Below, piece by piece: positions 1 to 64,000 of a DNA stretch of 64,000 bases. A program made the position numbers and the translations under genes. The DNA is taken from contig CAIUGM010000022.1 of NCBI GenBank assembly GCA_903898675.1, forward strand, positions 62,001 through 126,000, in the 5' to 3' direction. Origin of the DNA: an uncultured Verrucomicrobiota bacterium (GTDB taxonomy: Bacteria > Verrucomicrobiota > Verrucomicrobiia > Opitutales > Opitutaceae). The first letter of the stretch is position 1. The number at the start of each line of letters is the position of its first letter. The notes under the pieces are model-generated. The model was not told the DNA's origin. It saw nothing but the letters and a program-made list of their open reading frames with translations, and made no database searches.

Positions 1-508
1 GCGGCTCGTTGACGATGAAGCCGCGGTAACCCAGCCGCTCCACGGCCTGGAAAAGCGCCCCGTTCTCCTCGCTGACCGTGATGATGCGGTAGCGCGCCCC
101 CGGCCGGCCGAGCGGCTCGCCGGTCAGGCCGTGCCGGGCCATGAAGTCCGCCAGGTACTCCGGCCGCACAGCCAGCGCGACGGGCGCGGCGGACGGCTCC
201 GCCTTCAGGCTCACGATCACCCGCGGCAGCATCGCGTGCGGATGCGCCAGCACCGTGTGGTGCACCGGCGCATCGCTGGCCTCGGGCAGGAACCCGGCGG
301 CACGAAACGCCGGCTCATGATCCGCCGACACGACAAAATGGTCGGTCCACTCGAAAAACTCCGTGCCCGTCTCGTCGTGCATCCGCTGCGCCAGCCGGGC
401 CGCCGTGCTATTCCGGGCGAGGAAGGCGTTGATGTGTTGGGACAGCAGCGCCTCCGCCTCGTAGGCAAGCGGCCAGTTGAAATTCGCCGGGGCATTCAAA
501 GCAGTCAT
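1..508 (-). CDS. Unrecognised protein, 3' end cut by window edge
   Basis: An open frame runs from an ATG at 508 to the window edge with no stop, giving at least 169 residues that begin MTALNAPANFNW. It reads as a soluble mixed alpha/beta protein with no signal peptide, membrane segment or motif that I can name. A run near residue 50 (EFFEWTDHF) and a later GRPGARYRIITV segment look like ordinary conserved protein. Codon use is GC-rich at third positions, like the neighbours, which supports it being real. It is divergent from the FAD oxidase at 3651, and the mobile element at 568-3473 lies between them. No clear ribosome binding site precedes the ATG. Function unknown. Confidence 0.7.
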   Translation of the reverse strand, partial: MTALNAPANFNWPLAYEAEALLSQHINAFLARNSTAARLAQRMHDETGTEFFEWTDHFVVSADHEPAFRAAGFLPEASDAPVHHTVLAHPHAMLPRVIVSLKAEPSAAPVALAVRPEYLADFMARHGLTGEPLGRPGARYRIITVSEENGALFQAVERLGYRGFIVNEP

Positions 509-560
509 GAGCGTGGGTGGGTTGAAACAGGGCCGGCCGGGATGCGCCCCGGGCGGTGAT

Positions 561-567
561 ATATTTA
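561..567. repeat. Left copy of target-site direct repeat
   Basis: The 7 bases ATATTTA directly outside the left inverted repeat are repeated at 3475-3481, outside the right one. Extending to 8 bases gives one mismatch (TATATTTA against CATATTTA). IS1595-family elements are known to make 8-bp AT-rich duplications, so this fits a target-site duplication. Confidence 0.65.
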
Positions 568-591
568 ACTGGGTATCCATTTGACTCAAGT
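568..591 (+). repeat. Left terminal inverted repeat of the IS1595-type element
   Basis: The 24 bases starting ACTGGGTATCCA and ending GACTCAAGT match the reverse complement of 3450-3473 with 2 mismatches. They mark the end of the element distal to the transposase, next to the 3' end of the toxin-kinase gene. Confidence 0.85.
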
Positions 592-788
592 AACCCAACT
601 CCCAGAAATTCACGATTAGCCCAGCTAATCGCCGCTCCGATCGTGCGGCTCGGGATACAGGCTCAAGAATTTCGGAATCCGATCTGATAAAAGAGATATC
701 CCCTTAATCGGATTACGCGAGTAAAAGATAAACTGCCTTCGCAGTGGGCCGCCGCTTTAGCCGCCGCGCGCGAGAAGGTTTTCGCGTC

Positions 789-2291
789 TTATGGCCGAGG
801 CTTAATCCCACCCGGGTTTTGGTGCGGCGGCGTCGTGTCTTTTTTTGCCCGCTCAACCGAATTTGCGCGAGTGAGTGGATTCAAGGTCGAATCAGCCTCA
901 ACCTGCTGAGCCAAGCGAGCAACCTTCGTCGCGTTTCGCGCAGCCTCTTGGCGCATGTCTTGGGACACGCGTTGGTCATTCGACACCGCCTCCCAAAATT
1001 CGCTGGCAGCCGAAGCTGCGCCCGACCAGTCGACATTAGTGTCGGCGTCGGGAGTGGGCGGAGTAAAAGTGCGGGGAACGACCTCTCCCTGCTGATTGGG
1101 GCGATAAAGCATGGGCAGCATGTCGTATATCGGAGCAAAACGGAAATGGCTCGCCGGTTCCCAGATCAACGCCGCATTGGCTGCGTGCATATCTTCGTTT
1201 CCGATCAATCCGCCGAAGCACTGGGCCCAACGGATCGCTTGGGCATCGCCGGCCTGGAGTAGCCCCCGCTTTTCCAACCGCGTCGCTGCCTGCGACCAGT
1301 TGTCCGCGCTGCGTTCCGAAGTGGCGTAGGTTGCCACGCCGAGGCCAACAACGCCAACTCGACCGAGGGTAGGTGTGCGATCGAAGCGTTCGCTCTCCAG
1401 GAAGCAGCGACCGTGGCCAAAAAACACCTCGTTAGTAGCAGCCTTTCCTCCCCTGCGATTGATCGTAGTGGCAGCCAGGTGCTCGCAAACCAGCAGGTCG
1501 GCCCAGCGCTGGCCCGCGGGGGTGTTCACTGGGGGCGAGAACTTGATGATAAGGCTTCGATGGCTGCCGGCCACCCCGCCGTCCACAGCAGCCAGGAATT
1601 TGGGTTGTTCACCGTCGGCAGAGGATCCGATAATCTCGCCTTCGTGAGCGCTTGTCATCATGTCGGGATATCGAGCACGGGCTTGATCCAGAGATAGGGA
1701 ACGCCCGGCGCGCGCGGCAGCCATCTGCTGCATCACCTCCGCTTTTGCAGTTTCCCCAACAAGCATGTTCCCGGGCAAGTCCGTGCCGGTCGTTATGCAA
1801 TACTCAAGCAGGTCGTCATCAGCCCAATCTCGCACGTCCTTGGGCGTGTTGGAACGCTCAGAGAATCTGCGTGCAATGGAACGTCCAAGGTAACCGCCAG
1901 GACGGGCAGCCGTGAGGAAAAACGGCAACCCGGGGGAGATGCTCTCACTGACACAAGGCGGCAATGGTTCGCCCTTCAAGCCACTTGCCGGGAGGAAACG
2001 ATATGCGCCATGAAGTGCGCGCAGACTGCCGAGTTCGCGCACTTGTGAATCCTGCCCAACGACAAAAATAGGCCACGCGTCACCCAGGTTTCGCACCGGG
2101 CGTCGCAAGCCGTAGCGTGTGCTTCTGGCAGCTCCAACCCGATCGATTTTGTCGCCCATTTGGCCCATTAGGCGCGACAGCGTTGGCCCGCTAATGTCCA
2201 TTACCCGCTCCAACTCCAGCCCGGTCCGCGGTCCGGCGGCCAACTCCTGCCGCAGGATGGCCAGGTTGTCAGGTTTGTGGGGAGTGCTCAT
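789..2291 (-). CDS. yjjJ: HipA-family toxin kinase, YjjJ/HipH type
   Basis: 500 residues. Residues 10-75 form a winged-helix-like DNA-binding segment, as in E. coli YjjJ (HipH), where antitoxin-like and kinase parts share one chain. The HipA kinase core follows: PGGYLGR at 131-137, the Gly-rich GEQPKF at 227-232, a putative ATP lysine at 250, ERFDR at 301-305, the catalytic loop NEDMHAAN at 365-372 (Asp367, Asn372) and the metal-binding YDMLPM at 389-394 (Asp390). All key residues are intact, so the enzyme looks active. HipA-family kinases phosphorylate translation components such as GltX; the target here is unknown. No separate hipB precedes it. It lies inside the inverted repeats of the IS1595-type element. 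The C-terminal 30 residues are polar and probably disordered. Confidence 0.88.
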   Translation of the reverse strand: MSTPHKPDNLAILRQELAAGPRTGLELERVMDISGPTLSRLMGQMGDKIDRVGAARSTRYGLRRPVRNLGDAWPIFVVGQDSQVRELGSLRALHGAYRFLPASGLKGEPLPPCVSESISPGLPFFLTAARPGGYLGRSIARRFSERSNTPKDVRDWADDDLLEYCITTGTDLPGNMLVGETAKAEVMQQMAAARAGRSLSLDQARARYPDMMTSAHEGEIIGSSADGEQPKFLAAVDGGVAGSHRSLIIKFSPPVNTPAGQRWADLLVCEHLAATTINRRGGKAATNEVFFGHGRCFLESERFDRTPTLGRVGVVGLGVATYATSERSADNWSQAATRLEKRGLLQAGDAQAIRWAQCFGGLIGNEDMHAANAALIWEPASHFRFAPIYDMLPMLYRPNQQGEVVPRTFTPPTPDADTNVDWSGAASAASEFWEAVSNDQRVSQDMRQEAARNATKVARLAQQVEADSTLNPLTRANSVERAKKDTTPPHQNPGGIKPRP

Positions 2292-2508
2292 GAAACGATA
2301 ATCGTCACTTGGGTGAAATCACAATTGTTTGATATGTAGTATATTGCAATATAATGTGCTGTGGGAGTGAAACGATACTTTGGTGACGAACGACTTCCGT
2401 CATAAAGGCTCCATCTGCCATTTAATAGCACGAACTATTGCGCGGTGCGTCATGACGCGAGCGCGTGGACGGCATAGAGTCGTCCCGAATAGCTATCCGT
2501 CTCGCTGA
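2292..2508 (-). promoter_or_regulatory. AT-rich leader of the toxin kinase with repeated operator-like words
   Basis: This 217-bp gap between the transposase end and the kinase start is AT-rich around 2320-2360. The word TGAAACGATA occurs at 2291-2300, touching the start codon, and again at 2368-2377. Each is followed by a related box: CACTTGGGTGA at 2306-2316 and TACTTTGGTGA at 2376-2386; the first contains the short dyad TCAC-TTGG-GTGA. On the minus strand TATACT around 2338-2345 is a plausible -10. The kinase has an N-terminal DNA-binding domain, so these repeats could be autoregulatory operators. That is inference. Confidence 0.45.
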
Positions 2509-3424
2509 TCAAAGGTTCAAGTCTGCCACCGGCACCGGCGGGTGAACCATCGCCTGCTGAAGCAACCGATAAAACAGAAGGCCGCGGCTCGTCGACGTGC
2601 GCCGGTTGAATCGGAATGCGAACTCATCGAGATAGAACTGCAGCAGGTGGTGGCCGACCGCGCCATGGTGCGTGCCGAGTAGCCAGCGCTTGAGCAGAGA
2701 CGCGACAAGGTCGACGTGTGGCAGCAGGTTCTCGCCGACCGACTGGTCGTGCCGGGATACCGTGTGATGGAATCGGCGCTTAGGCAGGCCAGCGTAACCC
2801 GACCAGCCGTCCGTCACGATGTCACTACCTGACTCCGCCAACCCCTCGACGGCATCCAGAAGGGTCGGACCAGTGGCATCGGGGATTAACTGCAGTCTGA
2901 TGCGACCCATGCGCCGGCCGCGGATCTCGGCCGCAACCATGACCAGGACCTTGCCTGGCGCGCCGCGGCCACGCTTACCGCCAGACTTCACGCCACCGAT
3001 GAACGTCTCATCAACCTCGACCTCGCCGTTCAGAAGGCTACGGCCGGGCAGGACCATGGCGCGCCTCATCCGGTGCAGCCATTCCCAAGCGGTGTGGTAG
3101 CTACCAAAGCCCATCGCGCGTTGGAGCCCCCAAGGCGCTCAATCCGTGTTTCTGTTCGAAGATGTGCCAGGCCACCTCAAGCCAGTTCTTGAGGGGATAC
3201 CGCGTGCGGTGCAAAAGAGTGCCTTCGGTGACACTTTGCTGCCAGCCGCACGCTCTGCAGTGGAAGAGATGCCTGGCGGTGAGATACGCCTTTTCCCCGC
3301 CACACTTAACGCACTTGAGTCCCTTTGGCCACCGGATCATCGCAATATAGCGAACGCAGCTCTCTTCGGTCTCGAACATTGCATCGAACTCTCTCCGATT
3401 AGCGGGATAGAGTGGCGCGGACAC
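2509..3424 (-). pseudogene. IS1595-family ISXO2-like transposase, split by a +1 frameshift
   Basis: Two overlapping minus-strand frames make one transposase. The first (3424 to 3101) carries an N-terminal zinc ribbon with Cys38, Cys41, Cys56 and Cys59 and ends early after SALGAPTRDGLW. The second (3114 to 2509, 201 residues) carries the DDE-type domain: VDETFIGG (Asp35), TDGWSGY (Asp102) and YLDEFAFRFNRR near the end. The frames join smoothly if one base is dropped from the C5 run at 3127-3131, restoring SALGLQRAMGFGS, as expected for the family. The third catalytic residue is uncertain: the usual segment before LLKRW here reads HVDLVAS. This could be a disabled gene, a frameshift-expressed gene or a sequencing error in the homopolymer. 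Confidence 0.8.
3127..3131 (-). other. Homopolymer where the transposase frame breaks
   Basis: Five C on the plus strand (five G in the transposase mRNA). With four, the zinc-ribbon frame continues directly into the DDE-domain frame; with five, translation stops 8 codons later. Confidence 0.7.
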
Positions 3425-3449
3425 CGCCCAGCATTACCGATTTTAATCC

Positions 3450-3473
3450 ACTTGAGTCAACTGCATACCCAGT
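3450..3473 (-). repeat. Right terminal inverted repeat of the IS1595-type element
   Basis: Reverse complement starts ACTGGGTATGCA and ends GACTCAAGT, pairing with 568-591 with 2 mismatches. It lies 26 bp upstream of the transposase start codon and so probably contains part of the transposase promoter. Confidence 0.85.
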
Positions 3474-3474
3474 C

Positions 3475-3481
3475 ATATTTA
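3475..3481. repeat. Right copy of target-site direct repeat
   Basis: ATATTTA, identical to 561-567. The two copies flank the inverted repeats in direct orientation, as expected after transposition. Confidence 0.65.
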
Positions 3482-3650
3482 TGACATAAGCCCGCGGCCC
3501 GCTCCTGTCCAAGCCTGTTCTCATCACCCGAAAGGATGAATCCCGATTTGCGGCCCGAATATTCCGCAGTAGCCGGGCTAAACCGTGCCGGCCGCCCATC
3601 CGCAGGCTCGCCAAAACCCGGTCGCTTCCTAACTTCGCCTTCCCGACCCA

Positions 3651-6600
3651 ATGAGCGCCGCCCCCTCGCCGACCGACCTCGCGCAACTCGCCGCCCGCCT
3701 CACGGGCGAACTGCGGTTCGACGCGACCTCGCGCACCCTCTACGCCACCGACGCGTCCGAGTACCAGGAGACGCCCGTGGCGGTCGCGCTGCCGCAGACC
3801 GAGGCGGATGTGCGCGAACTCATCCGGTTCGCCCACCGCCACCGCACCGGCCTGATCCCGCGCACCGCGGGCACCTCCCTCGCCGGCCAGGTCGTCGGGT
3901 CCGGGCTGGTCGTCGACGTCGGCCGCCACCTCAACCGGATCATCGCCCTCGACCCGGTCCGCCGCCGCGCCCGGGTGCAGCCCGGGGTCGTCCGCAACGA
4001 GCTCAACCTCGCGCTCAAGCCGCACGGGCTGTTCTTCACGCCCGAGACATCCACCGCCAACCGCGCGATGATCGGCGGCATGGTCGGCAACAATTCCTGC
4101 GGCGCCAATTCCATCGTCTACGGCTCGACCCGCGAGCACCTGGTTTCCACCCGCGGTTTCCTCAGCGACGGCACCGAGGCCACGTTCGGGCCGCTCACCG
4201 CCGCGGAGTTCGCCGCCAAGTGCGCCGGACCCGACACGCTGGAGACCAAAATCTACCGCACGGTGCGCGACCTGCTCGGCGACGCCGGCAACCGCCGGCT
4301 GATCCGCGACCACTACCCGAAGCCCTCGGTCACGCGCCGGAACACCGGCTACGCGCTCGACCGGCTGATGGCGTGCGCGGTGTTCGACCCCGCGGCGCCG
4401 CAGCCGTTCAACCTCTGCCAGCTCCTCGCCGGCTCCGAGGGCACGCTGTTCTTCGGCGTCGAGTTCGAGCTCAACTGCGAACCCCTGCCCCCGCCCGGCG
4501 CGCTGCTGTGCGCGCACTTCGCCACGATCCAGGACTCGCTGCACGCCACGCTCATCGCGATGCGCCACCGGCCGTTCGGCTGCGAGCTGATCGACCGCCA
4601 CATCCTCGAGTGCACCAAGTCCAACCTCGAGCAGGCGAAGAACCGCTTCTTCGTCCAGGGCGATCCCGGCGCCGTGCTGGTGATCGAGGTCCGGCGCGAG
4701 ACCCGCGCGCAGACCGAGGCGGTCCTGCGGACCATCGAGGAAGAGCTCCGCGCCGCCGGGCTCGGCTACGCCTACCCCGTGCTCTGGGGCGACGACGCCA
4801 ACAAGGTCTGGGACCTGCGCCGCGCCGGCCAGGGGTTGATGATGAACGTGCCCGGCGACGCCAAGCCGCGCGAGGTGGTCGAGGACACGGCCGTCGCCGT
4901 CGAGGATCTGCCCGCCTACATCGCCGAGTTCGATGCGCTCATGCGCCACAAATACGGCATCAGCTCCGTCTACTACGCGCACGCCGGCGCCGGCGAACTG
5001 CACACGCGCCCGCTGTTCGACCTCAAGACCCACGAGGGCATGCGCTTCTTCCGCGGGATCGCGACCGACGTCGCCGCGCTGGTGAAGAAATACCGCGGCT
5101 CGCTCTCCGGCGAGCACGGCGACGGCCGCCTGCGCGGCGAGTTCATCAAGTTCATGGTCGGCGACGAGTGCTACGCGATGATGCGCCGGGTAAAGGAGAC
5201 GTTTGATCCGCACGGCGTGTTCAACCCCGGCAAGATCATCGACACGCCGCCGATGGACACCTCGCTGCGCCACGGGCCGGACCACTCGACGCCCGAGCAC
5301 AAGACGATCTTCAACTTCAGCGCCACCCAGGGCGTCCTCCGCGCCGCCGAGAAATGCAACGGCGTCGGCGAGTGCCGCAAGTCGCACCTGATGGGCGGCA
5401 CCATGTGCCCGAGCTTCATGGCGACCCGCAACGAGCAGGACACGACGCGGGCCCGCGCCAACATGCTGCGCCACGTGCTGACGGATTCGCGCGAGGGCCT
5501 GAACGCGTGGGACAGCGAACAGGTCAGGGACGTGATGGACCTCTGCCTCTCGTGCAAAGGCTGCAAGTCCGAGTGCCCCTCCAACGTCGACGTCGCCCGG
5601 CTCAAGGCCGAGTGGCAGCAGCACTACCACGACGCCAACGGCGTGCCGCTCCGCTCGCGCCTCGTCGCCGGCTTCACCTCGTCCATGCGCCTGGCCTCGC
5701 TCGCACCGGCGCTCTACAACTGGGCCGTCACCGCGCCCGACGTCTCGCGCTGGATCAAGCAGTTCGCCGGCTTCGCGGTGAAGCGCAGCCTGCCGACGCT
5801 GCACCGCACCACGCTCGCGGCGTGGCATGCCAAATATGCGAATCAATCCGGCCTCGGTGGCTTGCCTGGTAGGTCCGGCGCTCGTCGCCGCGCCGAATCC
5901 GCGGTACCGAAAGGCGCGCCGACAAGCGGCGGCCCTACACCGGACCCGCAAGCCAACCCCTTCCCGAACGGCCGCGTCCACCTCTTCTGCGACGAGTTCA
6001 CGAATTACAATGACACGACCGTCGGCATCAAGGCGGTGCAGCTGCTCAACCGGCTCGGCTACGAGGTCGTCATCCCGCCGCAGGTCGAGAGCGGCCGGGC
6101 GCATTTCTCGAAGGGCCTTATCCGGGACGCGCAGCGCTTCGCCATCCGGAACGTCGAGCTGCTCAAGGACGTCATCACGGCGCAGGCGCCGCTCATCGGC
6201 ATCGAGCCGTCGGCCATCCTGGGTTTTCGCGACGAGTACCCCGACCTCATGCCCGACCGGCTGATCGGTGCGGCCAAAGCCCTCGCGAAGCACGCGCTGC
6301 TGATCGACGAGTTCATCGCGCGCGAAATCGACGCCGGCCGGATCAGGCGCGAGTCGTTCACCGCCCGCCCGCAGGCGATCAAGCTGCACGGGCACTGTCA
6401 CCAGAAGGCCCTGTCGTCGGTGAACCCGACGGTCAGGATGCTCGAGCTGCCCGCCGGCCACCAGGTAACGGTCATTCCCTCCGGCTGCTGCGGCATGGCC
6501 GGCTCGTTCGGGTACGAGGAGGAGCACTTCGCCATTTCGCAGCAGATCGGCGAACTCGTGCTGTTCCCCGCCGTGCGCTCGGCCCCCGGCGACACGCTCG

Positions 6601-6698
6601 TCGCGGCCCCGGGCACGAGCTGCCGCCACCAGATCAAGGACGGCACCGGCCGGATCGCGCTGCACCCGGTGGAGATTTTGCACGGGGCTTTGCTCTGA
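3651..6698 (+). CDS. FAD-linked oxidase fused to a two-cluster Fe-S (GlpC/LldE-type) domain
   Basis: 1,015 residues. The N-terminal half (about 1-530) is an FAD-binding type 4 oxidase of the D-lactate/glycolate dehydrogenase kind: PRTAGTSLAGQ, MVGNNSCGANSIVYGS and a C-terminal SGEHGDGRLRGE. A ferredoxin-like part follows with cysteines near 569-589 and a CKGCKSECP cluster near 637-645. The C-terminal heterodisulfide-reductase-like domain has HCHQKA near 917 and SGCCGMAGSFG near 943. It probably oxidises a 2-hydroxy acid and passes electrons to the membrane; the substrate cannot be read from sequence. Residues about 730-770 are an Arg/Gly/Pro-rich stretch encoded by an imperfect palindrome (5869-5938) in frame, which looks like an insertion into the linker before the C-terminal domain. 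It is divergent from the gene at 1-508. Confidence 0.85.
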   Translation: MSAAPSPTDLAQLAARLTGELRFDATSRTLYATDASEYQETPVAVALPQTEADVRELIRFAHRHRTGLIPRTAGTSLAGQVVGSGLVVDVGRHLNRIIALDPVRRRARVQPGVVRNELNLALKPHGLFFTPETSTANRAMIGGMVGNNSCGANSIVYGSTREHLVSTRGFLSDGTEATFGPLTAAEFAAKCAGPDTLETKIYRTVRDLLGDAGNRRLIRDHYPKPSVTRRNTGYALDRLMACAVFDPAAPQPFNLCQLLAGSEGTLFFGVEFELNCEPLPPPGALLCAHFATIQDSLHATLIAMRHRPFGCELIDRHILECTKSNLEQAKNRFFVQGDPGAVLVIEVRRETRAQTEAVLRTIEEELRAAGLGYAYPVLWGDDANKVWDLRRAGQGLMMNVPGDAKPREVVEDTAVAVEDLPAYIAEFDALMRHKYGISSVYYAHAGAGELHTRPLFDLKTHEGMRFFRGIATDVAALVKKYRGSLSGEHGDGRLRGEFIKFMVGDECYAMMRRVKETFDPHGVFNPGKIIDTPPMDTSLRHGPDHSTPEHKTIFNFSATQGVLRAAEKCNGVGECRKSHLMGGTMCPSFMATRNEQDTTRARANMLRHVLTDSREGLNAWDSEQVRDVMDLCLSCKGCKSECPSNVDVARLKAEWQQHYHDANGVPLRSRLVAGFTSSMRLASLAPALYNWAVTAPDVSRWIKQFAGFAVKRSLPTLHRTTLAAWHAKYANQSGLGGLPGRSGARRRAESAVPKGAPTSGGPTPDPQANPFPNGRVHLFCDEFTNYNDTTVGIKAVQLLNRLGYEVVIPPQVESGRAHFSKGLIRDAQRFAIRNVELLKDVITAQAPLIGIEPSAILGFRDEYPDLMPDRLIGAAKALAKHALLIDEFIAREIDAGRIRRESFTARPQAIKLHGHCHQKALSSVNPTVRMLELPAGHQVTVIPSGCCGMAGSFGYEEEHFAISQQIGELVLFPAVRSAPGDTLVAAPGTSCRHQIKDGTGRIALHPVEILHGALL
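5869..5938. repeat. REP-like imperfect palindrome inside a coding sequence
   Basis: A 26-base left arm (5869-5894, beginning GTAGGTCCGGCGCTCGTC) pairs with a right arm at 5913-5938 (22 of 26 positions) around an 18-base loop. It is translated in frame within the FAD/Fe-S oxidase as a low-complexity Arg/Gly/Pro segment. The GTAGGG-type end word recurs in intergenic DNA near 35034, 35135 and 45094, suggesting a dispersed family. Confidence 0.75.
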
Positions 6699-6762
6699 CC
6701 GCTCCTTCGGGACAAACAGAGAAGGATTGAGCGGTTTTTCAAACCGCCGGCATACCCATGGT

Positions 6763-6850
6763 GTCATTCTGAGCGAAGCGAGGAACCCAGTCGGCTGCGA
6801 ACGTGGCTTCGCGGACGAACGCGTGGATCCTTCGCGGGGCTCAGGATGAC
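6763..6850. repeat. Dispersed palindrome, GAGCGAAGCG family, copy 1
   Basis: Left arm 6763-6784 (GTCATTCTGAGCGAAGCGAG) and right arm 6825-6850 (GGATCCTTCGCGGGGCTCAG, then GATGAC) are imperfect reverse complements. A separate short hairpin (GCGGTTT/AAACCGC, 6731-6747) precedes it. The gap 6699-6963 between the oxidase and the histidine kinase holds little else. Copies 2 and 3 are at 17275-17381 and 46011-46091. Confidence 0.8.
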
Positions 6851-6963
6851 AAACCGGGCTGGGCAATACCCCATGAGAACGAGAACGATTGATTACCCCA
6901 TGACCCGACCATGACTTCCTTCCTATATCGCCAACCCGCCCGGGCGTGCTAAGCTGCGGGCTG

Positions 6964-8148
6964 ATGTCAAACCGTCCCAGCTCCGCGGGTCACCGCACCG
7001 GCAGCCTTTATGGCTCCTTTGCCTTCGGGAGCATCATCCTCTCCTGTTTCGCCGGCTTTTTCTTCAACCAGCACTATTACGGCTCGGAGTGGGCCGTGCT
7101 GGCCACGTTCGGGTTGGGCGCCCTTTACGCCACGCTGGGAGTCCTGGGCGGTGGCACCATCGAGTGCAAGGGCCCCACGGCCCATGCGGCCTACTACCTC
7201 ACGCAATGCGCCCTGCTGACCGCGATGGTCTGGATCAGCCCGGTGCGCGGATTCTTCGGCATCCTCGTGCTGCCGGTCATCGCCCAGGCCATCTTTGATC
7301 TGCGGCCGTGGAACGCCGTGCTGCTCGGGGTCTATCTTTTCGGCCTCACGGTTTCCGTCTGGGCCATCCCTTACGGCTGGTCCGGCCTGGTCGAGGCCCT
7401 GGTCAACTATTCGACCGCCTTCGCGTTCACCATCGTCTTCACCATCATCACCAAGCGGGCGGTCGATTCGCGCAACCGGGAGGAGAAGCTGCGCGAAGAG
7501 GTCGAGGCGGCGAACCGGCAGCTGCGCGAGTTTGCCGCGCAGGCCGGCGACCTCGCCACGACCAAGGAGCGCAACCGCGTCGCGCGGGAAATCCACGACG
7601 GCGTCGGCCACTACCTCACCGTCGTCAAGACCCAGCTCGACGCCGCCACCGCCCTGCTGCCAGCCCAGCCGGACAAGGCCCGCGAGGCCGTCGTGAAAGC
7701 CGCGCGGCTCACCGGCGAGGCGCTCGATGATGTGCGCCGCTCCGTGGGCGCCCTCCGCACCGACGCCGCGCGCCCGCCCCTGCCCCAGGCCATCAAGGAC
7801 CTCGCCGCCCACGGCGACCCGGTGCCGTCCGTCGCCGTCGAGGGCGCGCCGCGCCCGCTGTCGCCGGCGGTCGAGCACGCGCTCTTCCGCGCCGCCCAGG
7901 AGGGTCTCACCAACATCCGCAAGCATGCCCGCGCCAGCAGCGCCCTGGTCGTCATCGATTTTCGCGCCCCATCCCGGGTGCGGCTGGAATTGTCCGACAA
8001 CGGCGTCGGCACCGCCGCGGCCGGCAGCCGGCCGGCCGGCTTCGGGCTCACGGGCCTGCGCGAGCGGATCGAGCTCCTCGGCGGCCGCGTCGAGTCCGGC
8101 AACCGCGCCGCCGGCGGCTTCGCCCTCCTGATCGAGGTGCCTGCGTGA
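6964..8148 (+). CDS. Membrane sensor histidine kinase, HisKA_3 (LiaS/DesK-like)
   Basis: 394 residues from the ATG at 6964; an in-frame GTG 18 bases earlier is possible but adds only a Cys-containing hexapeptide. About six hydrophobic segments fill residues 15-170, followed by a short coiled coil, then the HisKA_3 phosphoacceptor motif AREIHDGVGHYLT (phospho-His in EIHDG) and an HATPase_c domain with DNGVG and GFGLTGLRERIELLGG. This is the arrangement of NarL-type partner kinases. The LuxR-type response regulator at 8257 follows in the same direction and is its evident partner. The membrane region has no recognisable ligand domain, so the signal may be membrane state; that is inference. Confidence 0.88.
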   Translation: MSNRPSSAGHRTGSLYGSFAFGSIILSCFAGFFFNQHYYGSEWAVLATFGLGALYATLGVLGGGTIECKGPTAHAAYYLTQCALLTAMVWISPVRGFFGILVLPVIAQAIFDLRPWNAVLLGVYLFGLTVSVWAIPYGWSGLVEALVNYSTAFAFTIVFTIITKRAVDSRNREEKLREEVEAANRQLREFAAQAGDLATTKERNRVAREIHDGVGHYLTVVKTQLDAATALLPAQPDKAREAVVKAARLTGEALDDVRRSVGALRTDAARPPLPQAIKDLAAHGDPVPSVAVEGAPRPLSPAVEHALFRAAQEGLTNIRKHARASSALVVIDFRAPSRVRLELSDNGVGTAAAGSRPAGFGLTGLRERIELLGGRVESGNRAAGGFALLIEVPA

Positions 8149-8176
8149 ACGCAATCCGCGGAAATTTCGATTTTTC

Positions 8177-8264
8177 CATCGTTCAATGTTCATGGTTCAT
8201 CGACTTCGGCCCGGAATCCCTGTGCGAATTGAAAATTGAACGGTGAACAATGACCGATGAACCA
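8177..8264. repeat. TTCATTGTTCA-family palindrome overlapping a start codon
   Basis: The left arm (8177-8202, built from GTTCAATGTTCATGGTTCAT) and right arm (about 8228-8264, with TTGAACGGTGAACAATG and GATGAACC) form an imperfect inverted repeat between the kinase and its response regulator. The right arm includes the regulator's ATG at 8257, so a hairpin in the mRNA would bury the start. Related copies are at 44937-44980 and 60723-60776. Confidence 0.75.
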
Positions 8265-8919
8265 TAAGTCCCTCCGCCTCCTCCTCGTCGACGACCAGTC
8301 GCTTTTCCGCGAGGCGCTGCGCACGCTGCTCTCGCTGCAGGAGGATTTCACGATCGTCGCCGAGGCCGAGAACGGCGAACGCGCGGTCGCGCTGGCCAAG
8401 CTGCACAAGCCCGACGTCATCCTGATGGATCTCCGCATGCCCGTCATGGGCGGCGTCGAGGCCACCCGCCGCGTGGTGGCCGCCGTGCCGGCGGCGCGCG
8501 TCGTCGTGCTCACCACCTTCGAGGAGGACGAGGAGATCTTCGAGGCCCTGCGCGCCGGCGCCGCCGGTTACCTGCTCAAGGCCTGTTCCGCCGATAAATT
8601 ATGCGAGGCGGTGCGGGCCGCGGCCAAGGGCACGTCGGTCCTCGAGCCGTCGGTCGCGGCGCGCATGATGGCCGAGCTCAGCCGGCTGTCGGCGAGGGAG
8701 GGGCGGAAAATCCCGGCGCCCCTGGCCGATCCGCTGTCCGACCGCGAACTCGCCGTGCTGAAGCTGCTGGCCGGCGGCTGCAGCAACAAGGAGATCGGCT
8801 CCGCGCTCAACATCACCGAGGGGACGGTGAAGAACCACATGACGAACGTCCTCGGCAAGCTCGGCGCCCTCGACCGCACCCAGGCCGCGCTCAAGGCGCG
8901 GGAGCTGGGCTTGATCTGA
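8257..8919 (+). CDS. NarL/LuxR-family response regulator
   Basis: 220 residues. The receiver domain has the acidic pair in LLLVDDQ, the phosphoacceptor Asp in DVILMDLRMP and the conserved Lys in GYLLKA. The C-terminal HTH_LuxR domain (SDRELAVLKLLAGGCSNKEI through EGTVKNHMTNVLGKLG) binds DNA. It pairs with the HisKA_3 kinase 109 bp upstream. The gap between them and the first codons are occupied by a palindromic repeat, which may affect how much regulator is made relative to kinase. Targets are not evident in the window. Confidence 0.92.
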   Translation: MNHKSLRLLLVDDQSLFREALRTLLSLQEDFTIVAEAENGERAVALAKLHKPDVILMDLRMPVMGGVEATRRVVAAVPAARVVVLTTFEEDEEIFEALRAGAAGYLLKACSADKLCEAVRAAAKGTSVLEPSVAARMMAELSRLSAREGRKIPAPLADPLSDRELAVLKLLAGGCSNKEIGSALNITEGTVKNHMTNVLGKLGALDRTQAALKARELGLI

Positions 8920-8973
8920 GTTCTCCTTTTGCATTGGCGCACGGTGATCCCGAAGTAGGTTGCGGGCCCAGCC

Positions 8974-10248
8974 ATGAGCATTGACTACTCCGCCCGCCGC
9001 GCCCGTATCGCCCTCGCCCTCGGCCTGACCGACGAGATCCTCATCGTCGGCGCCGGCCAGCCGCTGCCCAAGCCCGAGATCAGCGACGCCCTGCTGCCCT
9101 TCATCGCGCACCAGGAATACTATTACCTCACCGGCCTGGCCGAGGCCTTCGGCGGCGTCATCGCCTACGACCCGCGGGACGGCCGGTGGACGTCCTTCGT
9201 GCCCGAGGTCACCGAGCTGGACCGCGTCTGGGAAGGCCGCGAGCAACTGCCCGGCGAACTGCTGGGCGAATTCCCGGCGTGGCTCGCCGCCCGCACCGAC
9301 CGGCGCATCGCGTTGCTCGGCGCACCCGTCCCCGGGGTCAGCCCCGAGGCCGCGCTCACCGACCGGGTCCGCGCCGCCTACCGGCACGCCCGGCGGCCGA
9401 AGGAACCGGGCGAGATCGACCTGATGCGCCGTTGCGCGGCCGCGGCCGCCGCGGGCTACGCCGCCCTGGCGCCGCTGCTCAAACCCGGCGTCAGCGAGCG
9501 CCGCCTGCAGATTGAACTCGAGGCGGAGTTTTTCCGCCAGGGAGCGCAGGCGACCGGTTACGACAGCATTGTGGGCGTGGCCGCCCGGAGCGCGGTCTTT
9601 CACGGTGCGCCGTCACCGGACCGGGTCGCCCGCGAAGGCGACTTCATTCTCATCGACGCCGGCCCGCAGCTCGACCGCTACGTCATCGACGTGACACGCA
9701 CCTACGTCGCCGGCACGCCCAGCGCTTTTCAGCGCGACCTGTACCAGGTCGTGCTCAACGCGGAGCTGCGCGCCATCGCCCGGTGCCGGCCGGGCGCCGA
9801 GTGGAAGGACATCCACTTCGGGGCCGCCGTCGACCTGATCGGCGGGTTGGTCGCCATGGGCGTAATGAAGGGCGACGCGCAGTCGCTGGTGGAACGGGAC
9901 GCCCACACGCTGTTCTACCCGCACGGCATCGGCCACATGCTTGGACTTGGCGTGCGCGACGCGAGCGGCCTGGAGCCCGGCCGCGCGAAGGATCCGCGCC
10001 CCTGTCTCGCCAACCTGCGCCAGGACCTGATCCTGCGCCCCGGCTACATCGTGACGATCGAGCCCGGCCTGTATTTCATTCCCGCGCTGCTCAATGACCC
10101 GGCGCGACGGGAGAAATTCCGCGACGCCGTCAACTGGCCGCTCGCCGAAAAGCACCTCGGCCTCGGCGGCGTGCGCCTCGAGGACAACATCCTCGTCACC
10201 GCCGGCGCCCCGGAAAACCTGACGGCGGCGATTCCGAAGGGGCTGTAG
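8974..10248 (+). CDS. pepP: Xaa-Pro aminopeptidase (M24B)
   Basis: 424 residues with the aminopeptidase P layout: an N-terminal AMP_N creatinase-like domain (about 1-140; the HQEYYYLTG stretch is typical) and a pita-bread M24 catalytic domain. The five metal ligands are visible: Asp in LIDAG, Asp in IDVTRTY, His in HGIGHMLGLGVRD, Glu in TIEPGLYF and Glu in RLEDNILVT. It removes N-terminal residues preceding proline using two divalent metals in the cytoplasm. It starts 54 bp after the response regulator on the same strand and may be cotranscribed, but no functional link is evident. Length is near the family norm (about 440). Confidence 0.93.
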   Translation: MSIDYSARRARIALALGLTDEILIVGAGQPLPKPEISDALLPFIAHQEYYYLTGLAEAFGGVIAYDPRDGRWTSFVPEVTELDRVWEGREQLPGELLGEFPAWLAARTDRRIALLGAPVPGVSPEAALTDRVRAAYRHARRPKEPGEIDLMRRCAAAAAAGYAALAPLLKPGVSERRLQIELEAEFFRQGAQATGYDSIVGVAARSAVFHGAPSPDRVAREGDFILIDAGPQLDRYVIDVTRTYVAGTPSAFQRDLYQVVLNAELRAIARCRPGAEWKDIHFGAAVDLIGGLVAMGVMKGDAQSLVERDAHTLFYPHGIGHMLGLGVRDASGLEPGRAKDPRPCLANLRQDLILRPGYIVTIEPGLYFIPALLNDPARREKFRDAVNWPLAEKHLGLGGVRLEDNILVTAGAPENLTAAIPKGL

Positions 10249-10272
10249 TGCGTAGGCTGTAACCTGCGGCGC

Positions 10273-12288
10273 TCAGCGCACGACCGCGGCGTCCTCCCTG
10301 ACCAACGCCGGCCGGCGCTCAGCTTCATCAAGTTTCTGGTTGAAGCGGCAGATGGCATCATAATCACCCTTGCCCAGCAGGCCGGCCTTGCGCGCGTATT
10401 GGCGGACATAGACCAGGGTCCGGCCATCGATACGATAGCTTAGCGAGGCAGTGGCAAAGGGCAGCTCCTGGTGCAGGTTAGCGGGAAGCTCGGAAGCCGT
10501 GAATCCGTCGGGCAGCTGCAACCGCACTTCATCCTCGATCCCCAGGGCCGGGAGCCAGACGCCCCCCTCCCAATCGGTTTTCCACTGTTCGTAAGGAAAA
10601 TCGCCCGCAACCAAGCGCGGACAAACCAACAAGGTTGCCTGCCCAATCATGCGCATGGCCCGCGCCGCCTTGAACTTGTAGGTGAGATGGCTGCGGATAT
10701 CCGCGGGCGCCCAATCGCCCGACCAGGTTAGGTCGGAAAGGAACGGCAGGGTCGTATGAAACCGGGCCTCCATCCGTTGTCCGAACTTGACGTCACCCAA
10801 TCTCAATTGCTCCCCATGAACGCCGACCGCGCGCGCGCCGAGCAGGACCTCGTCGGCTTCGACCGTAAGATCGCCGCTGGGGTTCAGCGTCCCGGCCAGG
10901 TGGCGGGCGACGTGGCTTAAATCCGGATCCTCGGCTGGCAGTGTGAGCAACCCCTGCCCGATCGGTGCGAGGATGAGTCCGGAGCCCCCTTGGTCGCTCA
11001 GGGGCAAGGCTCCGAGTGGCGTGACCGGATCAGTCGGGTCAAAGACCACCAATTTACCCAGCGGGCCACCGTCGACCACGGGCCAGCGGCCCGGCGGGCT
11101 GGTACCGGCGGCAATCCCCACCACCATGTGATTGAAATTCTGTGACGGCCATTCCGGCATCACCGCCTTTGGGTTGCCCGCATGGACGAGCACGGCGTAG
11201 GCGCTTTCCCCGATGGAACGGAGCATCGTGACCAGCAGGGTGCTCTTGTCCTTGCAGTCACCGAGTTGGCTGCGCAGGACCTCTTCCGGAGGATGCGGCC
11301 GCATTCCGGCCAGTGAGTCCTTGTCCAAGGTGATCGAAAGGTAAGTGACCTGTTTCTGCACGCACTCTGTCAGCGCGCGGATGCAGGCCCAACGATCGGT
11401 CTGCCCGGCCACCACGGCTTGAGCTTGGGCCACCACAAACGGGGTGGCAATCATCCGCGGCTCCACGACCTTGGCCGCCAGTCCGGCGAACTCTTCCCAC
11501 GTCTGCATCTGGCTGGCGAGGGAGTCCGGTCCGAGGCTCCGGACAAATACCTGTCTGGGATTGGGCAGGAACCCACCGGGCAGATTGCGGGGCAAGGTGG
11601 CGAGATCGTGCATCTCCCAACGCAGGCTCCCCGGCGTCTGCCCGGGGACGGGGGACGGAATTTTGCCACTGCTGGCGTGGAAAACCAACTGCTCCCCTGA
11701 CAGCGGGACTACTTCGAAGACGCTCGCCTGCACGGGCCGGGACTCGAGAAATGCCCAGCTCGTGTCGCCCATGCCGGTCTGGCGCTCAACCTCCAGCTCG
11801 ATCGCCGCAATGCCACCCACTTGAAGCTGGCTCACGTCGCCCAAGCCCGCCACCCGGCCACTGTGCCAGAAGGAGGAATTCGACTCAGCCACGACATTGA
11901 CGAAATCACTGCGCCCGTATTCGTGGGTCTGCTTGCCATCGGGCGAGACCACCCAGGCCCGCGCACTCAAAATGCGATCGGTGTCGGCATTATACCCCCG
12001 GGCGGGGCGCGCCCAAGGCAGGCCATCGTTCGTGACGACCTTGATCGCCTCACGGTATGTCTCCCTGACTTTGCCACCGGGCAGATAGCGGATTGTCGCC
12101 TCTTCCCGTAGCACGACCGTGGAACCCTCCAGCACAGCGGACGGCGCGGGGGCGGTAATCAACGCCCCCAGCCACGGGGGCGGCTGACTCGCCTTCGCCA
12201 TCACACCGGAGAAAAATACCGCGGAAAGGATCAGGCCGAGGAATCCCCGGCAACGAGTTCGCGTCGCACTACCCGGTAACTGGTTCAT
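10273..12288 (-). CDS. Exported DUF3857/transglutaminase-like protein
   Basis: 671 residues. A hydrophobic segment at about 15-32 is a signal peptide or anchor. The middle carries a DUF3857 beta-rich domain followed by a transglutaminase-like fold with an intact apparent triad: Cys in LGDCKDKSTLL, His in NFNHMVVGI and Asp in VVFDPTDP. A C-terminal beta-sandwich tail follows. Such proteins are common in Verrucomicrobiota and Bacteroidota; whether they act as proteases, cross-linkers or binding proteins is not settled. Its start overlaps the stop of the 727-residue relative by 4 bases (ATGA), so the two form an operon and probably act together in the envelope. Confidence 0.82.
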   Translation of the reverse strand: MNQLPGSATRTRCRGFLGLILSAVFFSGVMAKASQPPPWLGALITAPAPSAVLEGSTVVLREEATIRYLPGGKVRETYREAIKVVTNDGLPWARPARGYNADTDRILSARAWVVSPDGKQTHEYGRSDFVNVVAESNSSFWHSGRVAGLGDVSQLQVGGIAAIELEVERQTGMGDTSWAFLESRPVQASVFEVVPLSGEQLVFHASSGKIPSPVPGQTPGSLRWEMHDLATLPRNLPGGFLPNPRQVFVRSLGPDSLASQMQTWEEFAGLAAKVVEPRMIATPFVVAQAQAVVAGQTDRWACIRALTECVQKQVTYLSITLDKDSLAGMRPHPPEEVLRSQLGDCKDKSTLLVTMLRSIGESAYAVLVHAGNPKAVMPEWPSQNFNHMVVGIAAGTSPPGRWPVVDGGPLGKLVVFDPTDPVTPLGALPLSDQGGSGLILAPIGQGLLTLPAEDPDLSHVARHLAGTLNPSGDLTVEADEVLLGARAVGVHGEQLRLGDVKFGQRMEARFHTTLPFLSDLTWSGDWAPADIRSHLTYKFKAARAMRMIGQATLLVCPRLVAGDFPYEQWKTDWEGGVWLPALGIEDEVRLQLPDGFTASELPANLHQELPFATASLSYRIDGRTLVYVRQYARKAGLLGKGDYDAICRFNQKLDEAERRPALVREDAAVVR

Positions 12289-14468
12289 GGTCCGGCCGGG
12301 GATTTCACCGGTGGCGCCCCGGCCGCCTGCACCAGCACAAGGCTGTGTTGGTCGCTCAGCGTCACGGCGTCATACCAGCTTTTCATGCCGGGGTAGTCCT
12401 TGGGTGAAGCCATGATCACCCCGGCGGAGAAATCTCGCGAAACATGCAGGATCATCCGCTTTCGGTCCAACCCGAGATCCACCTGATAGGAATAGGTTTT
12501 GCCTGGGAAGGAAGGCGGAGCCTCCTTGGCTTCGATCTCAAAGCCGGCAGGTAAGGCGATCGTGATCTCGTCGCGTTCCTTGCGCCGGAAAGGAAAAACG
12601 ACCACATTCCGCCGTTCCGACGAGGCAAAGGGCGATCGCGCGCTGGCGCGAAAAACGAATGAGCGGATAATCATGCGTGACCCGGTCACAACCCCGTAGC
12701 CCGGCCAGTTGAGCCTGAACCGGAATTCCAGCGGCTCGTAGACCTCATCCAGGTGGTGCAACTCCGTCACCTCAACGTCGGCGCCCTCGAATTCCCCGGC
12801 CAGCGTGTGTTGGAACGCGGCCAGCTGGGCTTCCCTGGTCTGGCCGGCCAGCCCGGCCCGCAACAGCCGGGCCTCATGCCCGTGGAAGGCCACCGTGCCC
12901 TCGCCCGTGAGCGTGCCGCTGGCATCCAGCCGGAAATCACCCGTGCGCCGCACCAAGGCCTGCTCGGCCGTGCTGAACGGCACTTCAATGAAATCCTGCT
13001 TGTGATCCCGCGCCAGCAGGCCGCCAAAGCCTTCCTGGGTCCACGGCAGCTCATCAAAGGCCAGTGGATTATCCAACTGCGGCATCGAGAAATGCCAGGT
13101 GCCGCCCGCGCGGACCGCAACCGCCCGGGCTGGCAAAAACGCCGGCGCGACCAACTGGCGGGAAAACATACACTGCCCGCGATCTGGCAGCATCAAGTCC
13201 TCCGCCTCGAGGCCGGCGGCCCGGTCGAGGCTGATGGCCAGCCACAGAAAGTCCATGGCGTCGAGCCGGACCGGATGTTCCTTCCCCAGATCCAGCACAT
13301 CATCCATGTCGACCGGCAGGTAGGTGCCCGGCACGGTCGAAGGGGGACCATGGAGGTACTTCTGGTGCAGAGACTGGACAAAATCGTGAATCCGCCGCGC
13401 CTTCTCCAGGTCAGTGCCCGCACCCTGGGTAACCTCCGCCGCGGTCTTTTTAATCTTGTCGGTCAGGCTGATGTGATCCGCCGCCCACCAATACTCGATG
13501 GTCGCCAACGGCGCCCATGGTTCCTCGGGCGAGAACTTCCCCGTCACCTTAGCGCCCTCTGTCCGCTTGAAGGTGGTGTAAGTACGGAGCACATAGCAGT
13601 CGGCGAGCGTCACGGCGCGGTCCGCCGCCGGGCCGCTCATCGGCTCGTCCGGGAGCGATCGCAGGTCGTGGACGCGGGCGGTGAGGATCCGGCCGGATTT
13701 GTCTTCACTGACCTCCAGGTTCTCGGAATTCAGGCCATAAAGGGCATGAACCCAGACCGAGCGATCCAGCGGCAGTTTCTGGCGATAGGTTGCCTGCCGG
13801 ACCGGGATCGACTCGAACTGCATGTAATGGAAAGTCGTCCGCTCGTTCTGGCGCTCGTTCACCCCCACGCGGTACTCGAGGATGGCACCGGGCACGGCCC
13901 CGCCTACGGCGAGAAACTTCTCCCTGATGTTCAGTCCCCCGCCGGTGAAGAACCGGCGCCAGAACGAGTCCGCCGCGCCCTTTTTCAGCATGTCCCTCTC
14001 ATGCACCGATTCGGAACCGAATTTTCGCACGGTGCCGTCCGGCAGATAAAGGCGGGCTTCGAGGTCAACCTCCCTCAATTCGTAGCCATCATAGGACATC
14101 ACCGGTTCCGACAGCCGCATGAGTCGCTCGGCCTTTTCGGGGTCATAGATCTTGTAGCGGACATAAAGTTCGACGCGCCGCTCACGCGGCCAGCTCTCAT
14201 CGTTGATGAAGAGATTATAGACCAGCGCCTCGGCGGGGGCATCCGGCTCGAACGTCGATTTGGTGCCGGACAATTCCTGCGCGGTGGCCGGCTGCCAGGA
14301 CTCCTTGGCCGTAACGCATACCGGCAGGAAAAAAACAAGAGTCAAAAATGCACCGACAGATCGCGACCGGAGCGAATGCCGCTGGCTGGCAGCGGGCGGA
14401 ACAGAAATCAAACAAGCGGGTTTCAAGCGTCTTACGCTGAATGCTGGACGCCGGTCCGGCGCCGTCAA
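12285..14468 (-). CDS. Exported DUF3857-type protein with degenerate transglutaminase domain
   Basis: 727 residues, first gene of a two-gene operon. A hydrophobic export segment (AFLTLVFFLPVCVTA) follows a long basic N-terminus, so the true start could be further in, though no better start is visible. The DUF3857 part is clear (YELREVDLEARLYLPDGTVR). Where the active partner has GDCKDKS, this protein reads HPVRLDAMDFLWLA, so the catalytic cysteine is absent. It is therefore probably a non-enzymatic partner of the protein at 10273-12288. This assignment rests on comparing the two neighbours. Confidence 0.75.
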   Translation of the reverse strand: MTAPDRRPAFSVRRLKPACLISVPPAASQRHSLRSRSVGAFLTLVFFLPVCVTAKESWQPATAQELSGTKSTFEPDAPAEALVYNLFINDESWPRERRVELYVRYKIYDPEKAERLMRLSEPVMSYDGYELREVDLEARLYLPDGTVRKFGSESVHERDMLKKGAADSFWRRFFTGGGLNIREKFLAVGGAVPGAILEYRVGVNERQNERTTFHYMQFESIPVRQATYRQKLPLDRSVWVHALYGLNSENLEVSEDKSGRILTARVHDLRSLPDEPMSGPAADRAVTLADCYVLRTYTTFKRTEGAKVTGKFSPEEPWAPLATIEYWWAADHISLTDKIKKTAAEVTQGAGTDLEKARRIHDFVQSLHQKYLHGPPSTVPGTYLPVDMDDVLDLGKEHPVRLDAMDFLWLAISLDRAAGLEAEDLMLPDRGQCMFSRQLVAPAFLPARAVAVRAGGTWHFSMPQLDNPLAFDELPWTQEGFGGLLARDHKQDFIEVPFSTAEQALVRRTGDFRLDASGTLTGEGTVAFHGHEARLLRAGLAGQTREAQLAAFQHTLAGEFEGADVEVTELHHLDEVYEPLEFRFRLNWPGYGVVTGSRMIIRSFVFRASARSPFASSERRNVVVFPFRRKERDEITIALPAGFEIEAKEAPPSFPGKTYSYQVDLGLDRKRMILHVSRDFSAGVIMASPKDYPGMKSWYDAVTLSDQHSLVLVQAAGAPPVKSPAGP

Positions 14469-14677
14469 AGCGAATCATTTGTCCGTGACCTGCCCGAGCG
14501 CCCACACGCTCGTGGACGCAGCAAGTCTGCGTAAGCTAGCCGAATCGGCGATGGCTGTGTTACCTGGCCGGGTGCTGGCGATTTCGGCGACGCTGGTCTC
14601 AATGTGGTGGATCAGATCTTGCCCGCCGCCGCGCAAAAACGCTGGCGGGGTGGCACCTCGGGTGCTAACCAACACGC

Positions 14678-16495
14678 ATGGCCCTGACCCGTTTTTCCGT
14701 CGCCCCGCTGCACACCCTCACCCGCACCCTCGCCGCCGTCGCGATGGGACGCACCGCGCCCGATCTCGTGATCACCGGCGCCCGCGTGCTCTCCACCTAC
14801 ACGGAGCGCATCCACGACGGGAAGGAAATCTGGCTGAAGTCCGGCCGCATCGCCGCCGTGAAGCCCGCCGGCACCTTCAAGGCCGCGAAGGGCGCGAAGA
14901 CCAAAATCCATGACGCGAAGGGCGGCATCATCGCCCCCGGCCTCGTCGACCCGCACATCCACATCGAGAGCTCAATGATGACCTCCTGCGCCTACGCCGA
15001 GGCCGCGCTCCTCAACGGCACCACCACCATCTTCTGCGACAGCCATGAGATCGGCAACGTGTGCGACGTCGCCGGCATCGAGTGGATGCTTGAGGATTCG
15101 CGCCAGGCCCCGCTCAACATCTTCCTCACCGTGCCGAGCACCGTGCCCGCGACCTCCGCGAAATTCGAGACCGCCGGCGGCGACCTGACCGCGAAGAAGA
15201 TCGGCCGGCTGTTCGACAAGTGGCCCGAGGCCGTCGCCCTCGGCGAGAAGATGGACTTCGTGCAGGTCGCGATGGGCGACGAGCGCAGCCACGCCATCCT
15301 CGCCGCCGCCCTGCAGCGCGGCCGGCCCGTCAGCGGCCACATCTACGGCCGCGAATTTGTCACCGCCGGCGCGGCCAGCGGCATCACCGACACGCACGAG
15401 GCGATCGACCGCGAGATTTCGAACGACTTCCTCGAGAACGGCGTCTGGGTCTTCCTCCGCGGCGGCCCGCCGACCACGCCGTGGCATTCCCTGCCCCTGG
15501 CGATCAAGGCCGTCACCGAGCTCGGCGCCAGCCCCAAGCGGGTCTGTGTCTGCACCGACGACCGCGACGCCGACGACCTGTTCCTCTTCGGCCTGGACTG
15601 GGTCGTGCGCGAGGCCGTGAAGCACGGCATGAGCATCACCGCCGCGTGGAGCATGGGCTCGCTGCATCCGGCCACGCGCTATGCGATGGACGGCGAGATC
15701 GGCGGCATGGGCCCCGGCCGCCGCGCCGACCTCGTGCTGCTCAACGACGCGCTCGAGCCGCAAAACACGTGGTACGGCGGCGAACTCGTCGTCGAGAACC
15801 GCAAGGTCACCCCGCTCCTCGAAAAGACCCTGGCGAAACCCTACCGCTATCCGCGCGCCGCGTACCAGACGGTGAAGATCGCGCCCAAGCTCAAGCTGAC
15901 CCCCGCCGTCCCGGCGGGCCCGGTCACCGCCAACACCATCCGCACCGCGCTGCCCGGCATCATCCTCTTCCACCAAAAGGTCGCGCTGAATCCCGCGCCC
16001 GGCACGACGTGGCCGCAACTTTTCGCGCAACACGGCCTGTGCTTCGTCACCATCGTCGAACGCCACGGCAAGAGCGGCGCGGTCGCCCACGGCCTGCTCA
16101 AGGACTTCGGGCTGAAGGAAGGCGCGGTCGGCAGCTCCGTCGGCCACGATGCGCACAACATCATCCTCGCCGGCACCAATGAGGCCGACCTGCAGCTCGC
16201 GCTCAAGACCATCAAGGCCATGCGCGGCGGCGTGTGCGTCATCCGCGGCGGCAGGGTCGTCGCGAAGATCGCGCTGCCCGTCGCGGGCCTGATCTCGGAC
16301 AAGCGCGCGCGGGTCGTCGCCGCCGAATCCACCGCCCTCAAGACCGCGTGGAGCGCCGCCGGCTGCACCCTGCCCTACATGGGCTTCAACCTCATCCCGC
16401 TTTCCGTCATCCCCGAGATCCGCATCACCGACAAGGGCCTGGTGACCGTGCCGGGCATGCAGATCCTGCCGCTGTTCGAACCGAGCGCCGGCTGA
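14678..16495 (+). CDS. ade: Adenine deaminase
   Basis: 605 residues, slightly longer than typical Ade (about 580). It belongs to the amidohydrolase superfamily: [11 protein letters not shown] near residues 91-101 carries the metal-binding HxH, DSHEIGNV and the GHIYGREF region supply further ligands, and VGHDAHNI lies in the C-terminal Ade domain. It converts adenine to hypoxanthine and ammonia in purine salvage. The N-terminal 25 residues before [12 protein letters not shown] look like an extension. It stands alone: the DUF3857 operon is divergent and the next gene is convergent. Confidence 0.93.
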
Positions 16496-16510
16496 ACGGG
16501 CGGGACCGCC

Positions 16511-17197
16511 TCACCGCGCGTGCTGCGGCCGGACAAAGAGCCGCGGGAAAAAGACCGCGAGCAGCAGTCCGGCGGCGAGCAGGCCCATGATGAGGATGAG
16601 CGCCGCCGCCGCGATGACCGGCCAGCCCGCGAACGCCATCAGGAAACCCCCGAACATGCGGGAATCCTCGGTGTAGCGCACGCGCAGGTCCGCCCCCTGG
16701 CGCTGGACGTAGTCGGCGGCCGCGTCCAGGATCAGCTGGTAATTGTCGTAACAGGGCCGCAGGACGTCCGCGTTGAACTGGTTGGCGTCGGCTAGTTTTC
16801 CGCCGCGCACCAGCAGCAGGAACCGGTCGGCGTCATCGTCGTATTCCGTGCTGATCTTGCGCAGCGCCGCCACGTGCCGGGTGTCCTTGAAAAGTTCCAT
16901 CGCGCTGACCTCGCGGGCGTGGGCCTTGGCCGTGTTGCTCAGGTCATCCATCTGCGTCACCAGGTCGTTCCACGCCGTCTCCTTCGCCGGATCGACAATG
17001 CGGCGCGCCAGCCGCTGCACGCTGCCGAGCTCCCGGGTCAGCGTCCGCAGGCTGTTGATCGGCGGAATGCTGCGGTCCAGGAGCGCCCCGTAGCGCTGAT
17101 CCATCGACCGCAGAAAAACCAGGCTCAGCACGCCCACGAGGAGGTTCGACGCCAGCAAGGCGAGGATGAGCAAAAAGCGGATGCGGCCGGAGAACAT
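16511..17197 (-). CDS. Membrane four-helix sensor-only protein (4HB_MCP-like)
   Basis: 228 residues from the ATG at 17197 (MFSGRIRF); an upstream in-frame start would add 22 polar residues before the first membrane helix. TM1 (about 8-28) is followed by a roughly 150-residue alpha-helical periplasmic region resembling the four-helix-bundle ligand domain of chemoreceptors, then TM2 (about 190-215) and a short basic tail. There is no HAMP, kinase or chemoreceptor signalling domain. It may be an accessory sensor or a truncated receptor. The ade gene ends 15 bp away, convergent. Confidence 0.6.
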   Translation of the reverse strand: MFSGRIRFLLILALLASNLLVGVLSLVFLRSMDQRYGALLDRSIPPINSLRTLTRELGSVQRLARRIVDPAKETAWNDLVTQMDDLSNTAKAHAREVSAMELFKDTRHVAALRKISTEYDDDADRFLLLVRGGKLADANQFNADVLRPCYDNYQLILDAAADYVQRQGADLRVRYTEDSRMFGGFLMAFAGWPVIAAAALILIMGLLAAGLLLAVFFPRLFVRPQHAR

Positions 17198-17274
17198 GCG
17201 AAACCCTGGATCGGGCGTCTGACTCCTACACTGCCGCCGGCCCCTTAGAAAGCCGGAAAACAACCCTGCCCACC

Positions 17275-17381
17275 AGGGAGTGTTCTCAAACCCAGATTGT
17301 CATCCTGAGCGAAGCGATCCAGAGCCCGCGAGCATTACATCACCAACGAACCCATGGATTCTTCGCTGCGCCCGGAATGAC
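17275..17381. repeat. Dispersed palindrome, GAGCGAAGCG family, copy 2
   Basis: Left arm 17299-17320 (GTCATCCTGAGCGAAGCGAT) and right arm 17356-17381 (GGATTCTTCGCTGCGCCCGG, then AATGAC). The 31 bases at 17275-17305, beginning AGGGAGTGTTCTCAAACCC, match 46042-46072 with only 3 differences, so these two copies share flanking sequence too. It lies between the divergently/tail-oriented sensor gene and ccoI. Confidence 0.8.
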
Positions 17382-17415
17382 AGAAATAGCCGGCTTGGGC
17401 GTTTGAAAGCAAACC

Positions 17416-19863
17416 CTAGACCTTCAGCCACCGGCGCATGCCCACCGCCACGACGACGAGGCTGAACAGCGAGCTCGCCGGCATGATCACGGCCGCGATC
17501 AGCGGATTCATGTGGCCGAGCGCGGCGAAGCTGACGGTCACGAGATTGTAGCAGACGGAAAACCCGATGAGGAACCGCTGGGTGCGGGCCCGGGTGGCGT
17601 TCACCTCGAAGAGCCGGCGCAACCCGGCCAGGCCGCGCCCGAGGTAATAGAAGTCGGCCTTGCCCTCGAGCACCCCGCGGTGGATCACCGGCGTGCCGCG
17701 CGCAAACGCGGCATCGAACGCCAGGCTGTCGTTCGCCCCATCCCCGAGCATCAGCGTGTCGCGGTCATCGAGGTGCCGGACCCAGGCCGCCTTTTGCGCC
17801 GGCGTCGCCTCCGCCACCGCCCGGTCCCCGGGCAACCCGAGCGCGCGGGCCATCGCCGCCACCTTGTCGCGGCGGTCCCCGCTCAGGATATAACTGGTGA
17901 ACCCGGCGCGCTGCAGCGCGGCGATCTCGTCCCGGGCGTCGGCGCGCACGGCGTCGCGGAAATGGAATCGCGCCAGCACGACGCCCTCGAGGGCGAACTC
18001 GGTATCGTGGCCCTCGGTCACCACCGCCGGCACCTGGCCCCCGCGCCAGCCCGGGCGGCCGAGCGACCACCGGCCGGCGGCGTTGTGCAGCGTGACGCCG
18101 AAGCCGGCTTCCTCCCGGATTTCCCCGGCCGCGGACTCAAGCCCGGCGGCCAGGCCGGCGGTAAGCAGGTTCTCGTAAAGGCTCTGGCTGACGGGGTGCG
18201 CGTTGTCGCTCACGAGCGCGAGCAAGGCCGCGCGCGCCGGCGGCGTCAGGCCCGCCAGGGCGGCGGGATTCTGCAGGGCGGGCGTCTCCAGCGTGAGCGT
18301 GCCGGTCTTGTCGAAGATGAGATGCCGGATGCGGGCGAGCCGCGGCCAGACGTCGCCTTCGCGGACGAAGACCCCGAAGCGCCGCAACGCGACGGTCGCC
18401 ATCTCGTCGGCCAGCGGGTAAGCCAGGCCGATGGCGCAGGGACAGGAGACGACGAGCACGGCGGTGACGGCGGACCACGTCCGGGCAAAATCATGCGTGC
18501 CCCACCACCAGCCGAGCGCGGTGGCCGCGGCCACCACGAAGATGCCGACCAGGTAGCCGCGCACGACGCGTTCCAGCAGGCGGTGCCGGAACTGGTCGCG
18601 GCCGGCCGGCCGGAACAGCTGGGCAAGCAACGACCCGGCCCACGGCTGCGCAGCGCGCAAGCGGATGACGGCACGACCGAGGTTGACGGCGCCGGCCGGG
18701 ATCCGGGTGCCGGCGCGACACTCGCGGGGCTCGGCTTCGCCCGTGATCCACGCCGTGCCCACGGTCGCGGCCGCGGTTTCCAGCTGGGCCTCCACCGGCA
18801 CCACCTGTCCGGCCCGCACTTCGAAGGTCTCGCCGGCCCGGAGCTGCTCGACCGGCCGCTCGCTGACGACGCCGCCGGCGCCGACCACGGTGACGCGCTG
18901 CGGCCGGGCGTTCATGCTGAGCAGGCGGTGGCGGTTGCGCTCGACCGCCACGATCTGCGCCCAGCGGCCGAACAGCATCAGCAGGATGAAGGTGCCGACA
19001 AAGTCAAAGTACACGAACGACGCGTGTCCGCTCGCCCAGCCATAGACCGAGCCCGCGTAGGCGCCAACAATGCCGACCGCAATCGGCAGGTCGATGTGCA
19101 TGGCCCCCGCGCGCAGGGCCTGGACAGCCCGGCCGATGAAATACGATCCGCCCACCAGCAGGCTCAGCGTGCCGAAGACCAGCGAGAGCGTGCCGAACAG
19201 CCGCGCATATGGGAAGGTCGCCGCCATGCCGAAGTACGCCGGCAGGGCGAAGAGCATGATGTTCATCGCAAACGCCGCGCACAGGCCGAGCCGCCGCACC
19301 AGCCGCTTGCTCTCCAATTGCGGCGGCTCCTCGCCCGGCGCCCCGAGAATATAATTGAAGGACTGCAACCGGAGGCCGAACGCCACGGCGTCGAACCGGC
19401 CCTTCGTCCAACGGAGGTTCATCCGGCCGAGCTGCGCATCCGTCTCGATGTACAACGCCCCGGGTTGCTGGTGGAATACTTTCTCGATCAGCCATACGCA
19501 GCCCGCACAGGAAATGCCCTGGACCTCGAGGAGGAGCGCGGGCGTGCCCGGGGCCGTCTCGGCGGCGCGCTGCAGTCCGGCCAGCCAGCCGTAGTCGCGC
19601 GGCTGGAACACGGCCTCGCCCGCGGGCGCGATCACGGTGTCACGGATCTTGTAGTAACCGTCGAGCCCATGCTCGTGCACCAGCCGGAAAACATAGCCGC
19701 AACCCGCACAGCAGAAGCCGGAGGCGAGCGCCGCCTCCCCGGCCAGCGGCGTGCCGCAGTGACGACAAAGGTGGACGGGAACGGCCCGGTCGGCACGCAG
19801 TCCACGCACTCGCGCCTGGTCCCGTCCGTCCCCGCCCACCAAATTGTTCGTTGCGGAAATCAT
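17416..19863 (-). CDS. ccoI: Copper-transporting P-type ATPase for cbb3 oxidase assembly
   Basis: 815 residues from the ATG at 19863 (MISATNNL); the open frame continues upstream but overlaps the preceding gene in another frame. The N-terminus has CRHCGTPL and CCAGCGYVF cysteine pairs, the zinc-finger-like part typical of CcoI/FixI, then an HMA copper site (SCAGCVW). P1B-ATPase motifs follow: SCPCAIGLAYP, DKTGTLT and GDGANDSLAF. CcoI supplies copper to the CuB centre of cbb3 oxidase from the inner membrane. It is last in the eight-gene cco operon, starting 2 bp after the TauE-like gene. Confidence 0.92.
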   Translation of the reverse strand: MISATNNLVGGDGRDQARVRGLRADRAVPVHLCRHCGTPLAGEAALASGFCCAGCGYVFRLVHEHGLDGYYKIRDTVIAPAGEAVFQPRDYGWLAGLQRAAETAPGTPALLLEVQGISCAGCVWLIEKVFHQQPGALYIETDAQLGRMNLRWTKGRFDAVAFGLRLQSFNYILGAPGEEPPQLESKRLVRRLGLCAAFAMNIMLFALPAYFGMAATFPYARLFGTLSLVFGTLSLLVGGSYFIGRAVQALRAGAMHIDLPIAVGIVGAYAGSVYGWASGHASFVYFDFVGTFILLMLFGRWAQIVAVERNRHRLLSMNARPQRVTVVGAGGVVSERPVEQLRAGETFEVRAGQVVPVEAQLETAAATVGTAWITGEAEPRECRAGTRIPAGAVNLGRAVIRLRAAQPWAGSLLAQLFRPAGRDQFRHRLLERVVRGYLVGIFVVAAATALGWWWGTHDFARTWSAVTAVLVVSCPCAIGLAYPLADEMATVALRRFGVFVREGDVWPRLARIRHLIFDKTGTLTLETPALQNPAALAGLTPPARAALLALVSDNAHPVSQSLYENLLTAGLAAGLESAAGEIREEAGFGVTLHNAAGRWSLGRPGWRGGQVPAVVTEGHDTEFALEGVVLARFHFRDAVRADARDEIAALQRAGFTSYILSGDRRDKVAAMARALGLPGDRAVAEATPAQKAAWVRHLDDRDTLMLGDGANDSLAFDAAFARGTPVIHRGVLEGKADFYYLGRGLAGLRRLFEVNATRARTQRFLIGFSVCYNLVTVSFAALGHMNPLIAAVIMPASSLFSLVVVAVGMRRWLKV

Positions 19864-19865
19864 GT

Positions 19866-20567
19866 TCAAAAACACACAAAGTCGGTCGCGCCCGGCCCGC
19901 CCAGCCCGAGGGTGCCGCGCAGCCGCCACACGAGGAGCGCCGCGACGCCGAGGGCCAGGATGCCCTGGACCCGGACCAGCACCCGCGGGTTGAGCCGCTG
20001 GCGGAGCCAGTGGAAATTCGTCTGCGCAAACCAGAGCAGCGGCACCGTGCCGAGGCCGAAGGCGAGCAGCGTCTCGGCGCCGCGCAGGGCGGAGCCGGAG
20101 AGCAGCGCAAGGGACAGCAGGAAATACAACGGGCCGCAGGGCAGCAGCGGCGTCGCGGCGCCCAGGGCGGCGGCGGCGCGGAGCCGGGAACCCCGGCGCA
20201 GGCGCGCGAGCAACGCGGCATAGGCCCGCCCCAGCAGCGGGAGCTGCGGCAGCCGTTGATCGAGCCGGAAGGCAACCGCGATGAAAAACAAAACCAGCAG
20301 CCACGGCAGCCAGCCCAGCACCCCGCGGCCGAGCAGCGCGAGGGGCAGCCGGCCGAGTCCGCCGGCGAGGGCCCCGAGGGTGGTGTAGCCCGCGAGGCGG
20401 GTCAGGTGATAAACCGTGCTCACCGTCTGCGGGTCCGCGTCATCGCGCGCCGCCGGCATGAGCGCGCAGGCCAGCGGGCCGCACATGCCCACGCAGTGCA
20501 GGCTGGTGACCAGCCCGGCGATCAGCGCCGTGCCCGGTCCGGTGATGCCGGCCAGTTCGCCGCTCAT
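19866..20567 (-). CDS. TauE/SafE-like (UreH-domain) membrane protein of the cco operon
   Basis: 233 residues, about six membrane helices. SLHCVGMCGPLACAL near the N-terminus is the conserved metal-type motif of the UreH/DsbD_2-like proteins often found beside ccoI and ccoS; a second cysteine motif, LLPCGPLYF, lies mid-protein. Related proteins are implicated in copper handling for cbb3 assembly. Its ATG overlaps the previous stop (ATGA at 20564-20567), showing tight translational coupling. Confidence 0.82.
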   Translation of the reverse strand: MSGELAGITGPGTALIAGLVTSLHCVGMCGPLACALMPAARDDADPQTVSTVYHLTRLAGYTTLGALAGGLGRLPLALLGRGVLGWLPWLLVLFFIAVAFRLDQRLPQLPLLGRAYAALLARLRRGSRLRAAAALGAATPLLPCGPLYFLLSLALLSGSALRGAETLLAFGLGTVPLLWFAQTNFHWLRQRLNPRVLVRVQGILALGVAALLVWRLRGTLGLGGPGATDFVCF

Positions 20568-20773
20568 GGCCGGCCTCCCCTGGGCGCGAGCGGCACATCC
20601 TTGATCTGCGCCTGGTGCGCGGCGCGAAAGGCGAAGACATAGGCGAGCGCGAGCAAGGAAAAACCGCCCACGACACAGAGCCAGAGCGCCCAGCCCCTTC
20701 TCCTGGGCGGGGCGCCGGCCGCCTGCGCCGCCGGCGGAGTTGAAACCGTCTCAATGTTTGCCGCTGTCTTCAT
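20564..20773 (-). CDS. Small single-TM protein in the ccoH/fixH position
   Basis: 69 residues from the ATG at 20773 (MKTAANIE), overlapping the end of ccoG by 23 bases and the next gene by 4. It has one hydrophobic segment (WALWLCVVGGFSLLALAYVF) after a Pro/Ala/Arg-rich stretch, then a short polar tail. In proteobacterial cco clusters the gene between ccoG and ccoI is ccoH/fixH (about 150 residues); this one is far shorter and has only the anchor, so homology is uncertain. Its coupling on both sides supports a role in oxidase assembly. Confidence 0.7.
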   Translation of the reverse strand: MKTAANIETVSTPPAAQAAGAPPRRRGWALWLCVVGGFSLLALAYVFAFRAAHQAQIKDVPLAPRGGRP

Positions 20774-22361
20774 GTTTTTCCGCCTCCTTGCCGGCGGACC
20801 GATGTTCCTCGTCCTCCTCGCGGAGGAGCCGTTCATCGGGGCCCATGAACTCGATCTCGCGGGCGAGGACGAAGGTGTGTTCCGCATCCACGACCTTCAC
20901 CGTGAACTTGAACGGCCCGTGGTAGTTCTGGCGGTCGTCCGCCAGCACGAGCGGACTGACCAGCTCAACCAGCGGCGCCAGCGTGACCGGCGCCAGGAAG
21001 CCGGTCTGCCGGATGCCCGGCGGCAGGCCCTCGGCGGTGACCAGGAAGGTCGCGGGGACCGTGCGCTTGTTGACGATGCGCACCATGAACTGGTCGCGGA
21101 CCTCGGTCCGGGTGACAAAGTAGGCGGCACCGCTCATGCGGTAGACGAGGAAGTTCGCCGGCTTCACCGTGGAGAAGGAGTACGTGGCGACCGCCGCGCC
21201 CACGAGCAGCAGGACGCCGTAAAGGATGGTGCGGGCGCGGACCCAGCGCGTGATCCCGCCGTTGAGTCCGCTCAGGGAATCATAGCGGACCAGGCCGGCG
21301 GGGCGTTTCACGCGGATCATCACCTCGTCGCAGGCATCGATGCACGCCGCACAGCCGATGCACTCGAGCTGCAGGCCCTGCCGGATGTCGATCCCGGTCG
21401 GGCAGACCTGGACACAGCGGTTGCAATCAATGCAATCCCCCGCCTTCACCGGAGCATCGGCGGGCAGGCCGGTCACCGCGGTAGCCGCGTTGGAGCGCAG
21501 CGACAACGTGGACTCAGGGATCGGCGCACCAGCCGGCCGGGTCGCGGCCTCGACGGGCGGCCGTTGCATCCGGCCGCGCGGTTCGCCGCGGCGGGCATCA
21601 TAGCCGATGACCATCGTGTGGTCGTCGCTGAGGGCGGACTGCAGCCGGCCGTAGGGGCAGATGACGATGCAGAGCTGCTCGCGGAACCAGGCGAAGTTGA
21701 AATAGAGCAGGCCCGCGGCGATGAAGACGAAGAGGAAGGCCGACCAGTGCTCGCCCGGCGCCTCGTGCATGAACAGCCACAGTTCCGGCAGGCTGACGAA
21801 GTACGCGAGGAACAGGTGCGTGATGACCAGCGAGGCCAGAAGGTACAGCGCGTGCTTGGCCATGCGCCGCCCGAATTTTCCCGCGGTCATGGGCGCGGCC
21901 TTGAGCGCGCGGCGGGCGGGGGCGTCACCCTCGAGCCAGCGCTCGATGCGGCGGAAAACATGGTCGAGGAAAACCGTCTGCGGGCAGGCCCAGCCGCACC
22001 ACAGGCGGCCGAACAGCGCGGTGAGGAAAAACAACGCGAAGCCCAGGCCGCTGACGCCGAAGAAGAGCAGCCACGCGTCCTGCGCCGCCAGCGTGTAACC
22101 GAAAAAATGGAAGCGGCGCTCCGCCACATCGAGGAACACCGCGGGGTAGCCGTTGACCGGCACCCACGGCAGGAGCAGGTAGACCGCGATGAGCCCGTAG
22201 GCGCTCAGGCGGCGGGCGGTGGAAAAGCGTCCCTCCACATCGGCCGGGTACAGGACATAGCGCGAACCGTCCGCGTTGATCGTCGTGACGGAATCGACCA
22301 CCGGGCGGTGGGTGGGCCGGCGGGCCGGCGGGGGAACTGGAACGTTAGGTGCTGCGCTCAT
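20751..22361 (-). CDS. ccoG: Cytochrome c oxidase accessory protein CcoG (Fe-S, Cu reductase type)
   Basis: 536 residues. Several N-terminal membrane helices carry RLWCGWACPQTVF and CIVICPYGRLQS, followed by two ferredoxin-type 4Fe-4S motifs (CIDCNRCVQVCPTGI and CIGCAACIDACDEV) and a C-terminal Ig-like domain (about 420-500). In characterised systems CcoG helps reduce copper for delivery to cbb3 oxidase. The C-terminus is unusually Glu/His-rich after the Ig domain. It follows ccoP in the operon. Confidence 0.94.
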   Translation of the reverse strand: MSAAPNVPVPPPARRPTHRPVVDSVTTINADGSRYVLYPADVEGRFSTARRLSAYGLIAVYLLLPWVPVNGYPAVFLDVAERRFHFFGYTLAAQDAWLLFFGVSGLGFALFFLTALFGRLWCGWACPQTVFLDHVFRRIERWLEGDAPARRALKAAPMTAGKFGRRMAKHALYLLASLVITHLFLAYFVSLPELWLFMHEAPGEHWSAFLFVFIAAGLLYFNFAWFREQLCIVICPYGRLQSALSDDHTMVIGYDARRGEPRGRMQRPPVEAATRPAGAPIPESTLSLRSNAATAVTGLPADAPVKAGDCIDCNRCVQVCPTGIDIRQGLQLECIGCAACIDACDEVMIRVKRPAGLVRYDSLSGLNGGITRWVRARTILYGVLLLVGAAVATYSFSTVKPANFLVYRMSGAAYFVTRTEVRDQFMVRIVNKRTVPATFLVTAEGLPPGIRQTGFLAPVTLAPLVELVSPLVLADDRQNYHGPFKFTVKVVDAEHTFVLAREIEFMGPDERLLREEDEEHRSAGKEAEKHEDSGKH

Positions 22362-22404
22362 GCGTGGTTAGAGCACATCCCGGCGGGGAAGGAGGCTGGG
22401 AGGT

Positions 22405-22995
22405 TCAGTTGGACAGCTGGACGGTGATGGGCTCGCCCTGCTGGTGGCGGCTAAGGACGTAGGCGACCGCCTCGGCGGTCTTCTTCTGGCCCAGCACGGG
22501 CTCCCAGGCGGGCATGCCCTTGGCGAGGACGCCCTTGGAGACGGTGAGATAAATTTCCTTCGGCGTGCCGCCGTGCAGCCAGGCCAGGTCCGTGAGGTCC
22601 GGACCAACCGCGCCCGGGTTCTCGCCCTTGCCCCGCATGCTCGGGAGGTGGCAGGCGACACAGAGCGAATTGAAGGTCTGCCGGCCGGCATCGACAAACA
22701 CCGGGTTGCGGCTCATCGCCCAGAACAGGTCGTCGTTCGAGACATCGATCGAGCTCGCCATCTTGGCCGCGGCGATCTGCGTCATGGCCGCGTCCACCTT
22801 CGGCCCGTCGCCCGGCACAAGGCCGGCGATCATGTAGACGAACCAATAGACGGCCCAGAACACGATGGCCCCGTAGAGGGTGTTCAGCCACCAGTTGGGC
22901 AGGCGCTGGTCGTACTCCTGGATGCCGTCGTAGGTGTGCGGCCGGAGCGGCGGTTCGGAATCATTCCCGGCGGGGGATGGCGGATGAGGATTCAT
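22405..22995 (-). CDS. ccoP: cbb3 oxidase subunit III, mono-haem CcoP
   Basis: 196 residues from the ATG at 22995; an upstream in-frame start would add 12 residues. The N-terminal CcoP domain is clear (YDGIQEYDQRLPNWW then one membrane helix). The periplasmic part has only one haem c site (CVACH, with Met ligand candidates in KGMPAW), whereas typical CcoP has two and about 300 residues. The protein delivers electrons from soluble cytochrome c to the catalytic subunit. Order and direction agree with the rest of the cco operon. Confidence 0.92.
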   Translation of the reverse strand: MNPHPPSPAGNDSEPPLRPHTYDGIQEYDQRLPNWWLNTLYGAIVFWAVYWFVYMIAGLVPGDGPKVDAAMTQIAAAKMASSIDVSNDDLFWAMSRNPVFVDAGRQTFNSLCVACHLPSMRGKGENPGAVGPDLTDLAWLHGGTPKEIYLTVSKGVLAKGMPAWEPVLGQKKTAEAVAYVLSRHQQGEPITVQLSN

Positions 22996-23037
22996 GAGGA
23001 AGGAGGCAGAAGCGGTGGGCGGGGCCACCAAGGGCGG

Positions 23038-23196
23038 TTACTCGTTTTCGAACGGCAGGCGGGCGAGCCGCTCAGCCTGCGCGGGCTTCATGCGCGCAGC
23101 GCGCCACGCGGCGGCGAGAAAAATGCTGGAGGCGACGGCGAGGGCGATGACCGGGAACACGAGCTGCCAGTCTTCGTAGATGATGCGGGTGAGCAT
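23038..23196 (-). CDS. ccoQ: cbb3 oxidase subunit IV, CcoQ-like
   Basis: 52 residues, ATG at 23196 and stop at 23038. One membrane helix (VFPVIALAVASSIFLAAAW) is followed by a basic cytoplasmic tail ending RLPFENE, the usual shape of CcoQ. It sits between ccoNO and ccoP with 44- and 42-base gaps, exactly where ccoQ is expected. CcoQ is thought to stabilise the oxidase complex. Confidence 0.82.
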   Translation of the reverse strand: MLTRIIYEDWQLVFPVIALAVASSIFLAAAWRAARMKPAQAERLARLPFENE

Positions 23197-23240
23197 GGGT
23201 GGAGGAGTTGGGGTTTAGGTTTTCAGGTTTAAGGCGGGCT

Positions 23241-25553
23241 TCAGCGCGCGGCGGGCGGGGCCCCGGCCGGCTCCCAGGTCTTGCCGAGGCATTGCAGGTA
23301 GGCGATGAGGGCGACGATCTCGCGGTCGGGATCGACGTAGCGGCCCTGGGCGCGGAGTTCCTTGGCGATGTCCTTCGCCTGCTCCTTCGCGAGGGTGTCG
23401 ATCAGGGCCGGCGACCAGGACGGGAACGGGACGCCGAGCATCCGTTGCACGCGGATCTTCGAGGGCAGCGCGGCGTAGTCCGTCGCGTTGTCCTTGAGCC
23501 AGGTGTAGGCCGGCATGTTGGAGCCGGTGGAGATGTTGCGCGGGTTGTCGAGGTGGTCGTAGTGCCACGCATCGTTGTATTTCAGGCCGACGCGCGCGAG
23601 GTCGGGGCCGTTGCGCTTGGAGCCCCACTGGAACGGATGATCCCAGATGGACTCCCCGAGTCGCGAGTAGTCGCCGTAGCGCATGACGTCCGGCACCAGC
23701 GTGCGGATCATCTGCGAGTGGCAGAGGTAGCAGCCCTCGCGGACGAAGAGGTCGCGACCCGCCAGTTCCAGCGGCGTGTAGACGCGCGCCACGCGGTCCT
23801 CGGTCTGCATCCGCCGGTCGATCGTGATCATCGGGATGATCTGGATGAGTCCGCCGACCACCACGGCGAGGAAGGTGAGCACCGTGAACGGCAGCGCGTT
23901 GCCGAGGAGCTGGTCATACCAGTCGCCCCACTGCGTGCCGCGGGTCTGGAAGTGGCCGATCGCGAGCAGGACGCAGAAGGCGGTGCCGATCAAGCCGACG
24001 AGGTTGAGCCAGCCGCTCGTGAACATCCACACGCAGGCGGCGACGAAGGCCAGCACGGTGAAGACCACGGGCGCGCTCAGGTAGGTGGCGCGGACGCCGA
24101 ATTTTTCCGCCGGGTCGGCCGCCTCGACGTAGACCTCCATCGTGCCGTTCACGACCGCCGCGCCCGCGATGCTGCGCCAGATGTTCCAGCCCATGATGAG
24201 GAAGCCCGCGAGGTAAAGCCCGCCGCCCACGACGCGCAGGAGCATGAGAGGCCGGATGACGTTGAGCGTCTCGAGGAAGTTGGGGTACTTCAGGATGGTG
24301 CCGCCCTCGGCGGTCGCGTTGAGCATCAGGACCTGCGTGATGCCGGAGGCCCACATCGCCGCGACGTAGAGGAGGATGCCGACCAGCCCGAGCCAGAAGT
24401 GCAGGTTGGCGAGCGCCGTGGAGTGCAGCGGGCGGCTCCAGAGGCGCGGCACGAGCCAGTAGAACATGCCGGCCGCCATGAAGCCGTTCCAGCCGAGGGT
24501 GCCGACGTGGACGTGGCCGATGATCCAGTCCGTGTAGTGCGCCAGTGCGTTGACCGCCTTGATGGAAAGCAGCGGACCCTCGAACGTCGCCATGCCGTAG
24601 AACGTGACGCCGGCGGCGAAGAACTTGATGACGGGATCGGTGCGGAGCTTGCCCCACGCGCCGCGGAGCGTGAGCAGGCCGTTGAGCATGCCACCCCAGG
24701 ATGGCGCCCAGAGCATGAGCGAGAAGGTCATGCCCAGCAGCTGGAGCCAGTTCGGGAGCGCGGTGTTGAGCAGGTGGTGCGGGCCGGCCCAGATGTAGAG
24801 GAAGACCAGCGACCAGAAGTGAACGACCGACAGCCGGTAGGAGTACACCGGCCGCTCCGCCGCCTTCGGCAGGAAGTAATACATGATGCCCAAAATCGGC
24901 GTGGTGAGGAAGAAGGCCACGGCGTTGTGGCCGTACCACCACTGCACCAGCGCGTCCTGCACGCCGCCGAACACCGGGTAGCTGTGCAGCAGCGACGTCG
25001 GGATCGACAGGTGGTTGACGATGTAAAGCATCGCCACCGTGATGATCGTCGCGATGTAGAACCAGATGGCGACGTAGAGCGACTTCTCGTGGCGCCGGGC
25101 GAGCGTCCAGAAGAAGTTCACCGCGAAGACGACCCAGATGACGGTGACGGCGATGTTGATCGGCCAGATGAGCTCGGCGTACTCCTTGCCACGGGTGAGG
25201 CCGAGCGGGAGGGTGATCGCGGCGGCCACGATGATGAGCTGCCAGCCCCAGAAGTGCAGCTGCGAGAGAAAATCGCTCGCGAGCCGCGCCTTCACCAGGC
25301 GCTGCGTCGAGTAATAGACGCCGGCGAACATCATGTTGCCGACGAAGGCGAAGATGACGGCGTTGGTGTGCAGCGGGCGGAGCCGCCCGAAGCTCAGCCA
25401 GGCCTGGCCGAAGTTGGCCTGCCAGAAGTTGAGCTGCGTCGCGACGAGGACGCCGACCAGCATGCCGACGGCGCCCCAGATGATGGACGCGAGCATGAAC
25501 TGCCGCACGATCTTGTCGTTGAATTCAATGGTGACCTTTCGACCGGTTGTCAT
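23241..25553 (-). CDS. ccoNO: cbb3 oxidase subunits I and II fused (CcoN-CcoO)
   Basis: 770 residues. Residues about 1-530 are CcoN: many membrane helices with the haem and CuB histidines (LHTNAVIFAFVGN, WYGHNAVAFFL, GPHHLLN, HVHVGTLGWNG). The chain runs directly into CcoO: a membrane anchor near 550, then a periplasmic haem c site (REGCYLCHSQMIRTL) and the typical GSKRNGPDLARVG. In most bacteria these are two genes; here one open frame makes both. It reduces oxygen to water with high affinity and pumps protons. Downstream genes ccoQ, ccoP and ccoG follow closely. Confidence 0.95.
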   Translation of the reverse strand: MTTGRKVTIEFNDKIVRQFMLASIIWGAVGMLVGVLVATQLNFWQANFGQAWLSFGRLRPLHTNAVIFAFVGNMMFAGVYYSTQRLVKARLASDFLSQLHFWGWQLIIVAAAITLPLGLTRGKEYAELIWPINIAVTVIWVVFAVNFFWTLARRHEKSLYVAIWFYIATIITVAMLYIVNHLSIPTSLLHSYPVFGGVQDALVQWWYGHNAVAFFLTTPILGIMYYFLPKAAERPVYSYRLSVVHFWSLVFLYIWAGPHHLLNTALPNWLQLLGMTFSLMLWAPSWGGMLNGLLTLRGAWGKLRTDPVIKFFAAGVTFYGMATFEGPLLSIKAVNALAHYTDWIIGHVHVGTLGWNGFMAAGMFYWLVPRLWSRPLHSTALANLHFWLGLVGILLYVAAMWASGITQVLMLNATAEGGTILKYPNFLETLNVIRPLMLLRVVGGGLYLAGFLIMGWNIWRSIAGAAVVNGTMEVYVEAADPAEKFGVRATYLSAPVVFTVLAFVAACVWMFTSGWLNLVGLIGTAFCVLLAIGHFQTRGTQWGDWYDQLLGNALPFTVLTFLAVVVGGLIQIIPMITIDRRMQTEDRVARVYTPLELAGRDLFVREGCYLCHSQMIRTLVPDVMRYGDYSRLGESIWDHPFQWGSKRNGPDLARVGLKYNDAWHYDHLDNPRNISTGSNMPAYTWLKDNATDYAALPSKIRVQRMLGVPFPSWSPALIDTLAKEQAKDIAKELRAQGRYVDPDREIVALIAYLQCLGKTWEPAGAPPAAR

Positions 25554-25570
25554 GGGTGAAGCGAGGGGAG

Positions 25571-25846
25571 TCAGAGGGGGGTGGCGGCGGACGGAACGGA
25601 AGGCTTCAGGCAGCCGGCGCAGGGCGGGCGGGAACCGTCGCGACAGCCGCAGCCCGCGTGGGCGTCGTGGGCGTGATCATGCCCGGGGCCGGCGGGCCCG
25701 ACCGTGTGCCGCTGTTCGTCCGCGAGGGGCAGCAGGGAGTCGCGCTCGGCGCTGGAGCAGCGGCGGCGCTGCTCGAGGGCAAACAGGACGATGAACAATC
25801 CGGCCAGCAACAGGCTGCAGAAAATGGTGAGGGGGATGACGGACAT
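25571..25846 (-). CDS. ccoS: cbb3 oxidase maturation protein CcoS with Cys/His-rich tail
   Basis: 91 residues. Residues 1-45 match the CcoS pattern: one membrane helix (IPLTIFCSLLLAGLFIVLF) then a short cytoplasmic stretch. Typical CcoS ends near residue 50-60; here a further 40 residues are rich in His and Cys (GHDHAHDAHAGCGCRDG and PPCAGC), a plausible metal-binding tail. CcoS is needed to insert cofactors into cbb3 oxidase. It is the first gene of the operon, 17 bp before ccoNO, so the promoter should lie in 25847-26121. Confidence 0.85.
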   Translation of the reverse strand: MSVIPLTIFCSLLLAGLFIVLFALEQRRRCSSAERDSLLPLADEQRHTVGPAGPGHDHAHDAHAGCGCRDGSRPPCAGCLKPSVPSAATPL

Positions 25847-26121
25847 GGCGTGGGGATGTCGGGGTGATCAGCTCGCGGGCGGGCGCGGCGGCCCGGCCCG
25901 GTCGGGCGCTCCGGCGGGAGCGGGCACGACAGGCGGCAGGTGGAACTGGAGCGAACGGATCATGGCGTGGAGAACTGCGCCTACCCTACCCGGCGGCGGC
26001 GCGCGGCGCTCTGCATTGATTGGTGCTTTGCGCGCATTTATTGCCGTGCGCGGCCAAGATGTGCGTACGATTGGCCAAGGACCGCCCAGCTGCCGGGGTC
26101 CGCCCGTGGCATCATGGCCGC
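25847..26121. promoter_or_regulatory. Divergent intergenic region upstream of the cco operon
   Basis: 275 bp between ccoS and the gene at 26122, which must contain both promoters. It is GC-rich up to about 26000 and then more mixed. I looked for an FNR/ANR box (TTGAT-N4-ATCAA); the nearest word, TTGATTGGTGCTTTG near 26018, lacks the second half-site. Nothing else is assignable. Confidence 0.4.
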
Positions 26122-26580
26122 ATGGAAGATCGTCCGGGGTCCCTCCTCGATGCTCTGCGTCCCGCGATCAAAACGGGTTGGCGCGCGTTGTTGCGGGAGG
26201 TGCCGGCGGTGCCGCCCGGCTCGGCCAACCTCGTGAATTCCGGCATGCTCGTGCTGATGGTCGACCACACGCTGGACCGCCTTGCGGCGCGGCTGCGGGA
26301 GCCGGCCGCGGCCGACCGGGAGCGGCACGATCTTTCGCCCTTCGCCGGCATGAGCCGCGACTGCCACTGCGGCTTGAACCTCCTGCTGGGCTACTACGAG
26401 GCCGGCGCCCGGGCCCTGCGGGAAAGCGTGCCGGAGGAACTTGGTCCCGCGCGGGCGGAGATGATGGATCGCTTCAACCAGCTCGCGCACGACGAGATGC
26501 TGGCGCTGTGCAACGTCTGCCATTTCCGGAACGGGCCGCAATTCAACCACCGGCCCGGGACCGGCCCCCCACCCGCCTGA
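26122..26580 (+). CDS. Unrecognised Cys/His-containing protein divergent from cco operon
   Basis: 152 residues from the ATG at 26122 (MEDRPGSLLDALRP); longer in-frame starts would run into the intergenic region. It is mostly helical. The C-terminal half has CHCGLNLLLGYYEAGARAL and LALCNVCHFRNG, giving four cysteines in two CxC/CxxC pairs with nearby histidines, which could bind a metal, Fe-S cluster or haem. I do not recognise the family. Its position, back-to-back with ccoS, suggests shared regulation with microaerobic respiration; this is inference. Confidence 0.6.
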   Translation: MEDRPGSLLDALRPAIKTGWRALLREVPAVPPGSANLVNSGMLVLMVDHTLDRLAARLREPAAADRERHDLSPFAGMSRDCHCGLNLLLGYYEAGARALRESVPEELGPARAEMMDRFNQLAHDEMLALCNVCHFRNGPQFNHRPGTGPPPA

Positions 26581-26638
26581 TCCCACCGGCGCTCCGGCCG
26601 GCTGCCCTTCGCCCCGCCCGTTCAACCCACCCGCCCCG

Positions 26639-27469
26639 ATGACCCCGCCCCTCCAGGACTCCGCCCGGCCGCACGGACGCATCATCTACCTCGAGCTGCT
26701 GGTGCTCGTGCTTTCGCTCTACTCGCTCGGGGCGCTCACCGTCGGGCTGTTCGTCCCGCTCGCGCCCGATACCCGGCAGTTGCTGCGGCAGGTGGACGAC
26801 TGCGTCTGTGGCGTGTTCCTGCTGGACTTCATCGTGCACCTCCGGCTCGCGCCGTCCCGCCGGGCCTTCTGGCGAACGGGCTGGATCGACCTGCTCTCGA
26901 GCATCCCCGAGATCGGCTGGCTCCGGTGGGGGCGGGCGTTCGGCGTCTTCCGGATTCTCCGTTCGCTGCGCTCGTTCGCGGCGGTCCACCGCCGCTTCTC
27001 CGCCGATCGCGCGCGGGGCACGTTTGTGCTCGTCGGGCTGATGTCACTGATCGCCGTGCTGTTTGCGACCATCGCGGTCCTCGAGGCCGAGCGGGGCGCC
27101 GCCGGCTCGAACATCCACTCGGCGGGCGACGCCCTGTGGTGGGCCTTTGCCACCATCACGACGATTGGCTACGGCGACCGCTTCCCCGTGACGCTGGCCG
27201 GGCGGATCGTGGCGGTGGTTCTGGTGGTGTTCGGGCTGAGTTTCTTCGGCACGTTCACCGCCTACGTCGCCAGTTTTTTCCTGGAGAAGGCCCAGTTGCA
27301 GGAGGAATCCGAGCTCCACCGGCTGATCCGCGAGGTGCACTGCCTGCGGGAGAAGATCGACCAGCTCGATGCGGCGCGGACCGCCGCCATCCTCAGGCCG
27401 CCTGATGCGGCAGCTTCGCCCGCCACACGGTCGGCGACTGCCCCACCACCCGGCGGAAGACCCGGTTGA
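26639..27469 (+). CDS. Voltage-gated-type potassium channel
   Basis: 276 residues with six membrane segments. S4 carries regularly spaced arginines (RAFGVFRILRSLRSF), and the selectivity filter TTIGYGD lies in the pore loop near residue 180 before S6. A C-terminal coiled coil (QLQEESELHRLIREVHCLRE) is typical of channel tetramerisation. The last 77 bases overlap the 3' end of the convergent PocR/AraC gene, so the Pro/Ala-rich tail after about residue 250 is antisense to that gene and may be read-through sequence. No regulatory RCK domain is present. Confidence 0.88.
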   Translation: MTPPLQDSARPHGRIIYLELLVLVLSLYSLGALTVGLFVPLAPDTRQLLRQVDDCVCGVFLLDFIVHLRLAPSRRAFWRTGWIDLLSSIPEIGWLRWGRAFGVFRILRSLRSFAAVHRRFSADRARGTFVLVGLMSLIAVLFATIAVLEAERGAAGSNIHSAGDALWWAFATITTIGYGDRFPVTLAGRIVAVVLVVFGLSFFGTFTAYVASFFLEKAQLQEESELHRLIREVHCLREKIDQLDAARTAAILRPPDAAASPATRSATAPPPGGRPG

Positions 27470-28301
27470 ACTGGGAGAGCGACTGGAAGCCGGTCTCGTA
27501 CGCGACCTCGCTGATGCGCTTGTGCGGATTCAGGAGCAGGTTCTTCACCTTCTCGATGCGGGTGCGGGCGAGGTAGTCCGTGAACGTCAGGCCCGTCGCC
27601 TGCTTGAACATCTTGCAGAAATAAAACGCGCTCGTGTTGACCGCGCCCGAGACCTCGCGGAGCGACACCTCCTCGCTCTGGTGGTCGGTGATGTAGAGCT
27701 TGGCCCGGGTGATCATCGGCGACTCGACCTGCTCGGCCGAGACCATGAGCTGGTTGCTGAGTGACGACAGATGCTGCGCGAAAATCGCGAGCAGGCGGAG
27801 CACGGCCTCGTATTGTTTCTTCTTCAGCACGCGCGTCTGGAAATACGCCTCCTCGAGCCGCTTCAGGTCGGTGACCGCCCCGTACTTGATGAGTTCGCGG
27901 GTGAGTTTGGTGAACTCCCGCTTGTTCGGCTGGTGCAGCAAAATCTGGCCGGTCTGCAGGAAGGCCACGAGGTTTTCCCCGACGCGCACGGGCACGGCGG
28001 AGTCGCAGAGGCCGGCGAAGCACTTGAGGGTCTTGGGCTCCAGCTGCGCCTCCTGCTCGACCTTGTGCTGCAGCTGCAGGCAGGCGGCGCAGGACTGGTT
28101 GGTCCCCGCCATCAGCGCACAAAAGGGGTTCTCCTTCGGATCGCCCCGGTGCGGCAGGTCGAAGGCCTCGATGGCCCGGAGGCTGAACGGCAGCCCGGTC
28201 GTCTCGCGGAACGCCTTTTCGTAGTCGCGATAAATCTCCGAGCGCTTGAGCTGCTCGACAACGATGCGACTCCGCTTGGCGCGGTCCTCGGGCGTGGGCA
28301 C
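27393..28301 (-). CDS. PocR-domain AraC-family transcriptional regulator
   Basis: 302 residues, GTG start. Residues about 15-180 form a PocR-type sensory domain with conserved cysteines (PFCALMAG, CAACLQLQHK, CFAGLCDSAVPV), which in relatives senses small hydrocarbon derivatives. The C-terminal 100 residues hold two AraC helix-turn-helix motifs (SLREVSGAVNTSAFYFCKMF and ISEVAYETGFQSLSQFNRVF). It ends inside the convergent K+ channel gene (77-bp overlap). The ligand and targets are unknown. Confidence 0.88.
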   Translation of the reverse strand: MPTPEDRAKRSRIVVEQLKRSEIYRDYEKAFRETTGLPFSLRAIEAFDLPHRGDPKENPFCALMAGTNQSCAACLQLQHKVEQEAQLEPKTLKCFAGLCDSAVPVRVGENLVAFLQTGQILLHQPNKREFTKLTRELIKYGAVTDLKRLEEAYFQTRVLKKKQYEAVLRLLAIFAQHLSSLSNQLMVSAEQVESPMITRAKLYITDHQSEEVSLREVSGAVNTSAFYFCKMFKQATGLTFTDYLARTRIEKVKNLLLNPHKRISEVAYETGFQSLSQFNRVFRRVVGQSPTVWRAKLPHQAA

Positions 28302-28365
28302 GATACGTGTAGAATACGGACAACCGCACCGCAGGCAAAGAGAAACTTCCGGACCGGGCCGCGGC

Positions 28366-28812
28366 TCAACGGTCCATCGGGACGATCAGCACGGGACAGC
28401 GGGCCCGGCGCAGCACACCCTGGGCGGTGCTGCCGACGAGCAGGTCAAAGACCGCGCCGTGGCCGTGCGAGCCCAGCACCACATAGGCCGCCCGGCTGGC
28501 GGCCGCCTTCGCGAGGATGGCCTCGACCGGCGAGCGCCCGACGAGCTGCACGGTCCGCCCCGGCACGCCCCGCCGCCGGCAGCGCGCGGCGAGGACCTGG
28601 AGCTCGCGGGTCGCGAATTTTTCCCCGGCGGCCACCGCCTCGGCCATGGCCGAGGCCTCGAAGGCGTAATATTCGTTCAAGAGGACGGGGGCCGGCTGGA
28701 CGATGTGCAGGAGCACGACGCGGGCGCGGATGAGCCGGGCCAGGCGGCAGGCGGCGTCAGTCACCTGAACCGAGGCCGCCGAAAGATCAACCGGAACGAG
28801 GATGGTTTTCAT
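28366..28812 (-). CDS. Universal stress protein UspA
   Basis: 148 residues, single USP domain. ILVPVDLS starts the fold and the ATP-binding signature is GSHGHGAVFDLLVGSTAQ, with the G-x2-G-x9-G(S) spacing intact, so it is of the nucleotide-binding type. USPs dimerise in the cytoplasm and aid survival under stress; the exact role is usually unknown. It lies 64 bp upstream of the PocR/AraC gene, same strand. Confidence 0.92.
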   Translation of the reverse strand: MKTILVPVDLSAASVQVTDAACRLARLIRARVVLLHIVQPAPVLLNEYYAFEASAMAEAVAAGEKFATRELQVLAARCRRRGVPGRTVQLVGRSPVEAILAKAAASRAAYVVLGSHGHGAVFDLLVGSTAQGVLRRARCPVLIVPMDR

Positions 28813-28999
28813 GACACCCTACTGTAACCGCCCGGGGCCACGGGGCTGCGCAGAGCTTGGCGGGCAGTGGTCGGATCTTGGCGCCGGTTCCGGCCCGAAA
28901 AAGCGGGCGGCAAGCCAGTTAGCGCACCCAAGCCCGCCCCGGTGCGGCCGGGCCAAGTTTCTATTCGACAAATCCACCGCGCCTCCTTCTTTTTCCCGC

Positions 29000-29236
29000 A
29001 TGGCCACGCCCGAGAAAAAGCCCTTTTCCCCCGTCTCCCTCGTCATCGACCTGGTGCTCACCGCCATCGCCTTCGTCATCTTCTACTGGCTCGTGAACTC
29101 GCATGTGCAGTCGGACGATCCCCGGATGATCATGCTGTGGGGCGGCCTCACCGCCGGCTGCCTCTCCGGTGTGTTCTGGCTCGCGCTCCAGATGCTGAAG
29201 GTCGTGTACCGTTTCCAGCGGGACAACCGCAAGTAA
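29000..29236 (+). CDS. Small two-helix membrane protein
   Basis: 78 residues from the ATG at 29000 (MATPEKKPFSP). Two hydrophobic segments (LVIDLVLTAIAFVIFYWLV and a second at about 45-65) are joined by a short polar loop (NSHVQSDDPR), with a basic C-terminus. This topology is common in uncharacterised Opitutaceae-type proteins. Divergent from uspA; mntR follows 37 bp downstream in the same direction and could be cotranscribed. Confidence 0.7.
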   Translation: MATPEKKPFSPVSLVIDLVLTAIAFVIFYWLVNSHVQSDDPRMIMLWGGLTAGCLSGVFWLALQMLKVVYRFQRDNRK

Positions 29237-29273
29237 GCCCGGGGGCCGCACCCGCGGCCCGACCCCGTCCCCC

Positions 29274-29741
29274 GTGGCCGCCTCCCCCCGTACCGCCCGC
29301 GCCGCCCAGGGCGCCCCCCGCACCACCGTGGCGGTCGAGGATTACCTCGAAAAAATCGAGCAGCTCATCGCCCGCAAGGGCTACGCCCGCGTCGTCGACA
29401 TCGCCGCCGCGCTCAAGATTTCCCAGGCAAGCGTCACCGCCATGGTGCAGCGCCTCGACGGCGAGGGCTTCATCAAGTACGAAAAATACCGCGGCATGGT
29501 GCTGACGAGCAGCGGCCTCGAGGTCGCCCGGCGCATCGCGCACCGCCACCAGCTCCTGACGGATTTCCTGCGGGTGCTCGGGGTGTCCGACGAGAAGATC
29601 ATCTACGACGATGTCGAGGGCATGGAGCACCACATCAGCCCCGAGACCTTCCGCGCCATCGAGGCGCTCACCCGCCACCTGGAGAAGAATCCAGGGATTG
29701 TGACGAAGGCCATGGCCGCCGCGAAGCCGGCGGACCGCTGA
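29274..29741 (+). CDS. mntR: DtxR-family manganese regulator MntR
   Basis: 155 residues, GTG start. The sequence closely follows B. subtilis MntR: winged helix with ARVVDIAAALKISQASVTAM, then IKYEKYRGMVLTSSG, and a dimerisation domain with DVEGMEHHIS. All six metal ligands of MntR have counterparts: Asp23, Glu26, His92, Glu115, Glu118 and His119. It should act as a Mn2+-activated repressor of manganese uptake genes, none of which are in the window. There is no C-terminal SH3 domain, which separates it from DtxR/IdeR. Confidence 0.93.
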   Translation: MAASPRTARAAQGAPRTTVAVEDYLEKIEQLIARKGYARVVDIAAALKISQASVTAMVQRLDGEGFIKYEKYRGMVLTSSGLEVARRIAHRHQLLTDFLRVLGVSDEKIIYDDVEGMEHHISPETFRAIEALTRHLEKNPGIVTKAMAAAKPADR

Positions 29742-29761
29742 GCCAAGCAGCAAACTGGTTT

Positions 29762-29852
29762 AACCACGAAAAACACGAAATACACCAAAGTCCAAACAAG
29801 GGAGGATTTACTCCTTTGGATGCATTTCGTGTATTCGGTGTATTTCGTGGTG
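29762..29852. repeat. AACCACGAAA-type palindrome after mntR
   Basis: Left arm 29762-29790 (AACCACGAAAAACACGAAAT, then ACACC) and right arm 29813-29852 (GCATTTCGTGTATTCGGTGT, then ATTTCGTGGTGA) are imperfect reverse complements with a short internal spacer. Position just after the mntR stop would place the hairpin in its 3' UTR. Longer relatives built on AACCACCGAG are at 47938-48025 and 60661-60814. Confidence 0.75.
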
Positions 29853-29975
29853 ACCTTCCTACCCGACCTCATTCCTTCCAATGGGGCCTGAAAAAGGGTC
29901 GAGTCTCCATTCGATATTTAGTTTTGCGTCGCGAGACCCGGCTGGCATTTTCCCCGGCTAAACCCACGGCCCGCC

Positions 29976-30527
29976 ATGTCCGCCCACGCCCTTCCGCCGA
30001 AGCTTCTGCCGCTGATCGAATACCTGAACGGGCTCGACGGCCGCGCCTCCATCGCGCGGCTCCAGGAATTGCTGGCGGCGTCCGATGCCACGGTCGACGA
30101 CGTGCGCGACTTCATGCGGTTCGAGCCCGGCCATTACCAGCGCAACCTGGTCTGCCAGGGCCCGTGGTACGAGCTGCTCATCATCTGCTGGCGCAGCGGC
30201 CAGCGCAGCCCGATCCACAACCACGCCAAGTCCACGTGCGGGCTCAAGGTGCTCAGCGGCATCTGCACCGAGACCTATTTCTCGCCCTCGCCCTGCGGCC
30301 AGGTCGTCGCGCTTTCAAGCCACGAGCTGGCGGCCGGCGCGGTCTGCGCCTCGGAGGATGAGGACACGCACCAGGTCTCGAACGTGCAGGCGCCGGGCAC
30401 CGACCTCGTGACCATGCACATCTATTCGCCGCCGCTCCGCGCCATGAAGAAGTATTCGATCACCGGCGCGGGCGCCGAGGAATGGCGTCCGCCGGTATTT
30501 GAATTCGCCCAGGGCGAAGGCATCTGA
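29976..30527 (+). CDS. cdoA: Cysteine dioxygenase
   Basis: 183 residues, cupin fold. Iron ligands are His81 and His83 (RSPIHNHAKSTCG) and His132 (DEDTHQVSN). Cys88 and Tyr150 (MHIYSPP) match the cysteine-tyrosine pair that is cross-linked in mammalian CDO; many bacterial enzymes have Gly at the first position. The enzyme oxidises L-cysteine to cysteine sulfinate. The FAD/NAD(P)-binding gene begins 17 bp downstream, forming a likely operon. Confidence 0.88.
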   Translation: MSAHALPPKLLPLIEYLNGLDGRASIARLQELLAASDATVDDVRDFMRFEPGHYQRNLVCQGPWYELLIICWRSGQRSPIHNHAKSTCGLKVLSGICTETYFSPSPCGQVVALSSHELAAGAVCASEDEDTHQVSNVQAPGTDLVTMHIYSPPLRAMKKYSITGAGAEEWRPPVFEFAQGEGI

Positions 30528-30544
30528 ACGCCCCGACCCCGCGG

Positions 30545-32005
30545 ATGACTTCCCCCTCGCCCAGGCACATCGTCATCATCGGCGGTGGTTTCAGCGGCAC
30601 CATGGCGGCCGTGAACCTCGCCCGGCTCAGCGGGTCGCCCCTCCGGGTCACGCTCGTCAACCACGCCCTCCCCTCCGGCCGCGGGGTCGCCTACGGCACC
30701 CGCCGCCCCGAGCACCTGCTGAACGTCGCCGCCCGCAACATGACGGCACTGCCGGAGTACCCGAATCATTTTGTCGAGTGGCTGCGCACCCGGACCGAAT
30801 ACGCCGGCGTGCCCGACGCGGAACTGCGCGAGACGTTCATGCCGCGCCGCGTCTACGGCGACTATCTCCGCAGCCTGGCGCAACACTACACCCGCCCCGT
30901 CGACCAGCGGTCCCCGGTGACGATCGAGCTGCTGGACGATGAGGCCCGCGACCTGGAGCCCGACGGCCCGCGCGCCCGGATCACACTGGCGAGCGGAGCG
31001 ACCCTCGCGGCCGACCAGGTCATCCTCGCCACCGGCAACGAGCCACCCGCCGATCTGCCCGGCCATGAAACGGTCGCGTCCCACCCGGGCTGGTGCGCCA
31101 ATCCCTGGATCGATTGGGAAGGCAAAATCCCGGCGCCGGCCGACGGCATCGTGCTACTCGGCACGGGGCTCACCACCGTCGACGCGATCATCACGCTGCT
31201 GGCGCTCGACTGGCGCGGGACCATCCATGCGGTGTCGCGCAACGGCCTGCTGCCGGAGTCGCATTTCAAGGGCATCGACGACCCGCACTTCCCGCCGGCC
31301 GGCGTCGAGCTGGCCGGCCTCGGGCTGGAGGGACTGGTCCGGCTCGTGGAGGAACACTGCGCCCGGCTGCGGGCCCAGGGCGTCAACCCGGCGATGATCG
31401 TCGATAAATTCCGCCCGCACACGCAACGCATCTGGCAGGCTTTTTCCGACGCGGAACGCCGCGAGTTCGTCGCGCGCCACTCCGCCCGCTGGAACGTCCT
31501 GCGGCACCGCATCGCGCCGTCGATCCACCGCCAGCTCACCGCCGCCCTCGATTCGGGGCGGCTGAAAATCAGCCGCGCCGGCGTGACCGGCGTCCGGCCC
31601 GCCGGAGCCAGAATCGGCGTCGACCTCCGCGCCCGCGACGGCACCGTCTCGAGCCTGGAAGCCGCGCTCGTGATCAACGGCACGGGCCCGCACACGCGCT
31701 TCTCGGCCACGCGCTCGCCGCTGCTGCAAAATCTGTTGCGGCGCGGGCTGGCGCAGCCGGACACGATGGACATGGGGGTTTTGGTCGGGGCGGACTTCGG
31801 GCTCGTGGAGCGCGGCGGCCGCCACTCCCCGTTTCTCTATGCCATCGGCCCGCTGCTCCGGGGCACCTTGTGGGAAAGCATCGCCGTGCCCGAGCTGCGC
31901 GGCCAGGCGTTGCGGGTGGCGCAGACCCTGGTCGACGCCGGCGCGCCGGCCAAGGCCGGCTGGGCCGAGACCAGCGAGGCCGCGGTCATCGAATACTGGA
32001 TTTGA
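30545..32005 (+). CDS. FAD/NAD(P)-binding protein (NAD_binding_9 type)
   Basis: 486 residues. The N-terminal Rossmann motif is HIVIIGGGFSGTMAAVNL, followed by GRGVAYG and LLNVAARNM, characteristic of the NAD_binding_9/YdhS-like flavoprotein group, and a second dinucleotide site around VLLGTGLTTVDAII (about 200-215). Members are poorly characterised; some act in sulfur or lipid oxidation. Placement 17 bp after cysteine dioxygenase suggests it handles cysteine sulfinate-derived sulfur or protects the cell from it; that is inference. Confidence 0.8.
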   Translation: MTSPSPRHIVIIGGGFSGTMAAVNLARLSGSPLRVTLVNHALPSGRGVAYGTRRPEHLLNVAARNMTALPEYPNHFVEWLRTRTEYAGVPDAELRETFMPRRVYGDYLRSLAQHYTRPVDQRSPVTIELLDDEARDLEPDGPRARITLASGATLAADQVILATGNEPPADLPGHETVASHPGWCANPWIDWEGKIPAPADGIVLLGTGLTTVDAIITLLALDWRGTIHAVSRNGLLPESHFKGIDDPHFPPAGVELAGLGLEGLVRLVEEHCARLRAQGVNPAMIVDKFRPHTQRIWQAFSDAERREFVARHSARWNVLRHRIAPSIHRQLTAALDSGRLKISRAGVTGVRPAGARIGVDLRARDGTVSSLEAALVINGTGPHTRFSATRSPLLQNLLRRGLAQPDTMDMGVLVGADFGLVERGGRHSPFLYAIGPLLRGTLWESIAVPELRGQALRVAQTLVDAGAPAKAGWAETSEAAVIEYWI

Positions 32006-32177
32006 GACGGACCGGTGCGCTGGTCCATTGCCTGCGGTTTTGAAAGGTGGCACCCGGCCCGGTAAGCGGATCCCGGCGCTGGCCGGTTTATGACGCCCGG
32101 GACTGCGCATAATTTGCCCGCTGGCCGTATCTTGCGGCCAATCCGGCAATTTCATGGCCCAAAACCCGCCTCTGCCG

Positions 32178-32206
32178 TTGACACCCCTGCGCCCCGGCTT
32201 TGCGAT
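32178..32206 (+). promoter_or_regulatory. Candidate promoter of pyruvate phosphate dikinase
   Basis: A perfect TTGACA at 32178-32183 lies 68 bases before the ATG of the dikinase. The best -10 candidates (TGCGAT with 17 bases or GATAAC with 20 bases spacing) are weak. No Shine-Dalgarno sequence precedes the ATG. Confidence 0.35.
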
Positions 32207-32250
32207 AACCGTCCCTTTGGTCGTTACTTCAAATCCCAAATTTCACCTCC

Positions 32251-35031
32251 ATGGCTAAGAAATCCACTGCTAAGAAGTCCGCGGGCAAAAAGCCCGCTTC
32301 CCATAAATCCGCCGCCAAGGCCCTCAAATGCGTCTACTCCTGGGGCGCCGGCAAAGCCGACGGCAACGGTTCGATGAAGAACCTCCTCGGCGGCAAGGGC
32401 GCCAACCTCGCTGAGATGACGCGCATCGGCCTCCCCGTGCCCCCCGGCTTCACGATCACGACCGAGGTCTGCACCTATTACTACGCCAACAAGCGCACGT
32501 ATCCCGCCTCGCTGCAGCCGCAGATGGAAGCCGGCGTGAAGAACATGGAGAAGATCATGGGCACGAAGTTCGGCGCCACCGACGGCATGCCGCTCCTCGT
32601 CGCCGTCCGCTCCGGCGCCCGCGATTCCATGCCGGGCATGATGGACACCATCCTCAACCTCGGCCTGAACGACGAGTCCGTCCTCGCCCTCGTCAAGGCC
32701 ACCAAGAACGAGCGTTTCGCCTGGGACTGCTACCGCCGCTTCATCCAGATGTACGGTGACGTCGTCATGGGCGTGCAGAAACGCGAAGGCGAGGATCACG
32801 ATCCCTTCGAGCACACCATCCACACCTACAAGCACGAGACCTACCACCGCGACATCGTCGACAGCGAGCTGACGCCCGCCGACCAGCAGGAACTCGTCAA
32901 GCGCTTCAAGGCCATCGTCAAGGACCGCACCGGAAAATCCTTCCCCAACAATCCGTGGGACCAGCTGCGGGGCGCCGCCGGCGCCGTCTTCGGGTCCTGG
33001 ATGAATGACCGCGCCAAGGTTTACCGCGCCAAGTACGGCATCCCCTCCGAGTGGGGCACCGCTGTCAACGTGCAGGCCATGGTGTTCGGCAACACCGGTG
33101 ACACCTCCGGCTCCGGGGTCGCGTTCACCCGCAACCCGGCCAACGGCACCAACGAATTCTACGGCGAGTTCCTCATCAACGCCCAAGGCGAGGATGTGGT
33201 CGCCGGCGTCCGCACCCCGGAACCCGTCCTCAAGCTGAAGGACCAGATGCCCAAGTCGTACGCCGAGCTCCTCAAGGTCCGCGCGACGCTCGAGAAGCAT
33301 TTCAAGGACGTCCAGGACATCGAGTTCACCGTGCAGGAAGGCAAGCTGTTCATGCTGCAGACCCGCAACGGCAAGCGCACCGCCATGGCCGCGCTTAAAT
33401 TCTCCATCGATATGGTGAAGGAGAAGCTCATCGACTGGCAGACCGCCATCCTCCGCAACCCCGCCGACCAGCTCGAGCAGCTGCTCGCGCCGGTGTTCGA
33501 CCTCGCCGAGGTCAAGAAGGCCCGCGTCATCGCCACCGGTCTCCCGGCCGGCCCCGGTGCCGCCACCGGCAAGATCTACTTCAACGCCGATCGCGCCGTC
33601 GCCGCCGCCGAGAAGGGCGAGAAGGTCCTCCTCGTCCGCATCGAGACCTCCCCCGAGGATCTGCGCGGCATGATCGCCGCCGAGGGCATCCTCACCGCCC
33701 GCGGCGGGGTCTCCTCGCACGCCGCCCTCGTCGCCCGCCAGATGGGCAAGGTCTGCGTCTGCGGCGCCGCCTCGCTCCAGGTCGACTACGACAAGAAGAC
33801 GGTCACGGTCGACGGCTCGACCTACAGCGAGGGCGACTTCCTGTCGATCGACGGCACCCTCGGCGTGGTGTACGCGGGCCAGATCAAGACGGCCCCGTCC
33901 GAGATCATCGCCGGCCTCATCCACGGCGACAAGGCCGCGCAGGCCACCGAGAAATTCAAGAATTACGTGCAGCTCATGAAGTGGTGCGCCGCCGCCACCA
34001 AGCTGTCGGTCCGCACCAACGCCGACACGCCCGAGCAGGCCGCGCAGGCGATCGCGTTCGGCGCCGTCGGCATCGGCCTCACCCGCACGGAGCATATGTT
34101 CTTCGAGGGCGACCGCATCGACGCCATGCGCGAGATGATCCTCGCCGGCAACCTGGCCGACCGCCAGGCCGCGCTCGCCAAGCTCCTCCCCTACCAGCGC
34201 GCCGACTTCTTCGGCATCTTCAAGGCGCTGAAGGGATTCCCGGCCACCATCCGTTTCCTCGATCCGCCCCTGCACGAGTTCCTGCCGAACTCGAAGGAGT
34301 CGCAGATGGATCTCGCCCGGAAACTGAACATTCCGGTCGAGAAGATCATGCACCGCGTCCACGAGCTGCATGAGTTCAACCCCATGCTCGGCTTCCGCGG
34401 CTGCCGGCTCGGCATCAAGTATCCCGAGATCACCGCCATGCAGGCCCGCGCCGTCTTCGAGGCGGCCGCCGACGCCAACAAGGCCGGCTTCAAGGCCAAG
34501 CCCGAGATCATGATCCCGCTCGTCGGCTTCAAGAAGGAGCTCGATCTCCAGACCGCGCTGGTCCACGAGGTCGCCAAGGCCGTCATGGCCGAGAAGAAGA
34601 CGAAGATCAGCTACTCCGTCGGCACGATGATCGAGATCCCGCGCGGGGCGCTCACCGCCGACGAGATCGCGCACACCGCCGAGTTCTTCAGCTTCGGCAC
34701 GAACGATCTCACGCAGACCTGCCTCGGCATGTCGCGCGACGACTCGGGTTCCTTCCTCGGCGCCTACCAGGAGTCCGAGATCATGAAGAAGAACCCCTTC
34801 GCCTCGATCGACCAGACCGGCGTCGGCCAGCTGATGGAGATCGCGATCAGGAAGGGCCGCGCCACCCGCCCCGGGATCAAGCTCGGCATCTGCGGCGAGC
34901 ACGGCGGCGACCCGGACTCGGTCAAGTTCTGCCACAAGCTCGGCCTCAGCTACGTCTCGTGCTCGCCTTACCGCGTGCCGGTGGCGCGTCTGGCCGCGGC
35001 GCAGGCCGCCGTCGCCGACTTGAAGAAGTAA
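32251..35031 (+). CDS. ppdK: Pyruvate, phosphate dikinase
   Basis: 926 residues. Domains in order: ATP-grasp nucleotide domain ([20 protein letters not shown]), the swivelling phospho-His domain ([20 protein letters not shown], catalytic His), and the PEP/pyruvate TIM barrel ([35 protein letters not shown] with its active-site cysteine). It interconverts pyruvate + ATP + Pi with PEP + AMP + PPi. The first 24 residues are an unusual Lys/Ala/Ser tail (KKS repeats) not part of the enzyme fold. Codon use is strongly biased and a clear intrinsic terminator follows, both consistent with high expression. Confidence 0.96.
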
Positions 35032-35071
35032 CGGTAGGGGCGGTTGCCCCAACCGCCTCGCTCCCCTCTCA

Positions 35072-35101
35072 AGCCCCGGTCATGCGACCGGGGCTTTTTT
35101 A
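35072..35101 (+). terminator. Intrinsic terminator of ppdK
   Basis: A 10-bp perfect stem AGCCCCGGTC / GACCGGGGCT with loop ATGC (35072-35095) is followed directly by six or more T. A second hairpin without a T run (GGCGGTTG / CAACCGCC, 35039-35057) lies just after the stop codon. Confidence 0.9.
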
Positions 35102-35147
35102 TTGGCCCATCCTGCGGACCACCCCGGCGGGCCTCCCTACGATTCAC

Positions 35148-36767
35148 TCAGCGCCGCGCGCGTCCCCGCCACAGTTGCCAGCCGGTCAGCACCACCGGCA
35201 TGACCCAGCCGAGCAGCCCCGCCCAGATGAAGCACTCCGCCGACACCGCCGTAAACCGGTAGAACCAGTGTTCGTGGAAAAAGGCGCGGGCCACGGCCTC
35301 ACCGGCGCCCGAAGCATAGTGCCCGTTATGCGATGCGACCATCGGCGCGCTGGCTAAAATTCCTTTTGCCGCCAGTCCGCCCAGCGCAACCAGGCCGTTG
35401 CTCAGCCAGCCCACCGCCACCAGTCCGAGGGCACCGCCGCCGAGCGAAACGATACCGATGCTTAATACGCCCGCGCTGACAATCCCCATCGCCAAGGGCC
35501 CCGCCGCCAGCGGCCCGAACGCGAACAACCCGCCGGCGGCACTCCGGTCGCTGATCGCAATCCACGCTTTCACCACCGGCGCCCGCCAGGTCGGACGCGT
35601 GCCCAGCCGGACATGGAACAACGGGAGCCCGAGGAAACGCCTCGTGCTTCGCATCTCGAAACCCCGATGCATCGCTTCCGCGGCGCGCGCCGGCGGCTGG
35701 TCGGCCTGCAGGCGGTTCAACCGGCACTTCGCCCGGACCGCAATCCAGATGCCGGATGCAACCACCAGGCCGATGAGGCCGTAGACCAAGGGGGAAACCT
35801 GGCCGGGCGGCAGATTGATCATGATGAGGAACCCGAGCAGAAAGACCCCGATGCCCGCATTCATCACCAGGTAGCTCCAGGCCGCCGCCCGCCGCGTGTC
35901 GACTGCCTGCCCTTCCTGCTTGTCCCGAAACCGCAAGAAATCCTCGGCGCCCTGCATGAGGGCGGGCAGGAAGGCCACAGCCGACAGGAATTTGATCACC
36001 GCCCCGCCCTTGGCCACCACCCCACCGGCGACTCCAGCCGCGGTCGCAACCTTGGACATCGTCCCGCCCGCGGCCGCCTTGGCGCCGGCCGCCCCGGCCT
36101 CCGCCACGATCACGGCAGGCGCGACGCCGATCGGCAACATGAGCATCACCCCCCCCGCAAAAGCCGGCGTCGGTGCGCTGCGCTCGAGCGTCTCCTCGAC
36201 GATTTTGGCCATGCGTTCGGTCAGCATCGCCCGGCCGCGGGCGAGCCGCTGCCGGACGTTCTCCTCGGAAATCTCCAGCGCCGCGGCGACCGCCGGCACC
36301 GACCGGTGCTCGCGGTAGAATAACACCATCGGCTCGCGGTAATTCTCCGGGATGCCCTCCAGCGCCGTCCACATCAGCGCCGACTCGTCGGACTGGATCG
36401 CCTGCTCGCGCGGGCCGGCACCACCCGCGGGTGTCTCCGGCGACAACGGCTCCGCCCGTGCCGTCGGTGTGCGCAGCTGCCGACGGAAGGAATTGTTGAT
36501 GAGGTTCCGCGCGATGCCGCCGAGCCAGGGCCGCAGCTTGTCCGGTTCCTGCAGGTCGGGCAGTTGCTTCCACGCGACGACAAAGACCTCCTGCGCGATG
36601 TCCTCGCTGCGCGCGACGTCCCCGCAGGCACTGAGGCCGAGGGCGCAGATCATCCCCTGGTAGCGTTCGACAATCTGGCGGAAAGCCGACCGGTCTCCAT
36701 CGAGGTGGAGTTCAACAAGCCGGCGATCGGTCAGGGCGGGATAATCCAAGAGTGTATTCATGTTCAT
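35148..36767 (-). CDS. ECF sigma factor with C-terminal membrane domain
   Basis: 539 residues. Residues about 15-190 are a complete ECF sigma factor: sigma2 (EDIAQEVFVVAWKQLPDL) and sigma4 (PENYREPMVLFYREHRSVPA, then ISEENVRQRLARGRAML). The rest is a membrane module: hydrophobic segments around 200-230, 245-275, 295-345, a cytoplasmic-looking stretch and then a Gly/Ala-rich quasi-repeat (FGPLAAGPLAMGIVSAGVLS onward, about 435-500). The final helix is at about 510-530. No anti-sigma gene is adjacent, so regulation may be built into the membrane tail. Similar tailed sigma factors are known in Planctomycetes and Verrucomicrobia. Convergent with ppdK. Confidence 0.88.
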   Translation of the reverse strand: MNMNTLLDYPALTDRRLVELHLDGDRSAFRQIVERYQGMICALGLSACGDVARSEDIAQEVFVVAWKQLPDLQEPDKLRPWLGGIARNLINNSFRRQLRTPTARAEPLSPETPAGGAGPREQAIQSDESALMWTALEGIPENYREPMVLFYREHRSVPAVAAALEISEENVRQRLARGRAMLTERMAKIVEETLERSAPTPAFAGGVMLMLPIGVAPAVIVAEAGAAGAKAAAGGTMSKVATAAGVAGGVVAKGGAVIKFLSAVAFLPALMQGAEDFLRFRDKQEGQAVDTRRAAAWSYLVMNAGIGVFLLGFLIMINLPPGQVSPLVYGLIGLVVASGIWIAVRAKCRLNRLQADQPPARAAEAMHRGFEMRSTRRFLGLPLFHVRLGTRPTWRAPVVKAWIAISDRSAAGGLFAFGPLAAGPLAMGIVSAGVLSIGIVSLGGGALGLVAVGWLSNGLVALGGLAAKGILASAPMVASHNGHYASGAGEAVARAFFHEHWFYRFTAVSAECFIWAGLLGWVMPVVLTGWQLWRGRARR

Positions 36768-36860
36768 CCTAGCAGTGGTCCAAAGGCGATCAAGTGTGAC
36801 AGGAAATCGCGCGGTTTGCCGGAATTTTTCACCCCTGGTCCGGGGAAATCCCGTCGCCTG

Positions 36861-37988
36861 TCACTGACGCGATTCCTTCCCGGAATATTTCGCCATGAAA
36901 TCCTGCGCCTGCAACCACCCGACCAACTCGTCCGTCATCGCGCGGTCGTCACTCACCCGCGGGTGGTTGAGCGACCAGTGCTTGAAAACGTAATGGCTCA
37001 CGGCCGGATCGGCGGCCTCGAGTTCCCGGACCACCTCATTCCACGCCGCGATCAGTTTCACGCTTTGCGCGCCGCCGGCCATGCCCCCGCGCAGCAGCAC
37101 CAGGTGCGCGTGCGGATAAGCGGCGCGGATCGCCCGGCCCAGGGCGACATAGTTCCCGACATAGTCGGCCGGGAACGGCTGGTGGTTCACGCGCGGGAAT
37201 GAGTCGTCGTTCTCGCCGAAATTAATCAGGGCCACATCCGGCTGCCACGCCGCGAGGTTGGCGCGCGGCGCACCCGCCACCGGGTAGAGCCGGTCCCACA
37301 CCTGCCCCGCCTTGACGTCAACGTAGCCCGCGGCCACGCCCATGCCGCTTACGGCCGTGCAACGGTAGTCGGCGGAGAAAGCCGCGGCCGTCAGAGCGGT
37401 GTAACTCAACGCATTGTTGTGCGTACGCCGGTTTTCCCACTGGTCCTCGGCCCCGTCCTCGTTGCAGGCGCCGGCCATGATCGAGTCGCCAAAAAATTCC
37501 ATCCGCAGCCGGTAGGCTGGCATGGCCGGGGCCCAGGCGCGCGCCCCGGCGGCGATCTCCACCCCGGCAAAGCGGGCGGTGCCCGCGCCGGCCTCGGTGC
37601 GCTTGAAGAGACTCAACCGGTGTCGCCCCGGCGCCAGGGTCAGCGGCACGTCAATCCGGCGCGCGGGTCCGGCCGGCACGGCCACGACGACGGTGGTGTC
37701 GTCCACCTGCACGTTGAAGAAGTTCTGGTCGGTGGCGCCGGCCCAGCGCAGGGCGAGCACCGGGCCGTCGAAATCGAGGCTGATCCGGCTGCCCTGCCAG
37801 ATGATGACCGGCGCGGCCGGGTCAGAGAAATCAATCCGGCCCTCGTAGCGAAAACGCGCGTCGGTGGCGGGAATAAGCTGCACCGCCGCATCCTTGGCGG
37901 GCAAAATATCGGCGGCAAGCGCGACCGGCCGGGGCGCGAGCATCGCCAATAATAACAGGGCCGCGAAAAACTTCGCCAGGGACTTCAT
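36861..37988 (-). CDS. Secreted SGNH esterase, carbohydrate esterase family 2-like
   Basis: 375 residues with a clear signal peptide (FFAALLLLAMLAPRPVALAA). Residues about 30-155 form the jelly-roll module of CE2 enzymes, and 165-375 the SGNH hydrolase: GDSIMAG (nucleophile Ser), NFGENDD (block III Asn) and HPRVSDDRAM (catalytic His). CE2 enzymes deacetylate plant polysaccharides or transfer acyl groups, so it probably acts on acetylated hemicellulose outside the cytoplasm. No other glycan-degrading genes are nearby. Confidence 0.83.
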   Translation of the reverse strand: MKSLAKFFAALLLLAMLAPRPVALAADILPAKDAAVQLIPATDARFRYEGRIDFSDPAAPVIIWQGSRISLDFDGPVLALRWAGATDQNFFNVQVDDTTVVVAVPAGPARRIDVPLTLAPGRHRLSLFKRTEAGAGTARFAGVEIAAGARAWAPAMPAYRLRMEFFGDSIMAGACNEDGAEDQWENRRTHNNALSYTALTAAAFSADYRCTAVSGMGVAAGYVDVKAGQVWDRLYPVAGAPRANLAAWQPDVALINFGENDDSFPRVNHQPFPADYVGNYVALGRAIRAAYPHAHLVLLRGGMAGGAQSVKLIAAWNEVVRELEAADPAVSHYVFKHWSLNHPRVSDDRAMTDELVGWLQAQDFMAKYSGKESRQ

Positions 37989-38019
37989 CGCCCAGCACTA
38001 GCGCGCCGCGTCCTTGGCT

Positions 38020-38478
38020 TCAAGTACCCTGTGGCGGCGCGATCGCGGGATCGCCGATGAGCTGCCGGACCGCGCCGGCCAGTTCGTCCAGGCTGAAAGG
38101 TTTCAACAGCGTCTGTTTCACCCCGAAATGCCGCGCCGCCTGCAGGAACACCTCCGTGTCCGCAAAGCCATCGCCCGACATCGCCAGGATGGCGGGCGGG
38201 GGCTGCACACCGCGCAGGTGCATGATGAGTTCAAAACCGTCGACGTCCGGCATGAAGATATCGGTGACCAGCAGCCGGAACCGGTGCTGGCGCAGCCGTT
38301 CCAGCGCGTCGCGGCCGTCGCCGGCCTCGCACACGCTGTAACCGCCGGACCGAAGGGCAGCGGCCATCACGCGCCGGAGCGGCGCGTTGTCATCCACGAT
38401 CAGGATTTCACAACCGGCGGCGCCGGAGCTGGCGGCTGGATTCGCCGCATTGATGCTGGCAGGCCGGGGCGTGGTCAC
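38020..38478 (-). CDS. CheY-like single-domain response regulator
   Basis: 152 residues. A Pro/Ala-rich leader of about 20 residues precedes a receiver domain with ILIVDDN, phosphoacceptor Asp in [12 protein letters not shown] and Lys in LLKPFS. No output domain. Its start overlaps the stop of the chemoreceptor gene by 4 bases (ATGA), so the two are translationally coupled and the receiver may take part in the same signalling path. Confidence 0.9.
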
Positions 38479-40010
38479 TGGGCCAGGGTCTCGAAAAATT
38501 TATCGGAGCGAGGGTCGGGGCGCGAGGGCACAACGACGGGCGCGACCGGGGCGGCGGTCCGCGATAAGACAGGCGGGGCCGACCCGGCGCCACCGACGAG
38601 CTGTTCCAGTTCGCTCACCGCGTCCCGGAGGTGGTCGGCCTGCGCGTTGAGTTCCTGGGCGGCGCCGGCGCTTTCCTCGGCGGTCGCCGCGGTGTTCTGG
38701 GTGACCTTGTCCATCTGTGCCACGGCGGTGCTGATCTGCCCGATGCCCTGGCTCTGCTCCTTCGACGACGCGGCGATTTCCGCGATGAGCTCGTCGACCT
38801 TGCGCGCGCCGTCGAGGATCTCATGCAGGCTGCCCGAGACCTTGGCGCTGATGGTCACGCCCTGCCGGCTCTTCTCGATCGAGTCCTCGATCTTCTCCGC
38901 GGTCTCGCGCGCCGCCTGCGCGCTGCGCTGCGCGAGGGCGCGCACCTCCTCGGCGACCACGGCGAAGCCGAGGCCGGCCTCGCCTGCGCGGGCGGCTTCC
39001 ACCGCGGCGTTGAGCGCGAGGATGTTGGTTTGAAAGGCAATCTCGTCGATCGTCTTGATGATCTTCGCGATGTTGTCGGAGGAGACCTTGATGGCGTCCA
39101 TCGCGCCGGTCATCGCCTGCACGTCGCCCGTGCCGGTGTCGGCCGCCTGGCGGGTCTGGTTCGCCAGCGTCTTGGCCGACTCGGCGTTATCGGCGTTGCG
39201 CCGGGTCATCGAGGTGATCTCCTCGAGCGACGCACTGGTCTCCTCGAGCGACGCGGCCTGCTCGCTCGCGCCTTCCGCCAGCTGCTGGCTGGAGGTGGCC
39301 ACCTGGGCGGTGGCGGCGGCGACTTCCGCCGCGCTCGTCTCCAGTGCGCCCACCACGCGCCGCAGCGTGCGGTTGGTGCCGGTGATGATGACCGTCGCGA
39401 CCGTAACACCCACCGCGAGCGCGGTGGCCAGTCCGCCCAGAATGCCCCGCTTCGCGGAGGCAATCGCGGCCACGATCTTCGCGACGGCATCGTCGCCGTC
39501 GCGCTTGTTGTAGTCGGTGAGGTCCCGGATGGTGCGGCGGTAGTCCTGGTAGCCGGGTTCCAGCCGGTCCTTCAGCAGGGCGAGGGTCACTTCCTGGCTG
39601 GCGGTGCGGGCCGCTTCCATCACCGTCTTGCGCACCTCCATGTAGCTGAGGCGGCCGGCGACCATAGCGGCGTACAGCCGGCGGTCCTCGGGCTCGGTGC
39701 TGGTGGTCTCGTAATCCTTGAACAGCTCGGTGAGGCGGGCCGTGTTCACCTTCATCTCGGCCTCATCGGCCGCCCGCTCGGCTGCGTTGGGTGCCAGCAT
39801 CCAGCGCTGCACCAGGGCGTAGTTGGCCAGGTTCACGGCCTCGATCTGCCCGGTGTAATAAATGCCGGGCATGCAGTTCACGCTGATCCGTTCCGATTGC
39901 TCGTTGATCGCGGTCAGGCGGGCAAAGGCAAAGAGCCCCAGGCCCGCCAGGCCGGTGAGCAGGAGGGCAAAGCCGAAGATGATGCGTTTTCCAACAGTCC
40001 AGTTTTTCAT
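38475..40010 (-). CDS. Methyl-accepting chemotaxis protein
   Basis: 511 residues from the ATG at 40010 ([18 protein letters not shown]). TM1 is at about 10-28, a four-helix-bundle-type periplasmic domain at 30-185, TM2 near 190-212, and a long cytoplasmic coiled coil with the signalling hairpin tip ([40 protein letters not shown]). No distinct HAMP motif is visible after TM2. The C-terminus is Pro/Val-rich with no CheR-binding pentapeptide. It is coupled to the downstream receiver and preceded by a structured leader with a terminator (40080-40195). No cheA or cheW is in the window. Confidence 0.93.
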
Positions 40011-40079
40011 AAGTGCGTGAATAAATATGGCCGGAGCGCGGTTCGCGCGACGGACGGCATCCCCCGCCGGACCGGCATG

Positions 40080-40105
40080 AAAAAGGCGCAGCCCAGTCCT
40101 GCGCC
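40080..40105 (-). terminator. Intrinsic terminator/attenuator upstream of the chemoreceptor
   Basis: On the minus strand, GGCGCAG (40105-40099), loop GACTGGG, CTGCGCC (40091-40085), then TTTTT (40084-40080). It lies 70 bases before the chemoreceptor ATG and downstream of the receiver gene ending at 40276. It could end that transcript or attenuate the chemoreceptor. Confidence 0.75.
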
Positions 40106-40215
40106 CTCCGAAAGGGAGACATGACTCGACTGCGCCTTCGACTGACAGGCCCGTATGTCCTGCCGGAGAAAGCCGTCCGCAACCGAATTGCGGACCTGGC
40201 AAGGGGTTTATCGGC
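40106..40215 (-). promoter_or_regulatory. Structured leader with competing terminator arm
   Basis: Transcribed toward the chemoreceptor, this segment has a strong hairpin (GTCCGCAA / TTGCGGAC, 40175-40195), then a second GGCGCAG at 40136-40130 identical to the 5' arm of the terminator at 40099-40105. The two copies could compete for the single CTGCGCC, an attenuator-like layout. A small CTCC/GGAG hairpin lies between them. I tested it by eye against the c-di-GMP-I consensus and did not find the GCAAA-type core, so no known riboswitch is assigned. Confidence 0.45.
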
Positions 40216-40275
40216 CGGATTCAGCGCGACTGTAGCGGGAAAGGCGCGCGAGCCCGGCGGGGCATGGCTGATCCC

Positions 40276-41046
40276 CTAGGAATCGCCGCGGTTCAGCAGC
40301 TGCTCCAGCTGGCGGCGCAGGTCGGCCAGGTCCTTGCTCTTGAAATTCTGCTTGGTGCGCTCCAGCACCTCGACGGTGTGGCGCAGGGCGGCCGCGTGGT
40401 CGATCTGTACCAGGGTGGCGGCCGCCGGGGTGGTACCGCTCCGCTCCAGCACCGCCGTCGCCTGCTCCAGGTCGGACAGCATCAGCATGACCTGCTGCAG
40501 GGTGAGCCGGAGGTAGCTGCCCATCGGGCCGCCCGCCTGGCCCGAGGGGGCATGACTGACCAGTTGCTCAATGCGCGCCAGTTCGCCGTCCCATGCCTGC
40601 AGCCGCGCGCGCCCGGCCTGCATCGCCCGGAAGCCCCGGAAGACCGCGACCGCCTGGTCAAGGATTGCACACAACTCGGAGAAATCAGGCGGCTTCGTGA
40701 GGTATGCCGTCACCTTGAGCCGCACGGAGCGGGCGGCCGTCTCCACCGTCGGGCGCCCGGTCAGCAGCAGCACCGGCAGGCCGGCCGCCACCTGCGGCAC
40801 GGCGGCGATCAGTTCGAGCCCGGCGTTGCCCGGCATGTGAATATCGGCGATCAGGGCGTCGAATTCCGCCTCCTGCAATTTGGCCAGCGCCGTTGCGCCC
40901 GAGCCGGCGCAGGTCACGGCGAACCCCGCGCGGCGGAGGAGTTCCCCCAACCCCTCGAGGACGACCACATCGTCATCGGCAAACAGCAGCCGGCCGCGGG
41001 CAAGCGGTGGCGGGGGATTTACCGGGGAAGGATCAGTCGTGCCCAT
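40276..41046 (-). CDS. Response regulator with helical C-terminal domain
   Basis: 256 residues. The receiver domain (about 18-135) has LLFADDD, phosphoacceptor Asp in ALIADIHMPG and Lys in YLTKPPD. The C-terminal 120 residues are predicted helical, with no DNA-binding or enzymatic motif I can name. It follows the hybrid kinase at 41153 with a 106-bp gap, same strand, and precedes the chemoreceptor; it probably takes phosphate in that pathway. Confidence 0.82.
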   Translation of the reverse strand: MGTTDPSPVNPPPPLARGRLLFADDDVVVLEGLGELLRRAGFAVTCAGSGATALAKLQEAEFDALIADIHMPGNAGLELIAAVPQVAAGLPVLLLTGRPTVETAARSVRLKVTAYLTKPPDFSELCAILDQAVAVFRGFRAMQAGRARLQAWDGELARIEQLVSHAPSGQAGGPMGSYLRLTLQQVMLMLSDLEQATAVLERSGTTPAAATLVQIDHAAALRHTVEVLERTKQNFKSKDLADLRRQLEQLLNRGDS

Positions 41047-41152
41047 GTGGTTTCAGCCCGGGTTACCCAAGCGATTGTAAGCGCGAAGGACGCGACAAGT
41101 CTGCGCCTCCATCCCTGATCCAAGCCGTCTCTCGTCCTCGCTCATTTTCCCG

Positions 41153-44100
41153 TCAGCCCTGGCTGGGTTCATCGAGTGCCTGGCGGACGGCGGCGGCGAG
41201 GCCGGCCGAGGACAGCGGCTTGGCGATCAGGCCGCGCAACCCGAGTGCGCGCAGGCTCTCGGGGGTCCACGTCCCGCTGTAGCCGCTGGCGAGCAGCACC
41301 GGCAGCTCCGGCCGCACGGCGAGGATCTGCCGCGCCACCTCGATGCCCGTGATGTGCGGCATCGTGAGATCCGTCACCACGAGGCTGAACGCCGAAGGAT
41401 CCGCCTGAAACGCCGCGAGCGCCGCCTGCGGGTCGGTGTGCGGGGTCACGCGGTAGCCGAGGTGCCCGAGGAGAACGCGCACCGAATCGGTGATCATCCG
41501 CTCGTCATCGAGAAAGAGGATATGCTCGCCGCGGCCGCGGGGCAGTGCCGCCGGCTCGGCCGCCACGGCCTGCGCCAGCGTGGCGTGCTGCGGCAGGAAA
41601 ATCCGGAAAATCGTGCCCTCGCCCGGCTGGCTTCGCACGGTGATCGCCGCATCATGATCCTCGACGATCCCGTGGACCACGGAGAGACCGAGACCGGTCC
41701 CCTCGCCCGGGCCCTTGGTCGTGAAGAAGGGCTCGAAAATCCGCTTCAACGTCGCGGCGTCCATGCCCCGGCCGTTGTCCGCCACCGACAGGCATGCGTA
41801 GAGTCCCGGCCGCAGGCCGCGGGCCATGGCGCACGCCGCCGCGTCGAGCCGCACCGGCTCCAGGCGGATGGCCAGCGCGCCCGGGCGCTCGCGCATGGCG
41901 TGCGCGGCGTTGGTGCCGAGATTCATGATGATCTGGTGAATCTGGATCTGGTCCGCGAGGACGACGGGGGTCTGCGCATCGGTGTGGACGTCGATCTGGA
42001 TGGTGCTCGGCAGGCTCGACCGCAGGAGCTCGGCGGCCTCCCGCACCACCGCGTTGAGCCGCACGGGCACGCGCTCCTGCACCTGCTGCCGGCTGAAGGC
42101 GAGGATCTGCCGGACCAGCTGCCGCGCCCGGTTGCCGGCCTTGCTGACCTCGGCGAGGTGCTTGCGCACCTCGGCCGGCCGGTCGAGATCGATCAGGGCC
42201 AACTCGGTGAAGGCCAGGACGCCGGTCAGGATGTTGTTGAAGTCATGGGCGATGCCGCCGGCCAGCTGGCCCAGCGCCTCGAGTTTTTGCGCCTGCCGCA
42301 GCTGGGCCTCGAGCGTCGTGCGCAATTCGTCGGCTTCGCGCCGGCCCGTGATGTCCTCGATCGTGGTGAGGATGCCGGGCCGGCCGCCGATCTCGATGCG
42401 TTCGCAACTGCAGAGCGTGACGATCTCCCGGCCATCGCGGGCGAAGAAGGTCAGCTGCATGTGCCGCACCCGCTCCCCGGCGGCCAGGCGGCGGAGAATC
42501 TCCTCGCGCTCGGCGGGGCGCTTCCACAGGCCGAGTTCCAGCGCCGTGTGCCCGACCGCCTCCGCATACGGGTAGCCCGAAAGCTGCACGAAGGCCTCGT
42601 TGACGTTGATGAAGTGCCCGGTGGCCAGGTCGGAGATCGACTGGGCATACGGGCTTGAGTCAAAGGCCTTGGCGAATTTCTCCTCCGACTCGCGCAGCGC
42701 GCGCTCGGCCTCCAGCTGCGGCGTGATGTTCTTCACCACCGTCACGATGCAGGTGCGGCCGTTGAGCTCGATCGGCTCGGCGGAGAACAGGCAGACAAAC
42801 GGCCGGCCGCCCCGCGCCAGGCCGCGGAGCCGGAGATCCCTGACCCGGCCCTCGCGCTGCAGGAGCGCCACCATGTGTTCGCGTTCCTTGGGGTCGGCCC
42901 ACATTTGCAATTCCAGCGAGGTCCGGCCGATCACCTCCGCGCGGCTGTAGCCGAAGATCCGTTCGACGGCCTCGTTGACCTCGAGCACCCGGCCGGTCTC
43001 CAGCTCGACGATGGAGATCGCATCCGGGCTCGCCCGGAAGGCCTTGGCGAATCTCTCCTCGGATTCCCGCAGCGCCTGCTCGGCGGCCTTGCGGTCGGTG
43101 ATGTCCCGGCTGTGGAGCACGAGGCAGGCGCGGCCGCCGATGTCGACCGGCTCGGCCGACATCAGGAAGGTGCACCGCCGGCCATGGCGCACGCGCGCCA
43201 CCACCTCGAGGTCACGGACCGAGCCGTGTACTTTCAACTCTGCGATCAGCCGTTCGCGGTCCGCCGGATTGCTCCAGATCCCCAGCTCGTGCGAGGTCCG
43301 GCCGATCAGTTCATCGCGGGAGTAGCCGGACAGGCGCTCGTAGCCCTCGTTGACCTCGATGAACCGGCCCGTCGCCGCCTCGGAAATGGAGATCGCATCC
43401 GGGCTCGCGCGGAAGGCCTTGGCAAATTTCTCCTCGGATTCCCGCAGCGCCTGCTCGGCGCGCTTCCAGTCCGTGATGTCCCGCCCCTCGGCCACGATCG
43501 AGATTACCCGTCCGCCCTCGTCGCGCACCGGCTTCAGGGAGAAGTCCACGGACATCAGCCCGCCGTCCGCCCGGGGATGACTGGTCTCATAGCGCACAAA
43601 GCCGCCGCCGGCCGCGCGGCGGACGGCTGCGCGCAACTGTTCCTGCTCCACGACGGAGTGCTGCCACCAGGGCGTCTCCCAGAAATACCGGCCCTCCACC
43701 TCGGCCCGGGCCGCACCGATCGCATCCAGCGAGGTCTGGTTGGCGCGCAGGAGTCGGCCCGTCGGATCCAGCAGGCCCGTGAATTGAAACGAATGGTTCA
43801 GGATCGCGCTGAGGATGCGTTCGTTCTCCGCCAACGCCTCCTCGGCGACTTTCCGGGCGGTGATGTCGGTGATGATACCCTCGAGCACGCACGGGCCGCC
43901 GTCGCCGGCGAGAATGGCGAGGCCATGCTCGTTCACCCAGCGCAGCCCGCCCGCGGCGGTCACGATGCGATACGTCAGTTCAAAGCGGCCGCCGGCGTTC
44001 AGCGCCGCGCCGACCTCGGCGCGCACCCGCGTGCGATCCTCCGGGTGAATGATGTCCTCGTAGCTGACCTTGTGATTGCCGAGCAGGTCCTCCGCCGCAT

Positions 44101-44305
44101 ACCCGGTGAGCTCGAGGCAGCCGTCGCTCACAAACTCCATCGTCCAGAACTGGTCGTTGCGGCAGCGGTAGGCCATGCCGTGCAAATTTGCGAGGAGCGT
44201 GGCCAGCATCGGCAGCCTGGTCTCGCGGCTGTCCGTGGCAACCGGCGAGCCGGATGCAGTCAGGCCCGAGGACTTCGGGGCCGACGCATCACGTTCTTTC
44301 GCCAT
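41153..44305 (-). CDS. Multi-PAS hybrid sensor histidine kinase with receiver
   Basis: 1,050 residues. Five PAS domains in series (about 30-155, 160-285, 290-410, 415-535, 540-660), the last three opened by near-identical linkers ([20 protein letters not shown] and variants), showing recent internal duplication. Then HisKA with [16 protein letters not shown] (phospho-His), HATPase with DNGRGMD and [13 protein letters not shown], and a C-terminal receiver (FLDDERM, Asp in LVVTDLTMP). No membrane segment, so it is cytoplasmic. It heads a run of signalling genes on this strand and is divergent from cheX. Confidence 0.93.
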
Positions 44306-44418
44306 CGCCGAAAGGTAGGCCCCACGGGGGGCAATTCAAGCAATTCTCCTCCCGGGTGAACTTTCGCTCAATCCCGGTCGAAACCGGCCGATAGGTGAGT
44401 TCACCTACGCCCCCACGC

Positions 44419-44916
44419 ATGGCCGAATTGCAAACGATCACCGAAAACGTCATCCAGGATTCCATCGTCCGGGCGGTTAATAACGTCAGCCAGACGATGA
44501 TGCAACGCGACGCGGTCCTGGCCGGCCGGACCAGCGAACCCGTCGCCGAGGCCACCTACGAGATGATTGGCAGCGTGGGCTTTGCGGGGGACATCAACGG
44601 CATCGTCTATCTCTGCCTCACCGACAGTTTCGCCAAGCATGCCACCGGCCGGATCCTCGGGATGTCGCCGGGCGAGGTCGAGATGAACGGACCCGATGTA
44701 GTCAAGGATGCCATCGGTGAGATCACCAACATGACCGCCGGCGGATTTAAAAACCAGCTCTGCGACATGGGCTTCCCGTGCAAGCTCACCCTGCCCACGA
44801 TCGTCCGCGGCAAGAACCTGGCCGTCGCCGCCATCAAGGCCGCCACCCGCCATGTGTTCACCCTGACCTGCGACGGCCACCAGGTCATCGCCGACATCCA
44901 GCTCAAGGCGGAGTAG
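44419..44916 (+). CDS. cheX: CheX-type chemotaxis phosphatase
   Basis: 165 residues from the ATG at 44419 (MAELQTITENV); an in-frame GTG 24 bases earlier is less likely. The CheC/CheX phosphatase motif E-x2-N is present in GEITNMTAGGFKN, with a single copy as in CheX. CheX dephosphorylates CheY-P. It is divergent from the hybrid kinase, and two stand-alone receivers plus a chemoreceptor lie within 6 kb, giving plausible substrates. Confidence 0.88.
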   Translation: MAELQTITENVIQDSIVRAVNNVSQTMMQRDAVLAGRTSEPVAEATYEMIGSVGFAGDINGIVYLCLTDSFAKHATGRILGMSPGEVEMNGPDVVKDAIGEITNMTAGGFKNQLCDMGFPCKLTLPTIVRGKNLAVAAIKAATRHVFTLTCDGHQVIADIQLKAE

Positions 44917-44936
44917 CCGGCGAAAGGCCGCGCGAA

Positions 44937-44980
44937 TTTTTCAATGCTCATTGCTCGATGTTCATTGTTCATTTTCTGAA
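44937..44980. repeat. TTCATTGTTCA-family repeat after cheX
   Basis: Tandem-like words TTCAATGCTCATTGCTCGAT and GTTCATTGTTCATTTTCTGA just after the cheX stop. It is a one-sided copy of the family at 8177-8264 and 60723-60776. Confidence 0.65.
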
Positions 44981-45034
44981 CCCGTGAAGGCCAAACGATG
45001 AGTGGTTTTTCGGCCGGTCCGAATTTCTGCGGTC

Positions 45035-45092
45035 GGGGCGCAGCCCCTTGACGAGCCCTGGGCCCTGAGCCAGTCAAACGGGCAAGACTGCG
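45035..45092. repeat. Covarying palindrome (CTGGGCCCTGAGCC type), copy A
   Basis: Core GCGCAGCCCCTTGACGAGCC, then CTGGGCCCTGAGCCAGTCAA. The stem TTGAC / GTCAA encloses the conserved TGGGCCCTGAGCC. It aligns over its whole length with copy B at 48032-48090, where the stem bases differ but still pair. Confidence 0.75.
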
Positions 45093-45115
45093 GCCCTACG
45101 CCAGGCAGGTAACAG

Positions 45116-45958
45116 TCAGAGCGTACGCTCAAACCACGCAACGGTCACGTCGATCGCGCGTTGCGCCAGGCCGAGCTCGGGCTGGAACGCCTTGAAGATA
45201 TGATCGGCGCCGCCGATGAGAATTGCTTCCGCGGGCTTACCCGGGGCGATCTTCAGGAATTCAACCTCGTGCTGGGGCAGGAAATCACCCGAGCCGCGCA
45301 CCGAGAGAAAGGCGCCCGGGTATTTCGCGAGTGACTTGTCCAGGTCGTAACCGCGGAAGCTTTCATAAAATTCCCGCTTCGTGGTGATGCTCTTCCAGCC
45401 CGGCACCACGTCGGTGGCGACGCCGTCCCGCAGCGCCTTCTGCGCCGTCGGGTTGCCGGCGAACATCGCAAACTGGTCGCCGCCCGGGCTCGACCACAGC
45501 GCCATCGTCCGGAACCAGCCGGGATGCTCGCCGCCGCTCTCGATGGCGGTCGAGGCGCCGAGGCTCCAGCCCTCGACCCCGATGTGCCCGGGCTTCACGC
45601 CCGGCTGCTTCGCCAGGAAGGCCATGGCGGCGGCCGTGTCCGCCAGCCGCAGCGGGAAGGTGGACTCGATGTTCGTCCGGTTGCGGTCGCCCTCGCCGCG
45701 AAAATTAATCCGCAGGCTCGCGATGCCCTTCGCGGCCAGCGCCTCGGCGAGATGCTTCGTCAGGTCGCCCGCGCCATCCATGTCGTCGGCAAACCCATGG
45801 AGCAGCAGCACCGTGCGCCCGTCCCACGCCCCGTCCGGCTGGAGCCACGCGCCGTTCAGGTCGGGCGCGATGGTCACGCGCGACTCCGCCGCCGCACCGC
45901 GCGCCAGCAGCGCACCGAGAATCAGGACCGCCAGAGTGAAAGACCGGAGTAGTTTCAT
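45116..45958 (-). CDS. Exported alpha/beta hydrolase
   Basis: 280 residues from the ATG at 45958 ([19 protein letters not shown]), which begins a signal peptide; the longer open frame upstream is Arg-rich and unlikely. The fold is a dienelactone hydrolase/serine esterase type: oxyanion region [13 protein letters not shown], nucleophile elbow GWSLGAS, and catalytic His in [11 protein letters not shown]. Substrate unknown. It ends just before a palindrome-rich gap downstream of cheX, convergent. Confidence 0.85.
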
Positions 45959-46010
45959 GCCCGCAAAAAAAGCACGCGTCATGCCCCGACGCCAGCGAAC
46001 TTTGGGCCGG

Positions 46011-46091
46011 CCCCGGAATGATCCTTCGCGGCCCATGGTTTAGGGAGTGTTTTCAAACCCGGTTTGTCATCCCGGGTGCAGCGAAGGATCC
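46011..46091. repeat. Dispersed palindrome, GAGCGAAGCG family, copy 3 (diverged)
   Basis: CCCCGGAATGATCCTTCGCG at 46011-46030 and GTCATCCCGGGTGCAGCGAA, then GGATCC, at 46066-46091. The 31 bases at 46042-46072 match 17275-17305 with 3 differences. It spans the gap between the hydrolase and the PAS protein gene ends. Confidence 0.7.
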
Positions 46092-46097
46092 AGATGC

Positions 46098-46661
46098 TCA
46101 CTCCAAACCGATCTCGGCCTTCAACTTGCTCTGGCAGGCTTCGCAGATCCCGTGGGTCAGGCCGGGCAGTTCATCCGTCTCCAGCAAACGGAGTTCAGCC
46201 ACCGCCTCCTCCACGGGCAGCCACTGTCCGTCGGGCATCGCCACTTTCTGGCACCAGCTGCACACCCGCAGCAGGGCGCGGCTCCGCGCGTGTCCCGGCT
46301 CCAGCAACGCAACCGCCGGCCGCAGGTCCTCGTGCACCAGCGTGGAGGCAAACTCGACCTCCCCGCTCGCCAGCAGGGAAATTTCCATGCCGTACAACCG
46401 GCGCCGGTCGGGGGCGTCACACCGGTATTGAAACTGCACCGAAGAGCCCGCCCGGGCCCGCTTGATCATCTGCCGGTACAGCTCGCGGACCGTCATGTCT
46501 GCAATCGAAGCCATGAGGCTGGTCTTTAGAATGTATTCCGGCAGGACCGGCTTGCCCTGGTTATTCCGGGCGAACTCGCTCCAGGCCGGGTTGACGTAGG
46601 TGATCCTGCCTTGGTCGTCGATCCGGTAGACCAGGGCATGCGGATTGTCGGCGGTTTTCAT
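46098..46661 (-). CDS. PAS-like protein with C-terminal zinc-ribbon-type motif
   Basis: 187 residues from the ATG at 46661 (MKTADNPHALVYR). Residues 1-125 are a PAS domain (RIDDQGRITYVNPAWSEFA). The C-terminal 50 residues read VCSWCQKVAMPDGQW and THGICEACQSKL, a CxxC...CxxC pattern with a His that I recognise as a tail found on PAS, GAF and receiver proteins in several phyla. It probably binds zinc and relays a signal by protein contact. No kinase or output domain. Confidence 0.7.
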   Translation of the reverse strand: MKTADNPHALVYRIDDQGRITYVNPAWSEFARNNQGKPVLPEYILKTSLMASIADMTVRELYRQMIKRARAGSSVQFQYRCDAPDRRRLYGMEISLLASGEVEFASTLVHEDLRPAVALLEPGHARSRALLRVCSWCQKVAMPDGQWLPVEEAVAELRLLETDELPGLTHGICEACQSKLKAEIGLE

Positions 46662-46820
46662 CGGTACTAGTCTACCCTTCGTGTGGGAACCGGTTCCCTG
46701 AATCGAGAACTTCCCTCCGTCAAAAGGTGATACCCGCAGGCCCAACGCAATGGTTTAACCGACAAAACCGCGGGCCCGGCAAGGAGACCGGCCGCGACAG
46801 ATCGCCCGAACCCTGCGCCG

Positions 46821-47849
46821 CTAGACCGGCGGGGGATTGCGCTCCACGAAGCCGGCCTGGTGCCAGTACGGGTAGGCCATGGGCCGGAAGCTGGCGGCAT
46901 CGAGCTTCGCGACCTGCGCCGGCGTGAGATTCCAGCCCACCGCGCCGAGATTCTGGCGCAGCTGCTCCTCGGTGCGGGCGCCGATGACGACCGTCGCGAC
47001 CGTCGGCCGCTGCAGCAGCCAGTTGAGCGCGACCTGCGGCACACTCTTGCCGGTTTCCTGCGCGACGACATCCAGCGCATCCACCACGCGGTAGAGATAC
47101 TCGTCGTCCACCTGCGGTCCCATGGCGTTGCTCGTGGCATCGTTCAACCGGCTCACCGCCGGCCGCGGCTGACCGCGCCGGATCTTCCCGGTCAACCGGC
47201 CCCAGCCGAGCGGGCTCCAGACCACCGCGCCGACGCCCTGGTTCAACCCGAGCGGCATCAGCTCCCATTCGTAGTCGCGGCTGATGAGCGAATAGTAGGC
47301 CTGGTGCGCCACGTAACGGGTCAGGTGGTGCTTTTCCGCGGCGGCGAGTGACTTCATCAGGTGCCAGCCGGAGAAATTGGAAACCCCGAGATAGCGGATC
47401 TTGCCCGCCTGCACGAAGTCGTGGAGCGTGTGCAGTACTTCCTCGACGGGCGTCATCGCGTCGAACGCGTGTAGTTGATAAAGATCGATGTAATCCGTGC
47501 CCAGCCGCTTCAGGCTGCCCTCGATGGCGTTGATCAGGTGCTGGCGGGACGAGCCCACATCGTTGGGTCCGTCACCCTTCCGGAAGGTGCCCTTGGTGGA
47601 AATGAGCACCCGGTCGCGCCGGCCCTTGATCGCCTGGCCGAGCACTTCCTCGGCGGCCCCGCCCGAGTAGACGTCGGCCGAATCAAACAGGTTCATGCCC
47701 GCCTCCAGCGAGATGTCCACGAGCCGCGTGGCCTCGTTCACATCCGTCGCGCCCCACGCGCGGAGCGCGCCCTGCCCGCCGAACGTGCCTGTCCCGAGAC
47801 TGAGCACCGGGACCTTGAAGCCAGAACTGCCGAGTTTTCGATATTCCAT
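46821..47849 (-). CDS. Aldo/keto reductase
   Basis: 342 residues from the ATG at 47849 (MEYRKLGSSGFKVP); the open frame extends upstream only through repeat DNA. It has the AKR barrel with catalytic tetrad elements: Asp and Tyr in FDSADVYSGG, Lys in LISTKGTF and His in LYQLHAFD, plus an NADPH-binding C-terminus (VVIGARTEEQLRQNLGAVGW). It reduces aldehydes or ketones with NADPH; the substrate is not evident. YghZ/Tas-like subgroup by appearance. Confidence 0.92.
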   Translation of the reverse strand: MEYRKLGSSGFKVPVLSLGTGTFGGQGALRAWGATDVNEATRLVDISLEAGMNLFDSADVYSGGAAEEVLGQAIKGRRDRVLISTKGTFRKGDGPNDVGSSRQHLINAIEGSLKRLGTDYIDLYQLHAFDAMTPVEEVLHTLHDFVQAGKIRYLGVSNFSGWHLMKSLAAAEKHHLTRYVAHQAYYSLISRDYEWELMPLGLNQGVGAVVWSPLGWGRLTGKIRRGQPRPAVSRLNDATSNAMGPQVDDEYLYRVVDALDVVAQETGKSVPQVALNWLLQRPTVATVVIGARTEEQLRQNLGAVGWNLTPAQVAKLDAASFRPMAYPYWHQAGFVERNPPPV

Positions 47850-47937
47850 AAGGGAGCAGACCGTAGGCACCCGGCCGCAAATTACAAACCGGGCAAGCGG
47901 GCAATCTGACGATTTTACCCGGACCCAACCAAGACGG

Positions 47938-48025
47938 TTGAACCACCGAGACACGGAGGCCCAGAGAGAAATACAGGTGACGCGACGGTTGTTCAGCTCT
48001 GTGTCCCGGTGCCGCGGTGGTTCAA
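47938..48025. repeat. AACCACCGAG-family palindrome
   Basis: Left arm 47938-47968 (TTGAACCACCGAGACACGGA) and right arm 47997-48025 (CTCTGTGTCCCGGTGCCGCG, then GTGGTTCAA). The gap 47850-48262 between the reductase and the VOC gene (413 bp) holds this repeat, copy B of the covarying palindrome right after it, and then GC-rich sequence in which I see no gene. Confidence 0.8.
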
Positions 48026-48031
48026 TTTCAT

Positions 48032-48090
48032 CCGGAGCGCAGCCCCTCGGCAAGCGCTGGGCCCTGAGCCTGCCGAATGGGAATTCTGCG
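48032..48090. repeat. Covarying palindrome (CTGGGCCCTGAGCC type), copy B
   Basis: Core GCGCAGCCCCTCGGCAAGCG, then CTGGGCCCTGAGCCTGCCGA. The stem TCGGCA / TGCCGA replaces TTGAC / GTCAA of copy A (45035-45092): two pairs switch from T-A and A-T to C-G and G-C, and a mismatch becomes a pair. Confidence 0.75.
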
Positions 48091-48262
48091 TCTCGCCCGC
48101 GGATCAAACAAACTTCGTTCTCCTGCGGGCTTGCCGCGCTGAAGCTCCCGGAGCGCAAGCGGGTAACACCCCATTTTCCGCCCACGTTCCACCCGCTATC
48201 TTGAGGCGAAACGGCAGGACCGTTCCCCGCCGCTCTTTCCCGCGGCCTCAATCATTACCACC

Positions 48263-49168
48263 ATGTGCACGATTTCACTTCACCGACTGACGGGCGTCCT
48301 CGCCGTCACCGTCCTGCTGGGCGTTGGACCGCTGGCGTCCGCCAGCACGCCAAAGTTCCAGCCGCTCCATGCGCCCGCCACCGGCGAACAGCATCCCGGC
48401 AAGTTCATCTGGGCCGACCTCTTCACCACCGATCCGGTGGCCGCGACGAAGTTCTACAGCGGGCTCTTCGGCTGGACCGCCAACATCATCGACCAGAAGG
48501 GCAAGGCCTACACGGTGTTCAGCAACGGCAGCCACCCCGTGGCCGGCCTCGCGCCGCGCAACACGGCGAACAAGCAGCGGCCCTCCCGCTGGATCGGCTA
48601 CATTGCGGTAACGGACATCAAGGCCGCGCTCCTCCCCGTCGCGCCGGCCGGCGGACAAGTCCGGGCCCCCGCGCGGAATTTCCCCGACCGCGGCATCCAG
48701 GCCATCATCACCGACCACGAGGGCTCGCCCATCGGATTGATGCAATCCGCCTCGGGTGACTCGCTCGATACCGATGCCGATCCCGGCGACTGGAACTGGT
48801 TCGAGCTCTATGCCCGGGACCCGAAGGCCGCGACGGTCTTTTATACGAGTGTCTTCAACTACGCGGCGCCCGCCGATGACCGCACCGAGCGGAAAAATGA
48901 TTACCTCCTCACGATCGGCGGCTTCGCGCGGGCGGGCATCGCCCCGCTGCCGGACCGGGCCGACGCCCAGCCCGGCTGGCTCGGGGTCGTGCGCGTCGCG
49001 AACCTGGACGAGGCGCTCACCCGCGTGACCACCCTCGGCGGCGAGATCCTCGTGCCGCCGCGCGCCACCGCCTACGAAAGCCGCTTTGCCATCATCTCCG
49101 ATCCCACGGGCGGCACCATCGGCCTGGTCGAGTATGAGGACAAAACCAACCACGTCATCCGCCCATGA
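48263..49168 (+). CDS. Exported two-domain VOC (glyoxalase-fold) protein
   Basis: 301 residues. A signal peptide (LTGVLAVTVLLGVGPLASAS) precedes two VOC domains, each with the typical start: FIWADLFTTDPVAATKFYSG (about 48) and WNWFELYARDPKAATVFYTS (about 177). Each ends in a beta strand with a possible metal Glu/Gln (SPIGLMQ, GTIGLVEYED). Export is unusual for this mainly cytoplasmic fold. Function unknown. Its stop overlaps the next start (ATGA), so it is coupled to the small lipoprotein. Confidence 0.8.
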   Translation: MCTISLHRLTGVLAVTVLLGVGPLASASTPKFQPLHAPATGEQHPGKFIWADLFTTDPVAATKFYSGLFGWTANIIDQKGKAYTVFSNGSHPVAGLAPRNTANKQRPSRWIGYIAVTDIKAALLPVAPAGGQVRAPARNFPDRGIQAIITDHEGSPIGLMQSASGDSLDTDADPGDWNWFELYARDPKAATVFYTSVFNYAAPADDRTERKNDYLLTIGGFARAGIAPLPDRADAQPGWLGVVRVANLDEALTRVTTLGGEILVPPRATAYESRFAIISDPTGGTIGLVEYEDKTNHVIRP

Positions 49169-49401
49169 AGCACCTCGGCAAAATTCTCCTCGGCTCGATT
49201 CTCCTGTCCGGCCTGCAGCTGGCGTTCAGCGGCTGCGTGGCCGACGGCTATGTCGGCGAAAGCATCTACTACGGCCCGCACTACCGCGACCCATGGTTCC
49301 GCGATGATCCCTGGATGGACGGCAACCGCTGGTACCGCGACGAGCCCCGGTACGGCGGCGGCGTGGGCGTGTATATCCATCCCCCGCGCGGCCGGCATTG
49401 A
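49165..49401 (+). CDS. Small lipoprotein rich in Tyr, Trp and Arg
   Basis: 78 residues. Signal sequence with lipobox LAFSGC (Cys24), then a short mature part rich in aromatic and charged residues (YYGPHYRDPWFRDDPW). It overlaps the VOC gene by 4 bases. Such short YR/W-rich lipoproteins are common in the group; no function is assigned. Confidence 0.75.
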   Translation: MKHLGKILLGSILLSGLQLAFSGCVADGYVGESIYYGPHYRDPWFRDDPWMDGNRWYRDEPRYGGGVGVYIHPPRGRH

Positions 49402-49429
49402 GCGGGGATCTCCGTGACGGCGGGCTGCT

Positions 49430-50110
49430 TCAACCTCCGCCCAGCTCGCCGCGCAGCCGCGTGAGTTCCGCGCGCAACCGCCCCACCTCGGCCTCGAGCG
49501 CCGTCAGGCGTTGCTCGACCTCGGGCGGCAACGTGAGCGTCACCTTGAGCAGCTCGGTCGCAGCACCGGCCGACCCGACGGGTTCGCCCGTGAGCAACTG
49601 CGCCCAGCGGACCTCCTTCTGCCCCGGCTGACGCGGCAGCGGCCGCACCAGCGCGCCGGCCGGCCGCGCGGTGAGCTCGGTCAGCAAGGCGTCAAATTCC
49701 GCCGCCACCGGCATCGGGTGCATTCTTTCCGCATTGGCCCGGAGCCCCGCGAGCGTCTGCGGCCCGCGCAGGAGCAGCTCGCCAAACAAGGCGCGCGCCG
49801 CGGTGCCCATGGGATAGACCGCGTCGATCTTCTGCTTGAACTTGGGCACGCGCGCATCGGCGCCGGCGAAGACGGACACGAGATGCTTCTGCCGCAACTG
49901 GTCGAGGGCCGCCTCCACCTCGCGGGCCATCACGTCCATGACCGGGTCGCGGTTGCTCCGCTGGTTGCAGGCATTGACGAGCGCGTTGAGCGTCAGGGGG
50001 TAGGTGTCAGGTGTCGCGAGTTCCTTCTCAATCAGGCACCCCAGCACCCGGGCCTCGAGCGCGGAGAGCACCGCCGGTGGCACCGCCATGGTCGAAGAAT
50101 CAGAATCCAT
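49430..50110 (-). CDS. YceH/DUF480 family protein
   Basis: 226 residues with the two winged-helix-like repeats of the family: EARVLGCLIEKELATPDTYP, LTLNALVNACNQRSNRDPVM, and a second unit around LFGELLLRGPQTLAGLRANA. The C-terminus is a coiled coil (LEAEVGRLRAELTRLRG). Role unknown; the E. coli relative is YceH. Confidence 0.9.
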   Translation of the reverse strand: MDSDSSTMAVPPAVLSALEARVLGCLIEKELATPDTYPLTLNALVNACNQRSNRDPVMDVMAREVEAALDQLRQKHLVSVFAGADARVPKFKQKIDAVYPMGTAARALFGELLLRGPQTLAGLRANAERMHPMPVAAEFDALLTELTARPAGALVRPLPRQPGQKEVRWAQLLTGEPVGSAGAATELLKVTLTLPPEVEQRLTALEAEVGRLRAELTRLRGELGGG

Positions 50111-50232
50111 GCCCCAGCCAAAGCCCCCGGCCGCACCCGCGCAAGACCGCCGTGCGCCCGCGCGGATGAGCGGTTGGTCAACCCCGCCACCCGAGGGTGG
50201 ACTTTCCCCGGCCCCCCGCCTACATCAACGGC

Positions 50233-50706
50233 ATGTGGACTCTATCCGTCGCCTGGTGGGAACTCATCGTTCGCTCCCTGATTGTCTACGGCCTGCTGAT
50301 GGTCCTGCTGCGGATCACCGGCAAGCGGCAGGTCGGCCAGCTCGCGCCGTTCGACCTCGTGCTGCTGCTGGTGCTCTCCAACGCCGTGCAGAACGCCATG
50401 AACGGCGGCGACAACTCCGTGACCGCCGGCATCATCTCGGCCGTCACGCTCATCGGCCTGAATTTCCTCATCGGCTACCTGACCTACCGCAGTAAGAAAC
50501 TGGAAACCCTCATCGAGGGCCAGCCCGAGGTCCTGATCCACAACGGCAAGCTCTTTGAAAAGGTCATGGCCCGCGCCCAGCTCACGCATCACGAACTGAA
50601 CGCCGCCCTGCGCCAGGAAGGCTGCGTCTGCGTGGCCGACGTCCACTGCGCGATTCTCGAGAACAACGGCACCATCACCGTGCACCAGCGTCCGGCCGGT
50701 CAGTGA
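50233..50706 (+). CDS. DUF421 (YetF-like) membrane protein
   Basis: 157 residues from the ATG at 50233 (MWTLSVAWWELIVRS); an earlier in-frame ATG at 50197 is possible. Three N-terminal membrane helices contain the conserved LLRITGKRQVGQLAPFDLVL, followed by a cytoplasmic alpha/beta domain (EGQPEVLIHNGKLFEKVM). Family members are widespread and uncharacterised. It is divergent from yceH and convergent with the 43-residue peptide gene. Confidence 0.88.
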   Translation: MWTLSVAWWELIVRSLIVYGLLMVLLRITGKRQVGQLAPFDLVLLLVLSNAVQNAMNGGDNSVTAGIISAVTLIGLNFLIGYLTYRSKKLETLIEGQPEVLIHNGKLFEKVMARAQLTHHELNAALRQEGCVCVADVHCAILENNGTITVHQRPAGQ

Positions 50707-50711
50707 GCGGA

Positions 50712-50843
50712 TCAGTTGTCGTCGTGCCGCGGGTTCTTCACCTTCGGCGGAGTCTCGTCCTTCCTGGCCTTGATGATGACGATGATCAGCACGGCCAGGC
50801 TGATGAGGATGCCGAACGCGGAAACGAATAGTAAGAGGCGCAT
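50712..50843 (-). CDS. 43-residue single-TM peptide downstream of SPFH gene
   Basis: ATG at 50843, stop at 50712. Begins MRLLLFVSAFGILISLAVLI (membrane helix) and ends in a basic/polar tail (KVKNPRHDDN). One of the few genes here with a visible ribosome binding site: GGAG 8 bases before the ATG. It lies 36 bp after the SPFH gene on the same strand, so the pair is probably an operon and the peptide may be a partner of the SPFH protein. Confidence 0.65.
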   Translation of the reverse strand: MRLLLFVSAFGILISLAVLIIVIIKARKDETPPKVKNPRHDDN

Positions 50844-50879
50844 GGTTGGTTTCTCCGGTGAGATAAATAAAGGCGGGGT

Positions 50880-52547
50880 TTACTTGGCGGCCGGGGCCGG
50901 CTGAACCGACTGGCGCAGGATCGTGCCGGCGAGCGCGTCCATCGTGCCGCCGCCCGTGGACCCGGACACCATCACCTGCGGGGTGATCTGGACCTTGCCC
51001 TCGACGACAAGCTTGAGGAGCTCGAGCTGCGCGACCTGGTCGCGGCCGAGCGTCTCGACGAGGAGCTTGTAGGCCTTGGCGCGGCCCTCGCCGATGATGA
51101 CCTGCGACTCCGCCTCGCCCTTCGCGCGGGCGACCTGGGACTTGGCGTTCTCGCCCTCGACCTTGACCTTGTATTCCGCCGCGGCGAGCTGCCGCTGTTG
51201 CTCGGCCTCCTCCTGGGCGCGGACAAACTGCGCGCGCGACACCTCGGCCTGCCGCTGCTGGTCGTAAAGCTTCTGCTGGTTCACCGCAACCTCGCGGTCG
51301 GTCTGCGTGGCGAGGAGCTGCTGGCCGGCGAGGCTGGCGTCGAGGTGGATGTTGCCGACGTAGACGCCGTCGCACGTCACCCGGTAGCGGGCGAGCTCGG
51401 TCGTGATGCGCTGGGTGGCGAGCGCCTCGATCTCGCTGCGGCGGTTGACGAATTCCAGGGCGTTCATCGTCTCGGCCACGTTGCGGAAGATGGCGCGCAC
51501 CGCGGGCAGGATGATGCGGGCCTCGAGCACCTCGAGCTTCTCGTCCTCCTGCTCGTCCTGCACCACCGCGTCGGGATTGCCGAGCAGGGCGACCAGGTAC
51601 GGGGCGTTCTTGGCCTCGACGGCACAGGCGACCCGCACGTCCACCGGGAAGGAGAAGCCGTCCTTGGAGCGGACGGACACCGACCAGTCGTCGCTGCCGG
51701 AAGACGCGGCGGCGCCGGGGGCGTTCTTGGCCATGCGCGCCACCTGGGCGGCGGGCGCGACCGGCTTGCTGAAGTTGGCGGCCTGGTAGGTGTAGGTGCG
51801 CTGCGTGGTCTTCACCATCGTGGGCACGTAAGCCTGGGAGTTCAGGTAATAACCACCCGGCGTAAGCGGCTCGGCCCAGACGCCGATGTGGTCGCGCGGC
51901 ACGAGCGGCACGCCGTTGACGAGGTCGCCCTTCCCGTCGGCGGGCGTCCAGCGCAGGCCGGAGTTGCTCTTGATGACCGCGACAGTGCCGGCCTCGACCT
52001 GGAGCGCGGGAATGGTGGTCACCTCGTGCAGGGCGGTGTTGTAGCGGTAGGTACCGGGCGTGAGGATGGTGGTCTGTGGGCCGCGGCGGCCGCCCTTGGC
52101 GAGGAAGATCACGGGGTTGAGCATGTCCTGGGCGCTGGCCCACGCCGGGGCGTACATTTCGTTTTCCGGCAGCGGCTGGCCATCGCGGGCCGTCACAAAC
52201 CCGACCTGGCCCGACGGCACGGTGATCACGCGGTCGATGCGCACCTGGTAGGTGAAGGGATAATACCCGAAGTGCCAGCCCGGCCCGAGGATCTCGGCCT
52301 GCGGGCCCATCTCGCCATCACGGGCGATGATCTGCCCCGTCGGCAGCGGCTTGCCGAAGAACTGTCGGTGGACGATGCCGACCTCGTTCTCATCGATCAC
52401 GACCGACGAGCCGACGACCAGGCCGAAGCAGAACAACGAGACGGCGAGGAACCAGAGCGCGACCCGCCCGGCGGCCGGCAGCGTGATCACGAACGAGGCG
52501 CCGAGCGCAACGATGGCCAGTACTGTGAAGAAGAGAATCAGTGTCAT
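50880..52547 (-). CDS. SPFH/band-7 (flotillin-like) membrane protein
   Basis: 555 residues from the ATG at 52547 (MTLILFFTVLAIVALG). Two membrane helices lie in the first 52 residues (1-20, 28-50). The SPFH domain is split by an unusual insertion: residues about 140-290 contain loops such as GTYRYNTALHEVTTIPALQV and an Ala-rich stretch, before the core continues (FVNRRSEIEALATQRITTEL). A long Gln/Glu/Ala coiled coil follows (about 410-510), as in flotillins. Such proteins oligomerise and organise membranes or proteases. It heads a short operon with the 43-residue peptide. Confidence 0.85.
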   Translation of the reverse strand: MTLILFFTVLAIVALGASFVITLPAAGRVALWFLAVSLFCFGLVVGSSVVIDENEVGIVHRQFFGKPLPTGQIIARDGEMGPQAEILGPGWHFGYYPFTYQVRIDRVITVPSGQVGFVTARDGQPLPENEMYAPAWASAQDMLNPVIFLAKGGRRGPQTTILTPGTYRYNTALHEVTTIPALQVEAGTVAVIKSNSGLRWTPADGKGDLVNGVPLVPRDHIGVWAEPLTPGGYYLNSQAYVPTMVKTTQRTYTYQAANFSKPVAPAAQVARMAKNAPGAAASSGSDDWSVSVRSKDGFSFPVDVRVACAVEAKNAPYLVALLGNPDAVVQDEQEDEKLEVLEARIILPAVRAIFRNVAETMNALEFVNRRSEIEALATQRITTELARYRVTCDGVYVGNIHLDASLAGQQLLATQTDREVAVNQQKLYDQQRQAEVSRAQFVRAQEEAEQQRQLAAAEYKVKVEGENAKSQVARAKGEAESQVIIGEGRAKAYKLLVETLGRDQVAQLELLKLVVEGKVQITPQVMVSGSTGGGTMDALAGTILRQSVQPAPAAK

Positions 52548-52995
52548 GGAAGCAGGGATTGGAGGGTGTCCCGGGTGTTGACCCGCCGGGTGGGTGTGCG
52601 GCGAAATTCCTAGGATGGCGCACGCGGCCAGTCCAGCCCGGACGGGCCCGCGCGAAATTTCGCCCCGGTTTGTAAACCGACCCGCACACTTGAAACTGCT
52701 CATCGGCGCCGATCCGGCTGAACGTCCATGCGCGCCGAATGGCGGCATCTGCCTCCCGGTGGTTCGATCCCTTCGCGGCCTTGAGTTATCCGCCGCTGCG
52801 CGCTCCTTTCCCCCGGCGCCACTGCCGGTCCGGGCTCGACGGCAAAACGGCCGGCTGCACCACGCATATTTTGGGAAACATTGCCGCTTTTGTGTCCGGC
52901 GTGTGTCACATATTTCACCCGCAAATGGTCCAAAACCGGCTTACTCGGTTGCCTTGCCCGCGCCCGGTTCGTTTCCTACCTGAACATCTTTCCAC
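52548..52995. promoter_or_regulatory. Divergent intergenic region between SPFH and PEPCK-like genes
   Basis: 448 bp. It must hold both promoters. I see a GCGAAATT / AATTTCGC inverted pair (about 52601-52663) and a more AT-rich stretch at 52864-52920 before the PEPCK-like gene, which is the likely promoter area. No convincing coding sequence or RNA gene. Confidence 0.4.
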
Positions 52996-55900
52996 ATGCC
53001 CGCCCGCACCCAGACCCTGCCGCCCCTGCCCGATCCCGCCGACCCGCAGCTGCTGGCCTACCTGAACCTCAAGCTGCACGAGATCGGCCAGCCGGGCGTC
53101 GACCTCCCGGTCACGGATGAACTGTCCGGCTTCGTCGACCATTTCCTGACCCTGAGCCGCGAGAAGGACCGCGTGCTCGCCAGCCACCTCTGCCCGGTGG
53201 ACCAGCGCATCCAGAACTACCTCTACGACTGCCTCGAGGAGGCGACCGAGGTCCCGCGCCTGCCGGCGACGACCCTCGTGCTCGACCGCCCCGGCCTGGC
53301 CCGCGCCCTCTCGCTGCCGCCCGGCCGTGACGAGCACCACAGCAGCATCCTCGCCTCCCTCCGCCTCCAGCAGGGCGTGCTGCACAATCCGCGCAGCGAC
53401 CGCCGCACCACCAAGGGCATTTTCCATGTCACCGAGGGCGGGCTCCCCATCCCCGACGACAAGAAGGCCGTGCCCGCCGCCGTGTTCGGCCGGCTGCTGG
53501 CCCACGCCCTCCGGCCGCCGGCGGAGCTGCTCCGCCTGCCCTTCACCGCCACCGCCCCCGTGCCGGCCGAGTGCTTTGTGTCGCTCCACCTCCGCCCGGT
53601 CGTTGTGCCGGACGTGCCGGGCTTCAGCCCGGTCCGCGCGATGGAAACGCGCTTCTTCGTGCCCGGCGCCCTTGTGGCCAACCTGGATTTCGTGGAGAGC
53701 ATCTTCGGCAACGCGGGCGACCCGCACCTGCCGGACAACGACGCCGGCCTCGATCCCGAGCACTGGACCGGCCACACCGGCTGCATCATCCTCGCGCCCC
53801 ACCTGAACGGCCTCACGAAGAAGGAGCTCGGCCTGCCCGCGTTCGCCGACGCCACCCCGCGGCAGCGCCGCGACGGCATGTGCTGGCAGCAGGCCGACGA
53901 GGCCTACAACGAGGGCGGCGCCTTCAAGATCACGGCGCGCAGCTCCGCCGGCGTCATCGTCACGCTCATCTCCGACAACTATTTCGGCTACTGCAAGAAA
54001 GAGGTGAAGACCCAGATCAGCTACGCGGCCAACCTGCTCGGCGGCGCCGAGGAGGAGCACGCGGGCGGCGCGATCGTTTTCCCCAGCTACGACCAGGGGG
54101 AGAACTTCCAGCTCAACCCCAACCTGCCCGACGTCGACCACACCTTCACCGGCGCCCTGACCCTGCTCGGCGACCGCGCGGAGCTCCAGCCCGGCGGCTG
54201 GGCGCGCGACCGGGTGTTTCCCACCATCCACTATGTGCCGTCCGACGCGCGCTTCGAGCTGCGCACGCAGCACATCGAGTGGCGCGATGCGGCCGGCGCG
54301 GTGCAGTCGATCAAGCTGCTGCCCGGCTTCACCTACGTGCTGCCCTCGGGCTACAAGGTCGAGATGTTCAAGCCCGAGTCCAGCCACCGCTGGCTGCTGC
54401 GCGGCACCGCCGCCGAGGGCCTGCTCTGCCACAAGCCCTGCACCGTCTCGGGCGGCGGCAAGTCCGAGATCTCCAAGCCGATCTCCGACGCCATGTTCAC
54501 CGGCCCGGTGTTTGTCACCGACCTCGCGCACGACCTCGACGCGGTCGAGGCGATCCTGCACCGCGACCACACCAAGCGCTTCCACCACCCGCTCAACAAC
54601 GTCGTGCGCGCCCGGAAAATCCTGAGCCCCGAGCGCTCGCTCGGCTCCGTCATCAAGCTGCTCAGCCGCAGCCCGGACTACACCGACGAGTACAACAACT
54701 GGCTCGCCTCGATCCCGCGCCCGATCCGCGACCTCGTGCTGCAACTCAAGCGGCTCTACAAGCCCGAGTGGGGCGAGGACTGGCGCAAGCATTTCAGCGT
54801 CGACACCATCAACGCCCGGCCCGGCAACGAACTGAAGCACAACGCCGAGAAGCTCCTCACGCATTACCTGCGCGTGGGCTACACCCGCGAGGGCGGCTGG
54901 CGCACCTTCACCCTGCGCTCGGATTTCTTCCCCGCGGAGAAAATCCAGGTCGAGGATGACATCACCGCGTCGACCGTGGCGCCCCGCAGCCGCGTGCCCG
55001 GCCTGCCGGCGTGGGTGGCGCAGCCGTCGCTCAAGTTCGTCCACAACTGCGAGCTCCGCCTCTTCCAGCGGCCCGACGACGCCGTCGTGCGCGGCTACGA
55101 CAAGCGCACTGAGCGCGACTTCGCCGAGCCCGGTCATTTCTTCTCCAACTACGAGCCGCTGTCGCGCGAGACCGCGCGGGCCATCGTGGAGGATGTGCTG
55201 GGCTTCGAGCAGTACACGGAGCCGATGCAGGCCGCGTTCAAGAAGTTCGTCGCCGCCGGCCGGCCGGCCTACCTCGTCTCGCCGTCCCACCCGCGCATCG
55301 TCGACGGCAAGCCCTCTAAAAATCCCCGCTACCTCCAGAACCGGCCGGACCTCGAGGATCCCCGCGCCACGTACCTCGCGCAGACCGGCGCGCGGCTTTT
55401 CCGCCGGCTCGGGGCCGAGTCGCCCACGCCGTTCCCCGTCGGCTCGGTGCTGATGGGCCGCCGGCTCAACCCGCCGGAGCCGGGCATCCGGCCGCTCTGC
55501 GTCTTCGGGCCGATCCACTTCCAGGAACTCCCCGAGGCTTTCATGGACCTGATCGCCAGCCTCACGGGCAAGTCGCCGTCGACCACCGGCGCCGGCTCGG
55601 AAGGCGCGCTGACGAAGGGCCCGTTCAACGCCCTGCCCCCGATCTACGATCTCAACTCCGCGCTGGCCTCCTTCATCCTCACCGGCCTGCCGGTCTTCTC
55701 GACCGCCGCCGGCTGGGTCGGCCCGCACCACCGTGTCGACCATGACATCAGCCTGCTCGTGCCCGAGCTGTGGTGCCGCATGACACCCGCCGAGCGCGAG
55801 CCCGCCGCCCTCATCGCCGGCGGCCACCTCGAGCGCTGCGTGGATTTCGACCACCAGGGCAAGCGCGTGCTCGCCAGCCGCCTCGGCTGGCGCATCACGG

Positions 55901-56448
55901 CGCGCTTCGTGCAGACCTACTGCGGCCGCGTGCTCGGCAATCCCAGCAGCGTCTTTGACGAGGAGTTCCTCCAGCCGGAGAAACAGGACCTCGCCGTCTT
56001 CGCCGACGGCGTGGACAACATCGTCGCCGCCATGCGCGCGGCCTCGGCGCACTACTTCGCCGACGGCTCCATCGAGAGCGCGTGCCCGCCGCTGCGGGCG
56101 CTGCTGCACATCATGCGCGACGGCACGTGGGAGGGCCGCGGTCCGGAGGACCCGGTGTTCCGCGCGCTCTTCACCCGCGAATCCCTGCTCGCCAGCGACT
56201 GGTACCGCGCCCGCCTCGAGGCGCAGCGCACGATCGACGTGCATACCTGGGACAGCCAGGCGCGTTATCTCGAGAAATTCCTGGCGCGGCCCAACTACGC
56301 CGACGTCGCCAAGCGCCTCGACATCAGCGGGCGGCTCGACCGGGCCATCGCCGCGACGCGGACCGCCCGCGCGCCGGCCTACCTGGAACAGCTCACCGGC
56401 ACCCTTGGGGCCGAGCCCGGCGTCGCGGCGGAGCTGGCGAAGAAGTAA
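52996..56448 (+). CDS. Probable PPi-type phosphoenolpyruvate carboxykinase
   Basis: 1,150 residues, soluble. The size matches the PPi-dependent PEPCK family (about 1,100-1,150) and not ATP- or GTP-type enzymes (520-620). TVSGGGKSEISK (SGGGKSE at 485-491) sits where GTP-PEPCK has its SACGKTN loop, preceded by an HRWLLRGTAAEG strand like the NPEG region. Another block, NYFGYCKKEVKTQISYAANL (329-348), is strikingly conserved-looking. The expected reaction is oxaloacetate + PPi to PEP + CO2 + Pi. The assignment is from memory of the family pattern and needs a search. It is on its own, divergent from the SPFH operon. Confidence 0.62.
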   Translation: MPARTQTLPPLPDPADPQLLAYLNLKLHEIGQPGVDLPVTDELSGFVDHFLTLSREKDRVLASHLCPVDQRIQNYLYDCLEEATEVPRLPATTLVLDRPGLARALSLPPGRDEHHSSILASLRLQQGVLHNPRSDRRTTKGIFHVTEGGLPIPDDKKAVPAAVFGRLLAHALRPPAELLRLPFTATAPVPAECFVSLHLRPVVVPDVPGFSPVRAMETRFFVPGALVANLDFVESIFGNAGDPHLPDNDAGLDPEHWTGHTGCIILAPHLNGLTKKELGLPAFADATPRQRRDGMCWQQADEAYNEGGAFKITARSSAGVIVTLISDNYFGYCKKEVKTQISYAANLLGGAEEEHAGGAIVFPSYDQGENFQLNPNLPDVDHTFTGALTLLGDRAELQPGGWARDRVFPTIHYVPSDARFELRTQHIEWRDAAGAVQSIKLLPGFTYVLPSGYKVEMFKPESSHRWLLRGTAAEGLLCHKPCTVSGGGKSEISKPISDAMFTGPVFVTDLAHDLDAVEAILHRDHTKRFHHPLNNVVRARKILSPERSLGSVIKLLSRSPDYTDEYNNWLASIPRPIRDLVLQLKRLYKPEWGEDWRKHFSVDTINARPGNELKHNAEKLLTHYLRVGYTREGGWRTFTLRSDFFPAEKIQVEDDITASTVAPRSRVPGLPAWVAQPSLKFVHNCELRLFQRPDDAVVRGYDKRTERDFAEPGHFFSNYEPLSRETARAIVEDVLGFEQYTEPMQAAFKKFVAAGRPAYLVSPSHPRIVDGKPSKNPRYLQNRPDLEDPRATYLAQTGARLFRRLGAESPTPFPVGSVLMGRRLNPPEPGIRPLCVFGPIHFQELPEAFMDLIASLTGKSPSTTGAGSEGALTKGPFNALPPIYDLNSALASFILTGLPVFSTAAGWVGPHHRVDHDISLLVPELWCRMTPAEREPAALIAGGHLERCVDFDHQGKRVLASRLGWRITARFVQTYCGRVLGNPSSVFDEEFLQPEKQDLAVFADGVDNIVAAMRAASAHYFADGSIESACPPLRALLHIMRDGTWEGRGPEDPVFRALFTRESLLASDWYRARLEAQRTIDVHTWDSQARYLEKFLARPNYADVAKRLDISGRLDRAIAATRTARAPAYLEQLTGTLGAEPGVAAELAKK

Positions 56449-56454
56449 GGGAAA

Positions 56455-56524
56455 GTTTTAAGGTCTAAGCTGAGGCCGGACTGCCCAACACCGCATTCCA
56501 GGCCTGCAGCTTAAACCTTAAAAC
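56455..56524. repeat. GTTTTAAGGTTTAAGC-family palindrome, copy 1
   Basis: Left arm 56455-56471 (GTTTTAAGGTCTAAGCT) pairs with right arm 56508-56524 at 16 of 17 positions. It fills the gap between two convergent gene ends (PEPCK-like and TonB-like). Copy 2 is at 63246-63333. Confidence 0.85.
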
Positions 56525-56529
56525 TGACT

Positions 56530-57246
56530 TCACTTGCCGCCCGCAGCACTGAAATCGAATTCCTGGCTGGCGGCGACGAGCACCGGTTCGCCGAGGCTGG
56601 TCGGCGGGGCGAAGCGCCATTCCCGCACCGCGGCCACGGCCTTCTCCGCGAGATAGGGCTGGGGGGCGGAGTCGACGGACGGCAGCCGCACGCGCCCCTC
56701 CTCGTCGATGTAGAAATTCACCCGGACCTTGCCGCGCACGCCCTGCTGCTCGGCCTCGCGGGCATACTTCGGCGTCACGGTGCTGACCCGCGCGGGCACG
56801 CGGTCGATTTCACCGGCGTGGTGCAGCCGGTAGCTCAGGCGGCCGTCGCCCCAGCTGTCCAGGTGGTCGAAAAAGAAATGGTTGAGCCCGTTGCCGCTGA
56901 CCACCGCGCCCTCGAGCGTGAAGCTCACCTGCAGCGTCAGCTGCGTGGGCACCGGCACGCCATCGAGCCGCGCGGGCGTGAAGCGCCACTCCGGCAGCGC
57001 CTCGCGGCAGCGCCGGGCCAGGGATTCCTGGGTGTAGCCCAGCACGAGGAAATCCGCCACGCGGCCTTCCGTGTTCACGCTCACGGCGACCACCACCTCG
57101 CCGCGGGTGATGCCCTGGAGTTGCAGCCCGCCCGGGAAGGTGGGGAGGACATTATCGGGATTGAGCTGGGCGGATTCGAGGGCGGCGCCCGCGCGGGGGG
57201 CGGCGGCGAGCGCGAGTAACAGGAGGAGCCGGAGGGTTGGATTCAT
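56530..57246 (-). CDS. Exported protein with two TonB C-terminal domains
   Basis: 238 residues with a signal peptide (LRLLLLLALAAAPRAGA). Two TonB_C-like units: about 45-110 (GEVVVAVSVNTEGRVADFLV, EWRFTPARLDGVP) and about 160-225 (VRGKVRVNFYIDEEGRVRLP, VREWRFAPP). Unlike true TonB there is no Pro-rich spacer or ExbB/D-contacting N-terminal helix. It may act as a periplasmic accessory. Convergent with the PEPCK-like gene. Confidence 0.78.
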   Translation of the reverse strand: MNPTLRLLLLLALAAAPRAGAALESAQLNPDNVLPTFPGGLQLQGITRGEVVVAVSVNTEGRVADFLVLGYTQESLARRCREALPEWRFTPARLDGVPVPTQLTLQVSFTLEGAVVSGNGLNHFFFDHLDSWGDGRLSYRLHHAGEIDRVPARVSTVTPKYAREAEQQGVRGKVRVNFYIDEEGRVRLPSVDSAPQPYLAEKAVAAVREWRFAPPTSLGEPVLVAASQEFDFSAAGGK

Positions 57247-57374
57247 GGGATGATGGGGTTGCCCGGCATAACACCACAGCCTTGGCCGCCCCTTCAGAAT
57301 AATCGGCGCCCGGTCAAACGGCCTTAACCCGCGGCCGGTTTGCGCCGATAGAAGGACAACCCCCGCCGTACCCC

Positions 57375-57629
57375 ATGGCCCAGCTCGACCCTGTCATTTT
57401 CCGCGAACTCGTCGCGATCCAGAAGATCATCGACGATGAAATCTGGTTTGAAGGCGAACGGCGCGGGTGTTGGGTCTCGCCGGACGATCCCGTTGTCCTG
57501 GAGAAAGTGTACGAGGTAATTCTGCGTCTCGGTTTGGAATTGCGGGCAAATCTTCTGGCCGAGATGGCGATGGAAACCAACGTGCACCTGCTGCCGGCGG
57601 CGCACGCCCAGTCAGGCGAGGCGGCCTGA
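57375..57629 (+). CDS. Small conserved-looking hypothetical protein
   Basis: 84 residues (MAQLDPVIFRELVAIQKIID), acidic, helical, no motif recognised. The WFEGERRGCWVSPDDPVVLE stretch looks folded. Divergent from the TonB-like gene, convergent with the lipocalin gene. Function unknown. Confidence 0.6.
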   Translation: MAQLDPVIFRELVAIQKIIDDEIWFEGERRGCWVSPDDPVVLEKVYEVILRLGLELRANLLAEMAMETNVHLLPAAHAQSGEAA

Positions 57630-57648
57630 GGTTTTCCTGCCGCGCCCT

Positions 57649-58182
57649 TCAATCCGCCGGTTGCGGCACCTTGGCAATCCTGGCCGGATTGTAGCCCTGT
57701 TGCGCCGCCCGCTGCAGGATACCCTGGTAAACCGCGTCGGGTAACGCGTGATCGCGGGCGAGGATCCAGATATAATTGCGTGACGGATGGCCGACCACGG
57801 CCCAGCGGTAGCCGGGATCGAGGTCGATGATGAGGTAGGTCAGGCGAACCGGCCAGACGAACTGCACGCGCCACTCGGCGTTGGTCGCGGGGTTATGAAT
57901 CCAGGCGACGCCTTGCCAGCTCTCCTCGGGGGCGGTGAAGGAGCCGCGTCGGAAAAGAAAGGTGTTGTCCAACCGCCCGTCGGCACGGCGGGCATAGCGA
58001 TCGAGCGTGGCGACCTTGCCGTTCTCCAGGTAATAAGGAATGTTCGCGATCACCCACCAGTCGCCGAGGTAACGGTCGAGATCAACGTGGGCGACGGTGC
58101 GAAGCGGAGGCTGATTCATCGTGGTGCAGCCCGAGAGCAGTCCGGCAAGGAGCAAACAGGAAAGCAGGCGGGACATCATCAT
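57649..58182 (-). CDS. blc: Bacterial lipocalin (Blc-type lipoprotein)
   Basis: 177 residues. Lipobox LLSGC in the signal sequence. Lipocalin motifs are present: DLDRYLGDWWVIANIPYYLE (GxW), LIIDLDPGYRWAVVGHPSRN (TDY-like) and YIWILARD. Blc binds lysophospholipids at the outer membrane. Length matches the family. Confidence 0.92.
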   Translation of the reverse strand: MMMSRLLSCLLLAGLLSGCTTMNQPPLRTVAHVDLDRYLGDWWVIANIPYYLENGKVATLDRYARRADGRLDNTFLFRRGSFTAPEESWQGVAWIHNPATNAEWRVQFVWPVRLTYLIIDLDPGYRWAVVGHPSRNYIWILARDHALPDAVYQGILQRAAQQGYNPARIAKVPQPAD

Positions 58183-58265
58183 CAGGCAGTCCTACGACCA
58201 GCCGGTTGCGCGGGATGCACAAATCAGTCCACTGCGCCCCGCGCCATTCTGCCTGCTCCCCGCTC

Positions 58266-58526
58266 TTAAGTCTTCGCGCTGTTGTCGCTGCGGACGTGCG
58301 CGCGGCGGCGCTGGGCGGTGTAATTCCGGATCTGGGCGTTATAGTTCTGGTTGAACGGAATCTTGGCGTTGGCCGGATTCTTCACCTCCAGTTCCTCGTC
58401 GGCCGCGGCCGTGGCGATGAGCAACAGCAGCTCCGCCTTGTCCGGCAGGCGGCGCGCCGGGAAACCGGTATGCGTCGTCAGCCAGCGGAGGGTTTGCTGC
58501 AAGGGAGTCTGGGCGGGTGTGCTCAC
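58266..58526 (-). CDS. Small hypothetical protein, GTG start
   Basis: 86 residues from the GTG at 58526 (VSTPAQTPLQQTLRWLTT). N-terminal helix then an Asn/Gln/Arg-rich tail (NPANAKIPFNQNYNAQ). The open frame extends further upstream through a palindromic repeat, so this start is the most sensible. No function recognised. It lies 83 bp upstream of the lipocalin gene on the same strand. Confidence 0.5.
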   Translation of the reverse strand: MSTPAQTPLQQTLRWLTTHTGFPARRLPDKAELLLLIATAAADEELEVKNPANAKIPFNQNYNAQIRNYTAQRRRAHVRSDNSAKT

Positions 58527-58587
58527 GGCCGCAGGATGGAAGGACTCGGGCCGCCAAGTCAACCCGCGCCACCGGCAACCGGGGATT

Positions 58588-58726
58588 GCCCGCGAATCAC
58601 CCGAATGGACGCAAATGGAAAGACCCTTAACCCAATCTGCTTCAAACAGTGCCGGGGTTTGAATCAGTCGGTTCATAGATTTGTTTTCCACCTGGAATTA
58701 GCGGGTATTCGCGAAATTCGCGGGCC
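58588..58726. repeat. CCCGCGAAT-family palindrome
   Basis: Left arm from 58588 (TGCCCGCGAATCACCCGAAT, then GGACGCAAAT) and right arm 58696-58726 (AATTAGCGGGTATTCGCGAA, then ATTCGCGGGC) form a long imperfect inverted repeat with a 75-base spacer, upstream of the ABC-F gene. Confidence 0.75.
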
Positions 58727-58819
58727 AAATCATGGGGTTCCCCCGCACTTCGCCGGACAAAAAACTTCCTGAGCTTTGGGTTGCACCGGCTCGGCCGGTT
58801 CCTACGTTCTTCCGTTCCC

Positions 58820-60634
58820 ATGGCGCTTCTCAGCCTTCTCGATGTCTCCCATGCCTTCGGCGGCCCGCCGGTGCTCGACCACGTTAACTTCCAGGTCAAC
58901 GCCGGCGAACGCCTCTGCCTGCTTGGACGCAACGGCGCGGGCAAGTCCACGCTGATGAAGCTCATCGTGGGCGAAATCCTGCCCGACACCGGCCAGGTCT
59001 TCCGCCAGCCGGGCGCGCATTTCGCCCGGCTCGTGCAGGAGGTGCCCACCGATCTCACCGGCAGCGTCCACGACATCGTCTCCTCCGGCCTGCGCTCGGC
59101 CAGCGCCCACGAGGAGGACTGGGAGCGCGAGGTCCGCCTCGAGGATCTCCTGATCCACGTCGGGCTCGACTCGCACGCCGAGTTTTCCTCCCTATCGGGC
59201 GGACTGAAGCGCCGCGTGCTGCTGGCCCGGGCCCTCGCCAGCCAGCCCGACCTGCTGCTGCTGGACGAACCGACCAACCACCTCGACCTCGCCTCCATCC
59301 TCTGGCTCGAGGAATTCCTGCTGCAGGAAAAAATCGGCCTGTTCTTCGTCACCCACGACCGCGCCTTTCTCAAGAAACTCGCCACGCGCATCGTCGAGCT
59401 CGACCGCGGCATCATCACGAACTGGGACTGCGACTACGACACGTTCCTCGTGCGCCGGCAGGACCGGCTCGAGGCCGAGGAGCGCATGCAGGCCCTCGCC
59501 GACAAGAAGCTGGCGCAGGAGGAGGAGTGGATCCGCCGCGGCGTCCGCGCCCAGCGCTCCCGCGCCACCGCCCGCATCAACCAGCTGCATGTCCTCCGCG
59601 CCGAGCGCCGCGCCCGCCGTGCCACCGTCGGCAACGTCAACATGCGCGTCAACGAGGCGATCCCGAGCGGCATGAAGGTCGTCGACGTGGAAAACATGTC
59701 CTTCGCCTACCCGGACGGGAAGGTGCTCGTGAAGGATTTCTCCACGACGATCATCCGCGGCGACAAGATCGGGCTCATCGGCCCCAACGGCGCGGGCAAG
59801 ACAACCCTGATCAAGCTGCTGCTGGGCCAGCTGGCGCCCACCAGCGGCATCATCAAGCACGGCACCAACCTCGAGGTCGTCTATTACGACCAGCTGCGCG
59901 CGCAGATCGAGGATGACAAGACCGTCGCCGACAACATCGCGAACGGCAACACGCACATCACGATCGAGGGCCGCACGCGGCACGTCATCAGCTATCTCCA
60001 GGATTTCCTCTTCACCGCCGACCGGGCCCGCACGCCGGCGCGCGTGCTCTCCGGCGGCGAGCGCAACCGCCTGCTGCTCGCGCGGCTCTTCACCAAGCCG
60101 GCCAACGTGCTCGTGCTCGACGAGCCGACCAACGACCTCGACGTCGAGACGCTCGACCTGCTCGAGGATTTGCTCGTGGAGTTCCCCGGCACGGTGCTGA
60201 TCGTCAGCCACGACCGGGAATTCCTCGACGAGGTCGTCACCAGCTCGTTCGTCTTCGAGGGCGACGGCGTGATCAACGAGTACGTCGGCGGCTACTCGGA
60301 CTGGCAGAACGACAAGGCCAAGCAGGCGGCCGCCGCGGCCGCGAAGACCGTCGCCCCGGTGGCCGCGACCAAGTCGGCCGCGAAGGGCGGGGTCGTAAAG
60401 GGCCGCAAACTTTCCGGCAAGGAACAGAAGGAACTCGAGACCTTGCCCGCGAAGATCGAGGCGATGGAACAGGAGCAGGCGCAGCTCACCGCGAAGCTGG
60501 CGGATCCGGCCTTCTACAAGAAGGAGCCGCAGAAATTTGCCGAGGCGACCAGCCGGCTCACCGCCATTGAAAAGGAACACGCCACAAGTTTCGCCCGCTG
60601 GGAGGAACTTGAGGCGGTGAAGAACGCCAGTTGA
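58820..60634 (+). CDS. uup: ABC-F family ATPase (Uup-like)
   Basis: 604 residues from the ATG at 58820; upstream in-frame sequence is repeat-derived. Two ABC domains: Walker A GRNGAGKST and GPNGAGKTT, signatures LSGGLKRRV and LSGGERNRL, Walker B LLLLDEPTNHLD and VLVLDEPTNDLD, separated by the helical linker. The C-terminal coiled coil (about 530-604, GKEQKELETLPAKIEAMEQE) is typical of Uup. No membrane segments. ABC-F proteins act on the ribosome; Uup is linked to stalled ribosomes and suppression of transposon excision. Confidence 0.93.
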   Translation: MALLSLLDVSHAFGGPPVLDHVNFQVNAGERLCLLGRNGAGKSTLMKLIVGEILPDTGQVFRQPGAHFARLVQEVPTDLTGSVHDIVSSGLRSASAHEEDWEREVRLEDLLIHVGLDSHAEFSSLSGGLKRRVLLARALASQPDLLLLDEPTNHLDLASILWLEEFLLQEKIGLFFVTHDRAFLKKLATRIVELDRGIITNWDCDYDTFLVRRQDRLEAEERMQALADKKLAQEEEWIRRGVRAQRSRATARINQLHVLRAERRARRATVGNVNMRVNEAIPSGMKVVDVENMSFAYPDGKVLVKDFSTTIIRGDKIGLIGPNGAGKTTLIKLLLGQLAPTSGIIKHGTNLEVVYYDQLRAQIEDDKTVADNIANGNTHITIEGRTRHVISYLQDFLFTADRARTPARVLSGGERNRLLLARLFTKPANVLVLDEPTNDLDVETLDLLEDLLVEFPGTVLIVSHDREFLDEVVTSSFVFEGDGVINEYVGGYSDWQNDKAKQAAAAAAKTVAPVAATKSAAKGGVVKGRKLSGKEQKELETLPAKIEAMEQEQAQLTAKLADPAFYKKEPQKFAEATSRLTAIEKEHATSFARWEELEAVKNAS

Positions 60635-60660
60635 GCAGCTGCGTAAAATTCCCTGAAGGA

Positions 60661-60814
60661 TTAACCACCGAGGCACAGAGACACAGGGATCAGAGAGACG
60701 CCCCCAAAATTATTCCATGTGCATGGTTCATTGTTCATTTTTGAAACACTGAACATTGAACTGTGACAAATGAACGATATCCCGGGCGGCTTTCCCTCCG
60801 TGTCTCTGTGGTGA
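60661..60814. repeat. AACCACCGAG-family palindrome with a nested second palindrome
   Basis: Outer arms 60661-60689 (TTAACCACCGAGGCACAGAG, then ACACAGGGA) and 60793-60814 (TCCCTCCGTGTCTCTGTGGT). Inside the loop sits a copy of the TTCATTGTTCA family (60723-60776). The structure fills most of the uup-MFS gap. Confidence 0.8.
60723..60776. repeat. TTCATTGTTCA-family palindrome, nested copy
   Basis: GTTCATTGTTCA near 60726-60737 pairs with TGAACATTGAAC near 60750-60761 at 11 of 12 positions, with a further GACAAATGAAC word after it. It lies inside the loop of the outer palindrome at 60661-60814. Confidence 0.75.
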
Positions 60815-60890
60815 AAAATCAATCCTGCGTTCGGGCGAGGCCGGTTCCATTTGCGAATTGGCCGGAGACTTGCTCAGTGAGCCGTTCCGC

Positions 60891-62141
60891 ATGAACGAAC
60901 CTGCCGTCGCCACCCTGCCTGCCGCCCTTCCCCCGCCCGCCCTGAAACCGGGCCGCGGGCTGGTTTTCATTCTGGGGGCGCTCACCGTCATCGGGCCATT
61001 CGCCATCGACATGTATCTCCCGGCCCTCCCGCAGATCGCGCGCGACATGGCGGTGGATGTGGGGACGGTGCAGCTGACGCTTTCCGTGTTCCTGCTCGGC
61101 ATCGCGGTCGGGCAGGCCTTCTACGGGCCCATCGTGGACCGGTGGGGCCGGCGCCTCCCGCTGCTGGTCGGGCTGGTTGTTTTCGTCGTGGCGTGCGTCG
61201 GCTGCGGTCTGGCCCGCTCGATGACGGCACTGCTGGGCTGGCGGCTGGTCATGGCGCTCGGCGGCGCGGCGAGCATGGTCGTGCCGCGGGCGGTGGTCCG
61301 GGATTATTTCAATGAGCGCGACTCGGCCCGGATGTATTCCCTGCTGATGGTGATCCTGAGCGTGTCGCCCATCTTCGCCCCCTCGGTCGGCGGACAGCTC
61401 ATCGGGTTCACGGGCTGGCGCGGGATTTTCTGGGTGCTGGCCGGACTTGGCGTGGCCTGCCTGGCGGCCGTGGGCTGGGGCCTGCCGGAATCCGAGCCGG
61501 TGGCGGGGCGGCCCACGGGCGGACTGGGCCTCGCGTTGCGGACTTATTGGCGGCTGCTGCGGGACCGGCGCTTTCTCGGCGCCTCCCTGGTCCTGGGCCT
61601 GACGGTGGGCGCGATCTTTTCCTACCTGACGGGCTCTTCGTTTGTGCTCATCGAGCTCTACGGCCTGACGCCGCAGCAGTACGCGCTGGCCTTTGGGTTC
61701 AACGGTGCCGGCTTGATCGTGGCCTCCCAGCTCAACCGGTGGCTGGTGGGACGCTACTCCGTCGAGCGCGTGCTGGCGGGGGCGTTGCTCGGCGACGTGC
61801 TGGTCGGGCTCGCCCTGGCGCTGGTGGGCGCCACCGGCTGGGGCGGCCTCACCGCCTTGATGGCCTGCCTGTTTCTCAACCTGTCCGTCGCGGCGGTCAT
61901 CACCCCCAACGTCGCGGCCATCGCCATGGCTCCATTCGGGCCGGTGGCGGGCAGTGCCTCGGCGTTGCTCGGCACCATCCAGTTTGGCGTCGCGGCGACG
62001 GCCGGCGCCCTGGTGGGCATCGGCCACAACGGCACCGCCGTCCCCATGACTGCCGGCGTGGCACTCTGCGCGCTGGGGAGCTGGACCGTCTGGCACACGC
62101 TCGGCCGGGCGGCCCGCCGACCGGGTCCGCAACATGCGTAA
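60891..62141 (+). CDS. MFS drug-resistance transporter, Bcr/CflA type
   Basis: 416 residues from the ATG at 60891; a TTG 33 bases earlier is less likely. Twelve membrane helices. The Bcr/CflA signature is clear: IGPFAIDMYLPALPQIARDM in TM1, GPIVDRWGRRLPLL (MFS motif A) and SVSPIFAPSVGGQL. The likely role is proton-driven efflux of small molecules. It follows uup in the same direction after the nested repeat. Confidence 0.92.
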   Translation: MNEPAVATLPAALPPPALKPGRGLVFILGALTVIGPFAIDMYLPALPQIARDMAVDVGTVQLTLSVFLLGIAVGQAFYGPIVDRWGRRLPLLVGLVVFVVACVGCGLARSMTALLGWRLVMALGGAASMVVPRAVVRDYFNERDSARMYSLLMVILSVSPIFAPSVGGQLIGFTGWRGIFWVLAGLGVACLAAVGWGLPESEPVAGRPTGGLGLALRTYWRLLRDRRFLGASLVLGLTVGAIFSYLTGSSFVLIELYGLTPQQYALAFGFNGAGLIVASQLNRWLVGRYSVERVLAGALLGDVLVGLALALVGATGWGGLTALMACLFLNLSVAAVITPNVAAIAMAPFGPVAGSASALLGTIQFGVAATAGALVGIGHNGTAVPMTAGVALCALGSWTVWHTLGRAARRPGPQHA

Positions 62142-62201
62142 GCCGGGCCCGGTCGCGTAGCACCGGATTGCACTTTTGCACCGGCGGGCTAGGGTTTGGT
62201 C

Positions 62202-62693
62202 ATGCCTGAGAAAAACCCGCCCATTGACGCCGGTGTCCGCATCGGCCACGTCCACCTGAAGGTGGCCAACCTGCAGCGCGCGCTCGACTTTTATGTCGGC
62301 GTCCTCGGCTTCGAGCTCGTGCAGCGCTACGGCACGCAGGCGGCATTTATTTCAGCCGGCGGCTACCATCACCACCTCGGGCTCAACACCTGGGAGAGCC
62401 TGGGCGGTACGCCGCCGCCGCCCGGCACCACGGGGCTTTACCACACGGCGATTCTCTACCCGACCCGCGCGGCGCTCGCGGATGCCCTGCGGCGCCTCGT
62501 CAAGGCCGGCATTCCCCTCGACGGCGCCTCCGACCATGGCGTCAGCGAGGCGCTGTACCTGCACGATCCCGACCACAACGGCGTCGAGCTCTACTGGGAC
62601 CGGCCCAAGGAGCAATGGCCGCGCACCCCCGCGGGTGAACTCTCGATGGTCACGGCCCCGCTGGACCTGAAAGCCCTGCTGGCGGAGAAGTGA
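62202..62693 (+). CDS. VOC-family protein, catechol 2,3-dioxygenase-like
   Basis: 163 residues from the ATG at 62202. GHVHLKVANLQRALDFYVGV starts the VOC fold with a metal His; GLYHTAIL gives the second His and GVELYWDRP the Glu, so a metal centre is plausible. This layout is that of the CatE/YfiE-like proteins. Substrate unknown. It follows the MFS transporter after 60 bp on the same strand. Confidence 0.85.
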   Translation: MPEKNPPIDAGVRIGHVHLKVANLQRALDFYVGVLGFELVQRYGTQAAFISAGGYHHHLGLNTWESLGGTPPPPGTTGLYHTAILYPTRAALADALRRLVKAGIPLDGASDHGVSEALYLHDPDHNGVELYWDRPKEQWPRTPAGELSMVTAPLDLKALLAEK

Positions 62694-62713
62694 GGGCCTC
62701 CCGCCCTCCTCCC

Positions 62714-63160
62714 TCAATTCAACCCCAGCTCGAGCAGGTGGGGCGCCGTGTCCGGGGCGTGGACTTCGCCGCCGCCAAAGCGGCGCAAAAGACTGCGGGT
62801 CGCGGCCAGCCAGAGTTCATAGCGCCGCTCAAAGGCCTCCGCCGCCTGGTCCGGCGCCTCGATCACCGTGATGCTGACCAGGGTTCGCCGCGGCGAGAGC
62901 GCGAACACGCGGATCGGGGTGGGCGTCATCCGTTCCGGCAGCGGGCCGGCCCGCAGGTCGATGACCCCGGTGCCGGCACTCGTCTCCATGTCCACCACCT
63001 GGTCGCCGTCCGCCGTCAGTGCCCACCAGCGGCCGCGCAGCAGGGAGATGGTTTCGCAGTAGCCGGCGGACCACTTGGGCAGGTTTTCGATGTCGGCGAG
63101 AAAATTAAAAACGGCGTCGCGCGGGGCGGAAACCGTGAGGGCAAGCGTGCGGATAGTCAT
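62714..63160 (-). CDS. SRPBCC-fold protein
   Basis: 148 residues from the ATG at 63160 (MTIRTLALTVSAPRDA); an upstream in-frame start would add 11 residues. The START/polyketide-cyclase-like fold is suggested by VSAPRDAVFNFLADIENLPK and the long C-terminal helix (FERRYELWLAATRSLLRRF). It binds an unknown hydrophobic ligand. Convergent with the VOC gene. Confidence 0.75.
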   Translation of the reverse strand: MTIRTLALTVSAPRDAVFNFLADIENLPKWSAGYCETISLLRGRWWALTADGDQVVDMETSAGTGVIDLRAGPLPERMTPTPIRVFALSPRRTLVSITVIEAPDQAAEAFERRYELWLAATRSLLRRFGGGEVHAPDTAPHLLELGLN

Positions 63161-63245
63161 GGGGAGCGTGGGATTGAGCCGCCATGTTAGCACGGGCCAC
63201 TGACAGCATTATGTCAGGAGGGATGAAGCAGCCGCGCGCGGCTGC

Positions 63246-63333
63246 GTTTTAAGAGGAGTAAGGTTTAAGCTGTAAGCCAAAAGACCGCTGCCCATTGCGC
63301 CCGGTTCCGGGCTTAAGCCTTACCCCTTAAAAC
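63246..63333. repeat. GTTTTAAGGTTTAAGC-family palindrome, copy 2
   Basis: Left arm 63246-63270 (GTTTTAAGAGGAGTAAGGTT, then TAAGC) and right arm 63311-63333 (GCTTAAGCCTTACCCCTTAA, then AAC) are imperfect reverse complements. Related to 56455-56524. It occupies the gap between the SRPBCC gene and the WYL regulator. Confidence 0.85.
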
Positions 63334-63353
63334 TTATCCCCTAAGCTACGCTC

Positions 63354-64000
63354 CTACTCCGCATGCAGGGCGGTGATCTTCGCGGCCTCGGTCCGCACCA
63401 GGCGGCGGAGCTTCGCGGGGGCGAGGGCCTCGGCGTCGCCGCCGAACGACAGGAGCCAGCGCGCCATCCACTCGAACGACCAGGCAAACAGCGCGAACTC
63501 CGCGCCGCCGTCGCGCGACTTTTCCTCGATGAGCGTGGCGTAGCATTCGCGCCGTGCGCGCTCCTGCGCCCGGCCGGCGAACCAGACGCGCACCGGGATG
63601 GTCTGGTCGCGCGCGACGGATTCCTTCATGTGCTTCGCGAGGGAGAAATCGGGCCGCGGCGGGAAAACCACCGGGGTCAGCTCGAGCCGGCGGATCCGGT
63701 CGACGCGGAAATGCCGGTAGTCCTGCCGCAGCCGGCACCACGCCACGAGGTACCAGGCGCCGCCATAAAAAACCATCCCGAGCGGGTCGACGTCGCGCGC
63801 CGTGTCGGTCTCCTGCCCCCGGCCCCGGTAATCCATGCGCAACACGCGCCGCAGCACGACCCCCTGCTGCACCGGCACCAGCCAGCGCTGCGCCGCGGCC
63901 TCGGGCGCGACCTGGTCCGAGCGGCCGTAGACCAGCGTGCGCTGCGTCAGCCGTTCAATGTGATCCTGCCGGTCGCGCGGCAGCACCGCGCGCAGCTTGT
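63354..64000 (-). CDS. WYL-domain (YafY-type) transcriptional regulator, 5' end cut
   Basis: The frame is open to the window edge, so the start and the N-terminal helix-turn-helix lie outside. The visible 215 residues hold the KLRAVLP-type junction, the WYL domain (DPLGMVFYGGAWYLVAWCRL, then RHFRVDRIRRLEL) and the WCX extension (VWFAGRAQERARRE; WLLSFGGDAEALAP). WYL proteins sense nucleic acids or small ligands and regulate transcription. The target is unknown. Confidence 0.88.
   Translation of the reverse strand, partial: KLRAVLPRDRQDHIERLTQRTLVYGRSDQVAPEAAAQRWLVPVQQGVVLRRVLRMDYRGRGQETDTARDVDPLGMVFYGGAWYLVAWCRLRQDYRHFRVDRIRRLELTPVVFPPRPDFSLAKHMKESVARDQTIPVRVWFAGRAQERARRECYATLIEEKSRDGGAEFALFAWSFEWMARWLLSFGGDAEALAPAKLRRLVRTEAAKITALHAE

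Follow-up and report, generated by a model that had tools for sequence, protein, structure and literature searches.

A GTAG-class REP dimer in frame within the linker of a YdiJ-like oxidoreductase of an Opitutaceae bacterium, and other palindromes at the same linker in congeners

GTAG REPs located inside open reading frames were described in a 2013 study (BMC Genomics 14:522; PMC3733652), and the part of that study used here places most of them in Opitutus terrae, reports that the in-ORF inserts encode 20-30 residues, gives both uvrA genes and RNA helicases as targets, and mentions an O. terrae family whose heads read GTGG. According to its main text, different REPs were found at about the same site in one case, the recB of two Xanthomonas species. 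Flexible linkers are suggested in the same part as the reason why such inserts are tolerated, and Rickettsia RPE-4 and RPE-6 are said there to carry a CGTC tag at one end. A literature search for intragenic RAYT-linked REPs returned nothing beyond this study. Here we describe a palindrome in a 64,000-nucleotide stretch of DNA, hereafter the window, from an uncultured bacterium with a 3.5-Mb genome (G000); among its named relatives, the nearest are MAGs of the Opitutaceae, of which one bears the label Lacunisphaera.

Structure, class and copies of the palindrome

An earlier note on this DNA had reported a palindrome with 26-bp arms at 5869-5938, in frame within a 1,015-residue redox enzyme. Its position and frame were borne out: the ORF at 3651-6698 is uninterrupted across the element, and the inverted 26-nt arms, GTAGGTCCGGCGCTCGTCGCCGCGCC (5869-5894) and, in reverse complement, GTAGGGCCGCCGCTTGTCGGCGCGCC (5913-5938), are identical at 22 of 26 positions, forming an imperfect palindrome. 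Its description as one simple palindrome had to be revised, the element being composed of two REPs set back to back, each with its own hairpin:

5869-5938, no strand assigned: REP dimer (REPIN/BIME), two inverted REPs with an inner spacer at 5895-5912
5869-5894, plus strand: REP monomer a, GTAG head and hairpin CGGCG-CTCGT-CGCCG (5876-5890)
5913-5938, minus strand: REP monomer b, GTAG head and hairpin CGCCG-CTTGT-CGGCG, compensatory to monomer a

The combined arm pattern occurs twice within the window, against 0.01 expected from shuffles, and the 70-nt strand 5869-5938 folds at -22.9 kcal/mol (z -2.35), a value equalled by 2 of 200 shuffles. In an alignment of 30 distinct G000 monomers a five-pair stem was found within each 26-base REP unit, with 96.7% of cells paired and two-sided changes in 6 cells, neither of which was reached in 500 shuffles. 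A register slid by -3 also pairs 92.7% of cells, but in that register two-sided changes are absent. Pair 10-20 is G-C in 23 monomers, C-G in 4 and U-A in 1; the two window arms, both of which start with GTAG, carry opposite versions of it, so that of the four mismatches between the arms two, at positions 10 and 20, are compensatory. Based on the covarying stem in each unit and on the opposite versions of pair 10-20, the unit is a GTAG-class REP and the palindrome at 5869-5938 is a GTAG-class REP dimer (REPIN or BIME). Searches of the window against Rfam and against a phage collection gave no match.

The search for further copies proposed in the earlier note gave the predicted outcome, the palindrome recurring in its own genome, with one more copy in frame in another gene: 24 BLAST matches were obtained, self included, and a pattern search allowing at most 3 mismatches found 35 monomers, compared with 1 for the reversed-pattern control. 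Most of these copies are headed by GTAG and some by GCAG, GTCG, GTGG or GTAA, and the inverted-dimer arrangement is likewise present at C8:135072, C14:175750, C24:51190 and C20:17430 of G000. As is usual for REPs, the copies are mostly extragenic; in a codon-score test none of the 21 other copies sampled was intragenic, and positive scores were obtained for the window copy and for a copy in a helicase gene. Long ORFs running across other REPs of this genome (L198, L208, L213, L009) had no Pfam match and were judged spurious. Within the window, the usual extragenic position is exemplified by a single unit:

35034-35058, plus strand: REP-like monomer (GTAGGGGCGGTTGCCCCAACCGCCT), directly 3' of the stop of the ORF at 32251-35031

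The host enzyme and the filled and empty forms of its linker

The gene that contains the REP dimer and its linker are as follows:

3651-6698, plus strand: host gene, FAD-linked oxidase / Fe-S protein of 1,015 aa (Pfam FAD_binding_4, FAD-oxidase_C, Fer4)
5853-5951, plus strand: translated linker, residues 735-767 (LGGLPGRSGARRRAESAVPKGAPTSGGPTPDPQ), predicted to be disordered, with an insert missing from homologues

The host protein matches NCBIfam YdiJ at 571 bits, which is under the equivalog cutoff of 1350 for YdiJ, and GlpC was also matched; judged by these matches, it resembles a YdiJ-like D-2-hydroxyglutarate dehydrogenase with a GlpC-like C-terminal part. For the front part of the protein, structure prediction gives a fold that matches those of D-lactate and D-2-hydroxyglutarate dehydrogenases. 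In the AlphaFold model, residues 735-767 have pLDDT below 50 and connect a helix to the first strand of the C-terminal domain, in agreement with the earlier placement of the element in a linker before that domain. The other low-confidence loops of the model fall in conserved parts, and the enzyme has a single linker that is long, predicted to be disordered, and unconserved. Just upstream, at 2509-3424 on the minus strand, an IS1595-type transposase is split over two overlapping frames (zinc ribbon at 3101-3424, DDE domain at 2509-3114), which suggests a frameshifted IS copy; this remnant is adjoined by a gene for a HipA-like protein with a HipA_C domain (789-2291, minus strand).

Alignment with homologues supports the view, already put forward in the earlier note, that the segment was inserted. 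The window linker is about 34 residues longer than those of L041, L042 and L043, which read HAN-PPSLAYPNG or nearly so and lack the segment at exactly this place, the extra stretch being residues 736-767. The segment is also missing in L086, L088, L096, L097 and other homologues of the family and beyond (HAN-PPxLAYPNG or similar), and conservation across distant homologues, which would speak against insertion, was therefore not found. The aligned homologues contain 24 inserts of at least 8 residues, of which 21 start at residue 736 and three lie in distant rows; the Opitutaceae-like rows have no insert of this size anywhere else. By this comparison the linker segment of the host enzyme is an insertion. 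The claim that a palindrome landed in a coding region and was tolerated there is essentially right, given the empty sites and the many copies, with mobility as the step that we infer.

In most congeners something is present at the linker. In a gene tree of the host enzyme built without the linker, occupancy requires at least 7 presence/absence changes, and the filled L026 and L030 are, with full support, sisters of the empty L041 and L042, respectively. DNA identity between L026 and L041 is 92-96% in the flanking 150-bp windows, and at this coarse resolution the flank identities gave no clear sign of local recombination behind the interleaving of filled and empty alleles. A number of filled alleles have short flanks in common beyond the palindrome (KTGLGGI / QSGLGGL / KVGIGG and NPFPHG), which their empty sisters lack.

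Recurrence at the linker and in other genes

The linker DNA folds as a palindrome in at least 11 species and belongs to about six REP types:

GTAGGTCC: window
GTAGGGTC: L026, L034
GTAGGGGC: L031
GTAGGGCG: L037
GTGGA: L029, L033, L034, L035, L039
GCGAGCTTGC: L030, L032; partial in L036

Searches of the hosts' genomes showed that these inserts belong to families repeated in their own hosts; among the matches listed, the insert of L026 accounts for 48 in G012 and that of L033 for 75 in G017, figures that count matches of one copy on both strands and are thus not copy numbers. In L034 a complete GTAGG-type REPIN lies beside a GTGGA-type REP, and its sister L035 carries a GTGGA-type REPIN. The GTAG-type linker inserts use two frames, GTA-GGG (V-G) and xGT-AGG (G-R); the third, which would yield a TAG stop, was not seen among them. 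A common non-palindromic insert of 16 residues is found at the linker of L028, L040 and L027, from G002, G006 and G013, genomes in which no Y1_Tnp, RAYT or REP matches were found, and this insert may be a decayed, fossil REPIN. The linker of L038 (G023) is longer by about 30 residues and contains an inverted repeat that is weak and unlike the others, possibly of another palindrome class. Since relatives have other palindromes or none at this place, the linker looks like a reused safe landing place and not like a functional part.

A second in-frame copy in G000 lies within a DEAD-box helicase with DUF3516 (L202, L222). Its loop, between EFLP and RKLRVN, contains different palindromes in G000, L224, L226, L229 and L232, two REPINs being present in that of L226, and is short in the other twelve homologues of the alignment; on the helicase tree the five filled species need 5 changes. 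The left junction reads CCT|GTAGG in three of the helicase inserts.

Most REPIN copies of the closed genome G012 are extragenic, and 5 of the 40 sampled score inside coding frames by codon score. NCBIfam matches back the ones in the uvrA, recD2 and hrpA homologues; L276, also scored as intragenic, has no family match, and the call in L249 is doubtful because the family match starts after the REPIN. The HrpA helicase (L278:305-4075, minus strand) contains several stretches, SGGRVPPP and a repeated RPDEP...RRDDSPYQ, that are apparently REP-derived, as though this one protein had received insertions repeatedly; scanning for hairpins revealed two REP units. In the RecD2 helicase (L277:1167-3512, plus strand) the REPIN lies around residues 279-303, and farther along the protein there is another REP-like stretch (VGSSLVDGPVRRPAPTLQ). 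A T before and an A after the element are present in most G012 copies; no further common motif was recognized by eye in 40 flanks.

Of 21 genomes of the genus, 16 contain RAYT-like genes (PF01797), and several short genes among them lie between inverted REPs. The RAYT L067 of G010 is flanked by inverted REPs of the window's type and scores 94.7 bits against NCBIfam REP_Tyr_transpos (cutoff 80). No close relative of it was found in G000, nor was any REP found around L070, the only Y1_Tnp gene of that genome (345 codons open). As G000 is devoid of a close RAYT, its REPs may be left over from one that was lost.

Origin of the inserts and comparison with known systems

We consider it likely that a GTAG REPIN was inserted in frame in a permissive linker through repeated RAYT-driven insertion filtered by selection, and that the resulting stretch is translated, disordered and probably functionless. 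According to this proposal, the REPIN would have entered the flexible linker of the YdiJ-like oxidoreductase in one of the two open frames, giving rise to a predicted disordered stretch of about 23 residues, most likely without function. REP copies, being non-autonomous, would probably depend for their spread on RAYT transposases that act on their hairpins in single-stranded form. Insertions would land widely; within a gene, a copy would persist only if it keeps the reading frame and falls in one of the few loops able to accommodate 20-30 additional residues. With the turnover of REP families in every lineage, such loops would be struck again in different species, which would leave different palindromes at one linker, and after loss of RAYTs and REPs the inserts would decay. 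A selection filter acting on a roughly random inserter explains the site most simply, because only one linker of the enzyme is long, disordered and unconserved, the other low-confidence loops lying in conserved parts. The lack of a close RAYT in G000, whose only Y1_Tnp gene showed no REP at its flanks, counts against the proposal.

Simple independent insertion fails, however, to explain the flanks (GLGG, NPFPHG) shared by filled alleles, which point to a measure of inheritance, to exchange of alleles or to in-place replacement. We may hypothesize that one REPIN entered early in the ancestry of the genus and was later swapped in place, whether by REP-into-REP insertion, by gene conversion or by exchange of alleles among species; occupancy would then be inherited while the palindrome changes. 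This is quite conceivable, although on balance we lean against it: the common flanks, the mixed linker of L034 next to that of its sister L035 and the double REPIN of helicase L226 speak for it, whereas the empty alleles have one short form (NPPxLAYPNG) across lineages, other genera included, sisters differ in occupancy, and the helicase loop takes a separate change for each filled species. Recurrence might instead reflect target choice, a RAYT preferring a specific target sequence, as the CCT|GTAGG junctions and the T and A around most G012 copies could indicate; we regard this as unlikely, the T/A looking like part of the element and the flanks, inspected by eye, being otherwise devoid of a motif.

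It is very improbable that the inserts are functional, for example as an mRNA hairpin slowing ribosomes between domains or as a linker tuning the enzyme. Their position at a domain boundary and the strong hairpins in many species would fit such a role; they are nevertheless missing in sisters and outgroups, differ in sequence, length and frame from species to species, and are not palindromic in species devoid of REPs. A function of the peptide is likewise unlikely because it is absent in sisters and its sequence changes. That the palindrome arose by chance from GC-rich codons, as a high-GC genome might allow, or is an old conserved protein segment can be dismissed, being refuted by the copies in the genome and by the empty sites in homologues.

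Beyond repeated insertion under selection, a more speculative suggestion, which we put forward tentatively and rather doubt, is that a few loops in conserved proteins form a standing reservoir of REPINs in which unrelated REP families succeed one another at the same codons. If so, these loops would record the RAYT-REP history of each lineage, and linkers would evolve by a succession of elements and not by single insertions. The enzyme linker and the helicase loop, with filled and empty sisters, several REP families and frames, and lineages lacking RAYTs, constitute a natural experiment on selfish palindromes entering proteins, making it testable whether the transposase or selection chooses the loops. 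They also serve as a warning that linker sequence in such proteins can be mobile-element debris and not function.

The likeness to Rickettsia RPE drawn in the earlier note stands as an analogy, both being palindromic repeats in frame in conserved proteins. The window element is, however, a GTAG-tagged REP dimer from another phylum and is set apart by its tag from RPE-4 and RPE-6 as described; as these end in CGTC, it is an analogue and not a member of the RPEs. With the REPINs associated with RAYTs, in the part used here of their description (PLoS Genet 2011, PMC3116915), it shares the organization of two inverted REPs as a unit, dispersed copies and, in congeners, a RAYT with flanking REPs, and it differs from them in that the window copy is intragenic and its genome lacks a close RAYT. 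The closest likeness is to the GTAG REP dimers in ORFs of PMC3733652, in the part consulted, with a GTAG or GTGG head followed by a hairpin, inverted dimers, in-frame inserts of 20-30 residues, uvrA and RNA helicase targets, and a host in the Opitutaceae. The kind of element is accordingly already known; compared with the main text of that study and its single same-site case, the novelty lies in how many times one linker has been reused, being occupied here in at least 11 species, with a second loop occupied in five.

Follow-up and report, generated by a model that had tools for sequence, protein, structure and literature searches.

Riboswitches that use an intrinsic terminator as their expression platform have a conserved domain that folds and shares its last strand with the terminator, stand 5' of many non-homologous genes, and occur in multiple and tandem copies. 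The leader RNA considered here, which precedes a chemoreceptor gene in a 64,000-nucleotide stretch of DNA from an uncultured bacterium of the Opitutaceae (the window), resembles them in each of these respects. It differs from them in that it has no Rfam match at the gathering score and in that its ligand is presumed.

The c-di-GMP-I riboswitch (GEMM-I, RF01051) is similar in target theme, with GEMM targets that include chemoreceptors, receivers, porins and membrane proteins. However, the element matches it in neither sequence nor structure, and at the gathering score the RF01051 model found nothing in the window, in the leader, or in the loci of 38 relatives. Among genomes that carry the element, none of the 21 Opitutaceae has RF01051 and 4 of the 19 others have it, a distribution that says nothing for or against c-di-GMP as the ligand.

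The dual-hairpin antiterminators targeted by ANTAR proteins also have two hairpins, the second of which overlaps the terminator and is exclusive with it, but they carry A1/G4 hexaloops, which the element lacks, its P2 loop being variable. Leader RNAs of sigma28-dependent flagellar genes offer a further parallel, in that the Verrucomicrobia element follows a TAAAG-N14-GCCGATA box. In Holophagaceae, however, it follows sigma70-type boxes, and the RNA would therefore form its own layer of control. The atoC RNA motif (RF01733) owes its name to a response-regulator gene. With that name, and as a delta-Proteobacterial cis-regulatory candidate, it too invites comparison; its model matched none of 16 loci, delta-type loci included, even at E 10. 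Table 1 of PMC2864571 lists this motif as a cis-regulatory candidate for delta-Proteobacteria.

The earlier note on this DNA had found, by eye, no known riboswitch consensus that fits the leader, and the Rfam searches agree. In Rfam 15, no family reached its gathering score in the window or in the loci of 38 relatives, with the exception of one tRNA in L070, and the window leader (39950-40300) had no match even at E 10. An E 10 scan of 16 relative loci returned weak matches only, all below the family cut-offs, to plastid, human, viral-miRNA, snoRNA or bacterial sRNA families. The element was not found in the literature searched, of which one large 2017 motif study was covered only via Rfam, and it may already have been described in print or in a supplement. 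Judged by its sequence, the element appears to be an attenuator family new to Rfam.

The leader in the window

Direct reading of the minus strand shows GGCGCAG twice, at 40136-40130 and 40105-40099 (the far and the near copy), and CTGCGCC once, at 40091-40085, followed by T5 at 40084-40080. These motifs, and the strong hairpin upstream, lie where the earlier note had placed them. The parts of the element and its surroundings are as follows.

40276..41046, minus strand: upstream gene for a receiver-domain protein (named by eye), on the same strand as the element and ending 41 nt before the promoter-like box
40209..40234, minus strand: sigma28-like promoter, TACAG (40234-40230), a 14-nt spacer and GCCGATA (40215-40209)
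40075..40198, minus strand: whole conserved leader RNA element, as matched by the covariance model
40175..40195, minus strand: P1, a strong hairpin in which 40195-40188 pairs with 40182-40175
40168..40173, minus strand: antiterminator 5' strand GCUUUC, a copy of the terminator 3' arm, with 40139-40134 as its partner
40145..40163, minus strand: P2 hairpin inside the antiterminator, 40163-40159 with 40149-40145, flanked by conserved loop strands
40134..40139, minus strand: shared strand GAAGGC, the antiterminator 3' strand and also the first bases of the terminator 5' arm
40080..40139, minus strand: intrinsic terminator, GAAGGCGCAG (40139-40130) with CTGCGCCTTT (40091-40082), then the U tract
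40099..40105, minus strand: near GGCGCAG copy, in the terminator loop and private to the window
38475..40010, minus strand: downstream chemoreceptor gene (4HB_MCP type, named by eye), with its ATG 69 nt past the U tract

The leader folds more stably than 200 of 200 dinucleotide shuffles, with z -4.4 for 131 nt and z -5.3 for the 71-nt terminator part. A simple terminator scan left the window terminator unflagged because its loop exceeds the length that the scan allows. The locus scores 93.3 bits (E 1e-19) against the R3 covariance model and 101.9 bits against the R2 model, values that are high by construction given that the window is part of the model seed. Around it, at 38020-44305, there is a run of signalling ORFs, named by eye, with receiver proteins to either side of the chemoreceptor and, in addition, a large PAS hybrid kinase.

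Family members and distribution

A blastn search with the leader gave matches in 9 of 95 relative genomes, its own included. When the nine leaders were aligned, the stretch after P1 was the strongest block, and two-sided change was seen in 16 of 37 predicted pairs. The covariance model derived from these leaders matched in 23 of 252 Opitutaceae genomes, several of which hold 2 to 4 copies. A DNA core pattern scanned over named genomes gave 40 stretches, 28 of them judged real by eye and 12 judged chance; the latter (L044, L046, L048, L049, L051, L060, L064, L066, L074, L075, L077 and L080) were dropped, again by eye, for want of an upstream GCYTT and of a terminator. The search pattern included neither an upstream GCCTT or GCTTT nor a downstream terminator, and most of the real matches have both. 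By their MAG labels, these matches come from Holophagaceae, Acidobacteria, Planctomycetota, Candidatus Scalindua, KSB1, Anaerolineae, Candidatus Zipacnadia, Deltaproteobacteria, Verrucomicrobiales and Opitutaceae. A second model, made after an alignment of 45 sequences, matched in 18 of 18 non-duplicate source genomes, with up to 8 rows per genome when weak reverse-strand rows are counted in.

The covariance searches led to an alignment of 109 distinct members from Opitutaceae, other Verrucomicrobia, Holophagaceae, Planctomycetota, Deltaproteobacteria, Chloroflexi and KSB1 MAGs. Reverse-strand model matches are terminator palindromes and were left out, and four weak or odd matches (L155, L156, L158, L186) were excluded from the pair counts. 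Sampled rates, which are rough in that some matches are weak and the search filters strict, were 12/41 in the family of a Holophagaceae carrier, 11/80 in the order of a delta carrier and 9/59 in the order of the Scalindua carrier. At phylum level they were 8/297 for the delta carrier (third model) and 7/288 for the window, a patchy distribution that weighs against the attenuator-family model.

Conserved structure

The earlier note had proposed covariation across the leaders of orthologues as a check and absence of conservation as grounds for refutation. The leader is conserved among orthologues, and P1, P2 and the terminator formed with the far GGCGCAG copy covary across relatives. Over the 109 members, 94.3% of cells in these three helices are paired, compared with 38-47% in slid controls, and 432 cells show two-sided changes versus 111.5 in shuffles, counts that lean towards the three helices in that the alignment was fitted to them. 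A smaller MAFFT alignment gave 94.1% paired cells for the same helices, with 121 two-sided changes versus 38.8 in shuffles. Taken singly, P1 has 89.7% of cells paired and two-sided changes at 8 of 8 pairs, P2 has 97.4% and 5 of 5 pairs, and the terminator has 96.3%, with at least 4 T within 8 bases after GCC in 106 of 109 members.

The antiterminator, left out of the covariance model, has 95.0% of cells paired over its 5 pairs. The case for this helix is one of complementarity, covariation being thin (two-sided changes in 5 cells versus 1.0 in shuffles). One pair, 37-149 in alignment numbering, fails in 11 of 107 members. Among 73 members outside the search pattern, all 5 pairs form in 51 and 4 of 5 in a further 17 (68 in total); control 5-mers gave a full 5-pair match in 9 of 1460 cases. 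The most conserved loop letters are C44, G45, A138, G139 and U140 (alignment numbering). They sit in the internal loop around P2, and the end loops of P1 and P2, read by eye, vary in length and sequence. The element thus has the conserved aptamer-like domain and covarying helices of a riboswitch, as well as the GC-rich stem and U tract 5' of a same-strand gene and the conserved, terminator-exclusive alternative pairing of an attenuator.

The idea of an attenuator-like structured leader, with a sensing-type domain upstream and a chemoreceptor downstream, is therefore borne out in relatives. The switch that the earlier note read into the two GGCGCAG copies is not. It took pairing of CTGCGCC with the near copy to be the terminator and pairing with the far copy to prevent it, whereas the far copy is the terminator 5' arm itself and covaries with the 3' arm. 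Near-copy pairing is absent from both the MFE and the centroid fold of the window leader, and a second 5'-arm heptamer in the loop occurs in the window only (1 of 105 members), so we rejected a duplicated 5' arm as the switch. The terminator arms read GGCGCAG/CTGCGCC in the window versus GGCACAG/CTGTGCC in most close relatives. The near copy is probably there by chance; by fold energies it can make a weaker hairpin on its own (-17.1 versus -37.3 kcal/mol), and it could have a private role in this single leader. Across the family, the duplicated competitor is instead GCYUU (40173-40169 in the window), a copy of the terminator 3' arm and not of the 5' arm.

The antiterminator and the terminator in silico

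Both of the exclusive structures can form in 97 of 109 members. When the RNA is cut just past the shared strand, the antiterminator has a probability of at least 0.5 in 87 of 107 members (0.986 in the window), and the remaining 20 truncated transcripts do not favour it. In the full-length leader, the terminator is favoured (at least 0.5) in 102 of 107 (0.994 in the window). The order in silico is thus antiterminator first, with the terminator then displacing it. The energy needed to force the antiterminator is 5.9 kcal/mol in the window, with a family median of about 6. Under this constraint a shortened terminator hairpin remains, which in the window no longer abuts the U tract, and the terminator 3' arm is still paired at a probability of 0.45 (median 0.49). 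Because this shortened hairpin survives, antitermination may be partial. In these models the element behaves as an antiterminator/terminator switch, with the antiterminator presumably the state that a signal would favour.

Targets and promoters

Gene neighbours were counted from the output of a crude ORF caller, not of a gene finder, and 104 of the 109 members were covered. For 93 of 103 elements the ORF closest downstream shares the strand of the element, at a median distance of 54 nt, and the upstream neighbour is on the opposite strand for 31 of 100. A Pfam scan, in which each ORF was the longest on the same strand near the element, covered 65 downstream ORFs (78 elements), the window's chemoreceptor locus among them. 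It found MCPsignal in 18, Response_reg in 16, 4HB_MCP_1 in 7, CheW and STAS in 3 each, OprB and Porin_O_P in 2 each, and carbonic anhydrase, alginate export and a TonB receptor in 1 each. A further 27 ORFs (36 elements), picked in the same way, gave PAS 4, Response_reg 4, OprB 3, STAS 2, MCPsignal 1 and FeoB 1. Target enrichment in these counts is judged from general knowledge, without a genome-wide background rate. In a Scalindua MAG, a receiver-domain gene is preceded by two elements (L117:1512-1626 and L117:1760-1874) that have no gene in between, a tandem arrangement known from riboswitches.

Promoter boxes differ between clades, yet lie at the same position before P1; in the window, the end of the GCCGATA box is 10 nt ahead of the element. 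In Verrucomicrobia, TAAAG-N12-16-GCCGATA, which we take to be the sigma28 consensus, precedes 29 of 45 elements when at least 10 of its 12 positions must match, compared with 0.5% of shuffles of the upstream sequences. For Holophagaceae, the figures are 17 of 25 elements for a sigma70-like box (at least 9 of 12 matches) and 4.3% of shuffles, and in Planctomycetota and the delta groups neither type stood out. Because the type of box differs by clade, the RNA is not tied to any one sigma factor.

The window's own genome has a GCCGATA box here although no FliA/WhiG sigma factor exceeds the curated cut-off, and for this reason a different factor may recognise the promoter there, or the box may be a remnant. 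A search for the exact sigma28 pattern across this genome gave no match. FliA exceeds the cut-off in 19 of 23 Opitutaceae with the RNA versus 18 of 32 without it. Given this weak association and the lack of FliA over the cut-off in the window genome, we rejected a motility sigma factor as the sole explanation.

Proposed mechanism and alternatives

Sequence comparison establishes the hairpins P1 and P2, the terminator, the strand that only one of two exclusive structures can use, and a position in cis before sensing, motility and porin genes, and the evidence for an attenuator is strong. We lean towards a cis-acting transcription attenuator with a presumed sensing pocket in the internal loop, in which a signal that holds the antiterminator leads to readthrough. 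In this scenario, RNA polymerase would start just 5' of P1, and GCYUU and GAAGGC in the emerging leader would pair around P2, giving a hairpin whose conserved internal loop is the putative pocket. As the terminator 3' arm, GCCUUUU, emerges, it would compete for the GAAGGC strand. Where the terminator wins, transcription would end at the U tract, ahead of the chemoreceptor; where a signal holds the antiterminator, the base of the terminator stem would be trimmed off the U tract and the polymerase would read through.

We suspect a small molecule, bound at the internal loop as in an ON riboswitch, to be the signal, and prefer this to a protein because a conserved internal loop in a small hairpin that overlaps a terminator resembles a compact aptamer. 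A second messenger of the motile/sessile transition would best suit the target genes, though this is a guess. We read the element as a new attenuator family, most likely of the ON riboswitch type, for which we infer both the presence of a ligand and the direction of the response. Whether it is also a new riboswitch class spanning several phyla, with the P2 internal-loop hairpin as aptamer and an intracellular signal that turns on chemoreceptors, CheW, receivers, STAS proteins and porins jointly, below the choice of sigma28 or sigma70 promoter, is in our view evenly balanced.

The main rival, which we consider unlikely, is the same attenuator with an antiterminator that a dedicated protein binds and stabilises, as ANTAR or BglG/LicT proteins do. 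In protein-bound antiterminators (PMC3369931), as in the element, the 3' strand of a small hairpin doubles as the 5' strand of the terminator, and many of the targets are two-component and chemotaxis genes. However, the conserved letters are in the internal loop and not in the end loops. By eye, the P1 loop of the window is not an A1/G4 hexaloop, and P2 loops range in size between some 4 nt and a long additional arm (L059, L067). The scan for RNA-binding proteins, which covered ANTAR only, found such proteins in 3 of 50 genomes overall and in none of the 20 Opitutaceae scanned that carry the RNA, which excludes ANTAR control in that family. A BglG/LicT RAT antiterminator is not suggested by the gene context, and binding of CsrA to a GGA in P2 was set aside by eye, as the GGA after CAGG is not invariant. 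A leader-peptide attenuator was also rejected, given that a uORF of at least 8 codons stops within the element in only 46 of 109 members and that P1 and P2 covary as RNA; an ATG precedes the end of the shared strand in 35 of 109.

It is more doubtful still that the element is an always-terminated small RNA acting in trans, placed before signalling genes by co-duplication. The dominance of the terminator in full-length folds, the structured P1 and P2, and the many copies in several genomes would all suit such an RNA. Against it, the close same-strand ORF leaves scant space for a promoter of its own, a free small RNA would have no use for the conserved GCYUU strand, and the same core stands before unrelated genes (porins, FeoB, carbonic anhydrase, CheW). 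That the element is merely the 3' terminator of the upstream gene is highly improbable, for although the window has that gene on the strand of the element, with its end at 40276, the two are separated by a promoter-like box, many upstream neighbours elsewhere run in the opposite direction, and the roughly 60 nt before the terminator are more conserved than its loop.

The RNA elements known to act jointly on chemotaxis and two-component genes in more than one phylum are few. Should the antiterminator hairpin of the proposed attenuator bind a small molecule, it would represent a riboswitch class with a conserved pocket, a clear expression platform and many natural variants, and would name a signal common to chemotaxis arrays and porins in poorly studied groups such as Opitutaceae, Holophagaceae and the anammox Planctomycetota. 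Even with a protein effector, the family would yield a regulon and a covariance model to follow.

Variant members

Several members depart from the common form. One copy, close to a contig end (L008:1518-1643), has the core without the usual terminator and is perhaps decayed or of a translation type. In L059:5105-5275 and L067:4990-5108, P2 is a much longer arm, and the antiterminator strands and core loop are still conserved. A delta-type variant with the core GUCUUACGG-[P2]-AAGUGAAGGCG (L150-L154, L157, L159, L183-L185, L188 and L189) precedes OprB-like porins, FeoB and other genes, and is likely a separate subfamily that merits a model to itself. In L166:1445-1617, two cores are apparently fused or duplicated within one element.
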